Shown here: positions 1 through 64,000 of the stretch, piece by piece
Layout of the letters: each line of letters begins with the position of its first letter
Numbering within the stretch: the stretch's first letter is position 1
NCBI RefSeq assembly: GCF_031180885.1
Contig: NZ_JAPSLK010000001.1
Coordinates: 151,104-215,103 of the forward strand
Direction: 5' to 3'
DNA length: 64,000 nt
Source: Saccharothrix sp.
Lineage (GTDB): Bacteria; Actinomycetota; Actinomycetes; Mycobacteriales; Pseudonocardiaceae
The notes under the pieces: generated by a model
What the model was told of the DNA's origin: nothing
Database searches by the model: none
What the model saw: only the letters and a program-made list of their open reading frames with translations
Program-made: the position numbers and the translations under genes

Positions 1-317
1 GAGAACGTCCAGGCGGGGCGGTTGCCGGGGACGGCGGGCAGCACTTCGGCGGCCAGCGCGAGCTGCGCGTCCAGGTACTCCAGCGGCACGATGTCCTGCG
101 GCACCGGGGGCAGGTTGAGCCGGACCGTGCTGCCGCTGCGCAGGTACTCGAGGGAGGTCTGGAGGAACCGCCCGACGTGCAGGGTCAGCTCGGTGAACGT
201 CCAACCAGGGCAGCTCGGCACCTTGGCCTCCGGGTCGGCCTTCCCGACCGCCTCGCGGAACATCGCGGCCTGTTCGTCGAACTTCGCCGTCCACCGCTGC
301 GGGTTCCAGCCAGCCAC
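1..317 (-). CDS. Mycothiol-dependent maleylpyruvate isomerase-family protein (N-terminal part, runs off the window)
   Basis: The reading frame opens at a GTG at 317, behind a GGGAGG Shine-Dalgarno, and is still open at base 1, so only about 105 N-terminal residues are present. The segment has the family's early helical-bundle pattern, including PSCPGWT followed by LTLHVGRF. In this family (TIGR03083/DinB-like) that region carries metal-binding histidines and depends on mycothiol as thiol cofactor. The substrate of this member cannot be told; many paralogs exist in actinobacteria. It is divergent from the EspC-like gene, about 150 bp away. Confidence 0.75.
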   Translation of the reverse strand, partial: MAGWNPQRWTAKFDEQAAMFREAVGKADPEAKVPSCPGWTFTELTLHVGRFLQTSLEYLRSGSTVRLNLPPVPQDIVPLEYLDAQLALAAEVLPAVPGNRPAWTF

Positions 318-467
318 TTGCGCCTCCCGGTGTTCCTGTCACGCCGCCTCCACCGACGCGGCCACGGCGGACATGGTTCCGCATTCCCGACTTCCGGGCG
401 TGGGAACCGGGGATGATCGTGCTGCGTCGGACCGTCCAGCGGGTAGCGGCACGAAGGGTGGGGAACC

Positions 468-782
468 GTGTTCGGTGTGCGACCAGAGACGTTGCGCGCG
501 GCGTCCAAGCAGTTCCACGAGGGTGCGGACGCGGCGGGCGACGGTGCCGAGATGATCTCCATGCTGCGGCTGGACGCGAGCGCCCTGGGCGAGGTCGCCG
601 CCGCCGCCGAGTTCGCCGACGCGCTGGCCAAGTGGGCCGGCGAGCAGTCCGACGACCTGCGCCGCGGCAGCGCCTGGTACCGCGACGCGGGCGACGGCCT
701 GAACGAGAACGCCGACGCCTACCAGCGCGCCGACGACGACTCCAACAACTCGTTCCGCTCCCTGGAAGGTGGCCTGGCGTGA
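468..782 (+). CDS. EspC-like type VII secretion-associated small protein
   Basis: A GTG start follows AAGGGTGGGG. The 104-residue product is an acidic, fully helical, WXG100-sized protein with no signal peptide. Its pattern (early FGVRPETLRAASKQF, later DDLRRGSAWYRDAGDGL) resembles the EspC/DUF2580 group of ESX-associated proteins, which are co-secreted with or act as substrates of type VII systems. Its TGA overlaps the GTG of the next gene (GTGA), so the two are translationally coupled. No ESX core gene is nearby. The family call rests on size, composition and context rather than on one diagnostic motif. Confidence 0.65.
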   Translation: MFGVRPETLRAASKQFHEGADAAGDGAEMISMLRLDASALGEVAAAAEFADALAKWAGEQSDDLRRGSAWYRDAGDGLNENADAYQRADDDSNNSFRSLEGGLA

Positions 783-2761
783 GCTACGTCGACCCGGAGG
801 TCCTGTACCGGCAGCTCGCGTCCGGCGACGCGGGCCGAGTCGCCGCCGCCGCGGACCCCATCAGCGGCGCGCAGAGCGCCGTGGGCAGGGCGGGCCAGTC
901 CGTGACGACGGGCGGCCAGACCGCCACCGCGAGCTGGCAGGGCGAGTCCGCCCAGAAGTTCGGCGCCCGCGCCGAGCTGTCGAGCAGGTCCGCCACCGTC
1001 GCCGGCGAACGCCTGGCCGCGGGCATCGACATCGTCCAGGCCGCATCGAGGGCCTACGGCCAGATGCGCGGCAGCGCCGACCAGCTCATCGACTTCTGGC
1101 GCGGCCGGTCCCCCGCGCTGGACGAGGCCCAGACCCGCGAGTTGGCCAACAAGGTCAACGAACAGCTGACCAACGTCAAGAACAGCTACGAGAACGTCCT
1201 CCGCTCCTACGCGAAGGCCCTGTCCGGCGTCCGCCCCGCCTTCCAGGAGGTGGCCGCGAAGGACGCCGGCTGGAACACCGCCGTCCAGGCCATGCGCACC
1301 ACCGCCACCGTCCCGCCGCCGGGCACCGACCCGAAGAAGGTCGCCGAGTGGTGGAAGTCGCTGACGAAGGAACAGCAGGACGAACTGCTGCGCACGAAGT
1401 TCCAGGAACTGGGCCAACTCCGCGGCCTCCCGTCCGAAGTCCTCGACACCGCGAACCGCGCCCGCATAAAGGACGACATCCAGCGCTTCGGCGCGGAGCG
1501 CGACCAGCTCCAGTCGCAGATGGACGCCCGCGCCCGCGAGCTGGGTCTCGACCCGAACAAGTCCGAAGACTTGAACAAGCTCATGAACGACCCGCAGTAC
1601 GCGTCGCTGTCGGAGCAGCGGCAGGAAGCGGCCACCAAGGCGGACAACGCCGCGAAGGCCGAATCCAGCCTCCGCGACGCCACGCGGATCGCCGGGGAGA
1701 AGGGCTGGAACGAGAGCGACGTCCGGGTGCTCGCCTACGACCCGTACGGCCCGCGCGGCGACGGCGGCATGGCGATCGCCTACGGCAACCCCGACACGGC
1801 CAAGAACCTCGCCGTGTGCGTGCCGGGCACCGGTTCCGAGCTGGACAGCTTCTCCGTGGGCCAGGCCGCCAACCTGCGCGAGGCGATGGGGCCGAACGGC
1901 AACGCCACCATCCAGTGGCTCGGTTACGACGCACCCGGCTGGGCGCCCGGCGAGGTCGACAACCCGGCGCAGGCCCGCGAGGGTGGCGCGAACCTCGTGG
2001 CCGACGTCGACGGCTACCGCGCCGCCGCCGAGGCAGCGGGCAACCGCCAGCACCTCACGGTGATCGGCCACTCCTACGGCTCCACCACCGTCGGCTACGC
2101 GGGCATGAACGGCCTCGCGGCCGACGACATCGCCTTCGTCGGCTCGCCGGGCGTGGGCGCGTCCAACGTCAACCAGCTCTCGGTGGGTCCCGGCCACGTC
2201 TACGCCGGCGCGACCGAGCACGACCCGGTGGTCCAGGGCACCAGCTCGAGCTGGTTCACCCAGGACGGCTCGTCGATCGGCCCGTACGACGACCGCTTCG
2301 GCGCGAAGGTGTTCGGCACCTCGGACTCGTCCATGATCGACCACGCCCACTCCGCCTACTACGACAAGGGCTCGGAGTCGGTGCAGAACCTCGCCCGGAT
2401 CGCCAACGGCGACGGTGCCTCGGTCACAGAGCAGAAGTGGCACGACAACCCGGTCGGCCCTTCGCTGCCCGGCTCGCACATCCCGGTCGTAGGCCCGGTC
2501 ATCGACGCGGTGAGCGGCACGGCCGTCGGCGCGGCCGACCTGGTGACCGACGCCGGTTCCGGCCTCTACAACGCGGGCCGCGAGGCGTGGAACGGCAACT
2601 GGTCCAACGCGGGCACCGGCCTGGTCAACACCGGCAAGGAGATCGTCAGCGACGGCCTCGACGTCGTGGTCGGCGGTGTCGGCGACGTCGTCGAGGGTGG
2701 CCGGGACGTCGTGGAGGGCGCGAAGGGCGCCTGGGACCGGACGGTCGGTTCCTGGTTCTGA
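779..2761 (+). CDS. Alpha/beta hydrolase (DUF1023 type) with helical WXG-like N-terminal region
   Basis: A protein of about 660 residues. Residues 1-120 are helical and resemble a WXG100 fold (TASWQGESAQKF contains a W-x-G turn). A charged coiled-coil region follows. From about residue 290 comes an alpha/beta-hydrolase domain with nucleophile-elbow motif GHSYGS and a late histidine in MIDHAHSAYY. This is typical of DUF1023 hydrolases common in actinomycetes, whose substrates are unknown. The C-terminus is rich in Gly, Asn and Val with repeated DVV/GVGDVV units. The GTG start at 779 overlaps the stop of the EspC-like gene and follows GGAAGGTGG. The pairing suggests an exported effector or envelope enzyme; that is inference. 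Confidence 0.8.
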   Translation: MSYVDPEVLYRQLASGDAGRVAAAADPISGAQSAVGRAGQSVTTGGQTATASWQGESAQKFGARAELSSRSATVAGERLAAGIDIVQAASRAYGQMRGSADQLIDFWRGRSPALDEAQTRELANKVNEQLTNVKNSYENVLRSYAKALSGVRPAFQEVAAKDAGWNTAVQAMRTTATVPPPGTDPKKVAEWWKSLTKEQQDELLRTKFQELGQLRGLPSEVLDTANRARIKDDIQRFGAERDQLQSQMDARARELGLDPNKSEDLNKLMNDPQYASLSEQRQEAATKADNAAKAESSLRDATRIAGEKGWNESDVRVLAYDPYGPRGDGGMAIAYGNPDTAKNLAVCVPGTGSELDSFSVGQAANLREAMGPNGNATIQWLGYDAPGWAPGEVDNPAQAREGGANLVADVDGYRAAAEAAGNRQHLTVIGHSYGSTTVGYAGMNGLAADDIAFVGSPGVGASNVNQLSVGPGHVYAGATEHDPVVQGTSSSWFTQDGSSIGPYDDRFGAKVFGTSDSSMIDHAHSAYYDKGSESVQNLARIANGDGASVTEQKWHDNPVGPSLPGSHIPVVGPVIDAVSGTAVGAADLVTDAGSGLYNAGREAWNGNWSNAGTGLVNTGKEIVSDGLDVVVGGVGDVVEGGRDVVEGAKGAWDRTVGSWF

Positions 2762-2765
2762 CCGG

Positions 2766-3099
2766 TCAGGGTCGGCGGCACGGCCCGGTCTCGTCCTGGG
2801 GGTCGATGCCGTCGAGCCCGTTGTCGTCCCAGCGGCGGTGGTGGCAGACCACGACGTCGCCGACCTTGATGTCGGGCGGGAACTGGTCGACGTTCGCGCC
2901 CTCGGTGGTGATCGGGGGCAGCCCCTCGGGCTGCTCCTGGTCCAGCTCCATCACGACGTAGGGCGGGCGCGTCTGACCGACGCTTCGTACGCGGGGGGAT
3001 GCGGACGACCTTGAACCGGATCTCGCCCGTCCACTCGCTGCACCCGGTGAGGAGCGAACCGGCCACCAGCAGCACCGCACCGATGTTGACCGCCTTCAC
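2766..3099 (-). pseudogene. Small lipoprotein, disrupted by a frameshift (paralog of the next gene)
   Basis: The GTG at 3099 opens a lipoprotein signal with lipobox SLLTGC, then EWTGEIRFKVVRIP. The frame then breaks at a run of six G (2993-2998, plus strand). The neighbouring frame continues with a region that aligns residue for residue with the intact paralog at 3131-3475 (ELDQEQPEG against ELAQEQPSG; KVGDVVVC against EVGDTLVC) and stops at 2766. One base gained or lost in the G run explains it. Either the gene is a young pseudogene or the run was miscalled. The intact product would be a surface lipoprotein of about 110 residues of unknown function. Confidence 0.75.
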
Positions 3100-3130
3100 G
3101 GGGCAGACGTTAGCCGGCCGCTCGCGGCGC

Positions 3131-3475
3131 TCAGGCTTTGCGGCAGGAACTGATGGCCTGCACACCTTCGGCGTCGTCGAACTTGCTCTCGTCGCGCTGC
3201 TTCACCTTGCAGACCAGGGTGTCGCCGACCTCGACACCGGAAGGCGCCTCGTCGAGCCGGACGAAGCCCCCGGTGATGGGTGCCGCGCCGGACGGCTGCT
3301 CCTGGGCGAGTTCCAACGACAGCTGGCCCTCCCACTTCTGGCCGGACACCAGCACTTCGTCCTTCGTGACCTTGGTGACCTTGAAGCGGACGTCGCCCTC
3401 CCACTCGCTGCTGCCGCACCCGGCGAGGACCGTTCCGACCGCGAGGATGGCGGCGACCGCCTTGAGCGCCTTCAC
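3131..3475 (-). CDS. Small predicted lipoprotein
   Basis: The 114-residue product starts at a GTG and has a basic n-region (VKALKAV), a hydrophobic stretch and a lipobox ending LAGC. It should therefore be lipid-anchored on the outer face of the membrane. The mature part is a small beta-rich domain with two later cysteines (TLVCKV and SSCRKA) that could pair. I do not recognise a named family. It is tandem with the frameshifted copy just downstream, so the pair arose by duplication. Confidence 0.7.
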   Translation of the reverse strand: MKALKAVAAILAVGTVLAGCGSSEWEGDVRFKVTKVTKDEVLVSGQKWEGQLSLELAQEQPSGAAPITGGFVRLDEAPSGVEVGDTLVCKVKQRDESKFDDAEGVQAISSCRKA

Positions 3476-3489
3476 CCGGTCGAGCTTAG

Positions 3490-3867
3490 TCAGATCCGGA
3501 CGACCGGGAGCAGGGTGGACAGGTCCGCCCTGCTCCCGGAGGCCGTCACCTTCGCGTCCTCCACGGCCTGGGACCACTCCAGGCGGCCCGTGGCCAGGAG
3601 GAGCCACGTCTCCGGGTCGGTTTCCACCACGTTCGGCGGGGTGCCGCGGGTGTGGCGGGGGCCGGCTACGCACTGGACCGCGGCGAAGGGTGGGACCCGG
3701 ACCTCGACGCTGCGGCCCGGGGCGAGTTGTTCCAGGGTGCGCAGGCTGAGCTTCACCGCCGTGGCCAGAACCGGGCGGTCCGGTTTGTCGGCCTCGCCCG
3801 TCAGCCAGGGGAGGACGGCGGCCACGGCGGTGCGCAGCTCGGTCGGGTCGACGGGCTTGGGCGGCAT
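3490..3867 (-). CDS. Sterol carrier family protein (SCP-like, small)
   Basis: The 125-residue protein starts [12 protein letters not shown] and shows the small actinobacterial sterol-carrier-like pattern: an amphipathic helix ([10 protein letters not shown]), the strand region [15 protein letters not shown], then the fixed [15 protein letters not shown] segment. Family members are thought to bind hydrophobic ligands; no ligand is established here. In relatives this gene commonly lies beside purF/purM, so here it may be a flank of a rearranged purine region (inference). It is cytosolic, with no signal peptide or membrane segment. Confidence 0.75.
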
Positions 3868-3876
3868 CCGACCAGG

Positions 3877-5562
3877 TTAGCGGTGGCGCAGGGCGCGTTG
3901 GGCCTGGTGCAGGTTGCGGGGCTCGACCGGCGTGCCGTAGGACTCCAGGACCGAGTCCAGCGGGCCGGTGAAGTCCGGTTTGTCGATCTGGCCGAACTCG
4001 GTGACCTCGCTGATGCCGGCGGTCGCGCTGAGCGGGGCCACGTGGTCGATCTTCACGCAGCCCGCGCGGCCGTTGGTGACCGTCACGTTCCAGTGGGTGA
4101 ACCTCGCCCCGTACAACGGTCCCGCGTCCGCCGAGCCGCCGTGCGCGCCGTCGTTGTGGATCGTGATCTCGGTGCGGACGTTGGCGAACGGCAGGCCGCG
4201 GTGGGTGTCGAACGTGCCGGCGTCCATCCGGCCGCGGGACCAGACGTTGCCGCACGACAGGCCTTCCACGTTGATGCCGTGGTGGCCGGAGCCGGGGGTG
4301 GGCGGTTCGGTGAACGCGCCGATCGCGAAGTCCTGCACCAGGTTGTCGTGCGACTGCTCGCGGCACGCGTAGGAGTGGTGCTGGCCGCGGCCCTCGACCC
4401 GGGTGCGGAGCAGGGAAACACCCTTGGCGGACACCAAGAGGAAGCCGTTGTCACTGTCCACAACGGACACGTCGTCGGCCCAGCAGTCCCAGGCGCACTG
4501 GAACGCCAATCCGTTGTACCCCTTGTCCCGCAAGTGTGCCGGGCGGACGGTCTTCACCATGCGGATGGTCAGGCCTTCGATGCCGGCGCCCGTGATCGGC
4601 GGCACGAGCGTGGTCAGGCGGGGGTTGAACGACGGGCGGGCGTCCAGCGGGAGCGGTTGGGCGAGGCGGACCTTGTTGCCGCGCACCGACTCCACCCGCA
4701 CCGGCCACACGAAAGGCCGGTAGGACAGGAGTTTCGTCTTGTCGCTCCACTTGTAGGTCCGCGTGCCCGGGATGTCCCCGCACATGTGCTTGAACAGCCC
4801 GTAGTCGCCGTCGTCGTCGAGCTGGAGCAGAACCCGTTGCCCGCCAACGATTTCGGCCCCGTTGGCAACGGTCAGTTCAAACGCTCCGCGATCCGCGTGT
4901 TCAACAATTCGCGCCAGGAGGGTGGTTTCGTCACCAGCGTTGCCGGTCCACCCCTCGAACGGCCACCGCTGCGCCTTGATCGCGTCGACCAGCCCCCGGA
5001 ACCGGTCCCGGTGGCACACCCACACCAGCCCGCCGCTCCAACTCCAGGCGGAACTCGTGCCGCCGTACCGACTGCGGTTGACGCCGACGATCTCCTCCAG
5101 CGAGCGCGTGGCGAACAGGGTCGTCCGGTCGCTGCCGACACCGCGGAGGACGACGTCGGAGTAGCCGATGCGGACGATGTCGTCGATCCGGTAGGTGCCG
5201 GCGGGCAGCAGAACGGTGCCACCACCACGCCGACCGACGTCCTCGACGGCCCGGTTGATGGCGGCGGAGGCGTCGGCGGAACCGTCCGGCTTGGCGCCGT
5301 AGCGCAGGACGTTGGCGCGGACGGCGGGTCGCGGGGGACGTCGGCCGGTCCGGTAGCCGGCGAAGGCGACGTTGGGGATGCGCGGGTGCGCGTAGGGGTT
5401 GGCCGCCAACTCCCGCCACAGCCCGCTGGTGTCGATGTTCGGCATTCCTGCGTGCAGGGGCTCTGCGTGCGTGGGTCCTGCATGCGCGGTGCCGGCGAAC
5501 ACCGCGCTACCGAGTAGGGCCGCTCCGGATCCGATCAGGAACTGCCGTCGCTCGATGGTCAT
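3877..5562 (-). CDS. Secreted right-handed beta-helix protein (pectate lyase superfamily type)
   Basis: The 561-residue protein has a twin-arginine-like signal (ERRQFLIGSG then AVFAGTAHA), so it is probably exported folded. After a linker comes the signature of pectate-lyase/GH28-like beta-helix proteins: NVLRYGAKPDGSADASAAIN near residue 85, then GGTVLLPAGTYRI. Asn/Gly/Val-rich coil repeats follow, such as CGNVWSRGRMDAGTF. The likely role is polysaccharide binding or cleavage outside the cell, but catalytic residues cannot be assigned by eye. It lies close to the sterol-carrier gene on the same strand, without overlap. Confidence 0.7.
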   Translation of the reverse strand: MTIERRQFLIGSGAALLGSAVFAGTAHAGPTHAEPLHAGMPNIDTSGLWRELAANPYAHPRIPNVAFAGYRTGRRPPRPAVRANVLRYGAKPDGSADASAAINRAVEDVGRRGGGTVLLPAGTYRIDDIVRIGYSDVVLRGVGSDRTTLFATRSLEEIVGVNRSRYGGTSSAWSWSGGLVWVCHRDRFRGLVDAIKAQRWPFEGWTGNAGDETTLLARIVEHADRGAFELTVANGAEIVGGQRVLLQLDDDGDYGLFKHMCGDIPGTRTYKWSDKTKLLSYRPFVWPVRVESVRGNKVRLAQPLPLDARPSFNPRLTTLVPPITGAGIEGLTIRMVKTVRPAHLRDKGYNGLAFQCAWDCWADDVSVVDSDNGFLLVSAKGVSLLRTRVEGRGQHHSYACREQSHDNLVQDFAIGAFTEPPTPGSGHHGINVEGLSCGNVWSRGRMDAGTFDTHRGLPFANVRTEITIHNDGAHGGSADAGPLYGARFTHWNVTVTNGRAGCVKIDHVAPLSATAGISEVTEFGQIDKPDFTGPLDSVLESYGTPVEPRNLHQAQRALRHR

Positions 5563-5901
5563 CCAGCCGTCTCCTCGTGCAAGGGGGCGGCGGCGGTGAC
5601 CAGATCAAACCCCAGGAACGACCCGAACACCAGACCCGGAAGCCGGAAACGGAAACGGGACCGGACCGGGACGGCGGGAGCTGAAGGCTGAGGTGCTGAT
5701 CGCGCTGCGCGAGGATGAGCGGGATTCGAGGATTGGGCGTTTGCGGCGGCTGCGGGCGGGGATGGCGGCCGCGGCTGCCGTGAAGGCGCGGCTGCCGGTT
5801 GCTGGGGGAGGGCGTCAGCGGGGATTGTCGTACCCGTGTGGGATGATCGAGACGGGGGCCGGAGGCCGGCCCCGCCCACGAAACACCCGCAAAACCGCTG
5901 G
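5563..5901. other. Gene-free stretch between the beta-helix gene and espG
   Basis: About 340 bases with no convincing gene. The plus strand has an open stretch (5690-5830) with a protein-like Arg/Ala-rich translation, but it has no clear start and runs antisense into espG, so I do not call it. The only structure seen is a short GC hairpin next to the end of espG, listed separately. Confidence 0.5.
5855..5873 (-). terminator. Possible terminator after espG (locus 1)
   Basis: A perfect 8-bp stem GGGGCCGG/CCGGCCCC with a 3-base loop lies about 30 bases past the espG stop. It has no T tract on the minus strand, so it could simply be a GC hairpin. Confidence 0.35.
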
Positions 5902-6708
5902 TCAGATCTTCGCCGCCCGCACGGCCTCCGCCAGCAGCTCCTCCACCTGGTGCATCAACCGCCGCGCGTCGGTCGGCGTGAACGTGCTCCACGGCTCCGA
6001 CCCGTTCGACGCCCGCCGCTGCTGCAAGTACCGCCCGTCCTCCGTGTCGAAGAACGCCACCACCCGGTCCGGCCGGCACCGCTTGCCGTACTTGTCCCTC
6101 GCCGCCGCGCCGAAGTTGCCGGTGTGGACCAGGCCGGTGAACATCTTCACCAACGTGGTCGCGTCCTCCTGGCGCACGCCGTGGTTGCGCAGCGAGTTCT
6201 CCAGGCTCTTGGGCGAGCCGTCGGAGTTCTTCACCGCCTTCTCCAGGTCGGCGCTGGGCATGGTCACCGAGTGGCCGGACCCCGCCGGGTGTGCGGGCAG
6301 CGTGCCGAGCACCGCGCTGGGCAAACCGCTGCCGGCCGCGCGGCGGAAGGTCAGCTGGTTGTCGGTCAGGGTCGCGACGGCGCCGTGGTCGCCGTTGGCC
6401 ACGCCGAGCACGCGCACGCTGCGGCCCACCCAGATCCGGCCGTCGACCTCGCGCTCCGGCCGGACGAACTGCCGCAGCAGGTAGTCCAGCTCCGGGTGCA
6501 GCCCCGTCGGACCGCCCAAGCCGCGCGCGCCGACCGCCTGCCACACGCGGCGTTCCAGGTCGGCCCGCTCCTGGTGGGTCTTGCCCGGCGAGGGCACCTT
6601 GATCACCAGCGGCATCGGCCCCAGGTCGAGCCGCTCCCACAGGACGTCGAACTCCTCGGCGGAGAGGGTGATCGGCTCCCTCTCGGCCTGCCCCCCGAAA
6701 ATGGTCAC
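5902..6708 (-). CDS. EspG-family ESX secretion chaperone (locus 1)
   Basis: The 268-residue protein has the EspG N-terminal pattern FDVLWERLDLGPMPLVIKV followed by GKTHQERADLERR. A beta-sheet core comes next (VDGRIWVG, GDHGAVATL), and the C-terminal strand/helix DRVVAFFDTEDGRYL. EspG proteins are cytosolic chaperones that bind the tip of PE-PPE-type substrates and deliver them to type VII secretion. It is the last gene of a four-gene minus-strand cassette behind the PPE-like gene, about 110 bp downstream. Similar genes recur at 41034-41801 and, shorter, at 40432-40956. Confidence 0.8.
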   Translation of the reverse strand: MTIFGGQAEREPITLSAEEFDVLWERLDLGPMPLVIKVPSPGKTHQERADLERRVWQAVGARGLGGPTGLHPELDYLLRQFVRPEREVDGRIWVGRSVRVLGVANGDHGAVATLTDNQLTFRRAAGSGLPSAVLGTLPAHPAGSGHSVTMPSADLEKAVKNSDGSPKSLENSLRNHGVRQEDATTLVKMFTGLVHTGNFGAAARDKYGKRCRPDRVVAFFDTEDGRYLQQRRASNGSEPWSTFTPTDARRLMHQVEELLAEAVRAAKI

Positions 6709-6820
6709 TGCCGCTCCACGTCACCGAAAGCACCGGCCCCACCCCGACGATGGGGCCCTCTTGCCAGTCCAGGCCGGGACCCGCGAGGAGGTCCCGGCCT
6801 GGACGCCGAACTGTCGAGAA

Positions 6821-8134
6821 CTACTGCGGGGTCTCGCCGATCACCGGCGGCGCGACGAGGCGGTCGTCGCCGAACACGTCGTCCGTCTCGACCAGGTAGT
6901 CGGCGGCCTTGTGCTCGATGTCGTCCTCGCCGTTCGCGCCGTGACCGACCGCGCCACCCGCGCCCATGCCCGCGCCCGGACCACCGGGACGGCCACCGGG
7001 TCCACCCGGACCGCCAGGGCCACCGGGACCGAAGCCGCCGACACCGGCCATGCCGCCGCGACCGGGCATCCCGCCCGGGTTGCCGCCCATGCCGGGACCA
7101 CCGGGCATGCCGGGCATACCCGGACCGAAGCCGCGGCCGGCACCGGGACCACCGGGGCCACCGGGACCGCCCGGCACGCCGGGCATGCCCGGACGCATCG
7201 GCGGCCCGCCCGGCCGGTTCTGGCCACCGGGCACGCCCGGGCCCTTCGGCGGGACCGGCGGGTTCGTGCCGGGCTTCCAGCCACCCGGCGGCACCGGGCC
7301 GGTGGGCGGGGTGCCCGGGGGCAGCCCGCCGATGGGCGGCGTCGGCGTCGGGGTGACCGGCGGCGGGGTCGGGGTCGGCGTGGGCGTGACCCACGACGGG
7401 TTGGTGTTGCCACCCTGGAACGTCGGCGGCTGCGCCGTGGGCGGCGCGGTCGGCGGCGGGGTCCACGACGGCTTGGTGGTGCCGCCGTTGTCACCCGGCG
7501 GGGTCCAGGACGGCGTGGTGTTGTAGTTCGCGCTGCTGTTGTTGTAGCTCTGCTGACCGCCCGGCGGCGGGGTGTCGACGACGACCTGCGGCGGGGGGAC
7601 GAACTCGCCCAGCGTGTTGGAGTTCCACTCGCTGCTGGACTGGTAGTTGTTCATCACCTCGACGGCCTTGGCCTCGGCGTTGTCCTGCGCCGCTTCCTGG
7701 GCCTCGTGGTCCTTCTGCTGGTTGATGACGTGCATCATCCCGGCCGGGCCGCCCAGCGCGCCGAGGATCTTGTCCCCGGTCGACGGGGCCTCGGTGGTCA
7801 CCTTGACCGGCTCGGGCATCTCCTTGCGGGCGTCCGCGATGTAGTCCGCCTGCAGCTGGGCGGAGGCCTTCATCGTGTCCGAGCCCTGCTTGGCGTCACC
7901 GGCCCACTGCGCCAGCGGCGACAGCGCCTTCTGGGTCTCGTCGGCCGTCGAGCCCTCCCACTTCGCGCCCAGCTTCTCCAGGCCGCGGTGGATCGACTCG
8001 TCGATGTCGGCGAGGGTGTCCGAGAGCGCCTTCCACTTGTCCTCGATGGGACGGGAGGCGGCGACACCCGGGCCTTCGTTGATCATGCGGTACAGATCGG
8101 GGTGGGCATACCCGCGCCAGCGGTGGTCACCCAT
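6821..8134 (-). CDS. PPE-like type VII substrate with Gly/Pro-rich middle (locus 1)
   Basis: A 437-residue protein. Residues 1-170 are helical and PPE/WXG-like, with WEG near residue 59 and a KEMPEPV turn. From about 185 to 400 is a low-complexity linker of PSWTPP-type repeats, then GGPGGPGGP and MPGMPGGPGM runs. The last 35 residues form a non-repetitive acidic tail with DDVFGDDR, shared almost exactly with the PPE-like protein of locus 2. The EspG gene directly downstream is the expected chaperone. No signal peptide or membrane segment is present, as expected for a type VII substrate. Confidence 0.75.
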   Translation of the reverse strand: MGDHRWRGYAHPDLYRMINEGPGVAASRPIEDKWKALSDTLADIDESIHRGLEKLGAKWEGSTADETQKALSPLAQWAGDAKQGSDTMKASAQLQADYIADARKEMPEPVKVTTEAPSTGDKILGALGGPAGMMHVINQQKDHEAQEAAQDNAEAKAVEVMNNYQSSSEWNSNTLGEFVPPPQVVVDTPPPGGQQSYNNSSANYNTTPSWTPPGDNGGTTKPSWTPPPTAPPTAQPPTFQGGNTNPSWVTPTPTPTPPPVTPTPTPPIGGLPPGTPPTGPVPPGGWKPGTNPPVPPKGPGVPGGQNRPGGPPMRPGMPGVPGGPGGPGGPGAGRGFGPGMPGMPGGPGMGGNPGGMPGRGGMAGVGGFGPGGPGGPGGPGGRPGGPGAGMGAGGAVGHGANGEDDIEHKAADYLVETDDVFGDDRLVAPPVIGETPQ

Positions 8135-8185
8135 CGTGCTCGCCCCCCTCGGGTGCGTTGTCCATCAGTCTGTGGTCGGTGGTGG

Positions 8186-8575
8186 TCAGTCGCGCTTGAC
8201 GCGTCCCCAGGAGGCGACGTTGTCACCCTCGACGCGGCGGTAGTTGTCCTCGATCGCCTGGAGCTGCTGCACCACGCCGTGGAGCTGGTTGCGGTACTCC
8301 TTGATGGCGGTGTACGCGGCGGAGTCACCGGCCTCGAAGGTGTCCTGGTTGAACTTCTGGGCGGTCTCCCGGCTCACCGGGTCGCCCGCCCAGTTCCGCG
8401 CCCGCAGCGCGTCTTCCGCGTCGCGCAGCTGGACGTCGAGGCGGTCGAGGGCCTCGACGAACACCTTCTTCGCCTCGGGAATGGCCGAAGGGTCGACGTG
8501 CAGCTTCTGCTGCGTCCCGCTGTACGCCGGCGGAGTATCCGTGGTACCCCCGCCACCACCATCCGCGATGAACAC
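8186..8575 (-). CDS. WXG100-sized helical protein of locus 1
   Basis: The GTG at 8575 is chosen because a strong AGGAGGG lies 6 bases upstream; longer in-frame starts have no such site. The 129-residue product begins with a Gly-rich leader (FIADGGGGG). It is then a long helical protein with NWAGDP as a possible W-x-G-like turn and a second helix ending NYRRVEGDN. Size, composition and position before the PPE-like gene suggest a type VII partner or substrate. I do not recognise a named family. Confidence 0.65.
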   Translation of the reverse strand: MFIADGGGGGTTDTPPAYSGTQQKLHVDPSAIPEAKKVFVEALDRLDVQLRDAEDALRARNWAGDPVSRETAQKFNQDTFEAGDSAAYTAIKEYRNQLHGVVQQLQAIEDNYRRVEGDNVASWGRVKRD

Positions 8576-8693
8576 GGCACACCCTCCTGTAGTGCTGCAC
8601 ACATACCCCAGCGTGTGCATTTGGGACGACTCTAGCTCTGATGCGTCACGCGAGTGGATGGTTCCACGTGCAAACCGAGTAGTTTTACTCGTC

Positions 8694-9278
8694 TCACCGC
8701 GCCGCGAGGGTCGTCGTGGCGGCGCCGGCGACCTGCTGCGCCAGCTCGCACAACCGGCCCTGCTCGACATCGCCGTTGACGCTGGTCGTCTGGGCCACCA
8801 CCATCTGGCCGTCGGACACGTCGACCGCCACCCAGCACGAGGTCTTCTGCTTCGGGGTGCTGGCGAGCACCGCCGGGAACCCGGCGACCTGGAGCTGCTG
8901 GGCCTCCGCGTCGAAGCTGCCGTCGGTGTAGAACTCCACACCGGCCTTGGTGGCGGTCACCACGGTGGTTCCCCACGTGCGGTCCGACCGGTCGAAGCCG
9001 CAGGTCGGCGACTGGTGGACGGTGGACGTGCTCTTCTGCGGGGGCCGGTCGAGGCCGAGTTCGCCGCGCTGGGCGTCGGTCAGCAGGGTGCAGGGGTCGA
9101 CGTCCTTCAAGTTGATCGTCTTCGGCCGCTTGGCCGGTTCCTTGGACGTGGACGTCGGCTTGCCGGAGGACTGGGTGCTCTCCCCGGTCGTCGAGCCGGC
9201 GGTCGGGGAGCCGGTGGTCGACTCGGAGCAGCCCGCGAGGAGCAACACGGCGGCGAGGAGCGGCACGGCACGGCGCAT
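8694..9278 (-). CDS. DUF3558-type lipoprotein (locus 1)
   Basis: A 194-residue lipoprotein with signal MRRAVPLLAAVLLLAGC (lipobox LLAGC) and a Ser/Thr-rich linker to about residue 55. The folded domain has the DUF3558 hallmarks: LKDVDPCTLLT, then SPTCGF, then CWVAVDVSDGQMVV and a late cysteine (RLCELA). The four cysteines probably form two disulfides outside the membrane. Homologs are widespread in Pseudonocardiaceae next to EspG/PPE genes; their role is unknown. It is the first gene of the locus 1 cassette. The ATG at 9278 fits the lipoprotein signal better than upstream starts. Confidence 0.8.
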   Translation of the reverse strand: MRRAVPLLAAVLLLAGCSESTTGSPTAGSTTGESTQSSGKPTSTSKEPAKRPKTINLKDVDPCTLLTDAQRGELGLDRPPQKSTSTVHQSPTCGFDRSDRTWGTTVVTATKAGVEFYTDGSFDAEAQQLQVAGFPAVLASTPKQKTSCWVAVDVSDGQMVVAQTTSVNGDVEQGRLCELAQQVAGAATTTLAAR

Positions 9279-9389
9279 GGGCCCCAACGTATCCGATCGG
9301 CGGGCACGGAGCGTCGCCATTGGGAACTCCCGCGTCACCCGTCGGCAGCACCGTCCGCGCCGCGCAGGCCGGCGTCGTAGCCTCTGCCC

Positions 9390-10424
9390 GTGGGTGACAC
9401 GGTGCGGGCCGCGATGGTGGTGCCAGGCAAGCCCGACCTGGCGACGGTGGTGGACCACGAGGTCGAGGCGCCGCCCGGCGACGTGCAAGTCCAGGCCCTC
9501 CTCGCCGGGATGTGCGGGACCGACGTGGAGATCATCCGCGACGGCTTCGGCTGGCTGCCGCCCGGGCGGGACAGCCTCGTGCCGTTCCACGAGTCGGTCG
9601 GCCGGGTCGTGGCCGCGCCCGACGGGTCCGGGTTCGCGCCGGGGGACCTGGTCGCCGGTGTCGTGCGCCGACCCGACCCCGAGCCCTGCCCGGCGTGCGC
9701 CGCCGACGCCTGGGACTTCTGCCGCAACGGCAAGTACCAGGAGCGCGGCATCAAGGAACTCGACGGGTACGGGATGCGGCGGTGGAGCGTGCCGCCCAAG
9801 TTCGCCGTCCGGCTGGACCCCTCACTGGGTGACCTGGGCGTCCTGACCGAACCTGCCTCCATCGTCGCCAAGGCCTGGACCCAGGTGGAACGGCGCTCGG
9901 AAAGCGCCCACGTGAAGCCCAGGTCGGCACTGATCACCGGCGCGGGCCCGATCGGACTGCTCGCCGCCCTCCTGGGCGTCCAACGCGGCCTCGAAGTCCA
10001 CGTCGTCGACCGGGTGGACAAGGGGCCGAAGCCCGACCTGGTCCGCGCCCTCGGCGCGCACTACCACCGCGACCTCGACGAGGTGGGCGAAGTCGACGTG
10101 GCCATCGAGTGCACGGGTGCGGCCAACGTCCTCTGGGAAACCGTCCGCCGGGCGTCGACCACGGTCCTCGCGGGACTGTCCGGCGAACACGGCCCGGTCC
10201 CGCTCGACCCCTCGGTCTTCGACGGGATCGTGCTGCACAACAAGGCCGTCGTCGGCACGGTGAACGCCGGCCTCGCCGACTACCGGACCGGCGCGGACGC
10301 CCTCGCCGCGGCGGACCGGACGTGGCTCGCCGGACTCGTCACCCGGAAGGTCCCGCTCGACCGCTTCACCGAAGCGCTGGACAAGCACGACGACGACGTC
10401 AAGGTGGTCATCGACCTCACCTGA
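9390..10424 (+). CDS. Zinc-dependent glucose 1-dehydrogenase-type alcohol dehydrogenase (MDR)
   Basis: The 344-residue protein has the medium-chain dehydrogenase architecture. The catalytic zinc region shows GMCGTDVE near residue 40 and FHESVG near 68. A structural lobe around CPACAADAWDFC has three visible cysteines rather than four. The Rossmann domain carries GAGPIG near 190. The pattern with ELDGYG and LTEPASIVAKAW matches the glucose/galactose 1-dehydrogenase subgroup, which oxidises aldoses with NAD(P). It starts at a GTG and is divergent from the DUF3558 cassette. The sugar specificity is inferred from the subgroup only. Confidence 0.75.
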   Translation: MGDTVRAAMVVPGKPDLATVVDHEVEAPPGDVQVQALLAGMCGTDVEIIRDGFGWLPPGRDSLVPFHESVGRVVAAPDGSGFAPGDLVAGVVRRPDPEPCPACAADAWDFCRNGKYQERGIKELDGYGMRRWSVPPKFAVRLDPSLGDLGVLTEPASIVAKAWTQVERRSESAHVKPRSALITGAGPIGLLAALLGVQRGLEVHVVDRVDKGPKPDLVRALGAHYHRDLDEVGEVDVAIECTGAANVLWETVRRASTTVLAGLSGEHGPVPLDPSVFDGIVLHNKAVVGTVNAGLADYRTGADALAAADRTWLAGLVTRKVPLDRFTEALDKHDDDVKVVIDLT

Positions 10425-10456
10425 CCCGACCGCACCGGACCGCCGACGGACCGGAC

Positions 10457-12616
10457 CTATCGCCGGAGCAGCTCGTCGATCTCGCCGGGGGTCATCGGCT
10501 TGGCGAAGAACCAGCCCTGCCCGGTGTCGCACCCGATCCGGTGCAGCCGCTTGGCCTGCGCCGGCGTCTCCACGCCCTCCGCGGTGACGCCCAGCCGCAA
10601 CGCGTGCGCCAACTGCACCAGCGTGGACACGATCTGGACGTCGACCGGGTCCTCCTCGTCGGCCGCCCGCAGACCTTCCATGAACGACCCGGCGATCTTC
10701 AGCTCGTGCACCGGCAGGTGCTTGAGGTAGGCCAGGTTCGAGTACCCGGTGCCAAAGTCGTCGATGGCGATCCGCACGCCCATCTCCGACAATGCCCGCA
10801 GCGCCTCCAGCGGCTCGTCCGCGGTGCCCATGATGGCGCTCTCGGTCAGCTCCAGCTGGAGGTGGTGCGGCGGCAGGGCGCACTCGTCCAGGATGCGCTT
10901 CACGTCCCGCACCAGCTCCGGGTCGCGCGACTGCCGCACGGCCAGGTTCACCGACACGAACGGGGCGGTGTCGCCGAACTCCTCCAGCCACTGCCGCGCC
11001 TGCCGGCACGCCGCGCGCAGCACCCACCGGCCCAGCGGCACGATGAGCCCGGTCTCCTCGGCCAGTTCGATGAACCGGTCCGGCGCGAGCCGCCCGAACT
11101 CCGGGTGCTGCCAGCGGACCAGCGCCTCGACACCCACGACCGTGCTGTCCTCCAGCCGCACCAGGGGCTGGTAGTCCACGTAGAACTCGTCGCGCTCCAG
11201 CGCCGCGGGCATGGTCGCGGACAGGGTGAACCGGGCGACCTCGCGGGCGTTGCGCTCCGGGTCGTACAGCGCCCAGCGGGATTTGCCGTCGGCCTTCGCC
11301 CAGTACAGCGTGATGTCGGCGTCGCGCATCAGGTCGGCCGCGGTGGTGCCGGACAGCGCGCGCTCCACGATGCCGATGGACGCGGACACGGTCAGCTCGT
11401 GGCCGCCGATGCGGATCGGGGACTCCAGCTCCCGTAACACCCGGTCGGCGACGTCGACGATGTCCTGGGTGTCCGCCGAGCCCTCCACCAGGATCACGAA
11501 CTCGTCGCCGCCCATCCGCGCGACCAGCTTGCCCTCGCCGGACACCGAGTGGTCCAGCCGCCGGCCCACCTCGACCAGCAACTGGTCGCCGATGTCGTGG
11601 CCCAGGCTGTCGTTGATCACCTTGAACCCGTCGAGGTCCAGGTAGCACAGGCCCGCCCGGCGCCGGGCGCGGTTGTTGAACACCCGGCCCAGCCGCTCCA
11701 GGAACAGCGCCCGGTTGGGCAGGCCGGTCAACGGGTCGTGCAACGCCTGGTAGCGCAGCCGGTTCTGCAGCAGGTGCCGGTCGGTGACGTCCTCGATCAT
11801 CGCCACCTGGTACTGCGGGTCGCCGTGGTCGTCGCGCACCAGGGACAGGGTCAGGTGGGTCCACACCTGCTCGCCGTCGGCGCGGCGGAACCGCTTCTCC
11901 GCCCGGTAGTGGTCGCACTCGCCCGCGGTGAGCTGGTCGTACAGCCGCCAGACGCTGGAGCCGTCCTCGGGGTGCATCAGGTCGCGGATGTTGTACTGCC
12001 GCATCTCCTCGACGCTGAACCCGAGCATGTCCTGCAACGCCTGGTTGACGTCCAGGATGCGGCCCTCGATGTCGGCGATGCCGATGCCGATCGCGGCCTC
12101 GGTGAACATCGCCCGGAACCGCGCCTCGGACGCGCGCAGCGCCGCCTCGGCCTGGTCGCGGGCGTCCAGCACGGCCGCCCGGATCGCCTCCTGCTCGGCC
12201 AGCGTCCGCTCGCGCAGCGCGCGGGCGTACCCGGCGGACAGCGCGCCCTGCAACGCGGCCAGCCGGGACCGCATCAGCTCGTCGGGCGCGATGCCCAGCT
12301 CGCCCAGCAGGTCGTCGCCCAGCAACTGGATCGTGCGGCCCAGCGTGTCGGTGCCGGTGAAGTGCGCCTCCACCAGCCGCGCGCCGATCTCGTAGCCGGG
12401 CGCGGTGCGGAACGGGCTCGCGTAGAGGGCGTGCACCAGGACCTCGGTGAGGGCCTGGAGGTGCTCGGCGACCTCGGTGCGGGTCATCGGGACGTAACTG
12501 CTGCCGATCACCGCGGTGGCCCACGTCCGGGCGAAGGACTCCGCCCCGGCCAGTACGGCGGGGTCGAGGTTCGATCGGCCCGGTGCTGCCACCCGATGGT
12601 CAACCTGTTCCGTCAT
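10457..12616 (-). CDS. PAS-GGDEF-EAL cyclic-di-GMP signalling protein
   Basis: A 719-residue cytosolic protein. Residues 1-165 are an unrecognised helical sensor region ending in a coiled coil. PAS lies at about 165-285. GGDEF follows with an intact signature at 369-373 but no RxxD inhibitory site just upstream. EAL has EALVRW at 497, LELTES near 590, DDFG at 619-622 and AEGVET near 680. The usual KID metal/base position reads KIA (Ala642), so phosphodiesterase activity may be weak or lost. It probably makes cyclic di-GMP in response to the PAS signal (inference). The gene is monocistronic by appearance. Confidence 0.85.
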   Translation of the reverse strand: MTEQVDHRVAAPGRSNLDPAVLAGAESFARTWATAVIGSSYVPMTRTEVAEHLQALTEVLVHALYASPFRTAPGYEIGARLVEAHFTGTDTLGRTIQLLGDDLLGELGIAPDELMRSRLAALQGALSAGYARALRERTLAEQEAIRAAVLDARDQAEAALRASEARFRAMFTEAAIGIGIADIEGRILDVNQALQDMLGFSVEEMRQYNIRDLMHPEDGSSVWRLYDQLTAGECDHYRAEKRFRRADGEQVWTHLTLSLVRDDHGDPQYQVAMIEDVTDRHLLQNRLRYQALHDPLTGLPNRALFLERLGRVFNNRARRRAGLCYLDLDGFKVINDSLGHDIGDQLLVEVGRRLDHSVSGEGKLVARMGGDEFVILVEGSADTQDIVDVADRVLRELESPIRIGGHELTVSASIGIVERALSGTTAADLMRDADITLYWAKADGKSRWALYDPERNAREVARFTLSATMPAALERDEFYVDYQPLVRLEDSTVVGVEALVRWQHPEFGRLAPDRFIELAEETGLIVPLGRWVLRAACRQARQWLEEFGDTAPFVSVNLAVRQSRDPELVRDVKRILDECALPPHHLQLELTESAIMGTADEPLEALRALSEMGVRIAIDDFGTGYSNLAYLKHLPVHELKIAGSFMEGLRAADEEDPVDVQIVSTLVQLAHALRLGVTAEGVETPAQAKRLHRIGCDTGQGWFFAKPMTPGEIDELLRR

Positions 12617-12676
12617 GTCCGCCGGCCTACCGCCACAACGCAGAGGATACGGGCGAGCGCGGGCTGGAGTCGAACA

Positions 12677-13498
12677 TCAGGGCTTCCGCCCCGCCGCGCC
12701 GAAGCCCAGGAAGTGGGCGGCGTCCTCGTCCACGTCGTCGGGCGACTCGGGGTGCCACAGGGGCAGTCGCGCCACGCCGGGCTCGACCAGCTCGAAGCCC
12801 TCGAACAGGGCTTCCACCTCGGACTTCTTCCGGTAGGTCATCTCGCTGACGCCCCGGTTGTAGGTGCCGCGCGCCTCGTCCCACGCCGGGTTCCACTCGC
12901 CCTCCTCGTAGCCCGCGTGGGAGACGGCGAGGAAGCTGCCCGGCGGGATCGCGTCTCGATAGGCGGCGACGATGCCGTGCGGGTCGTCGCTGTCCGGGAT
13001 GAAGTGCAGCAGCGCGATCATCAGCACCGCGATCGGCCGGTCGAAGTCCAGCAGGTCCTGCACCTCGGGGGACTTCAGCACGCCCCGCGCGTCCCGCACG
13101 TCGGTCTGCAGCACGTTGACCGACTCGTTGCCGGTGAGGATCGCGCGGCTGTGGGCGACGGCGACCGGGTCGATGTCGACGTAGACGACCTTCACGTCCG
13201 GGTCCACGGCCTGCGCGATCTCGTGCACGTTGCCCACGGTCGGGATGCCGGACCCCAGGTCGAGGAACTGCCGGATGCCCTGCGACAGCAGGTACCGGAC
13301 GGCGCGCCGCAGGAAGGCGCGGTGGTTGAGGATGACGTTCTTCAGGATCGGCACGTCGGCCAACACCTTGTCGCCCACGGCCCGGTCGACGGCGAAGTTG
13401 TGCGCGCCGCCCAACCAGTAGTCGTAGACCCGCGCGATGCTCGGGCGCCCGAGGTCGATGTCGACGGGCGCCCAGTTCGGCCGCTCCACGCTGTCCAC
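12677..13498 (-). CDS. SAM-dependent methyltransferase (DUF574/PF04672 type)
   Basis: The 273-residue protein starts at a GTG behind AAGGAG. It shows the actinobacterial DUF574 pattern: RPSIARVYDYWLGGAHNF at the N-terminus, the SAM-binding LDLGSGIPT, then VVYVDIDPVAVAH and the later DARGVLKSPEV. These enzymes are very numerous in Pseudonocardiaceae and Streptomyces; methyl acceptors are mostly unknown. It is divergent from the paired pentapeptide-repeat genes, with about 136 bp between. Confidence 0.85.
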   Translation of the reverse strand: MDSVERPNWAPVDIDLGRPSIARVYDYWLGGAHNFAVDRAVGDKVLADVPILKNVILNHRAFLRRAVRYLLSQGIRQFLDLGSGIPTVGNVHEIAQAVDPDVKVVYVDIDPVAVAHSRAILTGNESVNVLQTDVRDARGVLKSPEVQDLLDFDRPIAVLMIALLHFIPDSDDPHGIVAAYRDAIPPGSFLAVSHAGYEEGEWNPAWDEARGTYNRGVSEMTYRKKSEVEALFEGFELVEPGVARLPLWHPESPDDVDEDAAHFLGFGAAGRKP

Positions 13499-13634
13499 GG
13501 GGTTCTCCTTACGCCTTGGTCGGGCTCACGCCTTCGTCCGGCCGGTCGCCCGCCGTTGCGGTGACCCACACATCATGGGCCAATCCGGTGAGTTGGCACA
13601 CCGGTCCCCGGCCGGTAGTTGTGTTCCCGTCACC

Positions 13635-14714
13635 GTGTCGGCGGTCACCGGGAAGAATGCCCCGCTTGTGGGTTACCTGTGGATCGCGGGCGCGGTGACC
13701 GTCGCGGGGGCCTGGGTGTGGCTGCTGGTGCGGGCCAAACAGCGGCGCTCCCGGGTCAAGCCGGTCCTGGTCGCCGCGGCGGGCTCGTTCCTGCTGGTCG
13801 CGGGCGTGCTGCTGGCGCTGGACCCGGGCGCGCCCAAGCACGAGGCGATCAAGACCGGCGGGCTGGCGGGCGGTTCGATCGTCGCCCTCTACGCGCTGTG
13901 GCTCAACGACCGGCGTCGCCGGATCGACGAGAAGCGCCACGACCTGGAGACCGCGCGGCAGGAGCTGGAGATCGCGCGGGCCGAACACGACCGGTCGCGG
14001 GTTGCCGATGAGAGGTTCGCCCGATCGGTTGAATTGCTGGGTCACGAGACCGAACAGGTGCGGGTGGGCGCGATGCACGCCCTGGCCGGCCTGGCGCGCT
14101 CCCGACCGGAGTACACGCAGACCGTGCTGGACGTCCTGTGCGCCTACCTGCGCCGCCCTTTCAAGCCCGAGACCGCCGAGGACGCCGACCGGCAGGACTC
14201 CGCGCAGTACACGCCGGAGAGCGAGCGTGAGCTGGAGGTCCGGCTGACCGCCCAGCGCCTGATCGCCGACCTGCTGCCGCCCGACGACCAGGGCGGGGCC
14301 GAGCTGTACGACCTCAACCTGACCCGCGCCTACCTGGAGTACTTCGACCTCTCCCACCGCCAGGTCGGGGAGCTGACGGTGCGGGCGGCCCGGCTCGCCC
14401 GGTCCAACTCGTTCCACCACCTCGTCGTGCACGGCGGGGCGTGGTTCACCGACTCCCACAGCGAGGGCCGGCTGCACATGCACGACATGGTGTTCTGCGA
14501 CCTGGGCTGGTTCAGCCGCCTGCGCTGCGACGACCGGGCGGACTTCGCGCGGACCCGGTTCTTCGGGCCGGCCAAGTTCGCCGGGGCGCGGTTCCGCGGG
14601 CCGGTGTCGTTCGAGGGCGTCGAGTTCGAGGACTCGGTGGACCGGACCGACCTGCAACTACCGGCGGACGCCGTGCTGCCGGCGGGCCGGGTCGACGAGG
14701 CGGTGGGGAGTTGA
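13635..14714 (+). CDS. Membrane-anchored pentapeptide-repeat-type protein, copy 1
   Basis: Two hydrophobic segments open the protein (LWIAGAVTVAGAWVWLLV and a stretch in LLVAGVLLAL). A charged coiled-coil helix follows, then a conserved block (ADERFARSVELLGHE, VRVGAMHALAGLARS, VLCAYLRRPF), and a C-terminal run of five-residue repeats such as FARTRFFGPAKFAGARF. It is probably anchored in the membrane with the repeat domain in the cytosol. The function is unknown. GTG 13635 is the best guess for the start; GTG 13668 is also possible and neither has a strong ribosome site. It overlaps the start of its paralog. Confidence 0.7.
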   Translation: MSAVTGKNAPLVGYLWIAGAVTVAGAWVWLLVRAKQRRSRVKPVLVAAAGSFLLVAGVLLALDPGAPKHEAIKTGGLAGGSIVALYALWLNDRRRRIDEKRHDLETARQELEIARAEHDRSRVADERFARSVELLGHETEQVRVGAMHALAGLARSRPEYTQTVLDVLCAYLRRPFKPETAEDADRQDSAQYTPESERELEVRLTAQRLIADLLPPDDQGGAELYDLNLTRAYLEYFDLSHRQVGELTVRAARLARSNSFHHLVVHGGAWFTDSHSEGRLHMHDMVFCDLGWFSRLRCDDRADFARTRFFGPAKFAGARFRGPVSFEGVEFEDSVDRTDLQLPADAVLPAGRVDEAVGS

Positions 14715-15682
14715 ACGCGCGGGGACGCGCCTTGCTGGCGGTGAGCGTGGCCGCCGCGGTCCTGGTGACCGTGGTGACGACGTTCGTGCTGCTGTGGGTC
14801 GAGCCGAAGCTGTCCAAGGCGGAGGCGATCAAGACCGGCGGGCTCGCCGGTGGGGCGGTCGTCGCGCTGTACGCGCTGTGGCTCAACGACCGGCGCCGCC
14901 GCACCGAGGAGGCGCGGCACGAGCTGGAGAGCGACAAGGTCGCCGACGAGCGGTTCGCGCGGGCCGTGGAGATGCTGGGCAACGAGGCCGACCAGGTCCG
15001 GGTGGGCGCGATGCACGCCCTGGCCGGGCTCGCCCGGTCCACGCCCCGCTACAAGCAGACCGTGCTCGACGTGCTGTGCGCCTACCTGCGCCGACCATTC
15101 GAGCACCCGGCCTACGAGGAGCTGCCCGAGGACCCCGACCAGGCGTTGCACCGGAACCCGAACAGCGGCAAGAAGCCGACGCCGGAGGAGGACCGCGAAC
15201 GCACCGTCCGGCTCACCGCGCAGCGGCTGATCACAGACCTGCTGCCGTGGGGCCAGGACACCGACCCGGTCCTCTACCACCTCGACCTGACCGGGGCGGA
15301 CGTCGAGTACTTCCGGCTGGAGGGCCGCCGGGTCGGCCGGCTGACCGCGCGGCGCACCCGGTTCCACGGCATCACCGCGTTCCACGAGGTCCGGTTCGGC
15401 AAGCCGGCGCTGTTCTCCGGCGGGCACTTCAAGGGCCGGGTGGACTTCCGGCGGGCGCAGTTCGCGGGCGGCCTGTCGTTGCAGGACGTCCGGTTCGACC
15501 GCCGGATGGAGGTCAAGGGCGCGCAGGTGGGCCTGTTCCTGCACCTGCCGCCCGCGCCGCCGCCGCAGCTGCTCGGGGCGCTGGAGCTGCTGCCGGAGAC
15601 CCGGGTGAAGGAGGACCCGACCGGCTGGGAGCTAACCGGTCGCGAGCGCGCGACCTTCCAGGACCATGTCGAGCAGGACTGA
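14711..15682 (+). CDS. Membrane-anchored pentapeptide-repeat-type protein, copy 2
   Basis: The product of about 323 residues is a clear paralog of the gene before it, sharing EAIKTGGLAGG, ALYALWLNDRRRR, VRVGAMHALAGLAR and VLDVLCAYLRRPF. The C-terminal five-residue repeats are F-x-G-type (FSGGHFKGRVDF). It lacks the first of the two N-terminal hydrophobic segments' spacing but keeps one clear membrane span. A TTG at 14711 overlaps the upstream TGA, giving translational coupling; GTG 14741 is the alternative. Its last 51 bases overlap the end of the convergent LysR gene. Confidence 0.7.
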   Translation: MNARGRALLAVSVAAAVLVTVVTTFVLLWVEPKLSKAEAIKTGGLAGGAVVALYALWLNDRRRRTEEARHELESDKVADERFARAVEMLGNEADQVRVGAMHALAGLARSTPRYKQTVLDVLCAYLRRPFEHPAYEELPEDPDQALHRNPNSGKKPTPEEDRERTVRLTAQRLITDLLPWGQDTDPVLYHLDLTGADVEYFRLEGRRVGRLTARRTRFHGITAFHEVRFGKPALFSGGHFKGRVDFRRAQFAGGLSLQDVRFDRRMEVKGAQVGLFLHLPPAPPPQLLGALELLPETRVKEDPTGWELTGRERATFQDHVEQD

Positions 15683-16507
15683 CGCCGCCGCGCTCACGCT
15701 CGCCCCGGTGACCACGGACGTGCCGGTCGTCGGGGCGTCCGTGATCGGCACGAACCGGGCGCGGGTCGGCTTGTGCCGGAACGACTCCGGCACCAGCGCC
15801 ACGCCCAGCCCGAAGCCGACGAAGTCCAGCAGCGAGTGGACGTCGTTGACCTCCACCGCGACCCGCCGCTCCACCCCGGCCTGGGCGAGCGCCCGGTCGA
15901 CGTCGTCCCGGGTGCCCCAGTCCGGGTTGAAGTCCACGAAGGACTCTCCGGAGAGGTCCGCCAGGAACACCGAATCCTCTTGCGCGAACCGGCTTTCCGG
16001 GCCGCACACCAGCACCATCGGTTCGGTGTCCAAAGTGGACTGGGGCAGGTCGCCTGCGGGCGCCGAGGTGATGAACGCGAGGTCCAGCCGACCCGCCCGC
16101 ACCTCCTCGGCCAGCTCGCCGGAACCGCCCTGGCGCAACCGGATCTCCACGCCGGGGTGCCGGTCGTGGAACCGCGCCAGCACCTCCGGCAGGTGCACCG
16201 CGTGCAGGCACTGGACGGACCCGACGGACAGCGTGCCGCGCAGCAGTCCCTGCACGCCGGCCACCGCGTTGCGCGCCGCGTCGACCGAACCGAGCACCCG
16301 CCGGGCCTCGACCAGCAGCGCCCGGCCGGCCTGGGTCAGCTCGACCTGCCGGGTGGAGCGCAGGAACAGCGGCGCGCCCAGCTCCACCTCCAGCGCCCGG
16401 ATGGACGCGGACAGCCCGGACTGGGCCACGCGCATCCGCCGCGCGGCGCGGGTGAAGTGGCACTCCTCGGCGACCGCGACGAAGTACTCGAGCTGGCGGA
16501 ACTCCAC
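15632..16507 (-). CDS. LysR-family transcriptional regulator
   Basis: The 291-residue protein has the LysR helix-turn-helix at residues 1-60 (MEFRQLEYFVAVAEECHFTR then VAQSGLSASIRALE) and a periplasmic-binding-protein-like effector domain after about 90. It is divergent from the aldo/keto reductase at 16612, with about 100 bp between. In this family that arrangement usually means it regulates the neighbour and itself. The intergenic piece holds TGCTGAATGGCA, a short dyad that could be part of its site; that is weak. The effector is unknown. Confidence 0.9.
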   Translation of the reverse strand: MEFRQLEYFVAVAEECHFTRAARRMRVAQSGLSASIRALEVELGAPLFLRSTRQVELTQAGRALLVEARRVLGSVDAARNAVAGVQGLLRGTLSVGSVQCLHAVHLPEVLARFHDRHPGVEIRLRQGGSGELAEEVRAGRLDLAFITSAPAGDLPQSTLDTEPMVLVCGPESRFAQEDSVFLADLSGESFVDFNPDWGTRDDVDRALAQAGVERRVAVEVNDVHSLLDFVGFGLGVALVPESFRHKPTRARFVPITDAPTTGTSVVTGASVSAAASVLLDMVLEGRALATG

Positions 16508-16611
16508 GATTCATCACCCGAAATGCTGAATGGCATCAGGTCCTTCTGTTGGACAGCTTAATGCGAACAGCGCAGGCTGGTGGCACACCAGACGGAAAGG
16601 ACGAGCACACC

Positions 16612-17457
16612 ATGCAGCAGCGCCGGATCGCCGACGCCGAGGTCAGCGCCATCGGACTGGGCGCCATGCCCCTGTCCATCCAGGGCAGGCCGTCGCGCGA
16701 GCAGGCCCTGGAGACCGTCCGGGCCGCCCTCGACGCCGGGGTCACGCTGATCGACACGGCCGACGCCTACTCCCTCGACGAGCACGACTTCGGGCACAAC
16801 GAGGAACTGCTCGGCGAGGCCCTCAAGGGCGTGACCGGCGTCATGGTCGCCACCAAGGGCGGCCACACCCGCACGGCCGGCGGCGGCTGGGGCCTGAACG
16901 GCCGGCCCGAGTACCTCAAGGCCGCGTGCGAGGACTCGCTGCGCCGGCTCGGGGTGGACGTGATCGACCTGTACCAGTACCACCGGCCCGACCGGGACGT
17001 GCCGATCGCCGAGTCCGTCGGCGCGCTCGCCGAGCTGCTGGACGAGGGCAAGATCCGCTTCGCGGGCGTGTCGAACTTCAACCCGGCGGAGATCCGCGAG
17101 GCCAACGACGTGCTCGGCGGGCGGCTCGCCGCCGTGCAGAACCAGTTCTCGCCGGCGTTCCGGTCCAGCGAGCCGGAGCTGGAGCTGTGCCACGACCTGG
17201 GGATCGCGTTCCTGCCGTGGAGCCCGCTGGGCGGGATGGGCGCGGCCGGGCAGCTGGGCGAGCGGTTCGGCGAGTTCGCCGAGGTGGCCCGCGACCACGG
17301 GGTGAGCCCGCAGCAGGTGTGCCTGGCGTGGATGCTCGCCAAGTCGCCCGTGGTGGTGCCGATCCCGGGTTCGTCGCGGCCGGCGAGCATCCGCGACTCG
17401 GCCGCCGCCGTGCACCTGGTCCTCACCGAGGAGGAGCTGAAGCGCCTGGACGGGTGA
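16612..17457 (+). CDS. Aldo/keto reductase
   Basis: The ATG at 16612 is chosen because AAAGGA lies just upstream; an in-frame ATG at 16549 would read into the regulator's control region. The 281-residue TIM-barrel enzyme keeps the active-site set: Asp in IDTADAYS, the Lys in VATKGGH and the His in YQYHRPD. The C-terminal NADPH-binding VVPIPGSSRPASIRDS is also present. The likely reaction is NADPH-dependent reduction of an aldehyde or ketone. Divergent LysR control is probable. Confidence 0.88.
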   Translation: MQQRRIADAEVSAIGLGAMPLSIQGRPSREQALETVRAALDAGVTLIDTADAYSLDEHDFGHNEELLGEALKGVTGVMVATKGGHTRTAGGGWGLNGRPEYLKAACEDSLRRLGVDVIDLYQYHRPDRDVPIAESVGALAELLDEGKIRFAGVSNFNPAEIREANDVLGGRLAAVQNQFSPAFRSSEPELELCHDLGIAFLPWSPLGGMGAAGQLGERFGEFAEVARDHGVSPQQVCLAWMLAKSPVVVPIPGSSRPASIRDSAAAVHLVLTEEELKRLDG

Positions 17458-17498
17458 CACCCGCCCGGATGCGGAACGGCACGTGTTGGCCGACGATC

Positions 17499-17522
17499 TA
17501 GACCAGGCGCACCAACGGTCTA
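17499..17522. promoter_or_regulatory. Inverted repeat upstream of the first muramidase gene
   Basis: TAGACC and GGTCTA form a perfect 6-bp dyad with a 12-base spacer. The dyad ends about 20 bases before the ATG of the GH25 gene. It could be an operator or chance; the half-site resembles but is not the compact GGTCTAGACC type used by GntR regulators of aminosugar genes. Confidence 0.3.
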
Positions 17523-17543
17523 CGGCGAACGAGGGGCTCGACG

Positions 17544-18332
17544 ATGAGGTTCCGCACCTGCCTGGCGCACCTGGGCGCGGTCGCCATCACCCTGGCGGCC
17601 GCCCCGGCCGCGCAAGGCCTCCCGGAGGGTTCCGCCGACCACTTCGCGGGTTCGCAGATCGCCAAGCACGAGGGCTGGGGGCGCACGGCCGATCCCCCGA
17701 CCGACGGCAAGGTGCCGGGGATGGACGTGAGCAGCCACCAGGGTGACGTGGACTGGCCGAAGGCGTGGGCGGACGGCGCGCGGTTCGCCTACGTCAAGGC
17801 GACCGAGGGCACCGGGTACCGCAACCCGAAGTTCGCCCAGCAGTACGACGGTTCCTACGCGGTGGGCATGATCCGCGGGGCCTACCACTTCGCCCTGCCG
17901 GACCGGTCGTCCGGCCGCGAGCAGGCGGACTTCTTCGTGGGCAACGGCGGCGGCTGGTCGCCCGACGGCCGGACGCTGCCCGGCGCGCTGGACATGGAGT
18001 ACAACCCGTACGGCGACACCTGCTACGGCCTGGACCAGGCCGCGATGGGCGCGTGGGTCAAGGACTTCAGCGAGCGGGTGCGGGAGCGCACCGGCCGGCA
18101 CCCGACCATCTACACGTCCACGAGCTGGTGGAACAAGTGCGTCGGCGCGACTGAGTCGTTCGGCCACACCAACCCGTTGTGGGTCGCGCAGTACGACGAC
18201 ACCCTCGGCCCGCTGCCGCACGGGTGGAGCTACGAGACCATCTGGCAGTGGCGGGCGGCCGGGCTGTTCCCGGGCGACCAGAACCTGTTCAACGGCGGCG
18301 AGGACCAGCTGCGCCGATTCGCGCTGGTGTAG
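17544..18332 (+). CDS. Secreted GH25 muramidase (lysozyme), copy 1
   Basis: The 262-residue protein has a Sec signal (basic start, hydrophobic run ending AAPAAQG), then a short GSQIAKHEG linker. The GH25 barrel shows GMDVSSHQGDVDW with the N-terminal catalytic-site Asp, and the D-x-E pair in ALDMEYNP. These enzymes cut the MurNAc-GlcNAc bond of peptidoglycan. An RBS GAGGGG precedes the ATG. The next gene encodes a close paralog, so the pair is a tandem duplication. The role may be autolysis, growth-linked remodelling or attack on other bacteria. Confidence 0.9.
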   Translation: MRFRTCLAHLGAVAITLAAAPAAQGLPEGSADHFAGSQIAKHEGWGRTADPPTDGKVPGMDVSSHQGDVDWPKAWADGARFAYVKATEGTGYRNPKFAQQYDGSYAVGMIRGAYHFALPDRSSGREQADFFVGNGGGWSPDGRTLPGALDMEYNPYGDTCYGLDQAAMGAWVKDFSERVRERTGRHPTIYTSTSWWNKCVGATESFGHTNPLWVAQYDDTLGPLPHGWSYETIWQWRAAGLFPGDQNLFNGGEDQLRRFALV

Positions 18333-18347
18333 CCCCGGCTACTCCGT

Positions 18348-18370
18348 CTTCGTGACCAATTAACACGAAG
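18348..18370. repeat. Short inverted repeat between the two muramidase genes
   Basis: CTTCGTG and CACGAAG form a perfect 7-bp stem around a 9-base AT-rich loop, placed after the first gene's stop and about 75 bases before the second ATG. It may be a weak terminator or an operator for the second gene. Confidence 0.35.
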
Positions 18371-18444
18371 TCTGGCTATCCGGTTAGAACAGCGGCACAC
18401 TGCCCAACGAGTCAACCCCTGCACTGGCTCGAAAGGTGTTCGCC

Positions 18445-19236
18445 ATGAGAGCACTCCTCCGCGGCGCCGTGCTCGCCGCGACCACGCTCGCCATGATCAC
18501 CACCACCCTGACCCCCGCCCAGGCCGCCCCCGCCGTCGACGACCACGCCATGGGTTCCCAGATCCGCAAGCACGAGGGCGGCGGCGACCGCCGGATCGTC
18601 ATCAACACCGACCCCAGCGCCCAGGCCGCGGTGTACGGCATCGACGTCAGCTCCCACCAGGGCAACGTCGACTGGGCGTACTGGTGGGGCCAGGGCAAGC
18701 GGTTCGCCTACGTGAAGGCGACCGAGAGCACCACCTACCGCAACCCGTACTTCGCCCAGCAGTACAACGGCTCCTACAACGTCGGCATGATCCGCGGCGC
18801 CTACCACTTCGCCCTGCCCGACCGGTCCAGCGGCGCCGCCCAGGCGGACTTCTTCGTCAACAACGGCGGCGGCTGGTCGAGGGACGGCAAGACCCTGCCC
18901 GGCGCGCTGGACATGGAGTACAACCCGTACGGCTCGACGTGCTACGGCCTCAGCCAGGCGTCGATGATCGCGTGGGTGCGGTCCTTCTCGGACCGGTACC
19001 ACTACCGGACCGGGCGGTGGCCGGTCATCTACACGTCCACGAGCTGGTGGAACCAGTGCGCGCCGGGCGACTTCACCACCACCAACCCGTTGTGGGTGGC
19101 CCGGTACGCGTCCACGGTGGGCACGTTGCCCTACCGGTGGAGCTACTACACGTTCTGGCAGTACTCGTCGAACCCGATCGACCAGAACGTCTTCAACGGC
19201 GCGTACGACCGTTTGCAGGCGTTGGCCAACGGATGA
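18445..19236 (+). CDS. Secreted GH25 muramidase (lysozyme), copy 2
   Basis: The 263-residue product has a signal peptide (hydrophobic core then PAQAAPA), the same GSQIRKHEG linker and the GH25 barrel with GIDVSSHQGNVDW and ALDMEYNP. The ATG at 18445 sits 8 bases after GAAAGG. Compared with copy 1 it carries an extra stretch before the barrel and an aromatic-rich C-terminus (RWSYYTFWQYSS), so substrate contacts may have diverged. A strong stem-loop follows directly. Confidence 0.9.
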   Translation: MRALLRGAVLAATTLAMITTTLTPAQAAPAVDDHAMGSQIRKHEGGGDRRIVINTDPSAQAAVYGIDVSSHQGNVDWAYWWGQGKRFAYVKATESTTYRNPYFAQQYNGSYNVGMIRGAYHFALPDRSSGAAQADFFVNNGGGWSRDGKTLPGALDMEYNPYGSTCYGLSQASMIAWVRSFSDRYHYRTGRWPVIYTSTSWWNQCAPGDFTTTNPLWVARYASTVGTLPYRWSYYTFWQYSSNPIDQNVFNGAYDRLQALANG

Positions 19237-19239
19237 GCG

Positions 19240-19277
19240 AAAGGGCGCGCGGCGACCGCAGTCACCGCGCGCCCTTT
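19240..19277. terminator. Bidirectional terminator between muramidase 2 and purL
   Basis: A perfect 13-bp stem, AAAGGGCGCGCGG with its complement, encloses a 12-base loop. It starts right at the end of the muramidase gene and ends 10 bases before the convergent purL stop. The A3/T3 flanks suit termination in both directions. Confidence 0.8.
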
Positions 19278-19286
19278 GGTGGTTTC

Positions 19287-21548
19287 TCAGTCGAACAGGG
19301 CCGGCAGGGTGCCTTCCCAGGCCTCGCGGAGCTCGGCCAGGCTCAGCTCGCCCAGCCCCTGGACCTCCAGCGCCTGCGACTCCGGGTCCACCACGCCGAC
19401 CTTGCGCCACGGCAACCCGCGGGCCGTGCACATGTCGGTGAACCGCAGCTCCTCGGTGCGCGGCACGGCGACCAGCACGCGGCCGGCGGACTCGCTGAAC
19501 AGCTCGGTGAACAGGTCCCCTTCCAGGAACACCCGGGCACCGGTCTCACCGATCAGGCAGGTCTCCACCAGGGCCTGCGCCAGACCGCCCTCGGCCAGGT
19601 CGTGCGCGGCCGACAGCATGCCGTCGCGCGACCCCGCCACCAGCACCTCGGCCAGCAGCTTCTCGCGGGCCAGGTCCACCTCGGGCGGGAGGCCGCCGAG
19701 GTGGCCGTGCACCACGTGCGCCCACTCGGAACCGCCGAACTCCTCGTGCGTCTCGCCGAGCAGCAGCAGCGTCTCGCCGGCCTCCGCGCCGATCCCGGTC
19801 GGGATGCGGCGACGGACGTCGTCGATCACGCCCAGCACGCCCACGACCGGGGTCGGCAGGATCGCCGTGGCGCCGGTCTGGTTGTAGAAGCTGACGTTGC
19901 CGCCGGTGACCGGGATGCCCAGCTCGGCGCAGCCGTCCGCCAGGCCCTTCACGGCCTGCTCGAACTGCCACATCACCGCCGGGTCCTCGGGCGAGCCGAA
20001 GTTCAGGCAGTTGGTGACCGCCACCGGGGTCGCGCCCGTGGTCGCCACGTTCCGGTACGCCTCGGCCAAAGCCAGCTTCGCGCCCGTGTACGGGTCGAGC
20101 TTGGTGTAGCGGCCGTTGCAGTCCGTGGACAGGGCGACGCCGCGGTGCGTCTCCTCGTCGATCCGGATCATGCCCGAGTCGGCCGGCTGCGCGAGGACGG
20201 TGCCGCCGCGCACGTACCGGTCGTACTGCTGGGTGACCCACTGCCGCGAGGCCAGGTTCGGCGACGCGGCCATGGTCTTGATCAGGTCGAGCAGCTCCTC
20301 GCGGGCCGGCTTCGGCAGCCGGTCCGGGGTGTCCGCCTGGAGGGCGTCCTGGTCGGCGGGGCGCTCGATCGGGCGGTGGTAGACCGGGCCCTCGTGGGCG
20401 ACGGTGCGCGGCGGGACGTCCACCACGACCTCGTCGTGCCACGTGATGACCAGGCGGTCGCCCTCGGTGACCTCGCCGATCTCGGTCGCGATCACGTCCC
20501 ACTTGGCGCAGACGGCCATGAACGCGTCCACGTCCTCGGGCCGCACGACCGCGCACATGCGCTCCTGCGACTCGCTGGACAGCACCTCGGCGGGCGTCAT
20601 GCCGGACGCGCGCAGCGGCACCCGGTCCAGCTGGACGCGCATGCCGCCGTCACCGGCGCTGGCCAGCTCCGACGTCGCGCACGACAGGCCCGCGCCGCCC
20701 AGGTCCTGGATGCCGACGACGAGCTTCTGCCGGAACAGCTCCAGCGAGCACTCGATCAGCACCTTCTCGGTGAACGGGTCGCCCACCTGGACGCTCGGCA
20801 GCTTCTTGCGCTTGCCAGCGGTGTCATCGAACGTCTCCGAGGCCAGCACGGACACGCCGCCGATGCCGTCGAGCCCGGTCCGCGCGCCGTACAGGATGAT
20901 CTTGTTGCCCGCGCCCGAGGCGTGCGCCAGGTGCAGGTCCTCGACCCGCATCGCGCCCACGCACAGGGCGTTGACCAGCGGGTTCCCGGCGTACGACTCG
21001 TCGAACACGACCTCGCCGCCGATGTTCGGCAGGCCGAGGCAGTTGCCGTAGCCGCCGACGCCCGCGACGATCCCGGGCAGCACCCGGCGGGTGTCCGGCG
21101 CGTCGGCCGGCCCGAACCGCAGCGGGTCCATCACGGCCAGCGGCCGGGCGCCCATAGCGAGGATGTCCCGGACGATGCCACCCACACCGGTCGCCGCGCC
21201 CTGGTAGGGCTCGACGTAGGACGGGTGGTTGTGGCTCTCCACCTTGAACGTGATGGCCCAGCCGTCGCCGATGTCGACGACGCCCGCGTTCTCGCCGATG
21301 CCCGCGAGCATCTTCTCGCGCATCTCGTCGGTGGTGGTCTCGCCGAAGTACTTCAGGTGCACCTTGGACGACTTGTAGGAGCAGTGCTCGCTCCACATCA
21401 CCGAGTACATCGCCAGCTCGGCGTCCGTGGGGCGGCGGCCGAGGATCTCGCGGATGCGGGCGTACTCGTCGTCCTTCAGGCCCAGCTCCTTGTAGGGCTG
21501 CTCCTGGTCGGGCGTGGACTCGGCGTTCTTGACCGTGTCGAGGCTCAT
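19287..21548 (-). CDS. purL: Phosphoribosylformylglycinamidine synthase subunit PurL
   Basis: The 753-residue protein is the large synthetase subunit that converts FGAR to FGAM with ATP and ammonia from PurQ, in de novo purine synthesis. The pattern is that of the small-type Pur[46 protein letters not shown], and [11 protein letters not shown]. It needs PurQ and PurS, whose genes lie immediately upstream. Its ATG overlaps the purQ stop by 4 bases (ATGA). It is cytosolic. The ATG at 21548 fits the usual N-terminus. Confidence 0.95.
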
Positions 21549-22216
21549 GCGCTCACCACCGCGTCGAGCAGGGACAGGAACATGCCGAGGCCGTCGTCCG
21601 TGGGGCCGGTGAGGGCGTCGATCGCGTGCTCCGGGTGCGGCATGAGGCCGACGACCCGGCCGTTGGCGCTGGTGATGCCCGCGATGCCGTTGCGCGAGCC
21701 GTTCGGGTTGTCGCCGACGTAGCGGAACACCACCCGACCCTCGCCCTCCAACTCCTTCAGCGTCTCGTCGTCGGCCTGGTAGCCGCCCTCGCCGGACTTG
21801 AGCGGGACGAGGACCTCGGCGCCCTTGTCGTAGCGGGTGGTCCAGGCGGTCTCGTTGTTCTCCACCTTCAGCCACTGGTCGCGGCACACGAAGTGCAGCT
21901 TGTGGTTGCGGATCAGCGCGCCGGGCAGCAGGTGCGCCTCGCACAGGATCTGGAAGCCGTTGCAGATGCCCAGCACGGGCATCCCCTTGTTCGCGGCCTC
22001 GACCACTTCCTGCATCACGGGGGCGAACCGGGCGATCGCGCCGCAGCGCAGGTAGTCGCCGTAGGAGAACCCACCGGGGACGATGACCGCGTCCACGCCC
22101 TTCAGGTCGTGGTCGGCGTGCCAGAGGCTGACCGCCTCCCCACCCGCGTACCTGACCGCGCGGGCCGCGTCGACGTCGTCCAACGTGCCGGGAAAGGTGA
22201 TGACCCCGACCTTCAT
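21545..22216 (-). CDS. purQ: Phosphoribosylformylglycinamidine synthase, glutaminase subunit PurQ
   Basis: The 223-residue class I glutamine amidotransferase supplies ammonia to PurL. The nucleophile Cys is in [10 protein letters not shown]; the catalytic His is in MPHPEHAI near the C-terminus. The N-terminal [14 protein letters not shown] is typical. Both junctions overlap by 4 bases (purS-purQ and purQ-purL), so the three subunits are made from one message with coupled translation. Confidence 0.95.
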
Positions 22217-22452
22217 GCGTCGACCCGCCGGACGACCCAGTCCTCGATCACGGGGTTGGCGAGGAACGTCTCGGCGATCTTGGCGAGCGTGGCGTCGTCG
22301 ACGTCGTCGGCGACCTCCAGCTCGAAGTGCTTGCCCTGGCGGACACTGGCGATTCCGTCGAACCCGAGGCGGGGCAGCGCGTTGGCCACCGCCTGTCCTT
22401 GCGGGTCGAGGATTTCGGGCTTCGGCATGACGTCGACGACGACTCGGGCCAC
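22213..22452 (-). CDS. purS: Phosphoribosylformylglycinamidine synthase subunit PurS
   Basis: The 79-residue product has the PurS pattern: [19 protein letters not shown], then [16 protein letters not shown], then VIEDWVV. PurS bridges PurL and PurQ in the FGAM synthase complex. The GTG at 22452 is supported by AGGGAG nine bases upstream and by the normal PurS length. The reading frame is open far upstream, through a decayed DUF3800-like copy, but that is not part of purS. Confidence 0.93.
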
Positions 22453-22680
22453 GACAGGCTGCTCCCTGGTAGGAGGGCTGGCGGTACTGCCGAAGCCTAC
22501 CTGACCTGGGTGTTCATCAACTTCACAGGTGGCGGGGGGCACACGTTCACCTGGGTTCACCCGATCGAGAGGAGGGGGTGCGGGGGTGCCGGGTGCCAAT
22601 CTGATCACGCCCCGGCCGGTGGCTCGGGGAAGTGAGCGCGGCACCCGTCCGGACGGTCGGCTGGCCGCGCTTCGCGCTTT

Positions 22681-23213
22681 CCAGGGCCGATCCAACCGGA
22701 CGACGTCCCCCGACACCGGCCCGATCCGCCGAGCCCAGTCACCACCCGCGCCGTGGCACCAGGCGGCGACATCCGCGATCCACAACAGCGGCTCGTCCTG
22801 GCTGGCGACGTGTTCGTAGGCGAAGGGCGCCTCACAACCAGCGTTGCCGAGCACCCGCCCGATGGTCTGCCGGTCGCGGAGGTCACGCCCCTCGCGACTG
22901 TCGAGCACGAGGCGCATGGCGCCCACCCCGAGCAGGTCGTGCGTCAGCCGGGTCACGCACTCCTGTCGTGCCCGCTCCTCGCCCAGGCGGCAGTTCGCCG
23001 AGTAGAGGTCGACCTCCCCGCCGAGGGTGCGCAGTGTGGAGACGATCAGACGCTTGCTGGGAAGCGTCTCCTTCTTGAAGCGCAACTCCCGCTGACCGGG
23101 GAAGAGCAGCCGCGCAGCAGCGACCTCGCGGAGCGCAGCAGACGGGGTTGGATGATCGCCGCAGCCAGGGTGTCCTGGCGGCGGGATTCGTCGACGAAGG
23201 CGTGCACGGTCAC
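22681..23213 (-). pseudogene. Degraded DUF3800-like protein, copy A
   Basis: The frame from GTG 23213 reads VTVHAFVDESRRQDT then AAAIIQPRLLRS and breaks near 23110. There one missing base would join it to LLFPGQRELRF and the rest of the protein (WIADVAAWCHGAGGDWARR). It lacks the two Tyr codons that copy B has after DT. The stop codon used by copy B is TGG here, so the frame runs on in phase into purS. FVDESRR and the C-terminal ADxxAW fit the DUF3800 family, an RNase-H-like fold of unknown function. It is about 650 bp in tandem with copy B. Confidence 0.7.
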
Positions 23214-23404
23214 GACCGTGTATCGGCATACGACCGACCGGGCTACAGCACCCGAACGCCTGTTCACCCGAGCCGGGCGCTTCACCCGATCGAGAGACGG
23301 GTTTTGCGAGTGGCCGGTGCTAGCCTTGTGGTGCTCCGGCCAATAGGCCGGGGAAGTGAGCGCGGCACCCTACCGGACGGCAGGCTGGCCGCGCTTCGCG
23401 CTTT

Positions 23405-23945
23405 CTACGGCCAGTCCAGCCGGGTCACCGAGCCGATCACCGGCGCGATCCGCCGAGCCCAGTCGCCACCCGCTCCGTGGCACCAAGCGGCGATGTCCGC
23501 CAGCCAGAGCAGCGGATCGCCGGCGCTGTCCATGTGCTCGTAGACGAACTCGTGGTCGGGTGCGCGCTTCTTCAACGCGTTCCTGATCGTGATCCTGTCG
23601 AGCGGATCGCGTTGATCCCGGCTGTCCATGACCAGGCGGTGCGCCCCGATGTCGAGCATGTCCTCGATCAGCCGCGCCAAACACTCCTGCCGACCGCGCT
23701 CCTCGCCCTTGCGGCAACTCCCGAGGTAGACGTCAACCCGAACCTCGAACCGCACGACCTCGGCCAGGACGGCTCGACGGCGCACGGGTTTCTCGTTGTA
23801 GAAGTGGAGTTCACGCTGACCGGGGAAGAGCAGACCCCGCAACCGCGAACGCAGCCGCGGCCAGGTCTCGGGGTTGGACGATGGCGGCGGCCAGGTAGTA
23901 GGTGTCCTGGCGGCGGGATTCGTCGACGAAGGCGTGCACGGTCAC
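23405..23945 (-). pseudogene. DUF3800-like protein, copy B, frameshifted
   Basis: GTG 23945 opens VTVHAFVDESRRQDTYYLAAAIVQPRDLAA. An extra base near 23855 then throws the frame off, and a TGA follows soon. Removing one G gives DLAALRSRLRGLLFPGQRELHF and continues to a clean C-terminus ending TRLDWP with TAG at 23405-23407. The family is DUF3800-like (N-terminal Asp-Glu motif, late ADIAAW), often associated with phage or defence-type nucleases, but function here is unknown. If the indel is a read error the gene is intact, at about 180 residues. Confidence 0.7.
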
Positions 23946-24066
23946 GACCGGGTATCGGCATGCCGCCGTCCGGGCTACAGAGCCCGAACACGCGTTCACA
24001 CGCCCGCGCGTTCGCCGTGGGCTGATCGGCTGGCGACCGGTGCCGAAGCGCCGGAGGGTGGGGATC

Positions 24067-25029
24067 ATGCGGATCCTGGTGCTGGGTGGGACGGTCTTCC
24101 TCGGGCGGGCGGTCGCGAAGGAGGCTGTGCGGCGGGGGGTTGAGGTGGTTTGTGCGGCTCGGGGGGAGTCCGGGGTGGTGCCGGACGGGGCGGTGCACGT
24201 GCCGGTGGACCGAAACCGGGGGCTCGGGGAGCTGCAAGGGGAGTGGTTCGACGGGGTTGTGGACGTGGCGCGCAGTGTGACCTGGGTGCGGGACGCCGTC
24301 AGATCCCTCCAGGCCCGGCACTGGACGTTCGTCTCCACCTGCTCCGTCTACGCCGACCACGCCACCCCGGGCAGCACCGAAACCCTCCCACCGCTGGAAG
24401 ACGACCCCGACGCGCCGATGACGCCCGAGCGGTACGGCAGCGTGAAGGTCGCCAGTGAGAACGCCATCAAAGAGGTCCGGGACGCGTTCATCGTGCGGGC
24501 TGGGCTGATCACGGGACCCGGCGACACCAGCGACCGGTTCGGGTACTGGCCCAACCGGCTCTCGCGCGGCGGCCGGGTCGCCGTGCCGGACACCCCCGAC
24601 CAGCCCGCCCAGCACATCGACGTCCGCGACCTGGCCGCCTGGATCGTCGACGCCGCCGAGAACGGCCTCACCGGCACCTTCGACGCCATCGGCCCCTCGA
24701 ACCCGCTCAGCCTCGTGCTCGGCGAGATCGCCGGCGCCACCGCCCCACCCGGCACCGAACTCGTCCGCATCCCCGAGGAGGTCCTCGAACAGCACGAGAT
24801 CGCGCCCTGGGCCGGACCGCGCTCCCTCCCGCTGTGGCTGCCGTCAAGCCACCGCGCGCTGATGTTCCGCGACGCCGGACCCGCCCTGGCCGCCGGCCTC
24901 AAACCCCGGCCCACCGCCGAGACCGCGCTCGACTCCCTCGAGTACGAACGCGGCCTCGGCCTCGACCGTCAGCGCCGCGCGGGGCTGCCCGCGGACGCGG
25001 AGGCCGAACTGCTCACAGCAGTGGGTTGA
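24067..25029 (+). CDS. NAD-dependent epimerase/dehydratase family protein (extended SDR)
   Basis: The 320-residue Rossmann protein starts MRILVLGGTVFLGRAV with the GGTxFLG nucleotide motif. It continues with SVYADH and later GSVKVASEN, in place of the standard YxxxK pattern. Members act on nucleotide sugars or similar; some are only redox-sensing regulators. The RBS GGAGGGTGGGG and the ATG at 24067 fix the start. It ends convergent with the serine protease gene, overlapping by 17 bases. The substrate cannot be told. Confidence 0.75.
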   Translation: MRILVLGGTVFLGRAVAKEAVRRGVEVVCAARGESGVVPDGAVHVPVDRNRGLGELQGEWFDGVVDVARSVTWVRDAVRSLQARHWTFVSTCSVYADHATPGSTETLPPLEDDPDAPMTPERYGSVKVASENAIKEVRDAFIVRAGLITGPGDTSDRFGYWPNRLSRGGRVAVPDTPDQPAQHIDVRDLAAWIVDAAENGLTGTFDAIGPSNPLSLVLGEIAGATAPPGTELVRIPEEVLEQHEIAPWAGPRSLPLWLPSSHRALMFRDAGPALAAGLKPRPTAETALDSLEYERGLGLDRQRRAGLPADAEAELLTAVG

Positions 25030-26152
25030 CCTGCGCCGCGATCAGGTCGATCCGCACCCCCTGGTTCGGGCACCCGCCCCAGTGGTGCAGGCCGATCACC
25101 TTGTGCGTCCGCCGGGACAGCACCGGCGAACCCGACGACCCGCCCTCGGTGTCGCACTTGTACGCGATGTCGGACTGCGCGGAGTCGCCGTTCACCCGCA
25201 CCGCGGTCACCTTGCAGTACCCGCCGCCGTTCTGGTCGTCGCGCAGGGACAGCTTCTTCAGCTTCCCGGCCGGGTGGCCGACGATGTACATCTCCTCGCC
25301 GACGGCCGGCACGCGGGCGTCCAGCTCCAGGTAGCCGAACGAGCTGATGGTCGAGAAGTTGGTGACGCTGAACAGCGTGTAGTCCAGCGCCGCGCTGGTC
25401 TTCAGCACCGACGACACCAGGACCTTGGTGACGGTCGCGGACGTCGTCCCGCCGCACGTCGGGCACTGGTAGTTGAACCACACCTCGATGCCGGTGCCGC
25501 TGGTGAAGCAGTGGTTGTTGGTCAGCATCCGGTTGTTCGGCCCGACCCGCCACGCCGTGCACAGCGAGCCGCCGTTGCGCAGCAGCTTGGCGACGGACCG
25601 GACCTTGCCGAACTCGGTCGGGTTGCTCGTCTGGTAGCACGCGACGTCGCGGTAGTCGTTGGTGCCGCAGATGCTCTGCGGCGAGATCTCGGCTTCCCGG
25701 GCCAGTTCGGCGTCGGTGAACCCGCGGGTGATCCTGTCGAGCTTCACCCGGGACGCCGGGTGCGGCGCGCCGCCGTCCCGGCCCTTGATCGACACGACCG
25801 CGCGGTCGCCGGTGATCGACATCGCCCAGAACCCGGTGGCGTCGGCGGACGCGGTGCCGGACGCGAGCGGGTCGGCGGTGTACCGGTAGGACTCGGTGCC
25901 CGCCGGGTTGGCCACGGTCAGGACGTCGCCCGCCACCAGCCGCAGGGCGCTGAAGTGGGCTTTGAGGTACCACGCCCCGGGCCGGGAGATCGTGGTCTCG
26001 GTCGAGCGGCCACCGACGACGGTCGAGACGACCTCGTCCTGGCCGACCTTCCGGGTCTGCTCGAAGTGCTCCGCCGAGGCGGCGGTTGCGGTTCCCGTCA
26101 GCACGGGTACAACGAGCAGGGCGGCAGCGAGGAGGCGCAGGGTGCTCCGCAC
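25013..26152 (-). CDS. Secreted trypsin-like serine protease
   Basis: The 379-residue protein has a Sec signal (cleavage near TATAASA, residue 27), a propeptide-like region to about 160, then a chymotrypsin-fold domain. The catalytic triad is visible as His214 (TNNHC), Asp257 (LDYTL) and Ser340 (GGSSGSPV). At least eight cysteines in the domain suggest disulfides. The pattern with SPQSICGTNDYRDVACY and TAWRVG resembles lysyl endopeptidase-like bacterial proteases. It is exported, probably as a zymogen. The specificity is not deducible. Confidence 0.88.
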   Translation of the reverse strand: MRSTLRLLAAALLVVPVLTGTATAASAEHFEQTRKVGQDEVVSTVVGGRSTETTISRPGAWYLKAHFSALRLVAGDVLTVANPAGTESYRYTADPLASGTASADATGFWAMSITGDRAVVSIKGRDGGAPHPASRVKLDRITRGFTDAELAREAEISPQSICGTNDYRDVACYQTSNPTEFGKVRSVAKLLRNGGSLCTAWRVGPNNRMLTNNHCFTSGTGIEVWFNYQCPTCGGTTSATVTKVLVSSVLKTSAALDYTLFSVTNFSTISSFGYLELDARVPAVGEEMYIVGHPAGKLKKLSLRDDQNGGGYCKVTAVRVNGDSAQSDIAYKCDTEGGSSGSPVLSRRTHKVIGLHHWGGCPNQGVRIDLIAAQVNPLL

Positions 26153-26262
26153 TGGTTCACCTCACGTTGTGAGCAGGGACAATTACATCCAGTGATGCTC
26201 CTCACATCACCCGATCGTGTCTCCCCGCCGAAGGTCGGTACTTCACGCGGAAGGTTTCAAGG

Positions 26263-26874
26263 ATGCGAATCGTCCACTTCGGACACTCGTGCGTGCTGGT
26301 GGACACCGGCACCGCCCGCCTGCTGTTCGACCCGGGCTCCTGGTCCACCGGGTTCGAGGAGGTCAGGGACCTGGACGCGGTCCTGGTGACGCACCGCCAC
26401 CCCGACCACCTCGACCCCGGCCGGCTGGGCGACCTGCTCGCCAACAACCCGAACGCGGCCTTCTACGCGGCCGACGAGCTGGACGGCGCGATCGCCGCCC
26501 GCCCCGGCGAGGCGCTGGACGTCGAGAACGTCTCCGTGCGCGTGGTGGACGCGCCGCACGAGCAGATCCACCCGTCCGTGGAGGTGCCCGCCAACGTCGG
26601 CTACCTGGTCGAGCACGGCGCGTTCTACCACCCGGGTGACTCGCTCACCGTGCCCGACATGGAGGTCGACATCCTCGCCGTCCCCACGGCCGCGCCCTGG
26701 ATGAAGGTGTCCGACGCCGCCGACTTCATCGCCAAGGTCCGCCCGCGGATCGCCATCCCGATCCACGAGGCGATCGTGGCCCGGACCGAGATCTACTACC
26801 GGGTCCTGTCGAGCACCGCGCCCGACGGGACGGAGTTCATGGTGCTGCCCAGGGGTGAGTCGGCGGAGCTGTAA
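26263..26874 (+). CDS. MBL-fold metal-dependent hydrolase (UlaG-like)
   Basis: The 203-residue cytosolic protein has the metallo-beta-lactamase fold signature HxHxDH as THRHPDHLDP near residue 47, with FGHSCVLV at the N-terminus. PIHEAIVAR later supplies another likely metal ligand. This subgroup (lactonase/UlaG-like) hydrolyses small esters or phosphodiesters; the substrate is unknown. It ends with a 79-base tail-to-tail overlap with the deacetylase-like gene on the other strand. Confidence 0.82.
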   Translation: MRIVHFGHSCVLVDTGTARLLFDPGSWSTGFEEVRDLDAVLVTHRHPDHLDPGRLGDLLANNPNAAFYAADELDGAIAARPGEALDVENVSVRVVDAPHEQIHPSVEVPANVGYLVEHGAFYHPGDSLTVPDMEVDILAVPTAAPWMKVSDAADFIAKVRPRIAIPIHEAIVARTEIYYRVLSSTAPDGTEFMVLPRGESAEL

Positions 26875-27515
26875 GAACCGGGGACGGCCTCGTGGTGCAG
26901 GGCCAGGTCCACGGCCTCCAGAAGAGCGTCGCGCACGCCGATCCGGTCCAGGTCGGCCGCGTCCACGCCGATCCGCACCAACCCGCCGCGCCGGGCCGCG
27001 CGCGCCACGCCCGCCAGGTAGGTCCAGTGCTCGGTCACCATCCGCACCCGGCCCGCCCGCACGTCACCGGTGCGCAGGTCGCGCACGCCCGCCATGTCCG
27101 CGCACACCGCGAACCGGTGCCGGCGCAGCGCGACCAGCGTGCCCGGTGACGCCAGCCAGCCCGGCGGCGCGAAGGAGTCCGTCGCCAGGCCCAACCGGTG
27201 CAGCGCCGACCGGGCGGCGACCAGCCGCAGACCCGCCTCGTGCGCGGGCAACGCGGAGAACTCGGCCCGCCGGCGCAGCGACACGGGCCGCCGGCACGGG
27301 TCGGCGTCGTGGTCGAACCCGTGCAGGACCAGGGCGTCCGCGCCGCGCACCCGCGCCCGCACCCACTCCAGCGCCTCGCCGGGCACGGCCTTGCGCGGCG
27401 CGAGCAGCAGCGACAGCGGCACCCGCCGGCGGTCCAGCTCGTCGGCCAGGTCGGCGCACCGGGCGAACGTGCTCGGCCCGATGCCGGCCAGCGAAACCAC
27501 GAGGGTGGCGACCAT
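26796..27515 (-). CDS. Polysaccharide deacetylase-like protein (DUF2334)
   Basis: The 239-residue protein has the DUF2334 pattern: VVSLAGIGPSTFARCADL, LLLAPR, the metal-site-like DALVLHGFDHDAD, LPAHEAGLR, DSFAPPGW and a C-terminal ALHHEAVPGSY. Proteins of this family resemble NodB-type deacetylases of surface glycans. The start is ATG with no strong signal peptide, so location is uncertain. The last residues after PGSY lie in the overlap with the MBL-fold gene and look like read-through to the first stop. Confidence 0.75.
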   Translation of the reverse strand: MVATLVVSLAGIGPSTFARCADLADELDRRRVPLSLLLAPRKAVPGEALEWVRARVRGADALVLHGFDHDADPCRRPVSLRRRAEFSALPAHEAGLRLVAARSALHRLGLATDSFAPPGWLASPGTLVALRRHRFAVCADMAGVRDLRTGDVRAGRVRMVTEHWTYLAGVARAARRGGLVRIGVDAADLDRIGVRDALLEAVDLALHHEAVPGSYSSADSPLGSTMNSVPSGAVLDRTR

Positions 27516-27593
27516 GCCGTCCAGTGCGCCGCACCGGCGTGTCGCCCGCCTGACGACGAGGTGACGTGCCGTGACCGATCGCGCGAACTCCGC

Positions 27594-28478
<885 letters not shown>

Positions 28479-28542
28479 GGGCCGAAGCCTACTTCGTCCC
28501 AGGTCATGGGCGGCCCTTCCCACCTGCGGCAAGATTCCTGCC

Positions 28543-29394
28543 ATGCGTGCACCCGCATCGATACTCACCGTGGCCGCCCTGCTGGCCGCCGCCTGCGCCC
28601 CCGCGGACCAGGCCACCCCGACCCCGACCCAGGTGGACGGCGTCGCCTGCACCAAGGACAAGCTGGCGACGCTGACCCCCGGCAAGATCACCTTCGGCAC
28701 CGACCAGCCGGTCTACCAGCCGTGGTTCGTGGACGACGACCCCACGAACGGCAAGGGCTTCGAGTCGGCCGTCGCCTACGCGGTCGCGGAGGAACTCGGC
28801 TACGCCAAGACCGACGTGGTGTGGACGCGCGTGCCGTTCAACGCGGCCATCCAGCCCGGCAAGAAGTCCTACGACGCCGACATCAACGAGTTCTCCATCA
28901 CCGAGGAGCGCAAGCAGGCGGTTGACTTCTCCGCGCCGTACTACGACGTGGACCAGGTGCTGATCACCCTCAAGTCGTCCAAGGCCGCGTCGGTGAAGAC
29001 GCTCGCCGAGGTGAAGAAGGTCAAGATCGGCGCGCAGGTCGGCACCACCTCGTTCGAGGCGGCCAAGCGCCTGTCGCCCGAGCAGGACGTGGCCGTCTAC
29101 AACACCAACGACGACGCCAAGGCCGCCCTGCGGGCCGGGCAGATCGACGCGCTGGTGGTGGACCTGCCGACCGCGTTCTACATCACCTCCGCCGAACTGG
29201 AGGACGGGCAGATCATCGGCCAGGTCCCCGCCGGCGACGGCCGGCCCGAGCAGTTCGGCATCGTGCTGGACAAGGGCAGCCCGCTCACCGGCTGCGTCTC
29301 CAACGCCGTCGAGTCCCTGCGCTCGAAGGGCACGCTCGCGAAGCTGGAGCAGGAGTGGCTGTCGTCGGCGGGCAAGGCGCCCGAGCTGAAGTGA
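28543..29394 (+). CDS. Amino-acid ABC transporter substrate-binding lipoprotein
   Basis: A 283-residue lipoprotein with signal ending LLAAAC (residues 10-20). The class 3 solute-binding domain has [19 protein letters not shown], then [35 protein letters not shown] and GTTSFEAAK. Together with the next two genes it forms a complete ABC importer, probably for polar amino acids or a related compound. It is divergent from purC. The ABC permease gene overlaps its stop by 4 bases. Confidence 0.9.
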
Positions 29395-30224
29395 CCGTCT
29401 CCGAGTTGCAGCGGGAGCGCCTGGCGTACAAGCGCTTCCGCTCGCGGCGGTCCACGGTGGTCGCCCTGCTGTCCACCCTGGTGTTCGCCGCGGTCGCGTA
29501 CGCCACCGTCACCGGCGCGCCGGGCTGGCCGCGGGTCCGCGACTCGTTCTTCGACGTCGACGTGGCGTGGCGGGCGCTGCCCGCGGTGCTCGAGGGCCTG
29601 TGGCTGAACCTGCGCGTGCTGATGGTGTGCGGGGTGCTGATCGTGGTCCTCGCGCTGGGCGTGGCGGCGCTGCGCACGCTGCGCGGTCCGGTGTGGTTCC
29701 CGGTGCGGGCGCTGGCCACCGGGTACGTGGACCTGTTCCGCGGGATGCCGCTGATCCTCACCCTGTACCTGGTGGGGTTCGGGCTGCCCGCGCTGCGGCT
29801 GACCGGCGTGCCGAACGACTACGTGGTGCTGGGCGGCGCGGCGCTGGTGCTGACCTACACGGCCTACGTGGCCGAGGTTTTCCGCGCCGGCATTGAATCG
29901 GTCCATCCGTCGCAGGTCGCGGCGGCCCGGTCGTTGGGGCTGGGGCCGCGCCGGACGCTGCGGCTGGTGGTGCTGCCGCAGGCGGTGCGCCGGGTGCTGC
30001 CGGCGCTGTTGAACGACTTCGTGGCGCTGCAGAAGGACTGCGGGCTGATCTCCGTGCTCGGCGCGGTGGACGCGGTGCGCGCGGCGCAGATCGAGCAGGC
30101 CCGGACGTTCAACTTCACCCCGTACGTGCTGGCCGGCCTGCTGTTCGTGCTGCTGGCCGTGCCGTCGGCGCGGTTCGCCGACGCGATGGCGCGGCGCGCG
30201 GAACGCCGGGAGGGCCGCCGATGA
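29391..30224 (+). CDS. Amino-acid ABC transporter permease
   Basis: The 277-residue protein has four to five membrane helices, with the first near residues 17-35. The HisM/GlnP-type permease loop, EVFRAGIESVHPSQVAAARSLGLG, contacts the ATPase. The GTG start overlaps the upstream TGA (GTGA), and the ATGA at the end couples it to the ATPase gene. It is the only permease in the cluster, so it probably forms a homodimer. Confidence 0.92.
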   Translation: MTVSELQRERLAYKRFRSRRSTVVALLSTLVFAAVAYATVTGAPGWPRVRDSFFDVDVAWRALPAVLEGLWLNLRVLMVCGVLIVVLALGVAALRTLRGPVWFPVRALATGYVDLFRGMPLILTLYLVGFGLPALRLTGVPNDYVVLGGAALVLTYTAYVAEVFRAGIESVHPSQVAAARSLGLGPRRTLRLVVLPQAVRRVLPALLNDFVALQKDCGLISVLGAVDAVRAAQIEQARTFNFTPYVLAGLLFVLLAVPSARFADAMARRAERREGRR

Positions 30225-30970
30225 CCACGCCCGTGCTCAGCGTGCGGAACCTGGTCAAGCGCTACGGGCCGCACACCGTCCTGGACGGGGTCGACCTGGA
30301 CGTGCGGGAACACGAGGTGGTGGCGCTGATCGGCTCGTCGGGGTCGGGCAAGTCGACGTTGCTGCGCTGCGTGAACCTGCTGGAGGAACTGGACGACGGC
30401 CAGGTGCTGCTGGACGGCGTGGACGTGTCGGACCCGAGGGTCGACGCCGACGTGGCGCGGCGGGGGATGGGGATCGTCTTCCAGGCGTTCAACCTGTTCC
30501 CGCACATGTCCGTCCTGGACAACATCACCCTCGCACCCCGCGTGGTGCACCGCGTGCCGCGAGGCGAAGCCGAACGCACCGCCCTGGAACTCCTGGACCG
30601 CATGGGCCTGGCCGACAAGGCCCGCAGCTACCCGGACCGGCTGTCCGGGGGCCAGCAGCAACGGGTCGCCATCGCCCGGTCCCTCGCGTACTCGCCCCGG
30701 CTGCTGCTGCTGGACGAGATCACCAGCGCGTTGGACCCGGAGCTGGTCGGCGAGGTGTTGGCGCTGGTCAGGGAGTTGGCGGGGCAGGGCCGGACCATCC
30801 TCATGGCCACCCACGAGATGGGCTTCGCGCGGCAGGTCGCCGACCGGGTGTGCTTCCTGGACGGGGGACGCCTGATCGAGTCCGGCCCGCCCGCGCAGGT
30901 CCTGGGCGAGCCGGAGCACGAGCGGACCCGGCAGTTCCTGCGCCGGATCATCGAGGCCGGCCGGTTGTAG
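30221..30970 (+). CDS. Amino-acid ABC transporter ATPase
   Basis: The 249-residue ATPase has Walker A GSSGSGKST near residue 37, signature LSGGQQQR near 145 and Walker B LLLLDEITSALDPE near 170; the H-loop is in LMATHEMGFA. The size and motif spacing match the GlnQ-type subfamily. Translation is coupled to the permease by ATGA overlap. Confidence 0.95.
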   Translation: MTTPVLSVRNLVKRYGPHTVLDGVDLDVREHEVVALIGSSGSGKSTLLRCVNLLEELDDGQVLLDGVDVSDPRVDADVARRGMGIVFQAFNLFPHMSVLDNITLAPRVVHRVPRGEAERTALELLDRMGLADKARSYPDRLSGGQQQRVAIARSLAYSPRLLLLDEITSALDPELVGEVLALVRELAGQGRTILMATHEMGFARQVADRVCFLDGGRLIESGPPAQVLGEPEHERTRQFLRRIIEAGRL

Positions 30971-31054
30971 CGACTGGTCGAACGCCGGGTGGAGGCCGGG
31001 TGAGGAGAGGGCCACTTGGGTATCGGACGGGTGCCCCCTACCCTGCTACCCGTG

Positions 31055-31471
31055 ATGGCACGGAAGGTCGTCTGGGCACCGGTCGCGGTAGGCGTCGGCC
31101 TCCTGGTGCTGGGCGCGTGCGGCAAGCCCCACGCGTCCCCCACCCCGGTGCCGGTGCCGAGCATCACCCCGTCCCCGACGAAGGTCTCGGTCCCCGCGAA
31201 CGCCTCGATCTCGGTCCGACCCGCTCCGACCACGGTGACGACGACGGTCGCCGCCACCACCGAGCCACCGCCGCCACCGCAGGCCCAGCAGCCACCCGTC
31301 CAGGTGCAGCCCGAGCCGACGTGGGTCGAGCCGACCCACCAGCCCGTGCACGAGGTGGCCCTGCTCGGATTCCCCTGCGACGCGGAGGGCGAGACGGCCG
31401 TCGACCCGGCGGGCAGGCCGCTGGTCTGCGAGAAGTCCCGCCGGGGCAAGCTCTACTGGGCGCGCCCGTAG
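31055..31471 (+). CDS. Small Pro/Thr-rich lipoprotein
   Basis: The 138-residue product has a hydrophobic start and lipobox LLVLGAC. A 70-residue spacer rich in Pro, Thr and Val follows, then a small C-terminal segment (LLGFPCDAEGETAV, LVCEKSRRGKLYW) with two cysteines that may pair. Similar short C-terminal domains occur in cell-wall proteins of actinomycetes. GTG 31052 directly before the ATG is an equal start choice; no strong ribosome site is visible. Confidence 0.7.
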   Translation: MARKVVWAPVAVGVGLLVLGACGKPHASPTPVPVPSITPSPTKVSVPANASISVRPAPTTVTTTVAATTEPPPPPQAQQPPVQVQPEPTWVEPTHQPVHEVALLGFPCDAEGETAVDPAGRPLVCEKSRRGKLYWARP

Positions 31472-31504
31472 CGCCGCGCGGCGGCCGTTCCCCGCCGCGC
31501 GGCG
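31472..31504. terminator. Bidirectional terminator between the lipoprotein and purB
   Basis: A perfect 13-bp stem (core GCCGCGCGGCGG) with a 7-base loop fills the 40-base gap between two convergent stops. It has no long T tract, but position and strength support a terminator. Confidence 0.65.
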
Positions 31505-31511
31505 GGTTCCG

Positions 31512-32948
31512 CTAGAGGATCGGCGCCGGCACGTACCCGGCGGCGGTCGGGTACTTGGCCAGGACGTCCTCGACCTGGGCCACCACGCTCGCCACCTGCT
31601 GCCCGGCCACGCCGGTGAACGACAGCCGGTCGTCCAGCAGCGCCTGCAACTCCGCCCGGTCCAGCGGCAACCGCTCGTCGGCCGCCAGCCGGTCGAGCAG
31701 GTCGTTGCCCGCGCCCTCCTCGCGCATGGCCAGGGCCACCGCCACCGCGTTCTCCTTGATGGCCTCGTGCGCCGTCTCGCGCCCCACGCCCCGTCGCACC
31801 GCGGCCATCAGGACCTTCGTGGTCGCCAGGAACGGCAGGTAGCGGTCCAGCTCGTTCGCCACCACGGCCGGGTACGCGCCGAACTCGTCGAGCACCGTCA
31901 GGAACGTCTCCAGCAGGCCGTCGAGGGCGAAGAACGCGTCCGGCAGGGCCACCCGGCGCACCACGGAGCACGAGACGTCGCCCTCGTTCCACTGGTCGCC
32001 GGCCAGTTCGCCGACCATGGACAGGTACCCGCGCAGGATCACCGCGAAGCCGTTCACGCGCTCGCAGGACCGCGTGTTCATCTTGTGCGGCATGGCGCTG
32101 GAGCCGACCTGGCCCGGCTTGAAGCCCTCGGTGACCAGCTCGTGCCCGGCCATCAGCCGGATGGTCTTGGCCAGGCTCGACGGACCCGCGGCGAGCTGGA
32201 CCAGGCACGACACGACGTCGAAGTCCAGGGAGCGCGGGTACACCTGGCCGACGCTGGTCAGCACCCGCTCGAAGCCCAGGTGGCCGGCGACGGTCGCCTC
32301 CAGCTCGGCCAGCTTCTCGTGGTCGCCGTCGAGCAGGTCCAGCATGTCCTGGGCGGTGCCGACCGGGCCCTTGATGCCGCGCAGCGGGTAGCGGGCGACC
32401 AGTTCGTCCAGCCGGCGGAAGGCCACCAGGACCTCGTCGGCCGCCGACGCGAAGCGCTTGCCCAGGGTGGTGGCCTGCGCGGCCACGTTGTGCGAGCGGC
32501 CGGCCATCACCAGGTCCGCGTGCTCGGCGGCGAGCCGGGCCAGGCGGGCCAGGACGGCGGCGGTCTTGCCGCGGACGTGCTCCAGCGAGCGCAGGACCTG
32601 CAGCTGCTCGACGTTCTCGGTCAGGTCGCGGGAGGTCATGCCCTTGTGGACGTGCTCGTGGCCGGCGAGGGCGTTGAACTCCTCGATGCGGGCCTTCACG
32701 TCGTGCCTGGTCACCCGCTCGCGCTCGGCGATCGAGGCGAGGTCGACCTGTTCGAGCACCCGCTCGTAGTCGGCCACCGCCCCGTCCGGCACGGCGACGC
32801 CGAGCCCGGCCTGGGCCTTGAGCACCGCGAGCCACAGCTGCCGCTCCAGCACGATCTTGTGCTCGGCGGACCACAGCGTGGCCAGCTCGGCGGAGGCGTA
32901 GCGACCTGCGAGGACATTGGCGATCCTGGGCTTGCTCGTCACCGCCAC
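31512..32948 (-). CDS. purB: Adenylosuccinate lyase (PurB)
   Basis: The 478-residue enzyme splits SAICAR and adenylosuccinate, releasing fumarate, in two steps of purine synthesis. Motifs include KGMTSRDLTENVEQ, the GRSHNVAAQATT segment and the superfamily signature GSSAMPHKMNTRSCE near residue 300. The start is GTG 32948. It lies downstream on the same strand as the sigma factor module but is not obviously in its operon. Confidence 0.95.
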   Translation of the reverse strand: MAVTSKPRIANVLAGRYASAELATLWSAEHKIVLERQLWLAVLKAQAGLGVAVPDGAVADYERVLEQVDLASIAERERVTRHDVKARIEEFNALAGHEHVHKGMTSRDLTENVEQLQVLRSLEHVRGKTAAVLARLARLAAEHADLVMAGRSHNVAAQATTLGKRFASAADEVLVAFRRLDELVARYPLRGIKGPVGTAQDMLDLLDGDHEKLAELEATVAGHLGFERVLTSVGQVYPRSLDFDVVSCLVQLAAGPSSLAKTIRLMAGHELVTEGFKPGQVGSSAMPHKMNTRSCERVNGFAVILRGYLSMVGELAGDQWNEGDVSCSVVRRVALPDAFFALDGLLETFLTVLDEFGAYPAVVANELDRYLPFLATTKVLMAAVRRGVGRETAHEAIKENAVAVALAMREEGAGNDLLDRLAADERLPLDRAELQALLDDRLSFTGVAGQQVASVVAQVEDVLAKYPTAAGYVPAPIL

Positions 32949-32982
32949 AGGATAGTTGCCCGCCAGGCGCCCGCCCGACGCC

Positions 32983-33729
32983 TCAGCCGGTCACGGTCAG
33001 CATCGGGTCGGTGGCCATGGCGATGAGCTGCTCGGAGGTGACGGGCGGGACCGTGTCCGTGCTCTTGTCGTAGTTGTGGCCGGTGATCATCACGACCGTC
33101 CCGTCGGTGCGGAAGTGGGCGACCATGTGGGTGAACAGCTCGCGCTGCGGGGCGGCGGACGACGCGACCTCGACGCGGCTGCCGTCCGGCTGGATGCGGG
33201 ACGGGTCGCACCGCGCGGGGGCGCAGAAGGCGGCGCGCGTCACCACGACCGGCGGGCCGATCAGCTCGACGGTGAGGCGGGCGGTGCCCCGCTTGTCGGA
33301 CAGGTAGACGAAGCCGGTGACGTGGCCGGGGGCCTTCTCGACGTCGGGGAAGTCGACCTTGACGTCGAACGTGGTCGACACGACGTCGGCGACCCGCTTG
33401 GTCAGGTACCCGGAGAGGTGCTTCACGCCCCCCTCGACGGGCACCGTGGTCACGGGGAGGCTCGCGGCCGGCGACGGGGTCGCGGACGGCAGCTCGGTCG
33501 TGGTCAGCACGCGGGCCGCGTCGACGGTGCCCCGCGGCGGGGCGAGCACGCTGGGCAGCGCGAGCACCGTCCCGATCAGCGCAAAAGTCGCCACACCCAC
33601 CGCCACCAGCGCCCGCCGGCGCCGGCGAAAGGACTCCGCCCGCGCGATCAGGACGTCCGGGTCGAAGTTCAGCGGCGGCTCTTCGGCGACCGCCGCGCGC
33701 AGGCTCTCCCTCAGCTCCGCTTCGCTCAT
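32983..33729 (-). CDS. Membrane partner of the SigE-family sigma factor (module 1)
   Basis: A 248-residue protein. Residues 1-40 are cytosolic and acidic then basic (ESFRRRRR), one membrane helix lies near 42-60, and the outer domain of about 185 residues contains a CAPARC pair. Its ATG overlaps the sigma gene stop by 4 bases. Topology and coupling suggest an anti-sigma or sensor role, but no zinc-finger HxxxCxxC anti-sigma motif is visible. Confidence 0.7.
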   Translation of the reverse strand: MSEAELRESLRAAVAEEPPLNFDPDVLIARAESFRRRRRALVAVGVATFALIGTVLALPSVLAPPRGTVDAARVLTTTELPSATPSPAASLPVTTVPVEGGVKHLSGYLTKRVADVVSTTFDVKVDFPDVEKAPGHVTGFVYLSDKRGTARLTVELIGPPVVVTRAAFCAPARCDPSRIQPDGSRVEVASSAAPQRELFTHMVAHFRTDGTVVMITGHNYDKSTDTVPPVTSEQLIAMATDPMLTVTG

Positions 33730-34262
33730 GACGCCACCACCGCCCCTTCCTCCAGTTGCTCCACGGCCGCGCGCAACGCGGCCAGCCCACGTGCCGTCTG
33801 GCTCTTGACCGTCCCCTCGGTGCACCCCATCGCCACCGCCACCTCGCTGACCGGCAGGTCCTCGAAGTACCGCAGGACCAGCACCGCCCGCTGGCGCGGC
33901 GGCACCCGCAGCAGGGCCGCGTGGACCAGGTCGCGGGCCCACAGCTGCTCCTCGGCCAGTTCCGGGTCCGCCGAGAGGTCCGCCCGGTCGGGCACCTCGC
34001 CGTCGCGCTGCTCGGCCCGCCGCCACGGTCTGCGCTTCTCGTCCAGCCACGTGCGCAGCAGCACCTTCCGCGCGTAGGCGGACGGGTTGTCCCGCCACTC
34101 CACGCGGTGCCACGCCTGGTAGAGCTTGAGCAGGCTCGCCTGCATCAGGTCCTCGGCGGTGTGCCAGTCGCCGCAGAACAGGTAGGCGGTGCGCCGCAGC
34201 GCTGCGGCGTGGCCCACCGCGAACTCGCGGAACCCCTGCTCATCGGCCTTGCCCATCCGCAC
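33726..34262 (-). CDS. SigE-family ECF RNA polymerase sigma factor (module 1)
   Basis: The 178-residue protein has sigma region 2 (YLFCGDWHTAEDLMQASLLKLYQAW) and region 4 (VPPRQRAVLVLRYFEDL, then CTEGTVKSQTARGL). It fits the SigE family common in actinomycetes. It is coupled to the membrane protein gene downstream. An in-frame ATG six bases on (MGKADEQ) is an alternative start. A similar module follows at 35.3-36.6 kb. Confidence 0.88.
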   Translation of the reverse strand: MRMGKADEQGFREFAVGHAAALRRTAYLFCGDWHTAEDLMQASLLKLYQAWHRVEWRDNPSAYARKVLLRTWLDEKRRPWRRAEQRDGEVPDRADLSADPELAEEQLWARDLVHAALLRVPPRQRAVLVLRYFEDLPVSEVAVAMGCTEGTVKSQTARGLAALRAAVEQLEEGAVVAS

Positions 34263-34319
34263 CCCTTCCGGCCCTCCACCCCTTACACGTCCGAGCGGGT
34301 GCCAGGGGTTGCACCGGGT

Positions 34320-34907
34320 TCAGCGCAGGCCCATGGCCTTGGCGAGCATCCGGCGGGCGGCTGCGCGCGGGTCGGGGCTGATCTCGATCAGGGCGTTGAC
34401 CACGGCGCCGTCGACCAGGGCGATCAGCTCCTCCACGCGCTCCTGGCCCACCGGTTGGCCGGCGTGGGTGAAGATGTCCAGGAGGAGGCCGTGCAGTTCG
34501 CCGCTGAGCTTGCGCATCAGCGGGCGCAGGTACGGGCGGCGGCCGGTGGCCACCAGGCGCTCGTAGCGCAGCAGCACGGCCTCGGCGTCGCGGTCGCCCG
34601 CGGGCGGGCCCAGGAGGAGGTCCAGGACGAGGTCGATGAACGCCTCGCCGCCGCACTCCTCGGGGTCCAGCTCGGCCAGCCGGGCCTTGCCGTACTCCAG
34701 CTCGGCCCGGCCGTGGAACTCCAGCGCGGCGGTGACCAGGTCGTCCAGCGAGTCGAAGTAGTACGTGGTGGACGCGAGCGGCAGGCCGGCGCGCTCGGCC
34801 ACCGCGCGGTGCCGGACCGCGTCGAAGCCGCCGTCGACCAGGAGGCCGGCGGCGGCTTCGACGAGCGCCTGTCGGCGGCGCTCGCCCTTGGGCGTCGCTG
34901 CAGTCAT
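34320..34907 (-). CDS. TetR-family transcriptional regulator of the SMR pump
   Basis: The 195-residue protein has an N-terminal helix-turn-helix (GFDAVRHRAVAERAGLPLASTTYYF) and a helical ligand domain. It is the second gene after the SMR efflux gene on the same strand. TetR proteins in this arrangement repress the pump until a toxic compound binds. Two tandem palindromes in front of the pump are the likely sites. The ATG at 34907 is chosen; a GTG at 34934 overlapping the pump gene is possible. Confidence 0.85.
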   Translation of the reverse strand: MTAATPKGERRRQALVEAAAGLLVDGGFDAVRHRAVAERAGLPLASTTYYFDSLDDLVTAALEFHGRAELEYGKARLAELDPEECGGEAFIDLVLDLLLGPPAGDRDAEAVLLRYERLVATGRRPYLRPLMRKLSGELHGLLLDIFTHAGQPVGQERVEELIALVDGAVVNALIEISPDPRAAARRMLAKAMGLR

Positions 34908-34920
34908 CGGGAGAAAGGTA

Positions 34921-35244
34921 CTAGTGCCCGCCACCGGCGAGGTTCAGGCCGATGACACCGCTCACGATGAGCCCCAGCGACACGAGCTTGAGCGTCGAGA
35001 CGCCGTCGCCCAGCCACACCATGCCGATGACGGCGGTGAGCGCCGCGCCGATGCCGGTCCACACCGCGTAGGCCGGTCCGGCGGGCAGCTGCTTCATCGC
35101 CCACGCCAGGCCCGCGAAGCTGACCAGCGCGAACACCGCGAACGCGACCGTCCACCACAGCCTGCTGAACCCGTCGGACAGCTTCAACGCGACCGCCCAG
35201 CCGGCCTCGAACAGGCCGGACACGATGAGCACCGCCCACGCCAT
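34921..35244 (-). CDS. Small multidrug resistance (SMR) efflux protein
   Basis: The 107-residue protein has four membrane helices. The conserved Glu is in the first helix (VSGLFEAGWAVALKLSDGF), with the SMR hallmarks PAGPAYAVWTGIG and GDGVSTLKLVSLGLIVSGVIGLNL. It probably exports cationic compounds against protons as a dimer. The ATG at 35244 follows GGAGG. The longer open frame upstream runs through the operators and is not coding. Confidence 0.9.
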   Translation of the reverse strand: MAWAVLIVSGLFEAGWAVALKLSDGFSRLWWTVAFAVFALVSFAGLAWAMKQLPAGPAYAVWTGIGAALTAVIGMVWLGDGVSTLKLVSLGLIVSGVIGLNLAGGGH

Positions 35245-35266
35245 GACGACCACCTCCGGAGTAATC

Positions 35267-35304
35267 TGGCACAACCGTACCAAATTACTGGCACAGCCGT
35301 ACCA
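35267..35304 (-). promoter_or_regulatory. Two tandem palindromic operators before the SMR gene
   Basis: TGGCACAACCGTACCA (35267-35282) and TGGCACAGCCGTACCA (35289-35304) differ at one base and repeat every 22 bases. Each is itself a near-perfect dyad (TGGCAC/GTACCA). They lie 23 bases and more ahead of the SMR start, over its promoter. Two copies two helical turns apart fit binding by two TetR dimers. Confidence 0.75.
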
Positions 35305-35326
35305 GAAGGTGGCCGACACCTCCGGT

Positions 35327-36070
35327 TCAGAACTCCGCGGCGATCTCCCGCGCCAACTGCGCCAGCTCCGCCGCGAACGGCGCCACCGACGACCCGGCCT
35401 CCGGCTCGCTCAGCACGTGCACCACGCCGGTCCGCCCCGGGCTCGACGCCTCGGCGGTCGCGCTCGACGGCACGGTCGACGTCCCCGGCGGCACCAGCAC
35501 CACCGACACCACACCGGGGATCGAACCGTCGCGGACCAGGTACGAAGCGCCCCGCGCGCCCGGCGGGCACTGCGCGGCGGCGGGCGCGGCCCGGAGGCCG
35601 TCGGCGGCCGGGAGCTTGTCGGCGAGGGCGACGGCAAGCTCCCGGTCCACCTCCTGGCACCCGGAGGTGCCACCGGGCGCGATGCGACCGGCCGTCCCCG
35701 ACGTGCCGTCCCCCTGCGTAGACGGGGCGTCGGGGCCGCTCTTGGGCGGCACTTCGCCGCGTTGGTCGGTCTCCGCGCGCGGTTCGCCCTCCTGCGGAAC
35801 CGCGAACGGGGTGAGGTTAGGGGACGGGGAGTCCTGAGCGGAACCCGCCGAGGCCGTGAGCCCCTCGGGCTCCTCCCGCGCGAGGTCGGTCGTCACCAGG
35901 ACGCCGCCGAACAGCAGCACCACGGCCAGGGTGGACCCGAGCGCGATCCGCGTCCGGTGCTTGGCGGTGGCCCGCGCCGACGCGGCGCGCACGCTGCCCA
36001 CGTCGAACGACGGCGGCGGCGCACCGCCCGCCGCGTCGCGGAACAGCTCCGCGAGCTTGCGCTCGTCCAC
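35327..36070 (-). CDS. Membrane partner of the SigE-family sigma factor (module 2)
   Basis: A 247-residue protein with a cytosolic N-terminus (LFRDAAGGAPPPSFDVGSV), one membrane helix near residues 45-62 (IALGSTLAVVLLFGGVLV), and a long Ser/Pro/Gly-rich outer region containing two cysteines. GTG 36070 is chosen because GGGGAGG lies 8 bases upstream. Position right after a sigma gene suggests an anti-sigma or signalling role; no classical anti-sigma motif is seen. Confidence 0.7.
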   Translation of the reverse strand: MDERKLAELFRDAAGGAPPPSFDVGSVRAASARATAKHRTRIALGSTLAVVLLFGGVLVTTDLAREEPEGLTASAGSAQDSPSPNLTPFAVPQEGEPRAETDQRGEVPPKSGPDAPSTQGDGTSGTAGRIAPGGTSGCQEVDRELAVALADKLPAADGLRAAPAAAQCPPGARGASYLVRDGSIPGVVSVVLVPPGTSTVPSSATAEASSPGRTGVVHVLSEPEAGSSVAPFAAELAQLAREIAAEF

Positions 36071-36086
36071 TCTCAGCACCTCCCCT

Positions 36087-36605
36087 TCACGACGCGGGCC
36101 GCAGGTCGTCGATGGCGTCCCCCAGCGCCTCCCGCAGGGCTTCCAGCCCGCGCGAGGTCTGGCTCTTCACGGTCCCCTCGGAGCACCCGAGCACCTCGGC
36201 CGCGGCCGACACGTCCAGGCCCTCCAGGAACCGCAGCACGAGCACCGCCCGTTGCCGCGGCGGCACCCGCTTCAAGCCCGCGACCAGGGTCTCGCGCGTC
36301 GCCACCGCGTCGCCGACCTCCCCGTCGCGCGCGGGCGTGTCCGGGACCTCGTCCACGAACCGCTCGCGCCGCCAGGGCCGCCGCGACTCGTCGATCACCG
36401 CGCGCACCAGCGTCCGGCGGACGTAGGCGTCCAGGGCCTGCTTGTCCCGGACCTTCCGCCACCTCCGGTGCAGCGCGACGAACGCGGTCTGCGCGAGGTC
36501 GTCCGCCCGGTGCCAGTCACCACAGAGCAGGAACGCCGTTCGGCGCACGGCCTCCCGGCGAGCTGCGAAGTACTCCGCGAACTCCTGCTCGTCGCGCTGA
36601 TCCAC
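36087..36605 (-). CDS. SigE-family ECF RNA polymerase sigma factor (module 2)
   Basis: The 172-residue protein has region 2 (AFLLCGDWHRADDLAQTAFVALHRRW) and region 4 (VPPRQRAVLVLRFLEGL, CSEGTVKSQTSRGL). It is closely related to the module 1 sigma factor. GTG 36605, after GGAGAG, is preferred over the longer open frame. Its neighbour upstream is the divergent threonine aldolase, 152 bp away. Confidence 0.88.
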   Translation of the reverse strand: MDQRDEQEFAEYFAARREAVRRTAFLLCGDWHRADDLAQTAFVALHRRWRKVRDKQALDAYVRRTLVRAVIDESRRPWRRERFVDEVPDTPARDGEVGDAVATRETLVAGLKRVPPRQRAVLVLRFLEGLDVSAAAEVLGCSEGTVKSQTSRGLEALREALGDAIDDLRPAS

Positions 36606-36757
36606 GCGGACTCTCTCCGCTCGTCGTGCTTGCACCTACCGGACGGAGCCGGGGTCGCCCACGGTTGCACGCCCTGCGTCCGAGACTTGCGTCACCCCCA
36701 TCGTGGTACCGGCGACCGCGCTCGGTAAGGCCTTGCCGCGTGTGATGTGATCCATTC

Positions 36758-37777
36758 GTGACCCAGCTCGCACCCCTGGACTTCCGGTCCGACACCGTCA
36801 CCCGCCCCGACGAAGCCATGCGGCTGGCCATGTCCACCGCCGTGGTGGCCGACGACGTCCTCGAACACGACCCGACCATGCTCGCCCTGGAGGAGCGGGT
36901 CGCCGACCTGCTGGGCGTGGAAGCGGCCCTGTGGGTGCCGTCCGGGTCGATGGGCAACCTGATCGCGCTGACCGTGCACCTGCGCCCCGGCGACCGGTTC
37001 CTCGCCGCGCGCGGCGCGCACGTCCTGGACAACGAGCTGGGCACCGCCGCCTGGATCGCCGGCGGGATGCCGCACCCGCTGGAGTGGGACGCCCCCGGCC
37101 GGTTCACCCCGGACGCCGTGCGCGCGGCGGCGGGCGCGGACGGCCCGTACTACTCGCTGCGCACGACCCTGCTGTGCCTGGAGAACACCCACAACGCCGC
37201 CGGCGGCACGGTCACCCCGCCCGACGAGCACGCCCTGCTGGTGTCCGCGGCCCGCGAGACGGGGCTGAAGGTCCACCTCGACGGGGCGCGGCTGTGGAAC
37301 GCGGCCGTGGCGCTGGGCGTGCCGCCGGCGGCGCTGACCGTTGGCGTGGACACCGTGCAGGTGTGCCTGTCGAAGGGGCTGGGCGCGCCGGTCGGGTCGG
37401 TCGTGGCGGGCACGTCGGCGTTCGTCGCGGAGGCGCGGCGGGTGCGCAAGATGCTCGGCGGCGGCGTGCGGCAGGGCGGTGTGCTGGCGGCGGCCTGCCT
37501 GGTCGGGCTGGACCGCATCGACGACCTGGCCACGGACCACGCCAACGCCCGCGAGCTGGCCCGCGGCCTGACCGAGCTGGGCTGGCAGGTGGTCGAGCCG
37601 GAGACCAACATCGTGCTGGCCGGCGTGCCGGACCTGGAGATCACCCTGACCGGCCTGCGCCACCTCGGCGTGTTCGCCGGGCCGATGGCGGGCAAGGTCC
37701 GGTTCGTGCTGCACCGGGACGTGACGGCGGCGGACGTGGCGGAGGCGTTGCGGAGGATCGGGTCGGTCAGCTCGTGA
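36758..37777 (+). CDS. Threonine aldolase family / beta-eliminating lyase (PLP)
   Basis: The 339-residue PLP enzyme opens LDFRSDTVTRP, and has ENTHNAAGG, VHLDGARLWNAAV and the Schiff-base Lys in CLSKGLGAPVGS. This is the low-specificity L-threonine aldolase pattern: threonine to glycine plus acetaldehyde. Family members also cleave other beta-hydroxy amino acids. The start is GTG 36758. It is convergent with the potassium channel gene. Confidence 0.9.
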   Translation: MTQLAPLDFRSDTVTRPDEAMRLAMSTAVVADDVLEHDPTMLALEERVADLLGVEAALWVPSGSMGNLIALTVHLRPGDRFLAARGAHVLDNELGTAAWIAGGMPHPLEWDAPGRFTPDAVRAAAGADGPYYSLRTTLLCLENTHNAAGGTVTPPDEHALLVSAARETGLKVHLDGARLWNAAVALGVPPAALTVGVDTVQVCLSKGLGAPVGSVVAGTSAFVAEARRVRKMLGGGVRQGGVLAAACLVGLDRIDDLATDHANARELARGLTELGWQVVEPETNIVLAGVPDLEITLTGLRHLGVFAGPMAGKVRFVLHRDVTAADVAEALRRIGSVSS

Positions 37778-37793
37778 CCCGGTGGGTGGTGTT

Positions 37794-38537
37794 CTAGGTG
37801 CTGCGGGAAGCGCGGAGTTCGGCGCGCAGTTCGGCCAGCTCCGCCTTCACCGACCGCAGCTCGGCCAGCGTGGCCTCCTCGGCCTCGGCGACCTGGCCCT
37901 CCACCCCGCTCAGCCGCTCCACCAGCCACGACGCGATGGTGCCGGTGATGACGCCGAGCAGCGCGATCCCTCCGATCATGAGCAGCGCCGCGACCAGCCG
38001 GCCCTCCCAGGTGACCGGGTAGCGGTCGCCGTAGCCGACGGTGGAGATCGTGGTCAGCGTCCACCAGGCGGCGTCGCCGAAGGTCGTGATCGTGGCGTCC
38101 GGGTGGTTGCGCTCGGCGTCCAGCACCGCCAGCGACGCGGACAGCCCCACCAGCACCGTCACGCCCGCCGCGTACAGGCCGATGCGTTGGCGCATCCTGA
38201 CCGCGAACCGCCGGTTGAGCACTTTCAGGACGGTGATCAGCCGCAGCACCCGGAGCTGGCGGACCATCGGCAGCAACACCGTGAGCAGGTCGAACAGGTG
38301 CGTGGCGAAGAACCGCCGCTTGTCCACGGCCAGCGCGAACCGCGCCAGGTAGTCCAGCGCGAACACCAGCCACACGCCCCACAGCACGACCTCTAGGGCC
38401 AGGTGGAGCCCGTTCGTGGCCCGGTTGTCGAGCACCTGCCAGGCGTAGGCCACGAGGAAGACGACCGCCAACAACGTCAACGGCCACTCGACCCGCCGCT
38501 CCCACTGGGCGAGCCTGCGCTCATCACTGTCCAACAC
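37794..38537 (-). CDS. Voltage-gated-type potassium channel
   Basis: A 247-residue protein with about six membrane helices. An S4-like segment (RQLRVLRLITVLKVLNRRF) carries several Arg/Lys residues, and the selectivity filter is TVGYGD (residues 166-171). After the last helix a coiled coil (EGQVAEAEEATLAELRSVKAELAELRAEL) probably drives tetramer assembly in the cytosol. No RCK or cyclic-nucleotide domain is present. Confidence 0.9.
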   Translation of the reverse strand: MLDSDERRLAQWERRVEWPLTLLAVVFLVAYAWQVLDNRATNGLHLALEVVLWGVWLVFALDYLARFALAVDKRRFFATHLFDLLTVLLPMVRQLRVLRLITVLKVLNRRFAVRMRQRIGLYAAGVTVLVGLSASLAVLDAERNHPDATITTFGDAAWWTLTTISTVGYGDRYPVTWEGRLVAALLMIGGIALLGVITGTIASWLVERLSGVEGQVAEAEEATLAELRSVKAELAELRAELRASRST

Positions 38538-38573
38538 CGCCCCATGGTGAACTTCGGAGCAGCGGTTTTCCAG

Positions 38574-38747
38574 CTAACGAGGCCCGTTGATGCCCTTCCG
38601 ACCGCTGCTCTTGATCGCCCCGTAGGCGGCCGTGCCGAGGAACAGCACCCCACCGATCACGGCGAGCCAGAACAACCCCTCCACGACCGCGCCCACCAGG
38701 CTCAGCGCCACCCAGATGGCGAGCAGCCACAGGATTATCTTGACCAT
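38574..38747 (-). CDS. Small membrane protein, 57 residues
   Basis: The frame from ATG 38747 to TAG gives MVKIILWLLAIWVALSLVG and a second hydrophobic stretch (LFWLAVIGGVLFLGTAAYGAI), ending in a basic tail (KSSGRKGINGPR). This predicts two membrane helices with the tail inside. The codons look genuine and the gene fills the gap between the channel and the aminotransferase. The function is unknown. Confidence 0.55.
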   Translation of the reverse strand: MVKIILWLLAIWVALSLVGAVVEGLFWLAVIGGVLFLGTAAYGAIKSSGRKGINGPR

Positions 38748-38754
38748 GCCCGTC

Positions 38755-39927
38755 TCAACGGGTGGGCTGACCTGGGAGTTCCGGCAGCCACGCCTTGAGC
38801 CGGCGCAGCGCCTCGGTCATGTCGTGCGCGCTGCCCGCGAAGGAGAACCGGACGAACTCGTGGCCGTGGACGGGGTCGAAGTCGATGCCGGGGACGATCG
38901 CCACGCCGGTGTCGGCGAGCAGCTTGCGGCAGAACGCCATCGAGTCGTCGGTGAGGTGCGAGACGTCGGCGTAGGCGTAGAACGCGCCGTCCGCCGGTGC
39001 GATCCGGGTGATGCCGAGGTCGTGCAGGCCCTGGAGCAGGACGTCACGGTTGTGCCGGTACCCGTCGACCAGGGAGGCGGTGTACTCGTAGGACTCGGGC
39101 GTGAACGCCTGGACCGCCGCGTGCTGGGCGAGGGCGGGCGGGCAGAGGGTGAAGTTGCCGGTGAGCCGGTCGGCGGCGGCGCGCAGGGCCGGGGGCATGA
39201 GCATCCAGCCGAGGCGCCAGCCGGTCATGGCGAAGGCCTTGGAGAACGAGTTGACGACGATGGAGTCCCTGCTCGTCTGCCACGCGCAGGCGAGCGGGGT
39301 GCCGTAGCTGATGCCGTGGTAGATCTCGTCGCTGATCAGGCGGGTGTTGTTTGCGGTGCACCACTCGGCGATGTTCCTCAGCTCGTCGGGCGTGAGCGCG
39401 GTGCCGGTCGGGTTGGCCGGGCTCGCGACGATGAGCCCGGCCAGCGGGCCGGCGGCGTCGAGCATGTCGACGGTCGGCTGGAACCGGGTTCCCGGGCCGC
39501 ACGGCAACTCGACGACTTCGCAGCCGAGGGCGCGGAGGATGTTCCGGTAGGCGGGGTAGCCGGGTCGGGCGAGGGCGACGCGCGCGCCGGGGTCGAAGGC
39601 GGAGAGGAAGGCGAGGAGGAAGGCGCCGGACGAGCCGGTGGTGATCACGAAGTCGTCGGCGGTGACGTCGAGGTCGTACTGGCGGCCGTAGTGGGTGGCG
39701 AGGGCGGTCCGGAGTTCGAGGATGCCGACCTGCTCGGTGTACCCGAGGGGGTTGTGGCGCAGCGCGTGCTCGGCGGCGCGCAGGACGGGTTCGGGGGCGT
39801 GGCTGGAGGGCTGCCCGGCGGCGAGCGAGACAACGTCCCCGTGCGTCCGCTGCCGCTGGGCGGCGGCGGACACGATGTCCATGACGTGAAACGGCGGCAC
39901 GTCGGCCCGCGCGGCAACACCCAACAT
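38755..39927 (-). CDS. PLP-dependent class I/II aminotransferase
   Basis: The 390-residue protein has the fold-type I pattern: LAAGQPSSHAPEPVL, GYTEQVGILELR, ASPANPTGT, ISDEIYHGI and the PLP Lys in VNSFSKAFAMTGWRLGW. Probably an aspartate/aromatic-type transaminase acting on an amino acid and 2-oxo acid. The substrate is not determined by the sequence. It starts with ATG and is a single-gene unit followed by the small membrane protein. Confidence 0.88.
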   Translation of the reverse strand: MLGVAARADVPPFHVMDIVSAAAQRQRTHGDVVSLAAGQPSSHAPEPVLRAAEHALRHNPLGYTEQVGILELRTALATHYGRQYDLDVTADDFVITTGSSGAFLLAFLSAFDPGARVALARPGYPAYRNILRALGCEVVELPCGPGTRFQPTVDMLDAAGPLAGLIVASPANPTGTALTPDELRNIAEWCTANNTRLISDEIYHGISYGTPLACAWQTSRDSIVVNSFSKAFAMTGWRLGWMLMPPALRAAADRLTGNFTLCPPALAQHAAVQAFTPESYEYTASLVDGYRHNRDVLLQGLHDLGITRIAPADGAFYAYADVSHLTDDSMAFCRKLLADTGVAIVPGIDFDPVHGHEFVRFSFAGSAHDMTEALRRLKAWLPELPGQPTR

Positions 39928-40431
39928 GCCCCCAGGCTAATCCGCCCAACCCTCACATCTCCCGCGCCCGTCCCCCATGGGCCCGCGACGACGCGCGCGG
40001 CCATCCACACCCAGCCCGCCGCGCAGGTGCCTTCCCACCTGCGACACAGCCGCACACCAGCCCGCAGCACAGCCACCGATCCGACCGCCGATGCCCACCC
40101 CGCCGGCTCAACCACCCCACCCCCCGCCGGTTCCGCCGCGCCTCCCCGGCCGCAGCCCGCCGCCGGTCTTGCCGCGCCTTCCCGGCTCTACCCCGCCGGT
40201 TCCGCCGCACTTCCTCCCGCCGGCCCCGCCGCAGCCTCCCGGCCCACCAGCTCCGCCGCACCTTCCCGGGCACACCCCGCCGGCTTACCGCCCTGGCCCC
40301 CCCAGTCCGTTGGCCCCTCGATCCCACCGCACCACTGAAATATTTAGTCCACTGAACTAAAAATTTCAGCCGTCTGGAACGGTACGGCGCCGGAGGACAT
40401 GTCAGACGTCCGACGGGAGCGCAGGTCAAGG
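39928..40431. other. Gene-free stretch, proline-codon-rich, with an AT-rich palindrome
   Basis: About 500 bases. Bases 39977-40330 are CCN-rich, so every frame translates as Pro-rich or Gly/Arg-rich low complexity; I see no start site or homology and call no gene. The segment may be a decayed or low-complexity spacer. An AT-rich palindrome, listed separately, lies at its right end next to the stop of the short EspG gene. Confidence 0.5.
40335..40369. repeat. AT-rich inverted repeat after the short EspG gene
   Basis: CTGAAATATTTAGT and ACTAAAAATTTCAG form a 14-bp stem with one mismatch around a 7-base loop. It stands out as strongly AT-rich in GC-rich surroundings, about 60 bases past the EspG stop. 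It may be an operator or a terminator. Confidence 0.6.
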
Positions 40432-40956
40432 TCAGAGATCGTCCAGCAACGCGCTCACCGCCGAGCGCAACACCGTCGGATCGGTCGGACCGTGGAAGTC
40501 CACGACGTCCGACGCCCGCCTCCGGTTCCCATCGGCGTCCAGCACAGCCGCGCCGAACCGTCCCCGCAGATCGGCACCACCGACGTGCCCGCCGCCCAGC
40601 ACCGGCAGCAGCCCGACGAGTGCCGCCGCCAGGTCCGACTCCAGCTCCCGGACCGTCACCACGTCACCGGTCAGCACCGCCAGCACCGTCCCGTTGCCCG
40701 CCGACGCAGCCAGCGCCCGCACTGCCGATCTGCCGATCCCCAGGCGCAGGTCCGCCGACCGCGGCGGGTTGGCCAGCAGCTTGAAGGCCGCACCCAGCCA
40801 CGGGTCCAGCTCCGCGCCGCGGGCGAGTCCGGCGGCGGTCAGGTCGTGCCACGGCGCGGGCTCGTCCGGCACGTGCAGGACGATCGGCATCGCACCGAGG
40901 TCGAGGTGGTCCCAGGCGGTGCGGAACGCGGCGGCGCTCATCGTCGCGGTGGTCAC
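40432..40956 (-). CDS. Short EspG-family protein (locus 2)
   Basis: The 174-residue protein shares the EspG start pattern (AFRTAWDHLDLGAMPIVLHVPD) and the following beta core (LRLGIGRSAVRALAASAGN), but is about 90 residues shorter than the two full EspG proteins in the window. It may be a truncated paralog or a specialised chaperone. It follows the full-length EspG gene of locus 2 after 77 bases. Confidence 0.65.
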   Translation of the reverse strand: MTTATMSAAAFRTAWDHLDLGAMPIVLHVPDEPAPWHDLTAAGLARGAELDPWLGAAFKLLANPPRSADLRLGIGRSAVRALAASAGNGTVLAVLTGDVVTVRELESDLAAALVGLLPVLGGGHVGGADLRGRFGAAVLDADGNRRRASDVVDFHGPTDPTVLRSAVSALLDDL

Positions 40957-41033
40957 CAGACGTCACTCCCGGCTGACGGCGGGCCGTGGTGCCCGCAGGT
41001 GAGTTGACGCGGCGACCGCCGCCCGGGTTCCCG

Positions 41034-41801
41034 TCAGACCTCGTCGATCAGCTCCCACACGCAGGTGGCGAGGCGCGCGTTGTCGATCGGGGTGACGGTC
41101 GACCAGCTCCGGCCGTCCGAGCTGGGGCGCACGAGGTGCAGGTAGCGGCCGGACGGGGTGTCGTGCCAGGCGACGACGCGCCGCGCCCGTGCCGGCGGAC
41201 CGCCGCGCTGCGCCCGTTCCGCGCCGAACTGGCCGCGCGTGCTCATGCCGTCGCACATGCCCGCCAGTTCCTGGGCGTCGCTGAGCGGCAACCCGTGCCG
41301 TTCGAGGGCGAGCACCAGCTTCTCGGCGTTGCGCCCGGCCTCGTCGGACGCGGCGCGCAGCACGTCGTTGGGCAGGCTGATGGACCGGCCGCGCCCGGCG
41401 GGCATCTCGCCGGTGACCGACACCGCCGCCTCCGCCAGCGCACTGGCCCGCGACTCGATCAGCCACACTTCGTCGCCGTCCACCACGGCGAGGATCGCCT
41501 CCTCGCCGGACGCGGCGGCCAGTCCCTTGATCTTGCGGCGGTCCACCCAGATCCAGATGTCCACCGAGATCTGGGGGTTGGCCAGCAGGGCGAAGGTGTC
41601 CGCCAGTTCGGGGACGAGCCTGCGCCCACCGGCCAGCCCGCGCTGCTCCAGCGACGCCCACGCCTGCTCCACGAACCCGGCCCGTTCGGTGTGCGTGACA
41701 CCCGGGCTGGGCACGTCGAGGGCGACGTTGCGCCGCTGGAGCCGTTCGGCCTCCCACGCGACGTCGAACTCCAGCGTGGACAGGACGACCGCGTTGCTCA
41801 C
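41034..41801 (-). CDS. EspG-family ESX secretion chaperone (locus 2)
   Basis: The 255-residue protein is similar in layout to the locus 1 EspG: FDVAWEAERLQRRNVALDVPSPGVTHTERA, the beta core VDIWIWVDRRKIKG, and the C-terminal RVVAWHDTPSGRYLHLV. It is expected to bind the PPE-like product of the gene whose stop overlaps its GTG start by 4 bases. It is cytosolic. Confidence 0.78.
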   Translation of the reverse strand: MSNAVVLSTLEFDVAWEAERLQRRNVALDVPSPGVTHTERAGFVEQAWASLEQRGLAGGRRLVPELADTFALLANPQISVDIWIWVDRRKIKGLAAASGEEAILAVVDGDEVWLIESRASALAEAAVSVTGEMPAGRGRSISLPNDVLRAASDEAGRNAEKLVLALERHGLPLSDAQELAGMCDGMSTRGQFGAERAQRGGPPARARRVVAWHDTPSGRYLHLVRPSSDGRSWSTVTPIDNARLATCVWELIDEV

Positions 41802-43069
41802 TTCTTCTCGGGCTCGTCGCCGATGACCTGCTGCACGACCATGCGCTCGTCACCGAAGACGTCGTCGGAGTCCACGCCGTACTTGCGGATGTGCTCCGCG
41901 TCCTCCTCGCCGTCCTTGCCCCGCGGCGAGGCGGCGGCCTGCATCATCGACCCGGCCCCGGCCTTGCCCGCCGCGGCCCCGGCGGCCGTCCGGTTGCCCG
42001 GAACCCGCTCGTCGGCGTCGATCGCGCCGATGGTCGCGGAGATCCCGGCCTTGCCCGCCAACCCGTTCGCGCCGGGAACGGCACCCGGCATCCCGGGCTT
42101 GCCACCACCGCCGGGACCCTTCGCCCCGTCCGGCTTGCCCGTGCCACCACCGGGCGGCACCGGCGTCGGCGAGTTCCGCACGACACGGGCGGCCTTGGCG
42201 GTGGTCGCGAGTCCGGTCAACGTCGCACCGGCCGCGAGCCCCAACCCGAGCCCGAGCCCGAGGTGGTTCGACCCGCCGACCTTGCCCGGCAGGACCGGCG
42301 ACGCACCGGGCGTCGGCACGGAGGTCGTCGGCGGCAGGACCCCCGTCGAACCGCCCGGGACCTGCGGCGGCAGCGGAACCTGACCACCACCGGGCACCTG
42401 CGGCGTCCCACCGGGCAGACCCCCCGGCACACCGCCGGGCACCTGGCCGATCCCACCACCGGGCTGCTGCACGGCGGCGACCGGCGTGCCGACCGCGCTG
42501 GAGGCCGTGGTGACCTCGAAGGTCGGCGGCTTGTTCATGCCCTGGTACTGGTTGAGCGAGTCCCGACTGGCGTCGACGTACTGGTCGAACCCGCGGATGA
42601 CCTGCTCGCGAGCCGCCTGCGTCTCCTTGACCTCTTTGGCGTGGTCGGTCTCGTAACCGAAGAAGCCGCCGGCGTCGTCCCAGAAGTTGGTCTCGGTGTC
42701 GCCTTGCAACCTGGAGGGCTCGGGCATGCCGTTGCGGGAGTCGCTGTAGGCGTCACCCTGGACGGCGGTCGCCTTGGAGTTCCGCTGGCCCGCCTCGGTC
42801 CCGGAGGTGGCAGCCTCGGCGGTGTAGGTCACCTTCTCGTGGCCGACGTCACCCGCGGCGCCCTGCCAAGCGTGGCCCATCGGAGCCAGCAGGCCCCGGA
42901 TGGTGTTGTCGACGGATTCCAGGCTCGCCGCCAGCTCGCGCAGCGCCTGCGAAGCCCGGCTGAACCGCTCGGCCGCGTTGCTCTGCGTGAACTGCTGCAC
43001 CAGCGTCATGAGGCCGGCGTTGTCAAGGCCCTGGAACCGGTGGTCCTTGAGCTGCTTGAAGTCGGTCAC
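41798..43069 (-). CDS. PPE-like type VII substrate with Gly/Pro-rich middle (locus 2)
   Basis: A 423-residue protein. The N-terminal 180 residues are helical with HAWQGAAGD as W-x-G turn and a KPPTFEV boundary. Gly/Pro-rich PGGVPGG-type repeats follow, then a short hydrophobic Gly/Leu segment (LGLGLGLGLAAGATL), more Gly/Pro, and a conserved acidic tail with DDVFGDER. The tail matches locus 1 closely. It is coupled to EspG by a 4-base overlap. Confidence 0.75.
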   Translation of the reverse strand: MTDFKQLKDHRFQGLDNAGLMTLVQQFTQSNAAERFSRASQALRELAASLESVDNTIRGLLAPMGHAWQGAAGDVGHEKVTYTAEAATSGTEAGQRNSKATAVQGDAYSDSRNGMPEPSRLQGDTETNFWDDAGGFFGYETDHAKEVKETQAAREQVIRGFDQYVDASRDSLNQYQGMNKPPTFEVTTASSAVGTPVAAVQQPGGGIGQVPGGVPGGLPGGTPQVPGGGQVPLPPQVPGGSTGVLPPTTSVPTPGASPVLPGKVGGSNHLGLGLGLGLAAGATLTGLATTAKAARVVRNSPTPVPPGGGTGKPDGAKGPGGGGKPGMPGAVPGANGLAGKAGISATIGAIDADERVPGNRTAAGAAAGKAGAGSMMQAAASPRGKDGEEDAEHIRKYGVDSDDVFGDERMVVQQVIGDEPEKK

Positions 43070-43079
43070 GCTGTCCCCC

Positions 43080-43679
43080 TCACTTCAAGGTCTGCAAGGT
43101 CGCGAGCGCCAACTCGGCACCCTTGGCGGCGTTCTGGCACATCGTGTCCTGCGTGGTGTCGCGGCCGATCGGCAGGAACTGCACGAAGAGTTGCTGGCCG
43201 TCGGCGACGTCGACTGCCACCGAGCAGTCCACGGAACTGGTGCCCTTGAAGGTGACCTGCTTCGCGGGGAAGCCGGAGACCTTCTTCTCGGCGATGTCGA
43301 GGTTGCCCGACGAGTTCCAGTAGTCGATGCCCTTGCTGGTCACCAGGTGCACCGCGTACGAGTAGACCTTGGAGGCGCCCGGGCCGGTCAGGAAGGTGCA
43401 GGCCGGCGTCTTCGCACCCTCGACCACATCCGACTGCTCGGCTTGCGTCACCACCGTGCCGAGCTGCTTCTGGTCGTTCGCGGTGAGGGCCTTGCACGGG
43501 TCGAGGCCGTCGACCTTGATGTTCTTGGGGCGCTCCGAGGGCGCGGACGTGGCCGACGTCGACGTCTTCGAGGCCGCCGTCGTCGTCGCGGGAGTCGGGT
43601 TGCCGCCCGTGCCGGACGTGCAGCCGGCGAGCGTCAAAGCCGAGAGCGCCACCACGGCGCTCCACTTAACGAGACGCAC
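43080..43679 (-). CDS. DUF3558-type lipoprotein (locus 2)
   Basis: The 199-residue lipoprotein has lipobox LTLAGC, a Thr/Ser-rich spacer to about residue 50, then the DUF3558 domain: VDGLDPCKALT, TPACTFL, SVDCSVAVDVADGQQLFV and MCQNAA. Four mature-domain cysteines are placed as in the locus 1 homolog. It overlaps the end of the upstream 153-residue gene by 14 bases, so translation is probably coupled. Confidence 0.8.
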   Translation of the reverse strand: MRLVKWSAVVALSALTLAGCTSGTGGNPTPATTTAASKTSTSATSAPSERPKNIKVDGLDPCKALTANDQKQLGTVVTQAEQSDVVEGAKTPACTFLTGPGASKVYSYAVHLVTSKGIDYWNSSGNLDIAEKKVSGFPAKQVTFKGTSSVDCSVAVDVADGQQLFVQFLPIGRDTTQDTMCQNAAKGAELALATLQTLK

Positions 43680-44127
43680 CGACTGCCCCCATCGCGGCGT
43701 TGATCTCTTCTTCGGTGAAGCCGTACTGCTCGGCCACCTTGCGGAGCTGCTCCGCGAGGCCGCTCAGGCTGGCGATGTACTGGTCGACGCGGGCCGCGTA
43801 CGACTCGGGGTGCTGGAGCAGCCGGTCGTTCCACGCCTCGGCGATGTCCGCGTTGACCTCGTCCATGCCGTTGAGGTTGATCCGCATGCCGCTCAGCGCC
43901 TTGGCGTAGGCCAGCTGGAGAATGGTCACCTGGTCCTGGATGACCTTGCCCATGTTCAGGACGTCGTCCTTGTCGACCGCGAAATGCGTGCCCCCGGCCG
44001 GCGCCCCGGCCAGGGTGTCGTTCAAGTGCTTCTCTGCCGCGAACATGTCGCCGACCGCACGCCCGATGGCTCCACCCACGCCGGCGACGGCTCCCAGTAG
44101 GCCGTTCTCCTCCACCACGACGTCCAT
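43666..44127 (-). CDS. Helical type VII-associated protein of locus 2
   Basis: The ATG at 44127 follows GGGGG and opens a 153-residue protein: a short Gly/Ala-rich hydrophobic segment (LLGAVAGVGGAIGRAVG), then a long helical region with ILQLAYAKALSGMRINLNGMDEV and a C-terminal AEQYGFTEEEINAAM. It occupies the position of the 129-residue gene in locus 1, ahead of the lipoprotein, but the sequences are not obviously alike. It may be a structural partner of the PPE-like protein. Confidence 0.65.
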   Translation of the reverse strand: MDVVVEENGLLGAVAGVGGAIGRAVGDMFAAEKHLNDTLAGAPAGGTHFAVDKDDVLNMGKVIQDQVTILQLAYAKALSGMRINLNGMDEVNADIAEAWNDRLLQHPESYAARVDQYIASLSGLAEQLRKVAEQYGFTEEEINAAMGAVGASR

Positions 44128-44290
44128 CCCCCGTACGGTCGGTAACGGATCGGTCCCGGTTCGCAGGCTACCAACGTGCGCGTGAACCGGGTCTGAGGTT
44201 GGACGAACTCGACCGCCGTCCGGTTCCGGCCCGATCGTGGGCATGGCGACGAGCCCGCGCCACCAGGGAACGGGCTCGGATCGCGCAGAC

Positions 44291-45547
44291 CTACGGGACC
44301 TCGATCTCGCCATTCGCCGCGCGCAGCGCGATGTCGGTGCGGTGGTGGGAGCCGGTCAGGTGGACGCCCGCCACGCGGCGGTACGCGGCGGCGCGAGCGG
44401 CGGACAGCGTCTCCCCGGTGCCGACCACGGACAGCACCCGGCCACCCGTCGACACCACTGCGCCGTCCACGCGGCGGCGGGTGCCGGCGTGCAGCACGCC
44501 CTCCGCCTCGCCGCCCGTCACGACGTCCCCCGTGCGCGGACGACCCGGGTAGCCCTCGGCAGCGACGACGACCGTCACCGCATAACCCTCGGACCACTCC
44601 AGAGCACCGACACCAGAAAGCGCACCAGTAGACGCAGCCAGGAACAAGCCGGCCAGAGGGGTCTTCAGGAGGGCCAGTACGGCCTGGGTCTCCGGGTCGC
44701 CGAAGCGGCAGTTGAACTCGATGACCTGGGGACCGGTGGAGGTCAGGGCCAAGCCCGCGTACAGCAGGCCGGTGAACGGCGTACCTCGGCGCGCCAGCTC
44801 GTCGACCACCGGCTGCACGCAAGTCGACACGATCGTGTCCACCAAGTCCGCCGGCGCCCACGGCAATGGCGCGTACGCGCCCATGCCGCCAGTGTTCGGC
44901 CCCGAGTCGCCGTCGCCCACCCGCTTGAAGTCCTGTGCCGGCAACAACGGCACGACGGACACGCCGTCGGTCAGGCAGAACAAGGACACCTCGGGGCCGT
45001 CCAGGAAGGACTCCAGCAGCACCGGGTGGCCGTTGTCGAGCAGGGTCATGGCGTGCGCACGGGCGGTGTCGCGGTCGGAGGTGACCACGACGCCCTTGCC
45101 GGCCGCCAGGCCGTCGTCCTTGACCACCCAGCGGGGGCCGAAGTGGGTCAGGGCGGCGTCCAGGCGGGCCGGGTTGTCGACGACCTCGGACGTGGCCGTG
45201 GGCACCCCGGCCGCCTGCATGACGTCCTTCGCGAACGCCTTGGAGCCCTCGATGCGGGCCGCCGCGGCGGACGGGCCGAAGCAGGGGATGCCGGCGGCGC
45301 GCACGGCGTCCGCCGCACCCGCCACCAGGGGCTGCTCCGGCCCGACCACGACGAGGTCGGCGTTCCACTCCTTGGCCAGCGCGGCGACCGCTGCCGGATC
45401 GCCCACGTCGACACCGTAGGTCTCGGCCGCGCCCGCGATCCCGGCGTTGCCGGGCGCGCAGGCCAGCGCGACGACCGCCGGGTCGCGCGACAGGGCGAGG
45501 ACAAGGGCATGTTCACGGGCGCCGGACCCGATGACCAGGACACGCAC
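44291..45547 (-). CDS. purD: Phosphoribosylamine-glycine ligase (PurD)
   Basis: The 418-residue enzyme makes glycinamide ribonucleotide from phosphoribosylamine, glycine and ATP. It has [15 protein letters not shown], the ATP-grasp [35 protein letters not shown], and [12 protein letters not shown] near residue 280. The start is GTG 45547. It is followed, away from it, by the type VII locus 2, and preceded by the TRAP transporter genes. Confidence 0.95.
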
Positions 45548-45575
45548 GGTGGGCCAGCCTAGATGACGCAGTGGG

Positions 45576-46556
45576 TCATCCGCCGAACGCGTCCAGCGAA
45601 CCGGCGTGCAGCGGTACCGGGTCGGTCATCGCGGCCTTCTCCTTGATGATGTCCTTGGCCGCCGGGTGCACCTTCTCCAGGTCCGCCTTCTTCTCGAAGA
45701 CGAGCTTGGTGACCGCGCACGCGTTGGCGTCCGGGAAGTCGGCCTTCACCAGCAGCAGGTTCGGCACCACGACGGTCGGGATGTCCGCGGGCTGCCCGTA
45801 GGTGGCGGCCGGGATGGTGCCCTTGTCGTAGACCGAGTTGATCTCCTTCAGCTTCTGCAGCTGCGGGGTGATGTCGATGAACTTGACCTGGTCCTTCAGC
45901 GACGTGGTGATGTCGGTGATCTGGGCGGTGGGCAGGCCGCCGGACCAGATCAGGCCGTCCAGGCTGCCGTCCTTCATGCCGTCCGCGGTCTTGGCCAGGT
46001 CGAGGCGCTGCGCCTGGACGTCCTTCTCCGGGTCGAGCCCGGCGGAGGCGAACAGGCGGTTGGAGATGACCTCGGTGCCGGACTTGGGCGAGCCGGTGGA
46101 GATCCGCTTGCCCTTCATGTCCGCGATCGAGTTGATGCCGCTGTTCGCGCGCACCAGGACCTGCGTGTAGTTCGGGTACAGGCGGGTCAGCGCCTGGATC
46201 TTCTGCGGCTTGCCGTCGAACGCGCCCTTGCCGCTCACCGCGTCGGCGGCGGTGTCGGCCAGCGAGAACGCCATGTCGTAGTCGCCCGCGACGAGCTGCT
46301 GGATGTTCTGCACGGACGCGCCGGTCTCGGCCGCGGTGGCCTTGAGCTTGGTGTTGTCGCTGATCAGCTTGGCCAGGCCGCCGCCGACGACGTAGTAGAC
46401 GCCGCCGGAGTTGCCGGTCGCGATGGTGATCCGACCGTCGGCCGCCTCGCACGCCGCGGTGCCGGAGCCGGTGTCCGTTGCCTGGCGCTTGCCGCCGCAC
46501 CCGGCGGCGACGAGCGCCACCGCCAGGACGGCGACGGGGACCTTCCAGCTACGCAT
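45576..46556 (-). CDS. TAXI-type TRAP transporter solute-binding lipoprotein
   Basis: A 326-residue lipoprotein (lipobox LVAAGC) with the TAXI-family pattern: [56 protein letters not shown]. It would capture a small carboxylate or related solute for the membrane component encoded just upstream. It overlaps the permease gene's stop by 8 bases, so the two are co-translated. The solute is unknown. Confidence 0.9.
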
Positions 46557-48519
46557 GGTGTTCCTTTCGCATCTTCGGCAGGAGCAGGTGCACGGCCACC
46601 GCGGCGACGAGGAACCCGATGCCGACGGCGATCGTGACCGGTTGCAGGTAGAGCAGGGCGATGGCGGCGGGGATGCACAGCAACCGCTCGGGCAGCGCCG
46701 CCTGGCGGACCAGCCAGCCGCCGGTGACCACGGCGAGCGCCGCGACCCCCAGCGCCGAGGCGGCGAAGACCCAGAGCGAGTCCACGAACGACGCGCGCAG
46801 CAGCAGGGCCGCGCCGTCGTCGGTGAGCACGAACGCGAGCGGCACGAGGAACGCGGGCAGCGTGTACTTCCACGTCCGCCACATCGTCTTCATGACGTCG
46901 CCGCCGGTGATGGCGGCGGCGGCCACCGCGGCGAGCGCCGTCGGCGGCGTCACCTCGGACAGCACCGCGTAGTAGAAGATGAACATCGCGGTCTCTTCAG
47001 GAGCCACGCCCAGCTCCATCAGCGCGGGTCCGATGACGACCCACGAGATGATGAAGGACGCGGTCACCGGCACGGCGAGCCCGAGCACGCTCACCGCGAC
47101 CGCGGCCAGCACGACGGTCACGAACAGCACGACCGACGGGTTGGACGAGATCAGGCCGGCGATGTCGACCAGCGCGGAGGCCAGTTCCTGCCCCAGCCCG
47201 GTCTTGGTGATGGTCGAGGTGATCACGCCGGCCGCCGCGCACACCGCGATCACCGGCAGCGCGCTGCGCACCCCGGTGGACAGCGAGTCGAGGATGGTCC
47301 GCCCCCAGGTACGGACATCCCCCTTGTGCGCGATCAACGCGAACAAAGCCGCGACCCCCGACGCGTACACCACGGCCGAGTAGACCGGGATGTCCAGCGC
47401 CAGGAAGACGACGATCACCCCGAGCGACAGGAAGTGGTACCCGCCGCGCTTGAGCAGCGCCCACGGGCTGGGCGCGTCGATCTCCACGGGCTTGGCCCCG
47501 AACCGCCGGGCGTCGATCTCCACGGCGAGGGCGATGCCCAGGTAGTACAGGAGGGTCGGCAGGATCGCCCAGATCAGCACCTGGAGGTACGAGGCCTCCA
47601 GGTACTCGGCGATGATGAACGCCGCCGCGCCCAACGTGGGCGGCGACAGGATCGCCCCGATCCCGGACGCGGCCAGCAACCCGCCCGCGCTCTCCTTGGG
47701 ATAACCGGCCTTCTTCAGCATCGGCCAGGTGACCGCGCCCAGTGAGACGGTCGTGGCCGTGCCCGACCCGGACACCGTGCCGAGCAGGAACCCGGCGGTC
47801 GCGGCCGTGCGCCCCGGCGCGGTCCGCGACTTGCGGAACGCCGAGAAGCTGATGTCCACGAAGAACGTCCCGGCGCCGGACGCGTTGAGCACGGCGCCGT
47901 AGATCGTGAACAGCACGATGTACGTGGCGGCGACGTCCAACGGCGTCCCGTAGAACCCGGTCGCGTCGTTGTAGAACCCGTTGATGATCTGCGCGAAGTC
48001 CACGCCCGCGTGCGAGATCGCCCAGGCCGGCGGCAGGTACCCGCCGTAGTAGGCGAACGCGACGAACCCGAGGCACACCAGCGGCAACACCCACCCGGTG
48101 GTCCGCCGACAGGCTTCGAGGATCAGGAGCAGCAGGATCGTCCCGGCGATGACGTCCAGGTCGGTCAACTGCCCCTGCCGGTCGAGGAACGCGTCGAACC
48201 CGCCGAACAACGGGTACGCCCCGACCGCGAACGCCAACACGGCCAACGTCCAGTCCAACGGCCCGGGGTCGTCCGCCCCACCCTTGCGCGGCCGGTAGCA
48301 GAGGAACACCAGCGGCAACGTGACGGCGAGGAACATCACCAGGTAGTACTGCCCGCCCTTGGCGAACGGCCAGAACACCTGCTTGAGCACCAGCAGGGCC
48401 ACCAACAACCCGGCGACCCAGATGCCCAACTCCCACCGCCGCGACAACGACCGCGAGGGCCGTTCCTCGTCGTACTCGGCGATCAGCTCGGCGACATCAG
48501 CCTGTGGCTTCGTCGACAC
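46549..48519 (-). CDS. TRAP transporter fused permease (4TM/12TM, DctQM type)
   Basis: A protein of about 656 residues with many membrane helices, in which the small and large TRAP subunits are fused. The DctM core includes GTVSGSGTATTVSLGAVTWPMLKKAGY and ASGIGAILSPPTLGAAAFIIAEYL, typical of TAXI-linked permeases. GTG 48519, behind AAGGAG, is chosen over GTG 48525, which overlaps that site. It should use an ion gradient to import the solute bound by the TAXI protein. Confidence 0.9.
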   Translation of the reverse strand: MSTKPQADVAELIAEYDEERPSRSLSRRWELGIWVAGLLVALLVLKQVFWPFAKGGQYYLVMFLAVTLPLVFLCYRPRKGGADDPGPLDWTLAVLAFAVGAYPLFGGFDAFLDRQGQLTDLDVIAGTILLLLILEACRRTTGWVLPLVCLGFVAFAYYGGYLPPAWAISHAGVDFAQIINGFYNDATGFYGTPLDVAATYIVLFTIYGAVLNASGAGTFFVDISFSAFRKSRTAPGRTAATAGFLLGTVSGSGTATTVSLGAVTWPMLKKAGYPKESAGGLLAASGIGAILSPPTLGAAAFIIAEYLEASYLQVLIWAILPTLLYYLGIALAVEIDARRFGAKPVEIDAPSPWALLKRGGYHFLSLGVIVVFLALDIPVYSAVVYASGVAALFALIAHKGDVRTWGRTILDSLSTGVRSALPVIAVCAAAGVITSTITKTGLGQELASALVDIAGLISSNPSVVLFVTVVLAAVAVSVLGLAVPVTASFIISWVVIGPALMELGVAPEETAMFIFYYAVLSEVTPPTALAAVAAAAITGGDVMKTMWRTWKYTLPAFLVPLAFVLTDDGAALLLRASFVDSLWVFAASALGVAALAVVTGGWLVRQAALPERLLCIPAAIALLYLQPVTIAVGIGFLVAAVAVHLLLPKMRKEHHA

Positions 48520-48757
48520 GCGCACTCCTTCGTGTCGCGCAGGGATCATGCGCCCCAGAAGCTACTTGTGGTCGCTCTCACAGCCATAGACCCACCATCT
48601 AAAGGGACTGTAAAGACCTCCACCAGCCCTCAGCTGAACCGATCAGCCACGTTCACACCGGCACCTGACCACCCTTCCGGCACCAGCACGGCGCAGTCAG
48701 CTTTTCGGCGCGAAGCGCCGTTGGATTGGGCCTCCGGTGGAGGCCACGGCTCGGCTT

Positions 48758-48926
48758 GGGCTTTTGCTTGTACCCTCCCCGCATGACCTGCCCGAAGGGC
48801 TACCCACAGATTTCCCGGGTGCAGCCGAAATTTTTTGTGAGGAACGAGCAAAAGTTTTCAGCGGCGCCCGGGAAATCCGTGGCAGGCTCCGCCAGGTCAT
48901 ACGGGGAGGGCACAAGCAAAAAGCCC
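48758..48926 (+). repeat. Hairpin unit H1
   Basis: A 169-bp long hairpin. The outer stem is GGGCTTTTGCTTG paired with CAAGCAAAAAGCCC; the next stem is CCCTCCCCG..ATGACCTG with its complement; the upper stem GATTTCCCGGG/CCCGGGAAATC is followed by GC, GC and GAAA/TTTC. The loop includes TTGTGAGGAACGAGCAAA. The single-stranded segment CCCGAAGGGCTACC lies on the left side. Confidence 0.85.
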
Positions 48927-48971
48927 CCGCAGTTTCTTTTGCTGGTGCCCAACCCCGGTGGCCTCCCAAGC

Positions 48972-49093
48972 CCGCTTTTGATCTTGAGAGCGCGTCAGCG
49001 CGTTCTTCTCGACACTCTTAAAGCGCTTTAAAGCTTTGAGAAACGCGCTTCGCGCTGGTCAACGCGCTGACGCGCTCTCAAAATCAAAAGCGG
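48972..49093. repeat. Central stem of the composite palindrome
   Basis: Arms 48972-49004 and 49061-49093 are 33 bp each with one mismatch (the CCGCTTTTGAT..TTGAGAGCGCG..GCGCGTT block). The 56-base spacer holds a perfect 14-bp palindrome TTAAAGCGCTTTAA (49018-49031) and a CGCGCTTCGCG mini-hairpin. Confidence 0.85.
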
Positions 49094-49126
49094 CCCGGAG
49101 AACCACCGATGGGGAGGGAAGGGCAT

Positions 49127-49270
49127 CGGTTCCCCCACCGCACGACCTGGCAAAGCCAACCACGCTTTGGTCGGGTGCCGCTGAAAATTTGCTCGTTCCT
49201 CACAAAATTTTCGGCCGCACCCGACCAAAGCGTGGTAGCCCTTCGGGCAGGCCATACGGTGGGGGAACCG
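49127..49270 (-). repeat. Hairpin unit H2 (inverted copy of H1)
   Basis: A 144-bp hairpin with outer stem CGGTTCCCCCACCG and its perfect complement. The upper stem is 20 bp and perfect (49159-49178 with 49217-49236). Read on the minus strand it has the same ATGGCCTGCCCGAAGGGCTACC entry and the same TTGTGAGGAACGAGCAAA loop as H1, but different paired bases in the upper stem. Confidence 0.85.
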
Positions 49271-49504
49271 AAGCCCCGCCGTGGCTGGGAGCCGGCCCGC
49301 CGCGCGGAGCGCGGCCTAAAAGCAAGCCGCTGCGCGGCGAAAACACGCGACTCGCGGTGGAATGCTTGCGATGCGCGGGCGGATTGGTCGATTCGCGGCA
49401 CAGCGAAGAACTGGCCCGCTTCCGCCGGACCTGAAGACGTGTCGGGCCGCACCGGGGGATTCCTCGTCGAAGGTGAAACCTGAGGACCGATCGTCCGTAC
49501 TGGA

Positions 49505-49765
49505 TTAGACCACTCGGCCGTCCTCATAGCACCAGCGCCAGTCCTCGCCCGGCTCGAAGGACTTCATCACCGGGTGCCCCTCCTCGTGGAAGTGCGCCGT
49601 GGCGTGCCGTCTCGGGCTGGAGTCGCAGCAGGCCACGTGGCCGCAGGTCAGGCACATCCGCAGGTGCGCCCAGTTGCGTTCGCCGGCGGCGAGGCAGTCG
49701 GCGCAGCCGCCGGTCGCGTCGGGGGACACCGCCTGGGGCAGGGTGGCGAGGTGAGGACAGGTCAT
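49505..49765 (-). CDS. UBP-type zinc finger protein
   Basis: The 86-residue protein starts MTCPHL and carries the zf-UBP pattern: CADCLAAGERNWAHLRMCLTCGHVACCD then HATAHFHEEGHPV, a Cys/His set that binds zinc. In eukaryotes the domain binds ubiquitin tails; bacterial roles are unknown. It is divergent from the Na+/H+ antiporter with only 28 bases between start codons, so both share a control region. Confidence 0.88.
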   Translation of the reverse strand: MTCPHLATLPQAVSPDATGGCADCLAAGERNWAHLRMCLTCGHVACCDSSPRRHATAHFHEEGHPVMKSFEPGEDWRWCYEDGRVV

Positions 49766-49793
49766 GGCGGCCATCATCACGCAAGATTGCGGC

Positions 49794-51347
49794 ATGCACG
49801 GACCGGAACTCCTGCTCCTCCTCGTCGGCGCGTTGCTGGTCACGGCCGGGGCCAAGCGGCTCGGGTGGCCGGCGCCGCTCGTCCTCGTCGCCGTCGGGCT
49901 CGCGGTGTCGTTCATCCCGGGACTGCCGGAGTTCGCGCTGGAACCCGAGTTGATCCTCGTGCTCGTCCTGCCGCCGCTGCTCTACTCGGCCGCGCTGGAC
50001 AGCTCGTACCACAACATCCGGGCCAACCTGCGGCCGATCGGGCTGCTCGCGGTGGGTCTGGTGATCGCGACGACGATCGGCGTGGGGTCGGTGGCGCACC
50101 TCGCCCTGCCCGAGTTGTCGCTCCCGGCCGCGCTCGTGCTGGGCGCGGTGGTGGCGCCGCCGGACGCGGTGGCGGCGGTGGCGATCGGGCGGCGGCTCAA
50201 CCTGCCTCGGCGGACCATGACGTTGCTCACCGGGGAGAGCCTGATCAACGACGCGACCGCGCTGACCGTCTACAAGGTCGCGGTCGCGGCGACGCTCGGG
50301 GTCACGGCCACCTGGGTCGACGGGCTGCGGACGTTCGTGATCGGCGCGGGCGGCGGTGTGGTGATCGGGTTGGCCATCGGGATGGGGGTCCGGTGGGTCC
50401 GCGCCCGGCTCGACGACGGCGTGATGGAGAGCGCGCTGGGCATGTTGGTGCCCTTCGGCGCGTACCTGTTCGCCGAGGAACTGGGCTCGTCCGGTGTGCT
50501 CGCCGTGGTGGTGGCCGGGCTCTACATCGGTCACTACGCGCCGCGCAGCTCGTACTACACGCGCCTCCAGGACACGGCCGTGTGGCGCTCGGTCGACATC
50601 CTGCTGGAGTCGTTCGTGTTCGCCTTGATCGGTCTCCAGCTGAAGACGACCGTGGGCGATGTCGACGTGACCGCCGGGTTGGTCATCGCCGCCGCATGGA
50701 TCCTCGCGGCCACGATCCTGGTCCGGTTCGTGTGGATGTACCCGGCCGCGTACATCCCGCGCTTCCTGTCCCCCCGCATCCGCGCCCGTGAGAAGGCACC
50801 GGGCTGGCGTGGGATCACCGTTTTGTCCTGGGCGGGGATGCGGGGTGTGGTGTCGTTGGCCGCCGCGGCCGCGTTGCCGCTCGATCTCCCCGGCCGGGAC
50901 GTGATCGTGTTCTGCGCGTTCGTCGTGACGGTCGGCACGTTGCTGCTCCAAGGCCTCACCCTGCCGTGGGTCATCCGGAAGTTGGGCGTGCGGGGCGACG
51001 AGGAGCGCGAGGACGCCCTCGCGGAGGCGCAGGTGCAGCACGCCGCCGCGCAGGCCGCCGTGGACCGCCTGGACGAGCTGATCGGCGGGGGCGACAACAC
51101 CCCCGACCACATCGTCGAACGGCTGCGCGTCATGGCCGAGCACCGCGGCAACGCGGCCTGGGAGCGCCTGGGCCGCCAGGAGGAGGAAAGCCCGGCCGCG
51201 TCCTACCGCCGACTCCGCCGGACCATGCTGGAAGCCGAGCGCCAGGTCTTCATCGAAGCCCGGGACAGCGGGCGGATCGACGACGAGGTCCTGTTCCGGG
51301 TGCTGCGCGAGTTGGACCTGGAGGAAGCGGCCATATCCCGTGAGTGA
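49794..51347 (+). CDS. Na+/H+ antiporter (CPA1/NhaP type)
   Basis: A 517-residue protein with about 12 membrane helices in the first 410 residues and a charged cytosolic tail with helical segments. CPA1 hallmarks include the helix with APPDAVAAVAIGRRL and the ion-site region GESLINDATALTVYK; WAGMRGVVSLAAAAALP comes later. It exchanges sodium for protons. ATG 49794 (MHGPELLL) fits the membrane start; an upstream ATG at 49764 overlaps the zinc finger gene. Confidence 0.92.
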   Translation: MHGPELLLLLVGALLVTAGAKRLGWPAPLVLVAVGLAVSFIPGLPEFALEPELILVLVLPPLLYSAALDSSYHNIRANLRPIGLLAVGLVIATTIGVGSVAHLALPELSLPAALVLGAVVAPPDAVAAVAIGRRLNLPRRTMTLLTGESLINDATALTVYKVAVAATLGVTATWVDGLRTFVIGAGGGVVIGLAIGMGVRWVRARLDDGVMESALGMLVPFGAYLFAEELGSSGVLAVVVAGLYIGHYAPRSSYYTRLQDTAVWRSVDILLESFVFALIGLQLKTTVGDVDVTAGLVIAAAWILAATILVRFVWMYPAAYIPRFLSPRIRAREKAPGWRGITVLSWAGMRGVVSLAAAAALPLDLPGRDVIVFCAFVVTVGTLLLQGLTLPWVIRKLGVRGDEEREDALAEAQVQHAAAQAAVDRLDELIGGGDNTPDHIVERLRVMAEHRGNAAWERLGRQEEESPAASYRRLRRTMLEAERQVFIEARDSGRIDDEVLFRVLRELDLEEAAISRE

Positions 51348-51461
51348 CGACCCACCACGCGTTCACCGTGACGCCGCCTTCCCTTCACCCTACGGTGACC
51401 GGGAGGTCGCGGCGCGCAACGAGGCTGCGCCGCGTCTGGTTCGCGAACAGGGAGGTCGGCG

Positions 51462-52568
51462 ATGGTGCGGACGAGGATCTTCGGAGCGGCGCTCGCGGCG
51501 CTCGCGGTGGCCGGGGTGGTGACCGTGTCGTCGGCGTCGGCGCAGAGCGACGTGGCCGGGGCGCACAAGCCGAAGGGGCCGATCGTCATCGGGCACCGGG
51601 GCGCGTCGGGCTACCGCCCGGAGCACACGCTGGCGGCCTACGAGCTGGCCGCGCGCATGGGTGCCGACTACATCGAGCCCGACTTGGTGTCCACAAAGGA
51701 CGGTGTGCTGGTCGCCCGGCACGAGAACGAGATCGGCGGCACCACCGACGTCGGCGGCAAGCCGGAGTTCGCGGGCCGCAAGACCACCAAGGTCATCGAC
51801 GGCTCGTCGATCACCGGCTGGTTCACCGAGGACTTCACGCTCGCCGAGCTGAAGACGTTGCGCGCCAAGGAGCGCATCCCGGAGATCCGCCCGCGCAACA
51901 CCCTCTACGACGGCCGCTACGAGGTGCCGACGCTCCAAGAGGTCATCGACCTCTCCCGCCGGCTGTCCCGCGAGCTGGGCCGCGACATCGGCGTCTACCC
52001 GGAGACCAAGCACCCCACCTACTTCCAGGACATCAAGCTCGCCTTGGAGCCCGAGCTGGTCGACGTGCTCAACCGCAACGGCCTCAACCGGGCCAACGCC
52101 AAGGTCTACGTGCAGTCCTTCGAGGTGGCCAACCTCAAGGAGCTGCGCAAGTCGCTGCGCGTCCCGCTGGTGCAGCTGATCAACTCCTCCGGCGCGCCGT
52201 ACGACTTCGTGAAGGCCGGCGACAAGCGCACCTACAGCGACCTGGTCACGCCGGACGGCCTGCGCGAGATCCGCACCTACGCCAACGGCATCGGCGCGGC
52301 CAAGGACCGGATCATCCCGCGCAACGCGGCGGGCTTCCTCCAGACCCCGACCACCCTGGTCCGCGACGCCCACACCCGCGGCCTGATCGTGCACGCCTGG
52401 ACGTTCCGCAACGAGAACGCGTTCCTGCCGGCCGACTTCCGCACCTCGACCGACCCGGCCGCGTACGGCCGCGCGTTCGAGGAGTACGCGAAGTTCTACG
52501 CGACCGGCCTGGACGGCCTGTTCGCCGACAACCCGGACACCGCCGTCGAGGCCCGTTCAGCCCGCTGA
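51462..52568 (+). CDS. Secreted glycerophosphodiester phosphodiesterase
   Basis: The 368-residue protein has a Sec signal (cleavage near SSASAQS) and the GDPD barrel: [23 protein letters not shown] with the catalytic His and Arg, then [22 protein letters not shown]. GlpQ-type enzymes release glycerol-3-phosphate from glycerophosphodiesters or wall teichoic acid. GGAGGTCGGCG precedes the ATG. Its end overlaps the ssuD remnant. Confidence 0.92.
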
Positions 52569-52990
52569 CGTGAGCACCGGCGCGGCCTGCCCGACCCCGA
52601 GCAGGCCGCGCCGCGCCAACTCCGGCCGGACCCCTTCGCCGAACCGGTAAGCCTCTTCCAGGTGCGGGTACCCGGACAGCACGAACTCCTCGACCCCCAC
52701 CGCGTGGTACTCCTCGACCAGGCCCGCGACCTCGGCGTGGCTGCCCACCAGAGCCGTCCCCGCCCCGCCGGGCACCAGCCCGATCCCGGCCCACGGCCCC
52801 GGGGTGCACCTCCAGCCCGCGCACCCCGTCACCCAGCGACCCGCCGTGCAGGGCCGGCATCCGCCGCTGCCCCACGGACCGGCTCTCCCGAAGCTGAGCC
52901 CGCGCCCGCTCAAACCCGAGTTTTCGGCGTCCGCCGGGAGGCGTCAACGCGTCCCGGATGGTGGCGAACGGTCCGTCTGCGCCACAACCG
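52557..52990 (-). pseudogene. C-terminal remnant of an alkanesulfonate monooxygenase (SsuD-like)
   Basis: The frame near 52557-52800 reads [40 protein letters not shown], the typical end of SsuD (FMNH2-dependent LLM oxidoreductase). The preceding SsuD segment [13 protein letters not shown] is in another frame, so a frameshift lies near 52800 by a C/G run. The N-terminal three quarters of the gene are missing. It is wedged between the phosphodiesterase and purA ends. Confidence 0.75.
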
Positions 52991-53000
52991 GCCAGGTGGA

Positions 53001-54338
<1,338 letters not shown>

Positions 54339-54376
54339 TCACTTGCCGGTGGTTGAGGGTAGACCAGGAGATGAAC

Positions 54377-55042
54377 GTGCGCGGAATCGTGTTGGCCTGC
54401 GGAAACTCGCAGTCGCCAATGATCACGGACGGTGACCGGTTCGAGGTGCGCGCGGTGGGTGCGCGCCCGGGAAAGGCCGAGGTAGACCCGGTTCTGGCCG
54501 AGTTGGGTGACCGTCGTCTCATCGTCCACGGTACGGACGCCGACCTCAACGCGGTCGTCCTGCGCCTGCTGCGGACCGAGCGGCTCGCCGAGGTCCCGGT
54601 GGCCTACGTGCCGGCGTCGCCGTCCTCGGACGTGGCCCGCCTGTGGAACCTGCCCACCGACCCGGGCCGCGCCCTCGACCTTGCCCTGTCGGGTGACGCC
54701 GACCGGGTGTCACTCGTCCGGGATGACGTCGGCGGGGTGCTCGTCGGTCTCGGGTCGCTGGGCCCGGTGCGCGGCGTCGGCTACGCGGACGACACGGTCG
54801 TGCTGCGCGGCCAGGCGAGCCGCATCGAGGTGGTCCCGGACAACGAATTGGGCCTCGCCGTGAGCGTCATCCACAAGCGCCTCTTCAGCAAGAAGGTGAC
54901 CACGACGGCGGGCCGCGCGTTCCAACTCGGCTGCCTGCCCGTGCAGGTGAACCTCGACGGCATCGCGCACCCGCGCCCGATGAACAAGTGGACCTGGTAC
55001 CGCCACACGGAGGATCTTCGCCTGGTGCGCGGATTGCAGTAA
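54377..55042 (+). CDS. Diacylglycerol kinase-like protein (divergent from purA)
   Basis: A protein of about 221 residues. The middle resembles the lipid kinase catalytic fold in reduced form: RLIVHGTDADLNAVVLRLL, then VPVAYVPASPSSDVARLWNLP, then DRVSLVRDDVGGVLVG. A basic Cys-containing C-terminus follows (KKVTTTAGRAFQLGC). The conserved GDGT of true kinases reads GTDADLN, so enzyme activity is uncertain. GTG 54377 with AGGAG at normal spacing is preferred; an ATG 6 bases upstream is too close to that site. Confidence 0.55.
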   Translation: MRGIVLACGNSQSPMITDGDRFEVRAVGARPGKAEVDPVLAELGDRRLIVHGTDADLNAVVLRLLRTERLAEVPVAYVPASPSSDVARLWNLPTDPGRALDLALSGDADRVSLVRDDVGGVLVGLGSLGPVRGVGYADDTVVLRGQASRIEVVPDNELGLAVSVIHKRLFSKKVTTTAGRAFQLGCLPVQVNLDGIAHPRPMNKWTWYRHTEDLRLVRGLQ

Positions 55043-55114
55043 CAAAGGGTTTTCCCTTCCGCCACAAGGGTGTCACTCGAAGGCATTGTGACAGCCGGAT
55101 AATTGCCCCAAGGT

Positions 55115-55149
55115 AATTCCGACAGCTTCCAACTAGGAAGGTCGGAATT
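55115..55149 (+). promoter_or_regulatory. Hairpin masking the ribosome site of the HNH nuclease
   Basis: AATTCCGA pairs with TCGGAATT immediately before the ATG, and CTTCC pairs with GGAAG inside it. The Shine-Dalgarno AGGAAG is in the paired region, so folding would block initiation. Confidence 0.65.
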
Positions 55150-55788
55150 ATGTCAACGGTCAACAAAGCCGCGCGTTTTTCGATCCCCCTGCTCCTGGCC
55201 GGCGCACTCACCCTCGGCCTGACCGCCCCCGCCCAGGCCACCCCGCCCGACATCCCCAGCGCCACCCAGGCAGGCGCCGAACTGGCCGCGCTCACGGTCG
55301 CGTCCGAGGGCTCCATGACCGGGTACTCGCGCGACAAGTTCCCGCACTGGATCACCATCTCCGGCACCTGCAACACCCGCGAGACGGTCCTCAAGCGCGA
55401 CGGCTCGAACGTGGTGACCGACTCGTCCTGCGCCGCCGTCTCCGGCCGCTGGTACAGCCCGTACGACGGGGCGACGTGGTCGGCGGCGTCGGACGTCGAC
55501 ATCGACCACATCGTGCCGCTGGCCGAGGCGTGGCGCTCCGGCGCGTCGTCGTGGACCACGTCCCGCCGCCAGTCCTTCGCCAACGACCTGTCCGGCCCGC
55601 AGCTGATCGCGGTGACCGACAACGTCAACCAGGCGAAGGGCGACCAGGACCCGGCCCTGTGGAAGCCGCCGCTGACCTCGTACTGGTGCACGTACGCGAA
55701 GATGTGGGTACACACCAAGTACCGGTGGGGCCTGAAGGTGAACTCCGCCGAGAAGTCCGCTTTGCAGTCGATGCTCGGAAGGTGCTGA
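55150..55788 (+). CDS. Secreted HNH-family nuclease
   Basis: A 212-residue protein. Signal peptide with core LLLAGALTLGL and cleavage near AQATP; mature domain with the extracellular HNH pattern: DVDIDHIVPLAEAWRSGA (catalytic His), then FANDLSGPQLIAVTDNVNQAKGDQDPALW and a late conserved WCTYAKMW. Four cysteines probably form disulfides. It should cut DNA or RNA outside the cell. The small gene that follows overlaps the stop by one base. Confidence 0.85.
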   Translation: MSTVNKAARFSIPLLLAGALTLGLTAPAQATPPDIPSATQAGAELAALTVASEGSMTGYSRDKFPHWITISGTCNTRETVLKRDGSNVVTDSSCAAVSGRWYSPYDGATWSAASDVDIDHIVPLAEAWRSGASSWTTSRRQSFANDLSGPQLIAVTDNVNQAKGDQDPALWKPPLTSYWCTYAKMWVHTKYRWGLKVNSAEKSALQSMLGRC

Positions 55789-56036
55789 TGGCCGACTACT
55801 CGTCCCCTTTCACCGCGGGCCCCGGCGGCGTGATGACCGATGAAGTCGGCGTCGTCACCGGCCAATTGGAATTGCGCACCACCTTCGCCAACGGGGTGGT
55901 CCGCGCGAAGGTCCGCTACGAAGGCGCAGACGAGTGGTACGCCATCACCGGCGCTTCCTGCCGCTTGGCCGACCAACGCGACCACGCGGCGGTCCACCAG
56001 GTCTTGTTGGGCGTGCTGAACCGCCCGCTCGGCTGA
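55788..56036 (+). CDS. Small cytosolic protein coupled to the HNH nuclease
   Basis: The 82-residue product starts MADYSSPFTAGPGGVMTDEV. Its ATG shares the A of the nuclease's TGA (TGATG), so its translation depends on that of the nuclease. No signal peptide or membrane segment. It is mixed beta (TGQLELRTTF, VVRAKVRYEG) with one cysteine. I recognise no family. An immunity or regulatory role for the coupled nuclease is only a guess. Confidence 0.6.
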   Translation: MADYSSPFTAGPGGVMTDEVGVVTGQLELRTTFANGVVRAKVRYEGADEWYAITGASCRLADQRDHAAVHQVLLGVLNRPLG

Positions 56037-56069
56037 CCGCGCCGGGGTCACCGTGGTGCCCCCGGCGCT

Positions 56070-57311
56070 TCAGCTCTCGCTCCTGCGGGTCAACGGGGGC
56101 AGCGCCTCGGCCGCCTCCGCCCGGGTCAACCCGGTGGCCTGCAACAGGTCCACCGCCACGGACCGCACCTGGGCCAGCACCACCTTGGTGGAGAACCCCT
56201 CGCCGCCCAGCTGCCGGGCCGTGGCCGCCGCCGCCGCGTCCCGCACCGCCGCCCGCGCCCGCCGGGGTTCCTCGCCCTTGGCCAGTTCGGCCCGCAAGAT
56301 CTCCACCGCGGACGCGTACTGCCGCAAGACATCCGGCAGCACGACGGGCATCTTCTCGTTGTCCCGCAACGCCGCCAGCGCCCTTCGGGCGAGCACCCTG
56401 GTGTTGCGCAAGGCGTAGTCCACGGGTGCCGCGACGGCCTCGTACCGGGCCAGGTCGCCGCGACTGCGCCACCGGATCGGCGCGATGGTCGCGATCTCGC
56501 CCCCGGTCTGCAACGCGGTCTTGAAGTCGTCCACGGCCTCCTGGCTGCCGCGCAGCTTCGCCAGGACGCCCGCGGCCTGCACCGCGTCACCGTCGGCCAC
56601 CGCGTCCGCGACCCCGCGCAACGCCGTCGCCAGCTCGCCGAACACGGCCTTCGACTGCCGGTGCGCCACGGTCAACGGGTTGGCCGGCAGCAGCGCCGTC
56701 ACGGCCAACCCGACCAGCCCGCCGACCAGCGCGTCCACCATCCGGTCGAGCCCGCCGCCGGCGCTGGGCGGCAGCAGGGTGGCCACCAGCACGGCCGACG
56801 ACCCCGACTGCAACGCGATCACCGCGCCGCCGTCGAGCAGCACCGCGGTCGACATGGCCAGCGCCACGACCAGCGCGATCTGCCACGGTCCGGAGCCGAT
56901 CACGGAGATCAGGACGTCGCCGACGCCGACCCCGACCGACACGCCGACGACCAGTTCCACGACCCGCCGCAGCCGCTGCCCGAGCGACACGCCCAGGCAC
57001 ACCACGGCGGCGATGGGCGCGAAGAACGGGTGCGCGTGGCCGACCACGGACGTGGCGACCAGCCACGACAGCCCGGCGGCCAGCGCGGCCTGCACGATCG
57101 GCAACGCCGTGCTCTGCCACCGCTTCAGCCGCCGCACGACCTCCGCACGCACCCGCCCGCCGGACCCACCGGCAGCACCGCCCCCGGCCCTGCCGGCAGA
57201 ACCACCGGACTTGCCGGCAGAACCACCGGACTTGCCGGCAGAACCACCGGACTTGCCGGCGGAACCACTACCGGACCCACCGGAAGACCCGCCGGGTGTC
57301 GGACCAGCCAC
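56070..57311 (-). CDS. FUSC-family membrane protein (aromatic acid exporter type)
   Basis: A 413-residue protein. Residues 1-55 are a Gly/Ser/Ala/Lys low-complexity head with SAGKSGG repeats. About six membrane helices follow (LPIVQAALAAGLSWLVATSV, PIAAVVCLGVSLGQ, IALVVALAMSTAVLL), then a soluble helical domain from about 225. FUSC proteins form efflux-like channels for aromatic acids or similar; the substrate is unknown. The repeat head is unusual. Confidence 0.78.
   Translation of the reverse strand: MAGPTPGGSSGGSGSGSAGKSGGSAGKSGGSAGKSGGSAGRAGGGAAGGSGGRVRAEVVRRLKRWQSTALPIVQAALAAGLSWLVATSVVGHAHPFFAPIAAVVCLGVSLGQRLRRVVELVVGVSVGVGVGDVLISVIGSGPWQIALVVALAMSTAVLLDGGAVIALQSGSSAVLVATLLPPSAGGGLDRMVDALVGGLVGLAVTALLPANPLTVAHRQSKAVFGELATALRGVADAVADGDAVQAAGVLAKLRGSQEAVDDFKTALQTGGEIATIAPIRWRSRGDLARYEAVAAPVDYALRNTRVLARRALAALRDNEKMPVVLPDVLRQYASAVEILRAELAKGEEPRRARAAVRDAAAAATARQLGGEGFSTKVVLAQVRSVAVDLLQATGLTRAEAAEALPPLTRRSES
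57190..57262. repeat. 21-bp tandem repeat in the FUSC gene head
   Basis: The unit TTGCCGGCAGAACCACCGGAC is repeated about 3.5 times, in frame (21 bp = 7 codons, SAGKSGG). It sits in the N-terminal coding part, so copy-number change would only lengthen or shorten the flexible head. Confidence 0.85.
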
Positions 57312-57326
57312 GCGCCCGACCCGTCG

Positions 57327-57734
57327 TCAGGACAGGCCGAGGGCGGCCGGTGCGGCCGGATCGCTGTCGGCGAGGAACTTCTTGCAGCGCTCGTACTCCT
57401 CGGTCTCGCCGATCTCGTCGGCCGCCCGGGCCAGCGCCGCCAGCGCGCGCAGGAACCCCTGGTTGGCGCGGTGCGACCACGGCACGGGGCCGAAGCCCTT
57501 CCAGCCGGCGCGGCGCAGCTGGTCCAGGCCGCGGTGGTAGCCGGTGCGGGCGAAGGCGTAGCCGGCGATCGGGTCGCCGGTCTGCAGCGCGCGTTCGGCG
57601 AGCAGCGCCCACGCCTCGCTGAAGTCGGGGTAGGCACGGACGATCTTGGCCGGGTCGGTGCCCGCCTCGGCGGCGGCCTGCGCCTCGGGCCGGTCGGGCA
57701 GCAGCGTCGGGTCAGGACCGAGCAGGTTCTCCAT
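57327..57734 (-). CDS. DUF3151 domain protein
   Basis: The 135-residue protein has the DUF3151 pattern: LLGPDPTLLPDRPEAQAA, PDFSEAWALLAERAL, AYAFARTGYHRGLDQLRRAGWKGFGPVPW and GFLRALAALARAA. It looks like a TPR-like helical cytosolic protein. Its function is unknown. The ATG is at 57734, 4 bases after the small 28-residue gene, so the two are probably co-transcribed. Confidence 0.85.
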   Translation of the reverse strand: MENLLGPDPTLLPDRPEAQAAAEAGTDPAKIVRAYPDFSEAWALLAERALQTGDPIAGYAFARTGYHRGLDQLRRAGWKGFGPVPWSHRANQGFLRALAALARAADEIGETEEYERCKKFLADSDPAAPAALGLS

Positions 57735-57738
57735 GCGC

Positions 57739-57825
57739 TCAGGATAGGAATACCCGGGCCACGGCAGCGACCAGTGCCAGCACGAGCGCCGACACGACGA
57801 CCGCGGCGACGACCTTCTTGCCCAT
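57739..57825 (-). CDS. Very small membrane protein, 28 residues
   Basis: The reading frame MGKKVVAAVVVSALVLALVA then AVARVFLS* has a basic start and one hydrophobic helix. GGAGTGGGTGGG precedes it at a normal distance. It lies upstream of the DUF3151 gene on the same strand. Single-span peptides of this kind are often real, but nothing proves it here. Confidence 0.45.
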   Translation of the reverse strand: MGKKVVAAVVVSALVLALVAAVARVFLS

Positions 57826-58024
57826 CCCACCCACTCCTCGCGCTCTCAGCGAACTCTCAGGCCCGCACTGTTCCGTGTTACCCCGACCAGAGCAACGATC
57901 CTCACCCTTTCGCGCTAACCGAAGAGCGAACGTGCTGGTCGCCACCACCCCTTAGGGGACAAATCGGTAAAGACCAGGGTGGACCCCGCTTCCCGACCGT
58001 CCAGATGAGACGCATCATGTCCGG

Positions 58025-59155
58025 GTGAAAACGGGGGTTGTCGAACGCGTCGCGCGGTTCCGCGACCAGTACTGGGAGCGGGGCGAGCCGGGGCGCCGGA
58101 CCCCGCCGGCGCTGGCCGCCGGCCTGTACCGGCTCTGGCTGTGGGGCCTGCTGTTCAAGCTCATCGGGTCGTCGTGGGACGTCGCCTGGCACTTCAAATG
58201 GCTGCGCGACGAGCTGGCCCCGCCGCACATGATCAACACGGTCGGCACGGTGATCGTGGTCGGCCTGACGATCTTCCACACCTACACCGGGTACGGCGCC
58301 GACAAGAACGCGCTGCGCCTGATGCAGTGGGGCACCGGGATCTTCCTGATCGCGCTGCCGATCGACCTGATCAACCACCGGATCAACGGCCTGGACATCA
58401 CGTCGTGGAGCGGTTCGCACGCCCTGCTCTACCTGGGCACCGCGATCATGCTCGCGGGCGCGGTGCGCGGGTTCGCCCGGCAGACCGAGCCGGGCCGGTG
58501 GCGGCTGTTCGGCCTCACCGCGCTGTGGTTCTTCTTCCTGGAGAACGTGTGGTTCCCCAACCAGCACCAGGAGTACGGGGTGCTGGAGATCGCGTCGTGG
58601 GACCGCGGCGACCCGTACGCGGAGCCGATCCTGCTCCAGTTCGCCGCCGACCAGATCGGCCGGCCGGTGGACCGCGAGTCGATCGTGCAGTTCTCGCTGC
58701 CCATCCCGGACTGGGTGTACCCGGTGTGGGGCCTGATCGCCGCCGCCCTGGTGCTCGTGGTGGCGCGGCGCAGCATCGGTCGCCGGTGGGCCGCGACGGC
58801 GGTGGCCGCCGGGTACGTGGCGTACCGGTGCGTGATCTGGCCGCTGCTGGCGGGCGCGGACTTCCCGCTGTCGACGGTGCCGCTGTTCCTCGTGCTGGTC
58901 GGTCTCGCGGTGGACGCCGCGCACCTGGGCCGGGTGCCGGAACCGGTCGCGGCGGTGCTCGGCGCGGCGGCGGTCACCGGCCTGGGCTACGGCGGGATCT
59001 GGGCGCTGCAGCGGGTCGACGCGGCGCCGCCGATCCTGTTCCCGTCCGCGGCGGTGACGTTCGTGCTGCTCGCGGTGCTGTGGACGGCCGCGGGTCCGGC
59101 GGGCCGCAGGATCGGGGTGGGGCTGTCCCCACTGCGGTCCCGGGTGGCGGCCTGA
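58025..59155 (+). CDS. Multi-spanning membrane protein of unknown function
   Basis: A 376-residue protein with about nine to ten predicted membrane helices. Conserved-looking polar residues include a WDVAWHFKWLRDELAPPHM segment near residue 52-70 (His/Asp/Glu within a helix) and the NHRINGLDITSW loop. I recognise no named family. It starts at a GTG (58025), after an unclear ribosome site, and is followed by a strong hairpin. Confidence 0.75.
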   Translation: MKTGVVERVARFRDQYWERGEPGRRTPPALAAGLYRLWLWGLLFKLIGSSWDVAWHFKWLRDELAPPHMINTVGTVIVVGLTIFHTYTGYGADKNALRLMQWGTGIFLIALPIDLINHRINGLDITSWSGSHALLYLGTAIMLAGAVRGFARQTEPGRWRLFGLTALWFFFLENVWFPNQHQEYGVLEIASWDRGDPYAEPILLQFAADQIGRPVDRESIVQFSLPIPDWVYPVWGLIAAALVLVVARRSIGRRWAATAVAAGYVAYRCVIWPLLAGADFPLSTVPLFLVLVGLAVDAAHLGRVPEPVAAVLGAAAVTGLGYGGIWALQRVDAAPPILFPSAAVTFVLLAVLWTAAGPAGRRIGVGLSPLRSRVAA

Positions 59156-59173
59156 TTCTTCGCAGTCCCGAAT

Positions 59174-59216
59174 CCCCCGAAGATCGTTCGTGTCGCAACC
59201 GACCGATCTTCGGGGG
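59174..59216 (+). terminator. Strong stem-loop between the membrane protein and serine hydrolase genes
   Basis: CCCCCGAAGATCG and its perfect complement form a 13-bp stem with a 17-base loop. It starts 18 bases past the upstream stop and its 3' arm (CGGGGGA) doubles as the likely ribosome site of the next gene, whose ATG is 9 bases further on. Confidence 0.65.
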
Positions 59217-59225
59217 ACTTCTTTC

Positions 59226-60404
59226 ATGAGTGGACGTTTCCGCCGCCCGCTGCGCGCCGTGGTGGCCGCGGCCGTGGTGCTGGGCCTCGTCACCGCCACC
59301 GCTTCCACCGCCTCGGCCGCCACGTCGACCGCCGACGTGCACCGGGCCGCCCAGCGGTGGGTCGAGGCGGGCGCGCCGGGCGTGGCCGTGCGGATCGACG
59401 ACGGCCGGCGGACCACCGAGCTGGTCCGCCAGAACTCGTGGTCGCGCCGGGACCACCGGCTCCGCCTCGGCGACGAGCACAAGTTCGCGTCGAACACCAA
59501 GGTCGTCACCGGTGTCCTGGTGCTCCAGCAGGTCCAGGAGGGCAGGCTGAGCCTGGACGGCCCGGCGAACAAGTGGCTGCCGCAGATCCCGGACGGCATC
59601 ACCGTGCGGATGCTGCTCAACCGGACCAGCGGCCTGTTCGACTTCCTCAACGACCCGCGCCTGACGCCCATGCTGCTGGGCCGCGACCCCAAGCGCTGGT
59701 CGCCGCGGGACCTGCCGGCCGTCGCGTTCGAGCACCCGCCGCTGTTCCCGCCCGGTGAGCGGTGGAACTACAGCAACACCAACTACATCTCGCTCGGCGT
59801 GATCCTGGAAGCCGTGTCCGGCAAGCGTTACGCGGACCTGGTGCAGGAGCGGATCATCGACCGGCTGGGGATGGAGCACACGTACCTGAGCGACGCCAAC
59901 GGTTTCCGCGGCCGGCACGCCCACGGCTACGAGCCCGACGCCGCGCACCTCGGCCCGCTGCTGCCGCCCGGCACGCCCGTCGGCGACGGCTTCGCCGGTC
60001 CGCAGCTGCACGAGCACGTGCAGACCGAGGGCATCGACTTGAGCGCTTCCTGGGCGGCCGGTGGCCTGATCTCCACCGCCGAGGAGTGGCCGAAGTTCCT
60101 GCGCGCCCTGTTCGGCGGGCGGCTGCTGCCCGCGGAGCTGCCGGCGGAGATGACAGAAGCCGTGCCGCAGGGCAACGGCGACGGCTACGGCTTGGGCCTG
60201 ATGGAGATCAACACCCCGTGCGGCACGGTGTGGGGCCACTCGGGCGGCTTCCCCGGCTACCGCAGCCACAACTACGTCGACGCGACCGGAACCCGGACGG
60301 TGACTGTCCTGGCGACCACGACGTTCAAGCTCCACGCCCCGGAGGCCGCGAAGGCGCAGCGGGAGATGGTGAACACCGCCGTCTGCAAGCTGCACGGCCG
60401 GTGA
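59226..60404 (+). CDS. Secreted serine hydrolase (class C beta-lactamase / DD-carboxypeptidase fold)
   Basis: The 392-residue protein has a Sec signal (cleavage near TASAA), then the penicillin-binding-protein fold: SNTK as SxxK near residue 80, WNYSNTNY as YxN near 178 and GHSGG as the third motif near 340. The family includes D-alanyl-D-alanine carboxypeptidases and esterases. It is exported; the true substrate is unknown. Confidence 0.85.
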   Translation: MSGRFRRPLRAVVAAAVVLGLVTATASTASAATSTADVHRAAQRWVEAGAPGVAVRIDDGRRTTELVRQNSWSRRDHRLRLGDEHKFASNTKVVTGVLVLQQVQEGRLSLDGPANKWLPQIPDGITVRMLLNRTSGLFDFLNDPRLTPMLLGRDPKRWSPRDLPAVAFEHPPLFPPGERWNYSNTNYISLGVILEAVSGKRYADLVQERIIDRLGMEHTYLSDANGFRGRHAHGYEPDAAHLGPLLPPGTPVGDGFAGPQLHEHVQTEGIDLSASWAAGGLISTAEEWPKFLRALFGGRLLPAELPAEMTEAVPQGNGDGYGLGLMEINTPCGTVWGHSGGFPGYRSHNYVDATGTRTVTVLATTTFKLHAPEAAKAQREMVNTAVCKLHGR

Positions 60405-60414
60405 TCTCGTGAGG

Positions 60415-60447
60415 ACGGCCCCTCCCGATTCACCCGGGAGGGGCCGT
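60415..60447. terminator. Terminator between the serine hydrolase and fba
   Basis: A perfect 13-bp stem, ACGGCCCCTCCCG with its complement, closes a 7-base loop between two convergent gene ends and is followed by TGTT on the plus strand. Confidence 0.75.
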
Positions 60448-60463
60448 TGTTCACTCGGAAGCG

Positions 60464-61498
<1,035 letters not shown>

Positions 61499-61591
61499 CG
61501 GTGGTCCTCCTCGGGTGCCCGGAACGCGGTGTCGGGGGCATCCTACGGCCACGCCCCGGTGGGAGAAGTTGATCACCGGCATAGTGGGGGC

Positions 61592-61876
61592 ATGGCGATC
61601 GCACGGTGGAACGGCGAGATCATCGCCGAGAGTGACGACACGGAGATGGTGGAGGGGAACCACTACTTCCCCCTGGAGTCGGTGCACGCCCACTACCTGA
61701 GGCCGTCGGACACCACTTCGGTGTGTCCGTGGAAGGGCACCGCGAACTACTACAACCTGCACGTCAACGGCAAGGACAACCCGGACTCGGTCTGGTACTA
61801 CGCCGAACCCAAGGAAGCGGCGGCCGGCATCAAGGGCCGCGTCGCCTTCTGGCGCGGCGTCGAGGTGACCGACTAG
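61592..61876 (+). CDS. DUF427 domain protein
   Basis: The 94-residue protein has the DUF427 pattern: ARWNGEIIAESDDTEMVEGNHYF, FPLESVHAHYL and CPWKGTANYYNLHVNG. It is a small beta-fold protein of unknown function, common in actinobacteria. Promoter or operator signals are not evident. It is divergent from fba by about 90 bases. Confidence 0.88.
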   Translation: MAIARWNGEIIAESDDTEMVEGNHYFPLESVHAHYLRPSDTTSVCPWKGTANYYNLHVNGKDNPDSVWYYAEPKEAAAGIKGRVAFWRGVEVTD

Positions 61877-62046
61877 CCCGCCGGGGTCTGGGCGGCGGCT
61901 GCCCTCCGGCACGCCGACGCGCTCGTCGGTCCCGACCGGCGGATTCCGCTCTTCCGGTGGTCGACCGGCGGGTTCACGAGTGGTCAACCCGGTGGCGCGG
62001 GTCTTGCCCGATCGTGGGGTCGGGTTGGGCTGCGCCCCCGGTTTCC

Positions 62047-62070
62047 ATTGTCCCACGAGGTACCGACAAC
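62047..62070. repeat. ATTGTC-type dyad, copy 1
   Basis: The 24-mer begins ATTGTCCCA and ends ACCGACAA, so its ends are inverted (TTGTC/GACAA). A second copy lies 49 bases on. Confidence 0.5.
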
Positions 62071-62080
62071 CAGGGCCGAG

Positions 62081-62110
62081 CGCCCCCTGGGGCTCATTGT
62101 CCCAGGGGGC
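62081..62110. repeat. GC stem overlapping the second dyad
   Basis: GCCCCCTGGG and CCCAGGGGGC form a perfect 10-bp stem with a 10-base loop that includes the start of the second ATTGTC element. Confidence 0.5.
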
Positions 62111-62119
62111 ACCGACAAT
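62096..62119. repeat. ATTGTC-type dyad, copy 2
   Basis: ATTGTC at the left and GACAAT at the right form a 6-bp dyad with 12 bases between, 49 bases after copy 1. The two 24-mers share most positions. Confidence 0.5.
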
Positions 62120-62120
62120 T

Positions 62121-62372
62121 CACCCGAACCGGGCGGTGGTCACCCGGAGCCGGCCGCCGTCAGCCGGAGTCGGCGGCGGTCATCCAGAGTCGGCCGCCGC
62201 CAGCCAGAGTCGGCCCCCGTCAGCCAAGAGTCGGCGGCGGTCATCCGGCGAAGGCGGCATCACCCGAAGCGGGCGGCGGTCACCCGAACCGGTCACCCGG
62301 CCAGGCCAGCGACCGCCCGGAGCGGTCACTTGGCGCGGGCGGTGGTCACCCGAAACGGGCCGCGACCGGTGG
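62121..62372. repeat. 20-bp degenerate minisatellite
   Basis: At least eight units with 20-bp period, consensus close to CAnCCnGAGnCGGCnGCnGT, run from 62121 to 62280 (one of 21 and one of 19 bp), then decay into less regular copies up to the end of the LLM gene. The period is not a multiple of three and no frame is conserved, so it is non-coding. Confidence 0.8.
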
Positions 62373-63200
62373 TCACTCGGACAGGGCGGCGGCGAGGTCC
62401 TTGAAGGCGGGGGAGGCGTCCTTGTTGTCGCCGAGGAGTTGGACCGAGACGTGGTCGGCGCCTGCGGCCACGTGGGCGCGGAGGCGGTCGGCCACGCGGT
62501 CGGCCGGGCCCCACGCCACCACCGCGTCCACCAGGCGGTCGCTGCCGCCGTCGCGGAAGTCGTCCTCGGTGAAGCCGTTGCGGAGCCAGTTGTTGGTGTA
62601 GTTCTCCAGCCGGAGGTAGAGGGCGAGGTTGCCGCGGGCCACCTCGCGCGCCTTGGCCGGGTCCTCCTCCAGCACGACGTGCTGCTCCGGGGCCAGGACG
62701 ACGCCCGCCCCGACGACCTCCCGCGCCTGCGCGGTGTACTCCGGCGTGACCAGGTACGGGTGGGCGACGCTGGTCCGGGCGGCGGCCAGGCGCAGGACGC
62801 GCGGGCCGAGGGCGGCGAGGGCCAGGCGGTCGCGCGGGACGTCCAGTTCGTCGAGGTAGCGGACCAGCTTCCGGTACGGGCTGTGGTACACCTCACCCGC
62901 CTGCTCCCGGTGCCCCGCGCCCACGCCGACCAGGAAGCGGTCGGTCCAGGCCAGGTCGCGGTACCCGGCGTTGACGACGTCCGCCGGGGTCGTCCACACG
63001 TTGAGGATGCCGGTCGCGACGACGAGCCGGTCGGTCGCCTGGAGCAGCTCCCCGACGAGCCCGAGCACGCCGCCGTCCGGGGCCCCACCCAGCCACAACG
63101 TGCCGAAACCCAGCTCTTCCAGCCGTGCGGCGGCGTCCGCGCGGCCCTCCCAGCCGGTGTAGTGGCTCCAGACCCCGTAGCGCCCCAGCTCCACCGTCAT
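62373..63200 (-). CDS. LLM-class F420-type oxidoreductase
   Basis: The 275-residue barrel protein has the luciferase-like pattern: VELGRYGVWSHYTGW, RLEELGFGTLWLGGAPDG, LVVATGILNVWTTPADVV and a GVGAGHREQA loop. These are hallmarks of F420-dependent (rather than flavin-dependent) members common in actinomycetes. It probably oxidises or reduces a small organic substrate. It is divergent from the aldo/keto reductase with about 110 bp between. Confidence 0.82.
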   Translation of the reverse strand: MTVELGRYGVWSHYTGWEGRADAAARLEELGFGTLWLGGAPDGGVLGLVGELLQATDRLVVATGILNVWTTPADVVNAGYRDLAWTDRFLVGVGAGHREQAGEVYHSPYRKLVRYLDELDVPRDRLALAALGPRVLRLAAARTSVAHPYLVTPEYTAQAREVVGAGVVLAPEQHVVLEEDPAKAREVARGNLALYLRLENYTNNWLRNGFTEDDFRDGGSDRLVDAVVAWGPADRVADRLRAHVAAGADHVSVQLLGDNKDASPAFKDLAAALSE

Positions 63201-63309
63201 TTCGACTCCTCTCGAAGACAACTCCGTCTGGGCCAACCGGCGCGTCCCACGATTTAGTCCTGGCTGTGAGATTCGCGGCCGGACCGGCGCGGCGGGTTGG
63301 GTTCGCGCC

Positions 63310-64000
63310 ATGACGAACTTGGGAACCAGCGACCTCGACGTGTCCCGCCTGGCGCTGGGCGGGAACGTGTTCGGGTGGACGGCCGACGAGGAGTCGTCCT
63401 TCGCGGTGCTGGACGCGTACACGGCGGCCGGCGGCAACTTCGTGGACACGGCGGACGTGTACTCGGCCTGGGCGCCGGGGCACGCGGGTGGCGAGTCCGA
63501 GGCCGTGATCGGCCGGTGGCTGAAGTCGCGCGGCAACCGGGACCGCGTGGTCGTGGCGACGAAGGTCGGCATGTTGAGCGGCCTGGACGACCTGAGGGCG
63601 ACCACCATCGCGACCGCGGCGGAGAACTCGCTCCGGCGGCTGGGCGTGGACCACATCGACCTGTACTACGCGCACAAGGACGATTTGGAGACCCCGCAGG
63701 AGGAGACGCTGGCGGCGTTCGACGCGCTGGTGCGGTCGGGCAAGGTCCGGTACATCGCCGCGTCGAACTTCACCGCCGAACGCCTCACCTCGGCCCTGGA
63801 GACGTCCGACCGCGAAGGCCTGTCCCGGTACGTGGCCCTCCAGCAGCACTACAACCTTGTTGAACGATCCTACGAGGGCGAACTGGCGGCGGCTGTCACG
63901 GCGGGCGGCCTGTCGACCGCGCCGTACTGGGCCTTGGCGAAGGGCTTCCTGACCGGCAAGTACCGACCGGGGGTCGAGGTCGAGAGCGTCCGCGCCGCCG
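63310..64000 (+). CDS. Aldo/keto reductase (runs off the window)
   Basis: From ATG 63310 the frame is open to the last base (about 230 residues). It shows FVDTADVYSAWAPGHAGGESE, VVVATKVGM, and LYYAHKDD with the catalytic-type Asp, Lys and His positions, and RYIAASNFTAERL. It is the larger-type AKR, different from the one at 16.6 kb. Start choice is supported by similarity at MTNLGTSDLDVSRLALGG. The C-terminus is missing. Confidence 0.88.
   Translation, partial: MTNLGTSDLDVSRLALGGNVFGWTADEESSFAVLDAYTAAGGNFVDTADVYSAWAPGHAGGESEAVIGRWLKSRGNRDRVVVATKVGMLSGLDDLRATTIATAAENSLRRLGVDHIDLYYAHKDDLETPQEETLAAFDALVRSGKVRYIAASNFTAERLTSALETSDREGLSRYVALQQHYNLVERSYEGELAAAVTAGGLSTAPYWALAKGFLTGKYRPGVEVESVRAA

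Follow-up and report, generated by a model that had tools for sequence, protein, structure and literature searches.

Integron attC sites are folded single-strand hairpins whose stems are variable but self-complementary. REPINs of Pseudomonas fluorescens SBW25 are inverted REP doublets enclosing a self-pairing spacer that carries compensatory changes (PMC3116915), and REPINs are described as duplicated by RAYTs (PMC8049555). GTAG REPs have a stem of 5-13 bp and a tag 'not involved in base pairing'; their dimers with tags inside are designated TT and have variable spacers, and CGTC-tagged REP families are given there as having no transposase-gene association (Table 1, PMC3733652).

Here we describe a family of paired DNA hairpins whose copies lie dispersed in intergenic DNA within a small group of actinomycetes from soil. 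We read it, with moderate confidence, as a non-autonomous hairpin DNA element of REPIN-like type, copied via single-stranded DNA by some trans-acting enzyme. A literature search, conducted mostly outside subscription papers, found no title or abstract opening describing this family, and the strings 'repeat', 'hairpin' and 'palindrom' are absent from the text of the S. espanaensis genome paper.

The composite element and its hairpin unit

The window, by which we mean the whole 64,000-nucleotide stretch analysed, is G000:C51:151104-215103 of a 9.46-Mb genome in 125 contigs (G000). From a reading of the ORF list, the element lies between a minus-strand TRAP-transporter-like ORF on the left (46549-48549) and a minus-strand UBP-zinc-finger-like ORF on the right (49505-49915). 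Upstream of the TRAP-transporter-like ORF, CTAAAGGGACTGTAAAGA (window 48599-48616) is nearly invariant across genus loci and is perhaps a promoter or operator.

An earlier sequence-only reading described two inverted hairpin units around a central 33-bp stem, and inverted-repeat analysis finds both units and the stem in those places (Table 1). The shared loop it reported is also present, the 20-nt H1 loop region recurring exactly, inverted, in H2 (I8). Of the extent it proposed, 48700..49323, the start holds and the end does not: own-genome copies align to about 49344, and when the window copy is aligned with 39 own-genome loci conservation falls beyond about 48700-49344, with the right arm of the central palindrome among the best conserved columns. 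Both stems had been called exact complements, which is not fully accurate for H1: a single A.C mismatch and a single T.G wobble interrupt its inner stem. The fold is more stable than that of shuffled sequence (z = -19.1 on the plus strand and -25.3 on the minus strand, with 0 of 20 shuffles equally stable), and the loop 16-mer, allowing up to 2 mismatches, matches twice in the window against 0.02 expected.

Table 1 Features of the element in window coordinates
Feature	Position	Strand	Evidence
Whole composite: two inverted hairpin units, centre and small end hairpins	48700..49344	.	Alignment with 39 own-genome loci; blast copies
Left-end pair of small hairpins (CGGCGCGAAGCGCCG; GGCCTCCGGTGGAGGCC)	48706..48745	.	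Sequence; both in minus-strand fold
Unit A (H1), outer stem 48762-48789/48894-48921	48762..48921	+	Inverted repeats I4, I6; fold
H1 arms	48762-48795/48888-48921 and 48804-48837/48849-48882		
Unit A 5' REP-like arm (CCGCATGACCTGCCCGAAGGGCTACC on +)	48779..48804	-	Sequence; arm consensus, 392 arms
Unit A 5' arm mini-hairpin GCCC-GAA-GGGC	48790-48800		Sequence
Unit A inner stem and loop	48802..48882	+	Covarying stem
Unit A loop GTGAGGAACGAGC	48837-48849		Sequence
Unit A 3' REP-like arm	48881..48904	+	Sequence; arm consensus
Unit A 3' arm mini-hairpin GGC-TCC-GCC	48885-48893		Sequence
Central palindrome, 33-bp stem 48972-49004/49061-49093, 97% complementary	48972..49093	.	I3
Unit B (H2), same unit as A inverted, outer stem 49121-49149/49248-49276	49121..49276	-	I2, I7; fold
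H2 arms	49121-49149/49248-49276 and 49152-49190/49205-49243		
Unit B second mini-hairpin, GGC-TTT-GCC on minus strand	49149..49157	-	Sequence
Unit B apical loop, GTGAGGAACGAGC on minus strand	49191..49203	-	I8; pattern match
Unit B REP-like arm GGTAGCCCTTCGGGCAGGCCATACGG, mini-hairpin 49238-49248	49234..49259	+	Sequence
Right-end pair of small hairpins (GCCGCGCGGAGCGCGGC; GCCGCTGCGCGGC)	49299..49340	.	Sequence; first in both folds

One plan is common to all seven carrier species, namely G000, its sister species G016 (a single-contig genome), G006, G009, G010, G015 and G023. Its components are an outer stem, a pair of mini-hairpins, and an inner stem, which is long and carries the loop. The outer stem ends in CCGTATGGCCTG/CAGGCCATACGG or near variants, the left mini-hairpin is often GCCC-GNA-GGGC, and GGC-TTT-GCC and GTC-TTT-GAC are examples of the right one. 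Most loops in G000 and G016 are G(T/C)GAGGAACGAGC, and most in the other carriers are of the ACGCTTTTC type. In the aligned G000 and G016 units, helices 1-4 are paired in 97.2, 99.5, 98.0 and 100% of cells, respectively.

Read outward from the inner stem, both arms follow GGTNG-stem-loop-stem-CAGGYCATRCGG (consensus of 392 arms). Counted one base in, 355 of these 392 arms start with GTNG and 184 with GTAG, and the unit B arm GGTAGCCCTTCGGGCAGGCCATACGG is the commonest left arm in G016 (71 of 77). Because the inverted arms have a common consensus, the unit is an inverted REP-like dimer with its tags inside. The GTNG heads face inward, toward a spacer of ~60-83 nt, which pairs with itself in a long stem, and one strand folds to a hairpin with a four-way junction. 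The GGT of the tag pairs with ACC in the long hairpin, and the mini-hairpin stems are 3-4 bp. Unit anchoring left 1 of 197 units without an anchor; orientation by the loop came out reversed in G023, which was kept separate in the wobble count below and had its arm labels swapped in the arm consensus.

Two units are mostly joined, inverted, in G000 and G016, with their loops ~350 bp apart, and the composites point inward in 63 of 63 resolved cases (one further case was left unresolved). Partnerless single units occur in the stretches examined from G009, G010, G015 and G023, so the minimal unit is smaller than the 650-bp composite.

Other small palindromes accompany the family. A second class of hairpin in G000, which has GGGC-GCA-GCCC as its mini-hairpin and CCACGCTTTACC as its loop, resembles the second hairpin of G006 (L148, L149, L152, L219, L221, L223-L229). 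In a third class the stem is of a GTGTCAAGGG..GATC type and the long loop, which is unpaired, varies by copy (L248, L251, L253-L255, L246, L265, L274). A separate small repeat, GGCGAAGCCGGCGAGTGGCAGTCC, stands beside several G016 copies, and the intergenic DNA has the look of a mosaic of small palindromes.

Distribution of the family and its presence at shared sites

The loop count is 87 in G000 and 240 in G016, with 0 and 1 in the respective reversed controls, and ranges from 0 to 3 in the remaining 23 of the 25 genus genomes searched. Own-genome blastn gives at least 136 matches, with the best 40 of 188 candidates scored. The earlier suggestion of a dispersed, multi-copy family is thus borne out by copies in the window's own genome and its sister, and the case of no other copies does not arise. 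Draft contigs C3, C28, C55, C57, C65, C80 and C122 of G000 end inside or beside these hairpins, which makes the G000 copy count a lower bound. An exact loop 18-mer, TTGTGAGGAACGAGCAAA, is present in many genomes with mostly Bacteroidota titles among the matches listed, either by coincidence or as a repeat of their own, and gives no guide to the family's placement. Blastn of the element against plasmid and phage collections gave no match.

The entry motif is more conserved than the loop and so reveals a wider family. It is found 84 times in G000, 114 in G006, 10 in G009, 102 in G010, 63 in G015, 236 in G016 and 50 in G023, making 7 carriers among the 25 species searched in the genus. Elsewhere among 390 genomes of the taxonomic family it occurs at most 4 times, except for 12 occurrences in G249 (control 4). 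A stricter hairpin pattern, applied to 397 sampled genomes of the order, found G000 and G009 only, the other five carriers being outside that sample. The seven carriers form one clade with support of 0.999 in a one-locus tree of flanking coding sequence that includes 22 of the 25 genus genomes (G018 only in part).

In 16 relatives, including the carriers G006 and G015, the window's site is without an element: the gene pair is the same and its flank matches lie 22-69 bp apart. The corresponding distance is 905 bp in G000, 794 in G016, 515 in G009 and 755 in G023; in G010 it is 182 bp, and all that is left is the entry. The G023 site (L158 / L267) also holds several copies of CTTTCAGGGAGCCTGCC..TGAAAG-type palindromes.

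Querying 14 G016 sites in G000 identified 8 with both flanks close together, all of which are empty, with flank spacings of 0-142 bp in G000 against 675-888 bp in G016; in the remaining 6 at most one flank matched, or the two lay far from each other. Among 7 G000 sites queried in G016, L117 and L128 are empty, L149 is filled, L228 has flanks 2.3 kb apart, and L120, L125 and L225 have one flank or flanks apart (L116 was excluded from the flank query for N). Since 8 of 8 comparable G016 sites are empty in G000, recent spread of the family is probable. These differences are more simply read as gain in G016, because many G016 copies are near-identical; loss in G000 is possible. No target-site duplication was seen at 10 filled/empty pairs, in sister species whose divergence could have erased short duplications. 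The 8 inserts compared had no end in common; they have varied flanking sequence and include other small repeats.

Copies at shared sites resemble their genome mates. In 13 between-species locus pairs at 10 shared sites, the best orthologous unit scores 0.50-0.90 and the best same-genome copy 0.89-1.00. The same-genome copy beats the orthologue in all 13 pairs, a comparison that is tilted toward the maximum of many copies and against a lone orthologue. Set against the per-locus median instead, the means are 0.71 for the orthologue and 0.85 for the median, and 6 of 26 medians lie below the orthologue. Four pairs (L117/L273, L119/L253, L152/L201 and L250/L268) have one-flank support only, and re-insertion at a hot spot may be a source of shared sites.

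Pairing, strand bias and competing explanations

We aligned 55 of 90 candidate units from G000 and G016. As the sequence-only reading anticipated, covariation is strong: 97.9% of 3,237 cells are paired, against 87.4% after shuffling, 26 of 60 pairs are changed on both sides (shuffled 18.0), the covariation score is 0.292 (shuffled 0.117) and double-changed cells number 328 (shuffled 117). In the inner stem 16 of 32 pairs are changed on both sides; column pair 40/110, for example, is GC in 25 units, UA in 20 and CG in 10, with no unpaired cell. Sliding the partner along lowers pairing to 38-50%. Inner stems vary among species and copies and retain complementarity, as seen when arms are swapped: within species pairing falls from 97.3, 99.8 and 100% to 77, 76 and 77% (G000, G016 and G006), and between species to 67%. 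These numbers show that pairing is kept and do not count independent events, because the units are related by copying. The step from covariation to selection on an RNA or DNA fold, which the earlier reading took, is not established, since stems travel as modules and evolve in concert within a genome, and conversion or copying of whole hairpins could yield the same pattern.

Non-Watson-Crick pairs are biased by strand. Over the first 16 inner-stem positions of the top strand, the ratio of G.T/T.G to A.C/C.A is 17:0 in G016, 24:8 in G000, 5:0 in G010, 2:0 in G015 and 4:0 in G009, with none of either in G006; G023, scored on the other strand, has 6 A.C, equivalent to G.T in unit orientation. Outer stems show 34:3 in G016 and 73:22 in G000. 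Symmetric duplex mutation would give equal counts, so either one strand (RNA or single-stranded DNA) folds or mutation is strand-biased. For single units between co-directional genes, the top strand is the transcribed one in 11 and the antisense one in 10, which rules out gene orientation as the cause of the bias and weakly favours DNA over a flanking-gene transcript.

The elements lie mainly at gene ends. Of 109 called contexts, 58 are convergent, 44 co-directional and 7 divergent, and 160 of 218 flanks are gene 3' ends, at a median distance of 161 bp; published REPs have the same 3'-end preference. The gene calls, and hence the intergenic placement, rest on a composition heuristic, with 5 of 140 loci lacking a detected span and 26 of 135 elements lacking a call. 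A cruder gene caller, which placed spurious 5' ends by the hairpins, gave 34 convergent, 29 co-directional and 7 divergent (70 called). The window control has a convergent:divergent ratio of 17:18, the only usable ratio, as the control merges co-directional genes.

Several of these observations would suit a structured RNA or bidirectional terminator, with hairpins kept as flanking transcripts end or are processed there: the excess of convergent over divergent contexts, the top-strand wobble bias, the covariation, and the inward orientation of all 63 resolved composites, which means that the first unit reached from each of the converging genes has its top strand in the reading direction. We nevertheless consider this explanation doubtful. 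Single units between co-directional genes are unoriented (11 versus 10), in 16 relatives the window's gene pair does without an element, its gap being 22-69 bp, and the copy number and sister-species differences exceed a terminator's needs. Rfam gave 0 matches at the gathering cut-off in the window, in agreement with the earlier claim that no known RNA family is present; at 9 representative loci and E<=0.1 it gave 13 matches, all to microRNA-precursor models under their cut-offs. Alternatively, there may be no selection on the fold, with template switching at quasipalindromes rewriting one arm to match its partner, gene conversion spreading the result, and covariation a mechanical outcome. This is a stronger competitor than the terminator, although we still regard it as rather unlikely. 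Whole stem types occur as modules in the A context and in the B context alike, the 13 shared-site pairs show within-genome likeness, and the usual apical mismatches are corrected to a perfect palindrome in some units (for example, L142 and L194 +); yet conserved apical mismatches persist in most units listed, the bias of G.T over A.C is unexpected from strand-symmetric correction, and the outer stem and mini-hairpins hold one plan across seven species. Mechanical correction could operate alongside the REPIN-like reading.

An ordinary MITE of a DDE-type insertion sequence with terminal inverted repeats is very improbable. The element is dispersed, non-coding and about 650 bp long, with imperfect inverted ends (TTTTCGGCGCGAAGCG / TTTTCGCCGCGCAGCG) and existing empty sites, but there is no target duplication at the compared sites, no common end among 8 inserts, and four carriers (G009, G010, G015 and G023) have single units without a partner. 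Next to no weight attaches to a single local inverted duplication or an assembly artefact. Although several G000 contigs end inside or beside hairpins, the single-contig G016 contains 240 loops, seven species carry the family and elements stand at the orthologous site elsewhere; the copies already refute this explanation.

We looked for a copying enzyme. PF01797 (REP tyrosine transposase, RAYT) has no match in G000, G006, G009, G010, G015 or G016 and one match in G023, in a 148-aa frame, and the controls match in E. coli and four others. Its absence from 6 of 7 carriers led us to reject a RAYT as the common engine. Reverse transcriptase (PF00078) is absent from G006, G009 and G015, and on these three carriers we rejected it in the same role. 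PF04986 had no match anywhere, positive controls included, and is hence uninformative. Inspection by eye around the elements at shared sites revealed no candidate enzyme; the flanking genes look ordinary in their translations (rpoC end, dapD-like, thiolase-like). The copying enzyme is probably not a RAYT and may be a divergent enzyme.

Under the preferred reading of a REPIN-like element, the top strand of a unit would become single-stranded and fold, and a trans-acting enzyme would recognise the arms, with a copy inserted elsewhere. Insertions would survive mainly downstream of genes. Whole hairpins would be swapped or rewritten among copies, producing a species-specific stem repertoire with pairing kept. 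A role as bidirectional terminator or at mRNA 3' ends would be secondary. More tentatively, it is possible, if somewhat on the unlikely side, that these are clade-inherited REP-like hairpins that are still multiplying without a RAYT, by another single-stranded-DNA enzyme or a host pathway, and whose stems are rewritten in concert into each species' own sets of complementary stems.

Relation to REP dimers, REPINs and attC sites

The earlier reading recognised no gene, transposase or known RNA family here, and it missed that the plan has precedent in REP dimers and REPINs. The family is like integron attC sites in its variable, self-complementary hairpin stems, and unlike them in being dispersed singly or as inverted pairs downstream of genes, without cassette arrays.

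With GTAG REPs, TT dimers and BIMEs the family may have in common a GTAG-like tag at one palindrome end (GTAG in 184 and GTNG in 355 of 392 arms), and it shares tags inside and variable spacers, as well as a location mostly at convergent or co-directional gene ends (PMC3733652). It differs from those GTAG REPs in its mini-stem of 3-4 bp, in the pairing of the GGT of the tag, and in the lack of a RAYT, which 6 of 7 carriers do not have. The text of PMC3733652 contains none of the strings actino, Streptomyces, Frankia and Mycobacterium. Because the CGTC families also lack a transposase association, absence of a RAYT is not unique and alone is not new; those families have a CGTC tag, 8-9 bp stems and predominantly an outside tag (HH), unlike the present one (PMC3733652).

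Recent spread without a RAYT would be new, and the sister pair G000 and G016 makes the question testable. REPIN-like spread in a complete genome without a PF01797 protein would point to another route. In addition, the way self-complementary stems are rewritten in concert at scattered loci makes a clean case for setting fold selection against mechanical palindrome correction.

The likeness to REPINs lies in inverted short palindromic arms, a self-pairing spacer with compensatory changes, extragenic location, high copy number and genome specificity. The differences are that the GTNG heads face inward, whereas those of SBW25 face outward, judging from the published 16-mers (PMC3116915), that the arm hairpin is very short, the spacer stem long and near-perfect and the host an actinomycete, and that 6 of 7 carriers lack a RAYT-family protein. 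The family thus appears to work like a REPIN, and we do not file it as one because it fails on outward heads, on an unpaired tag with a 5-13 bp stem, and on the RAYT.
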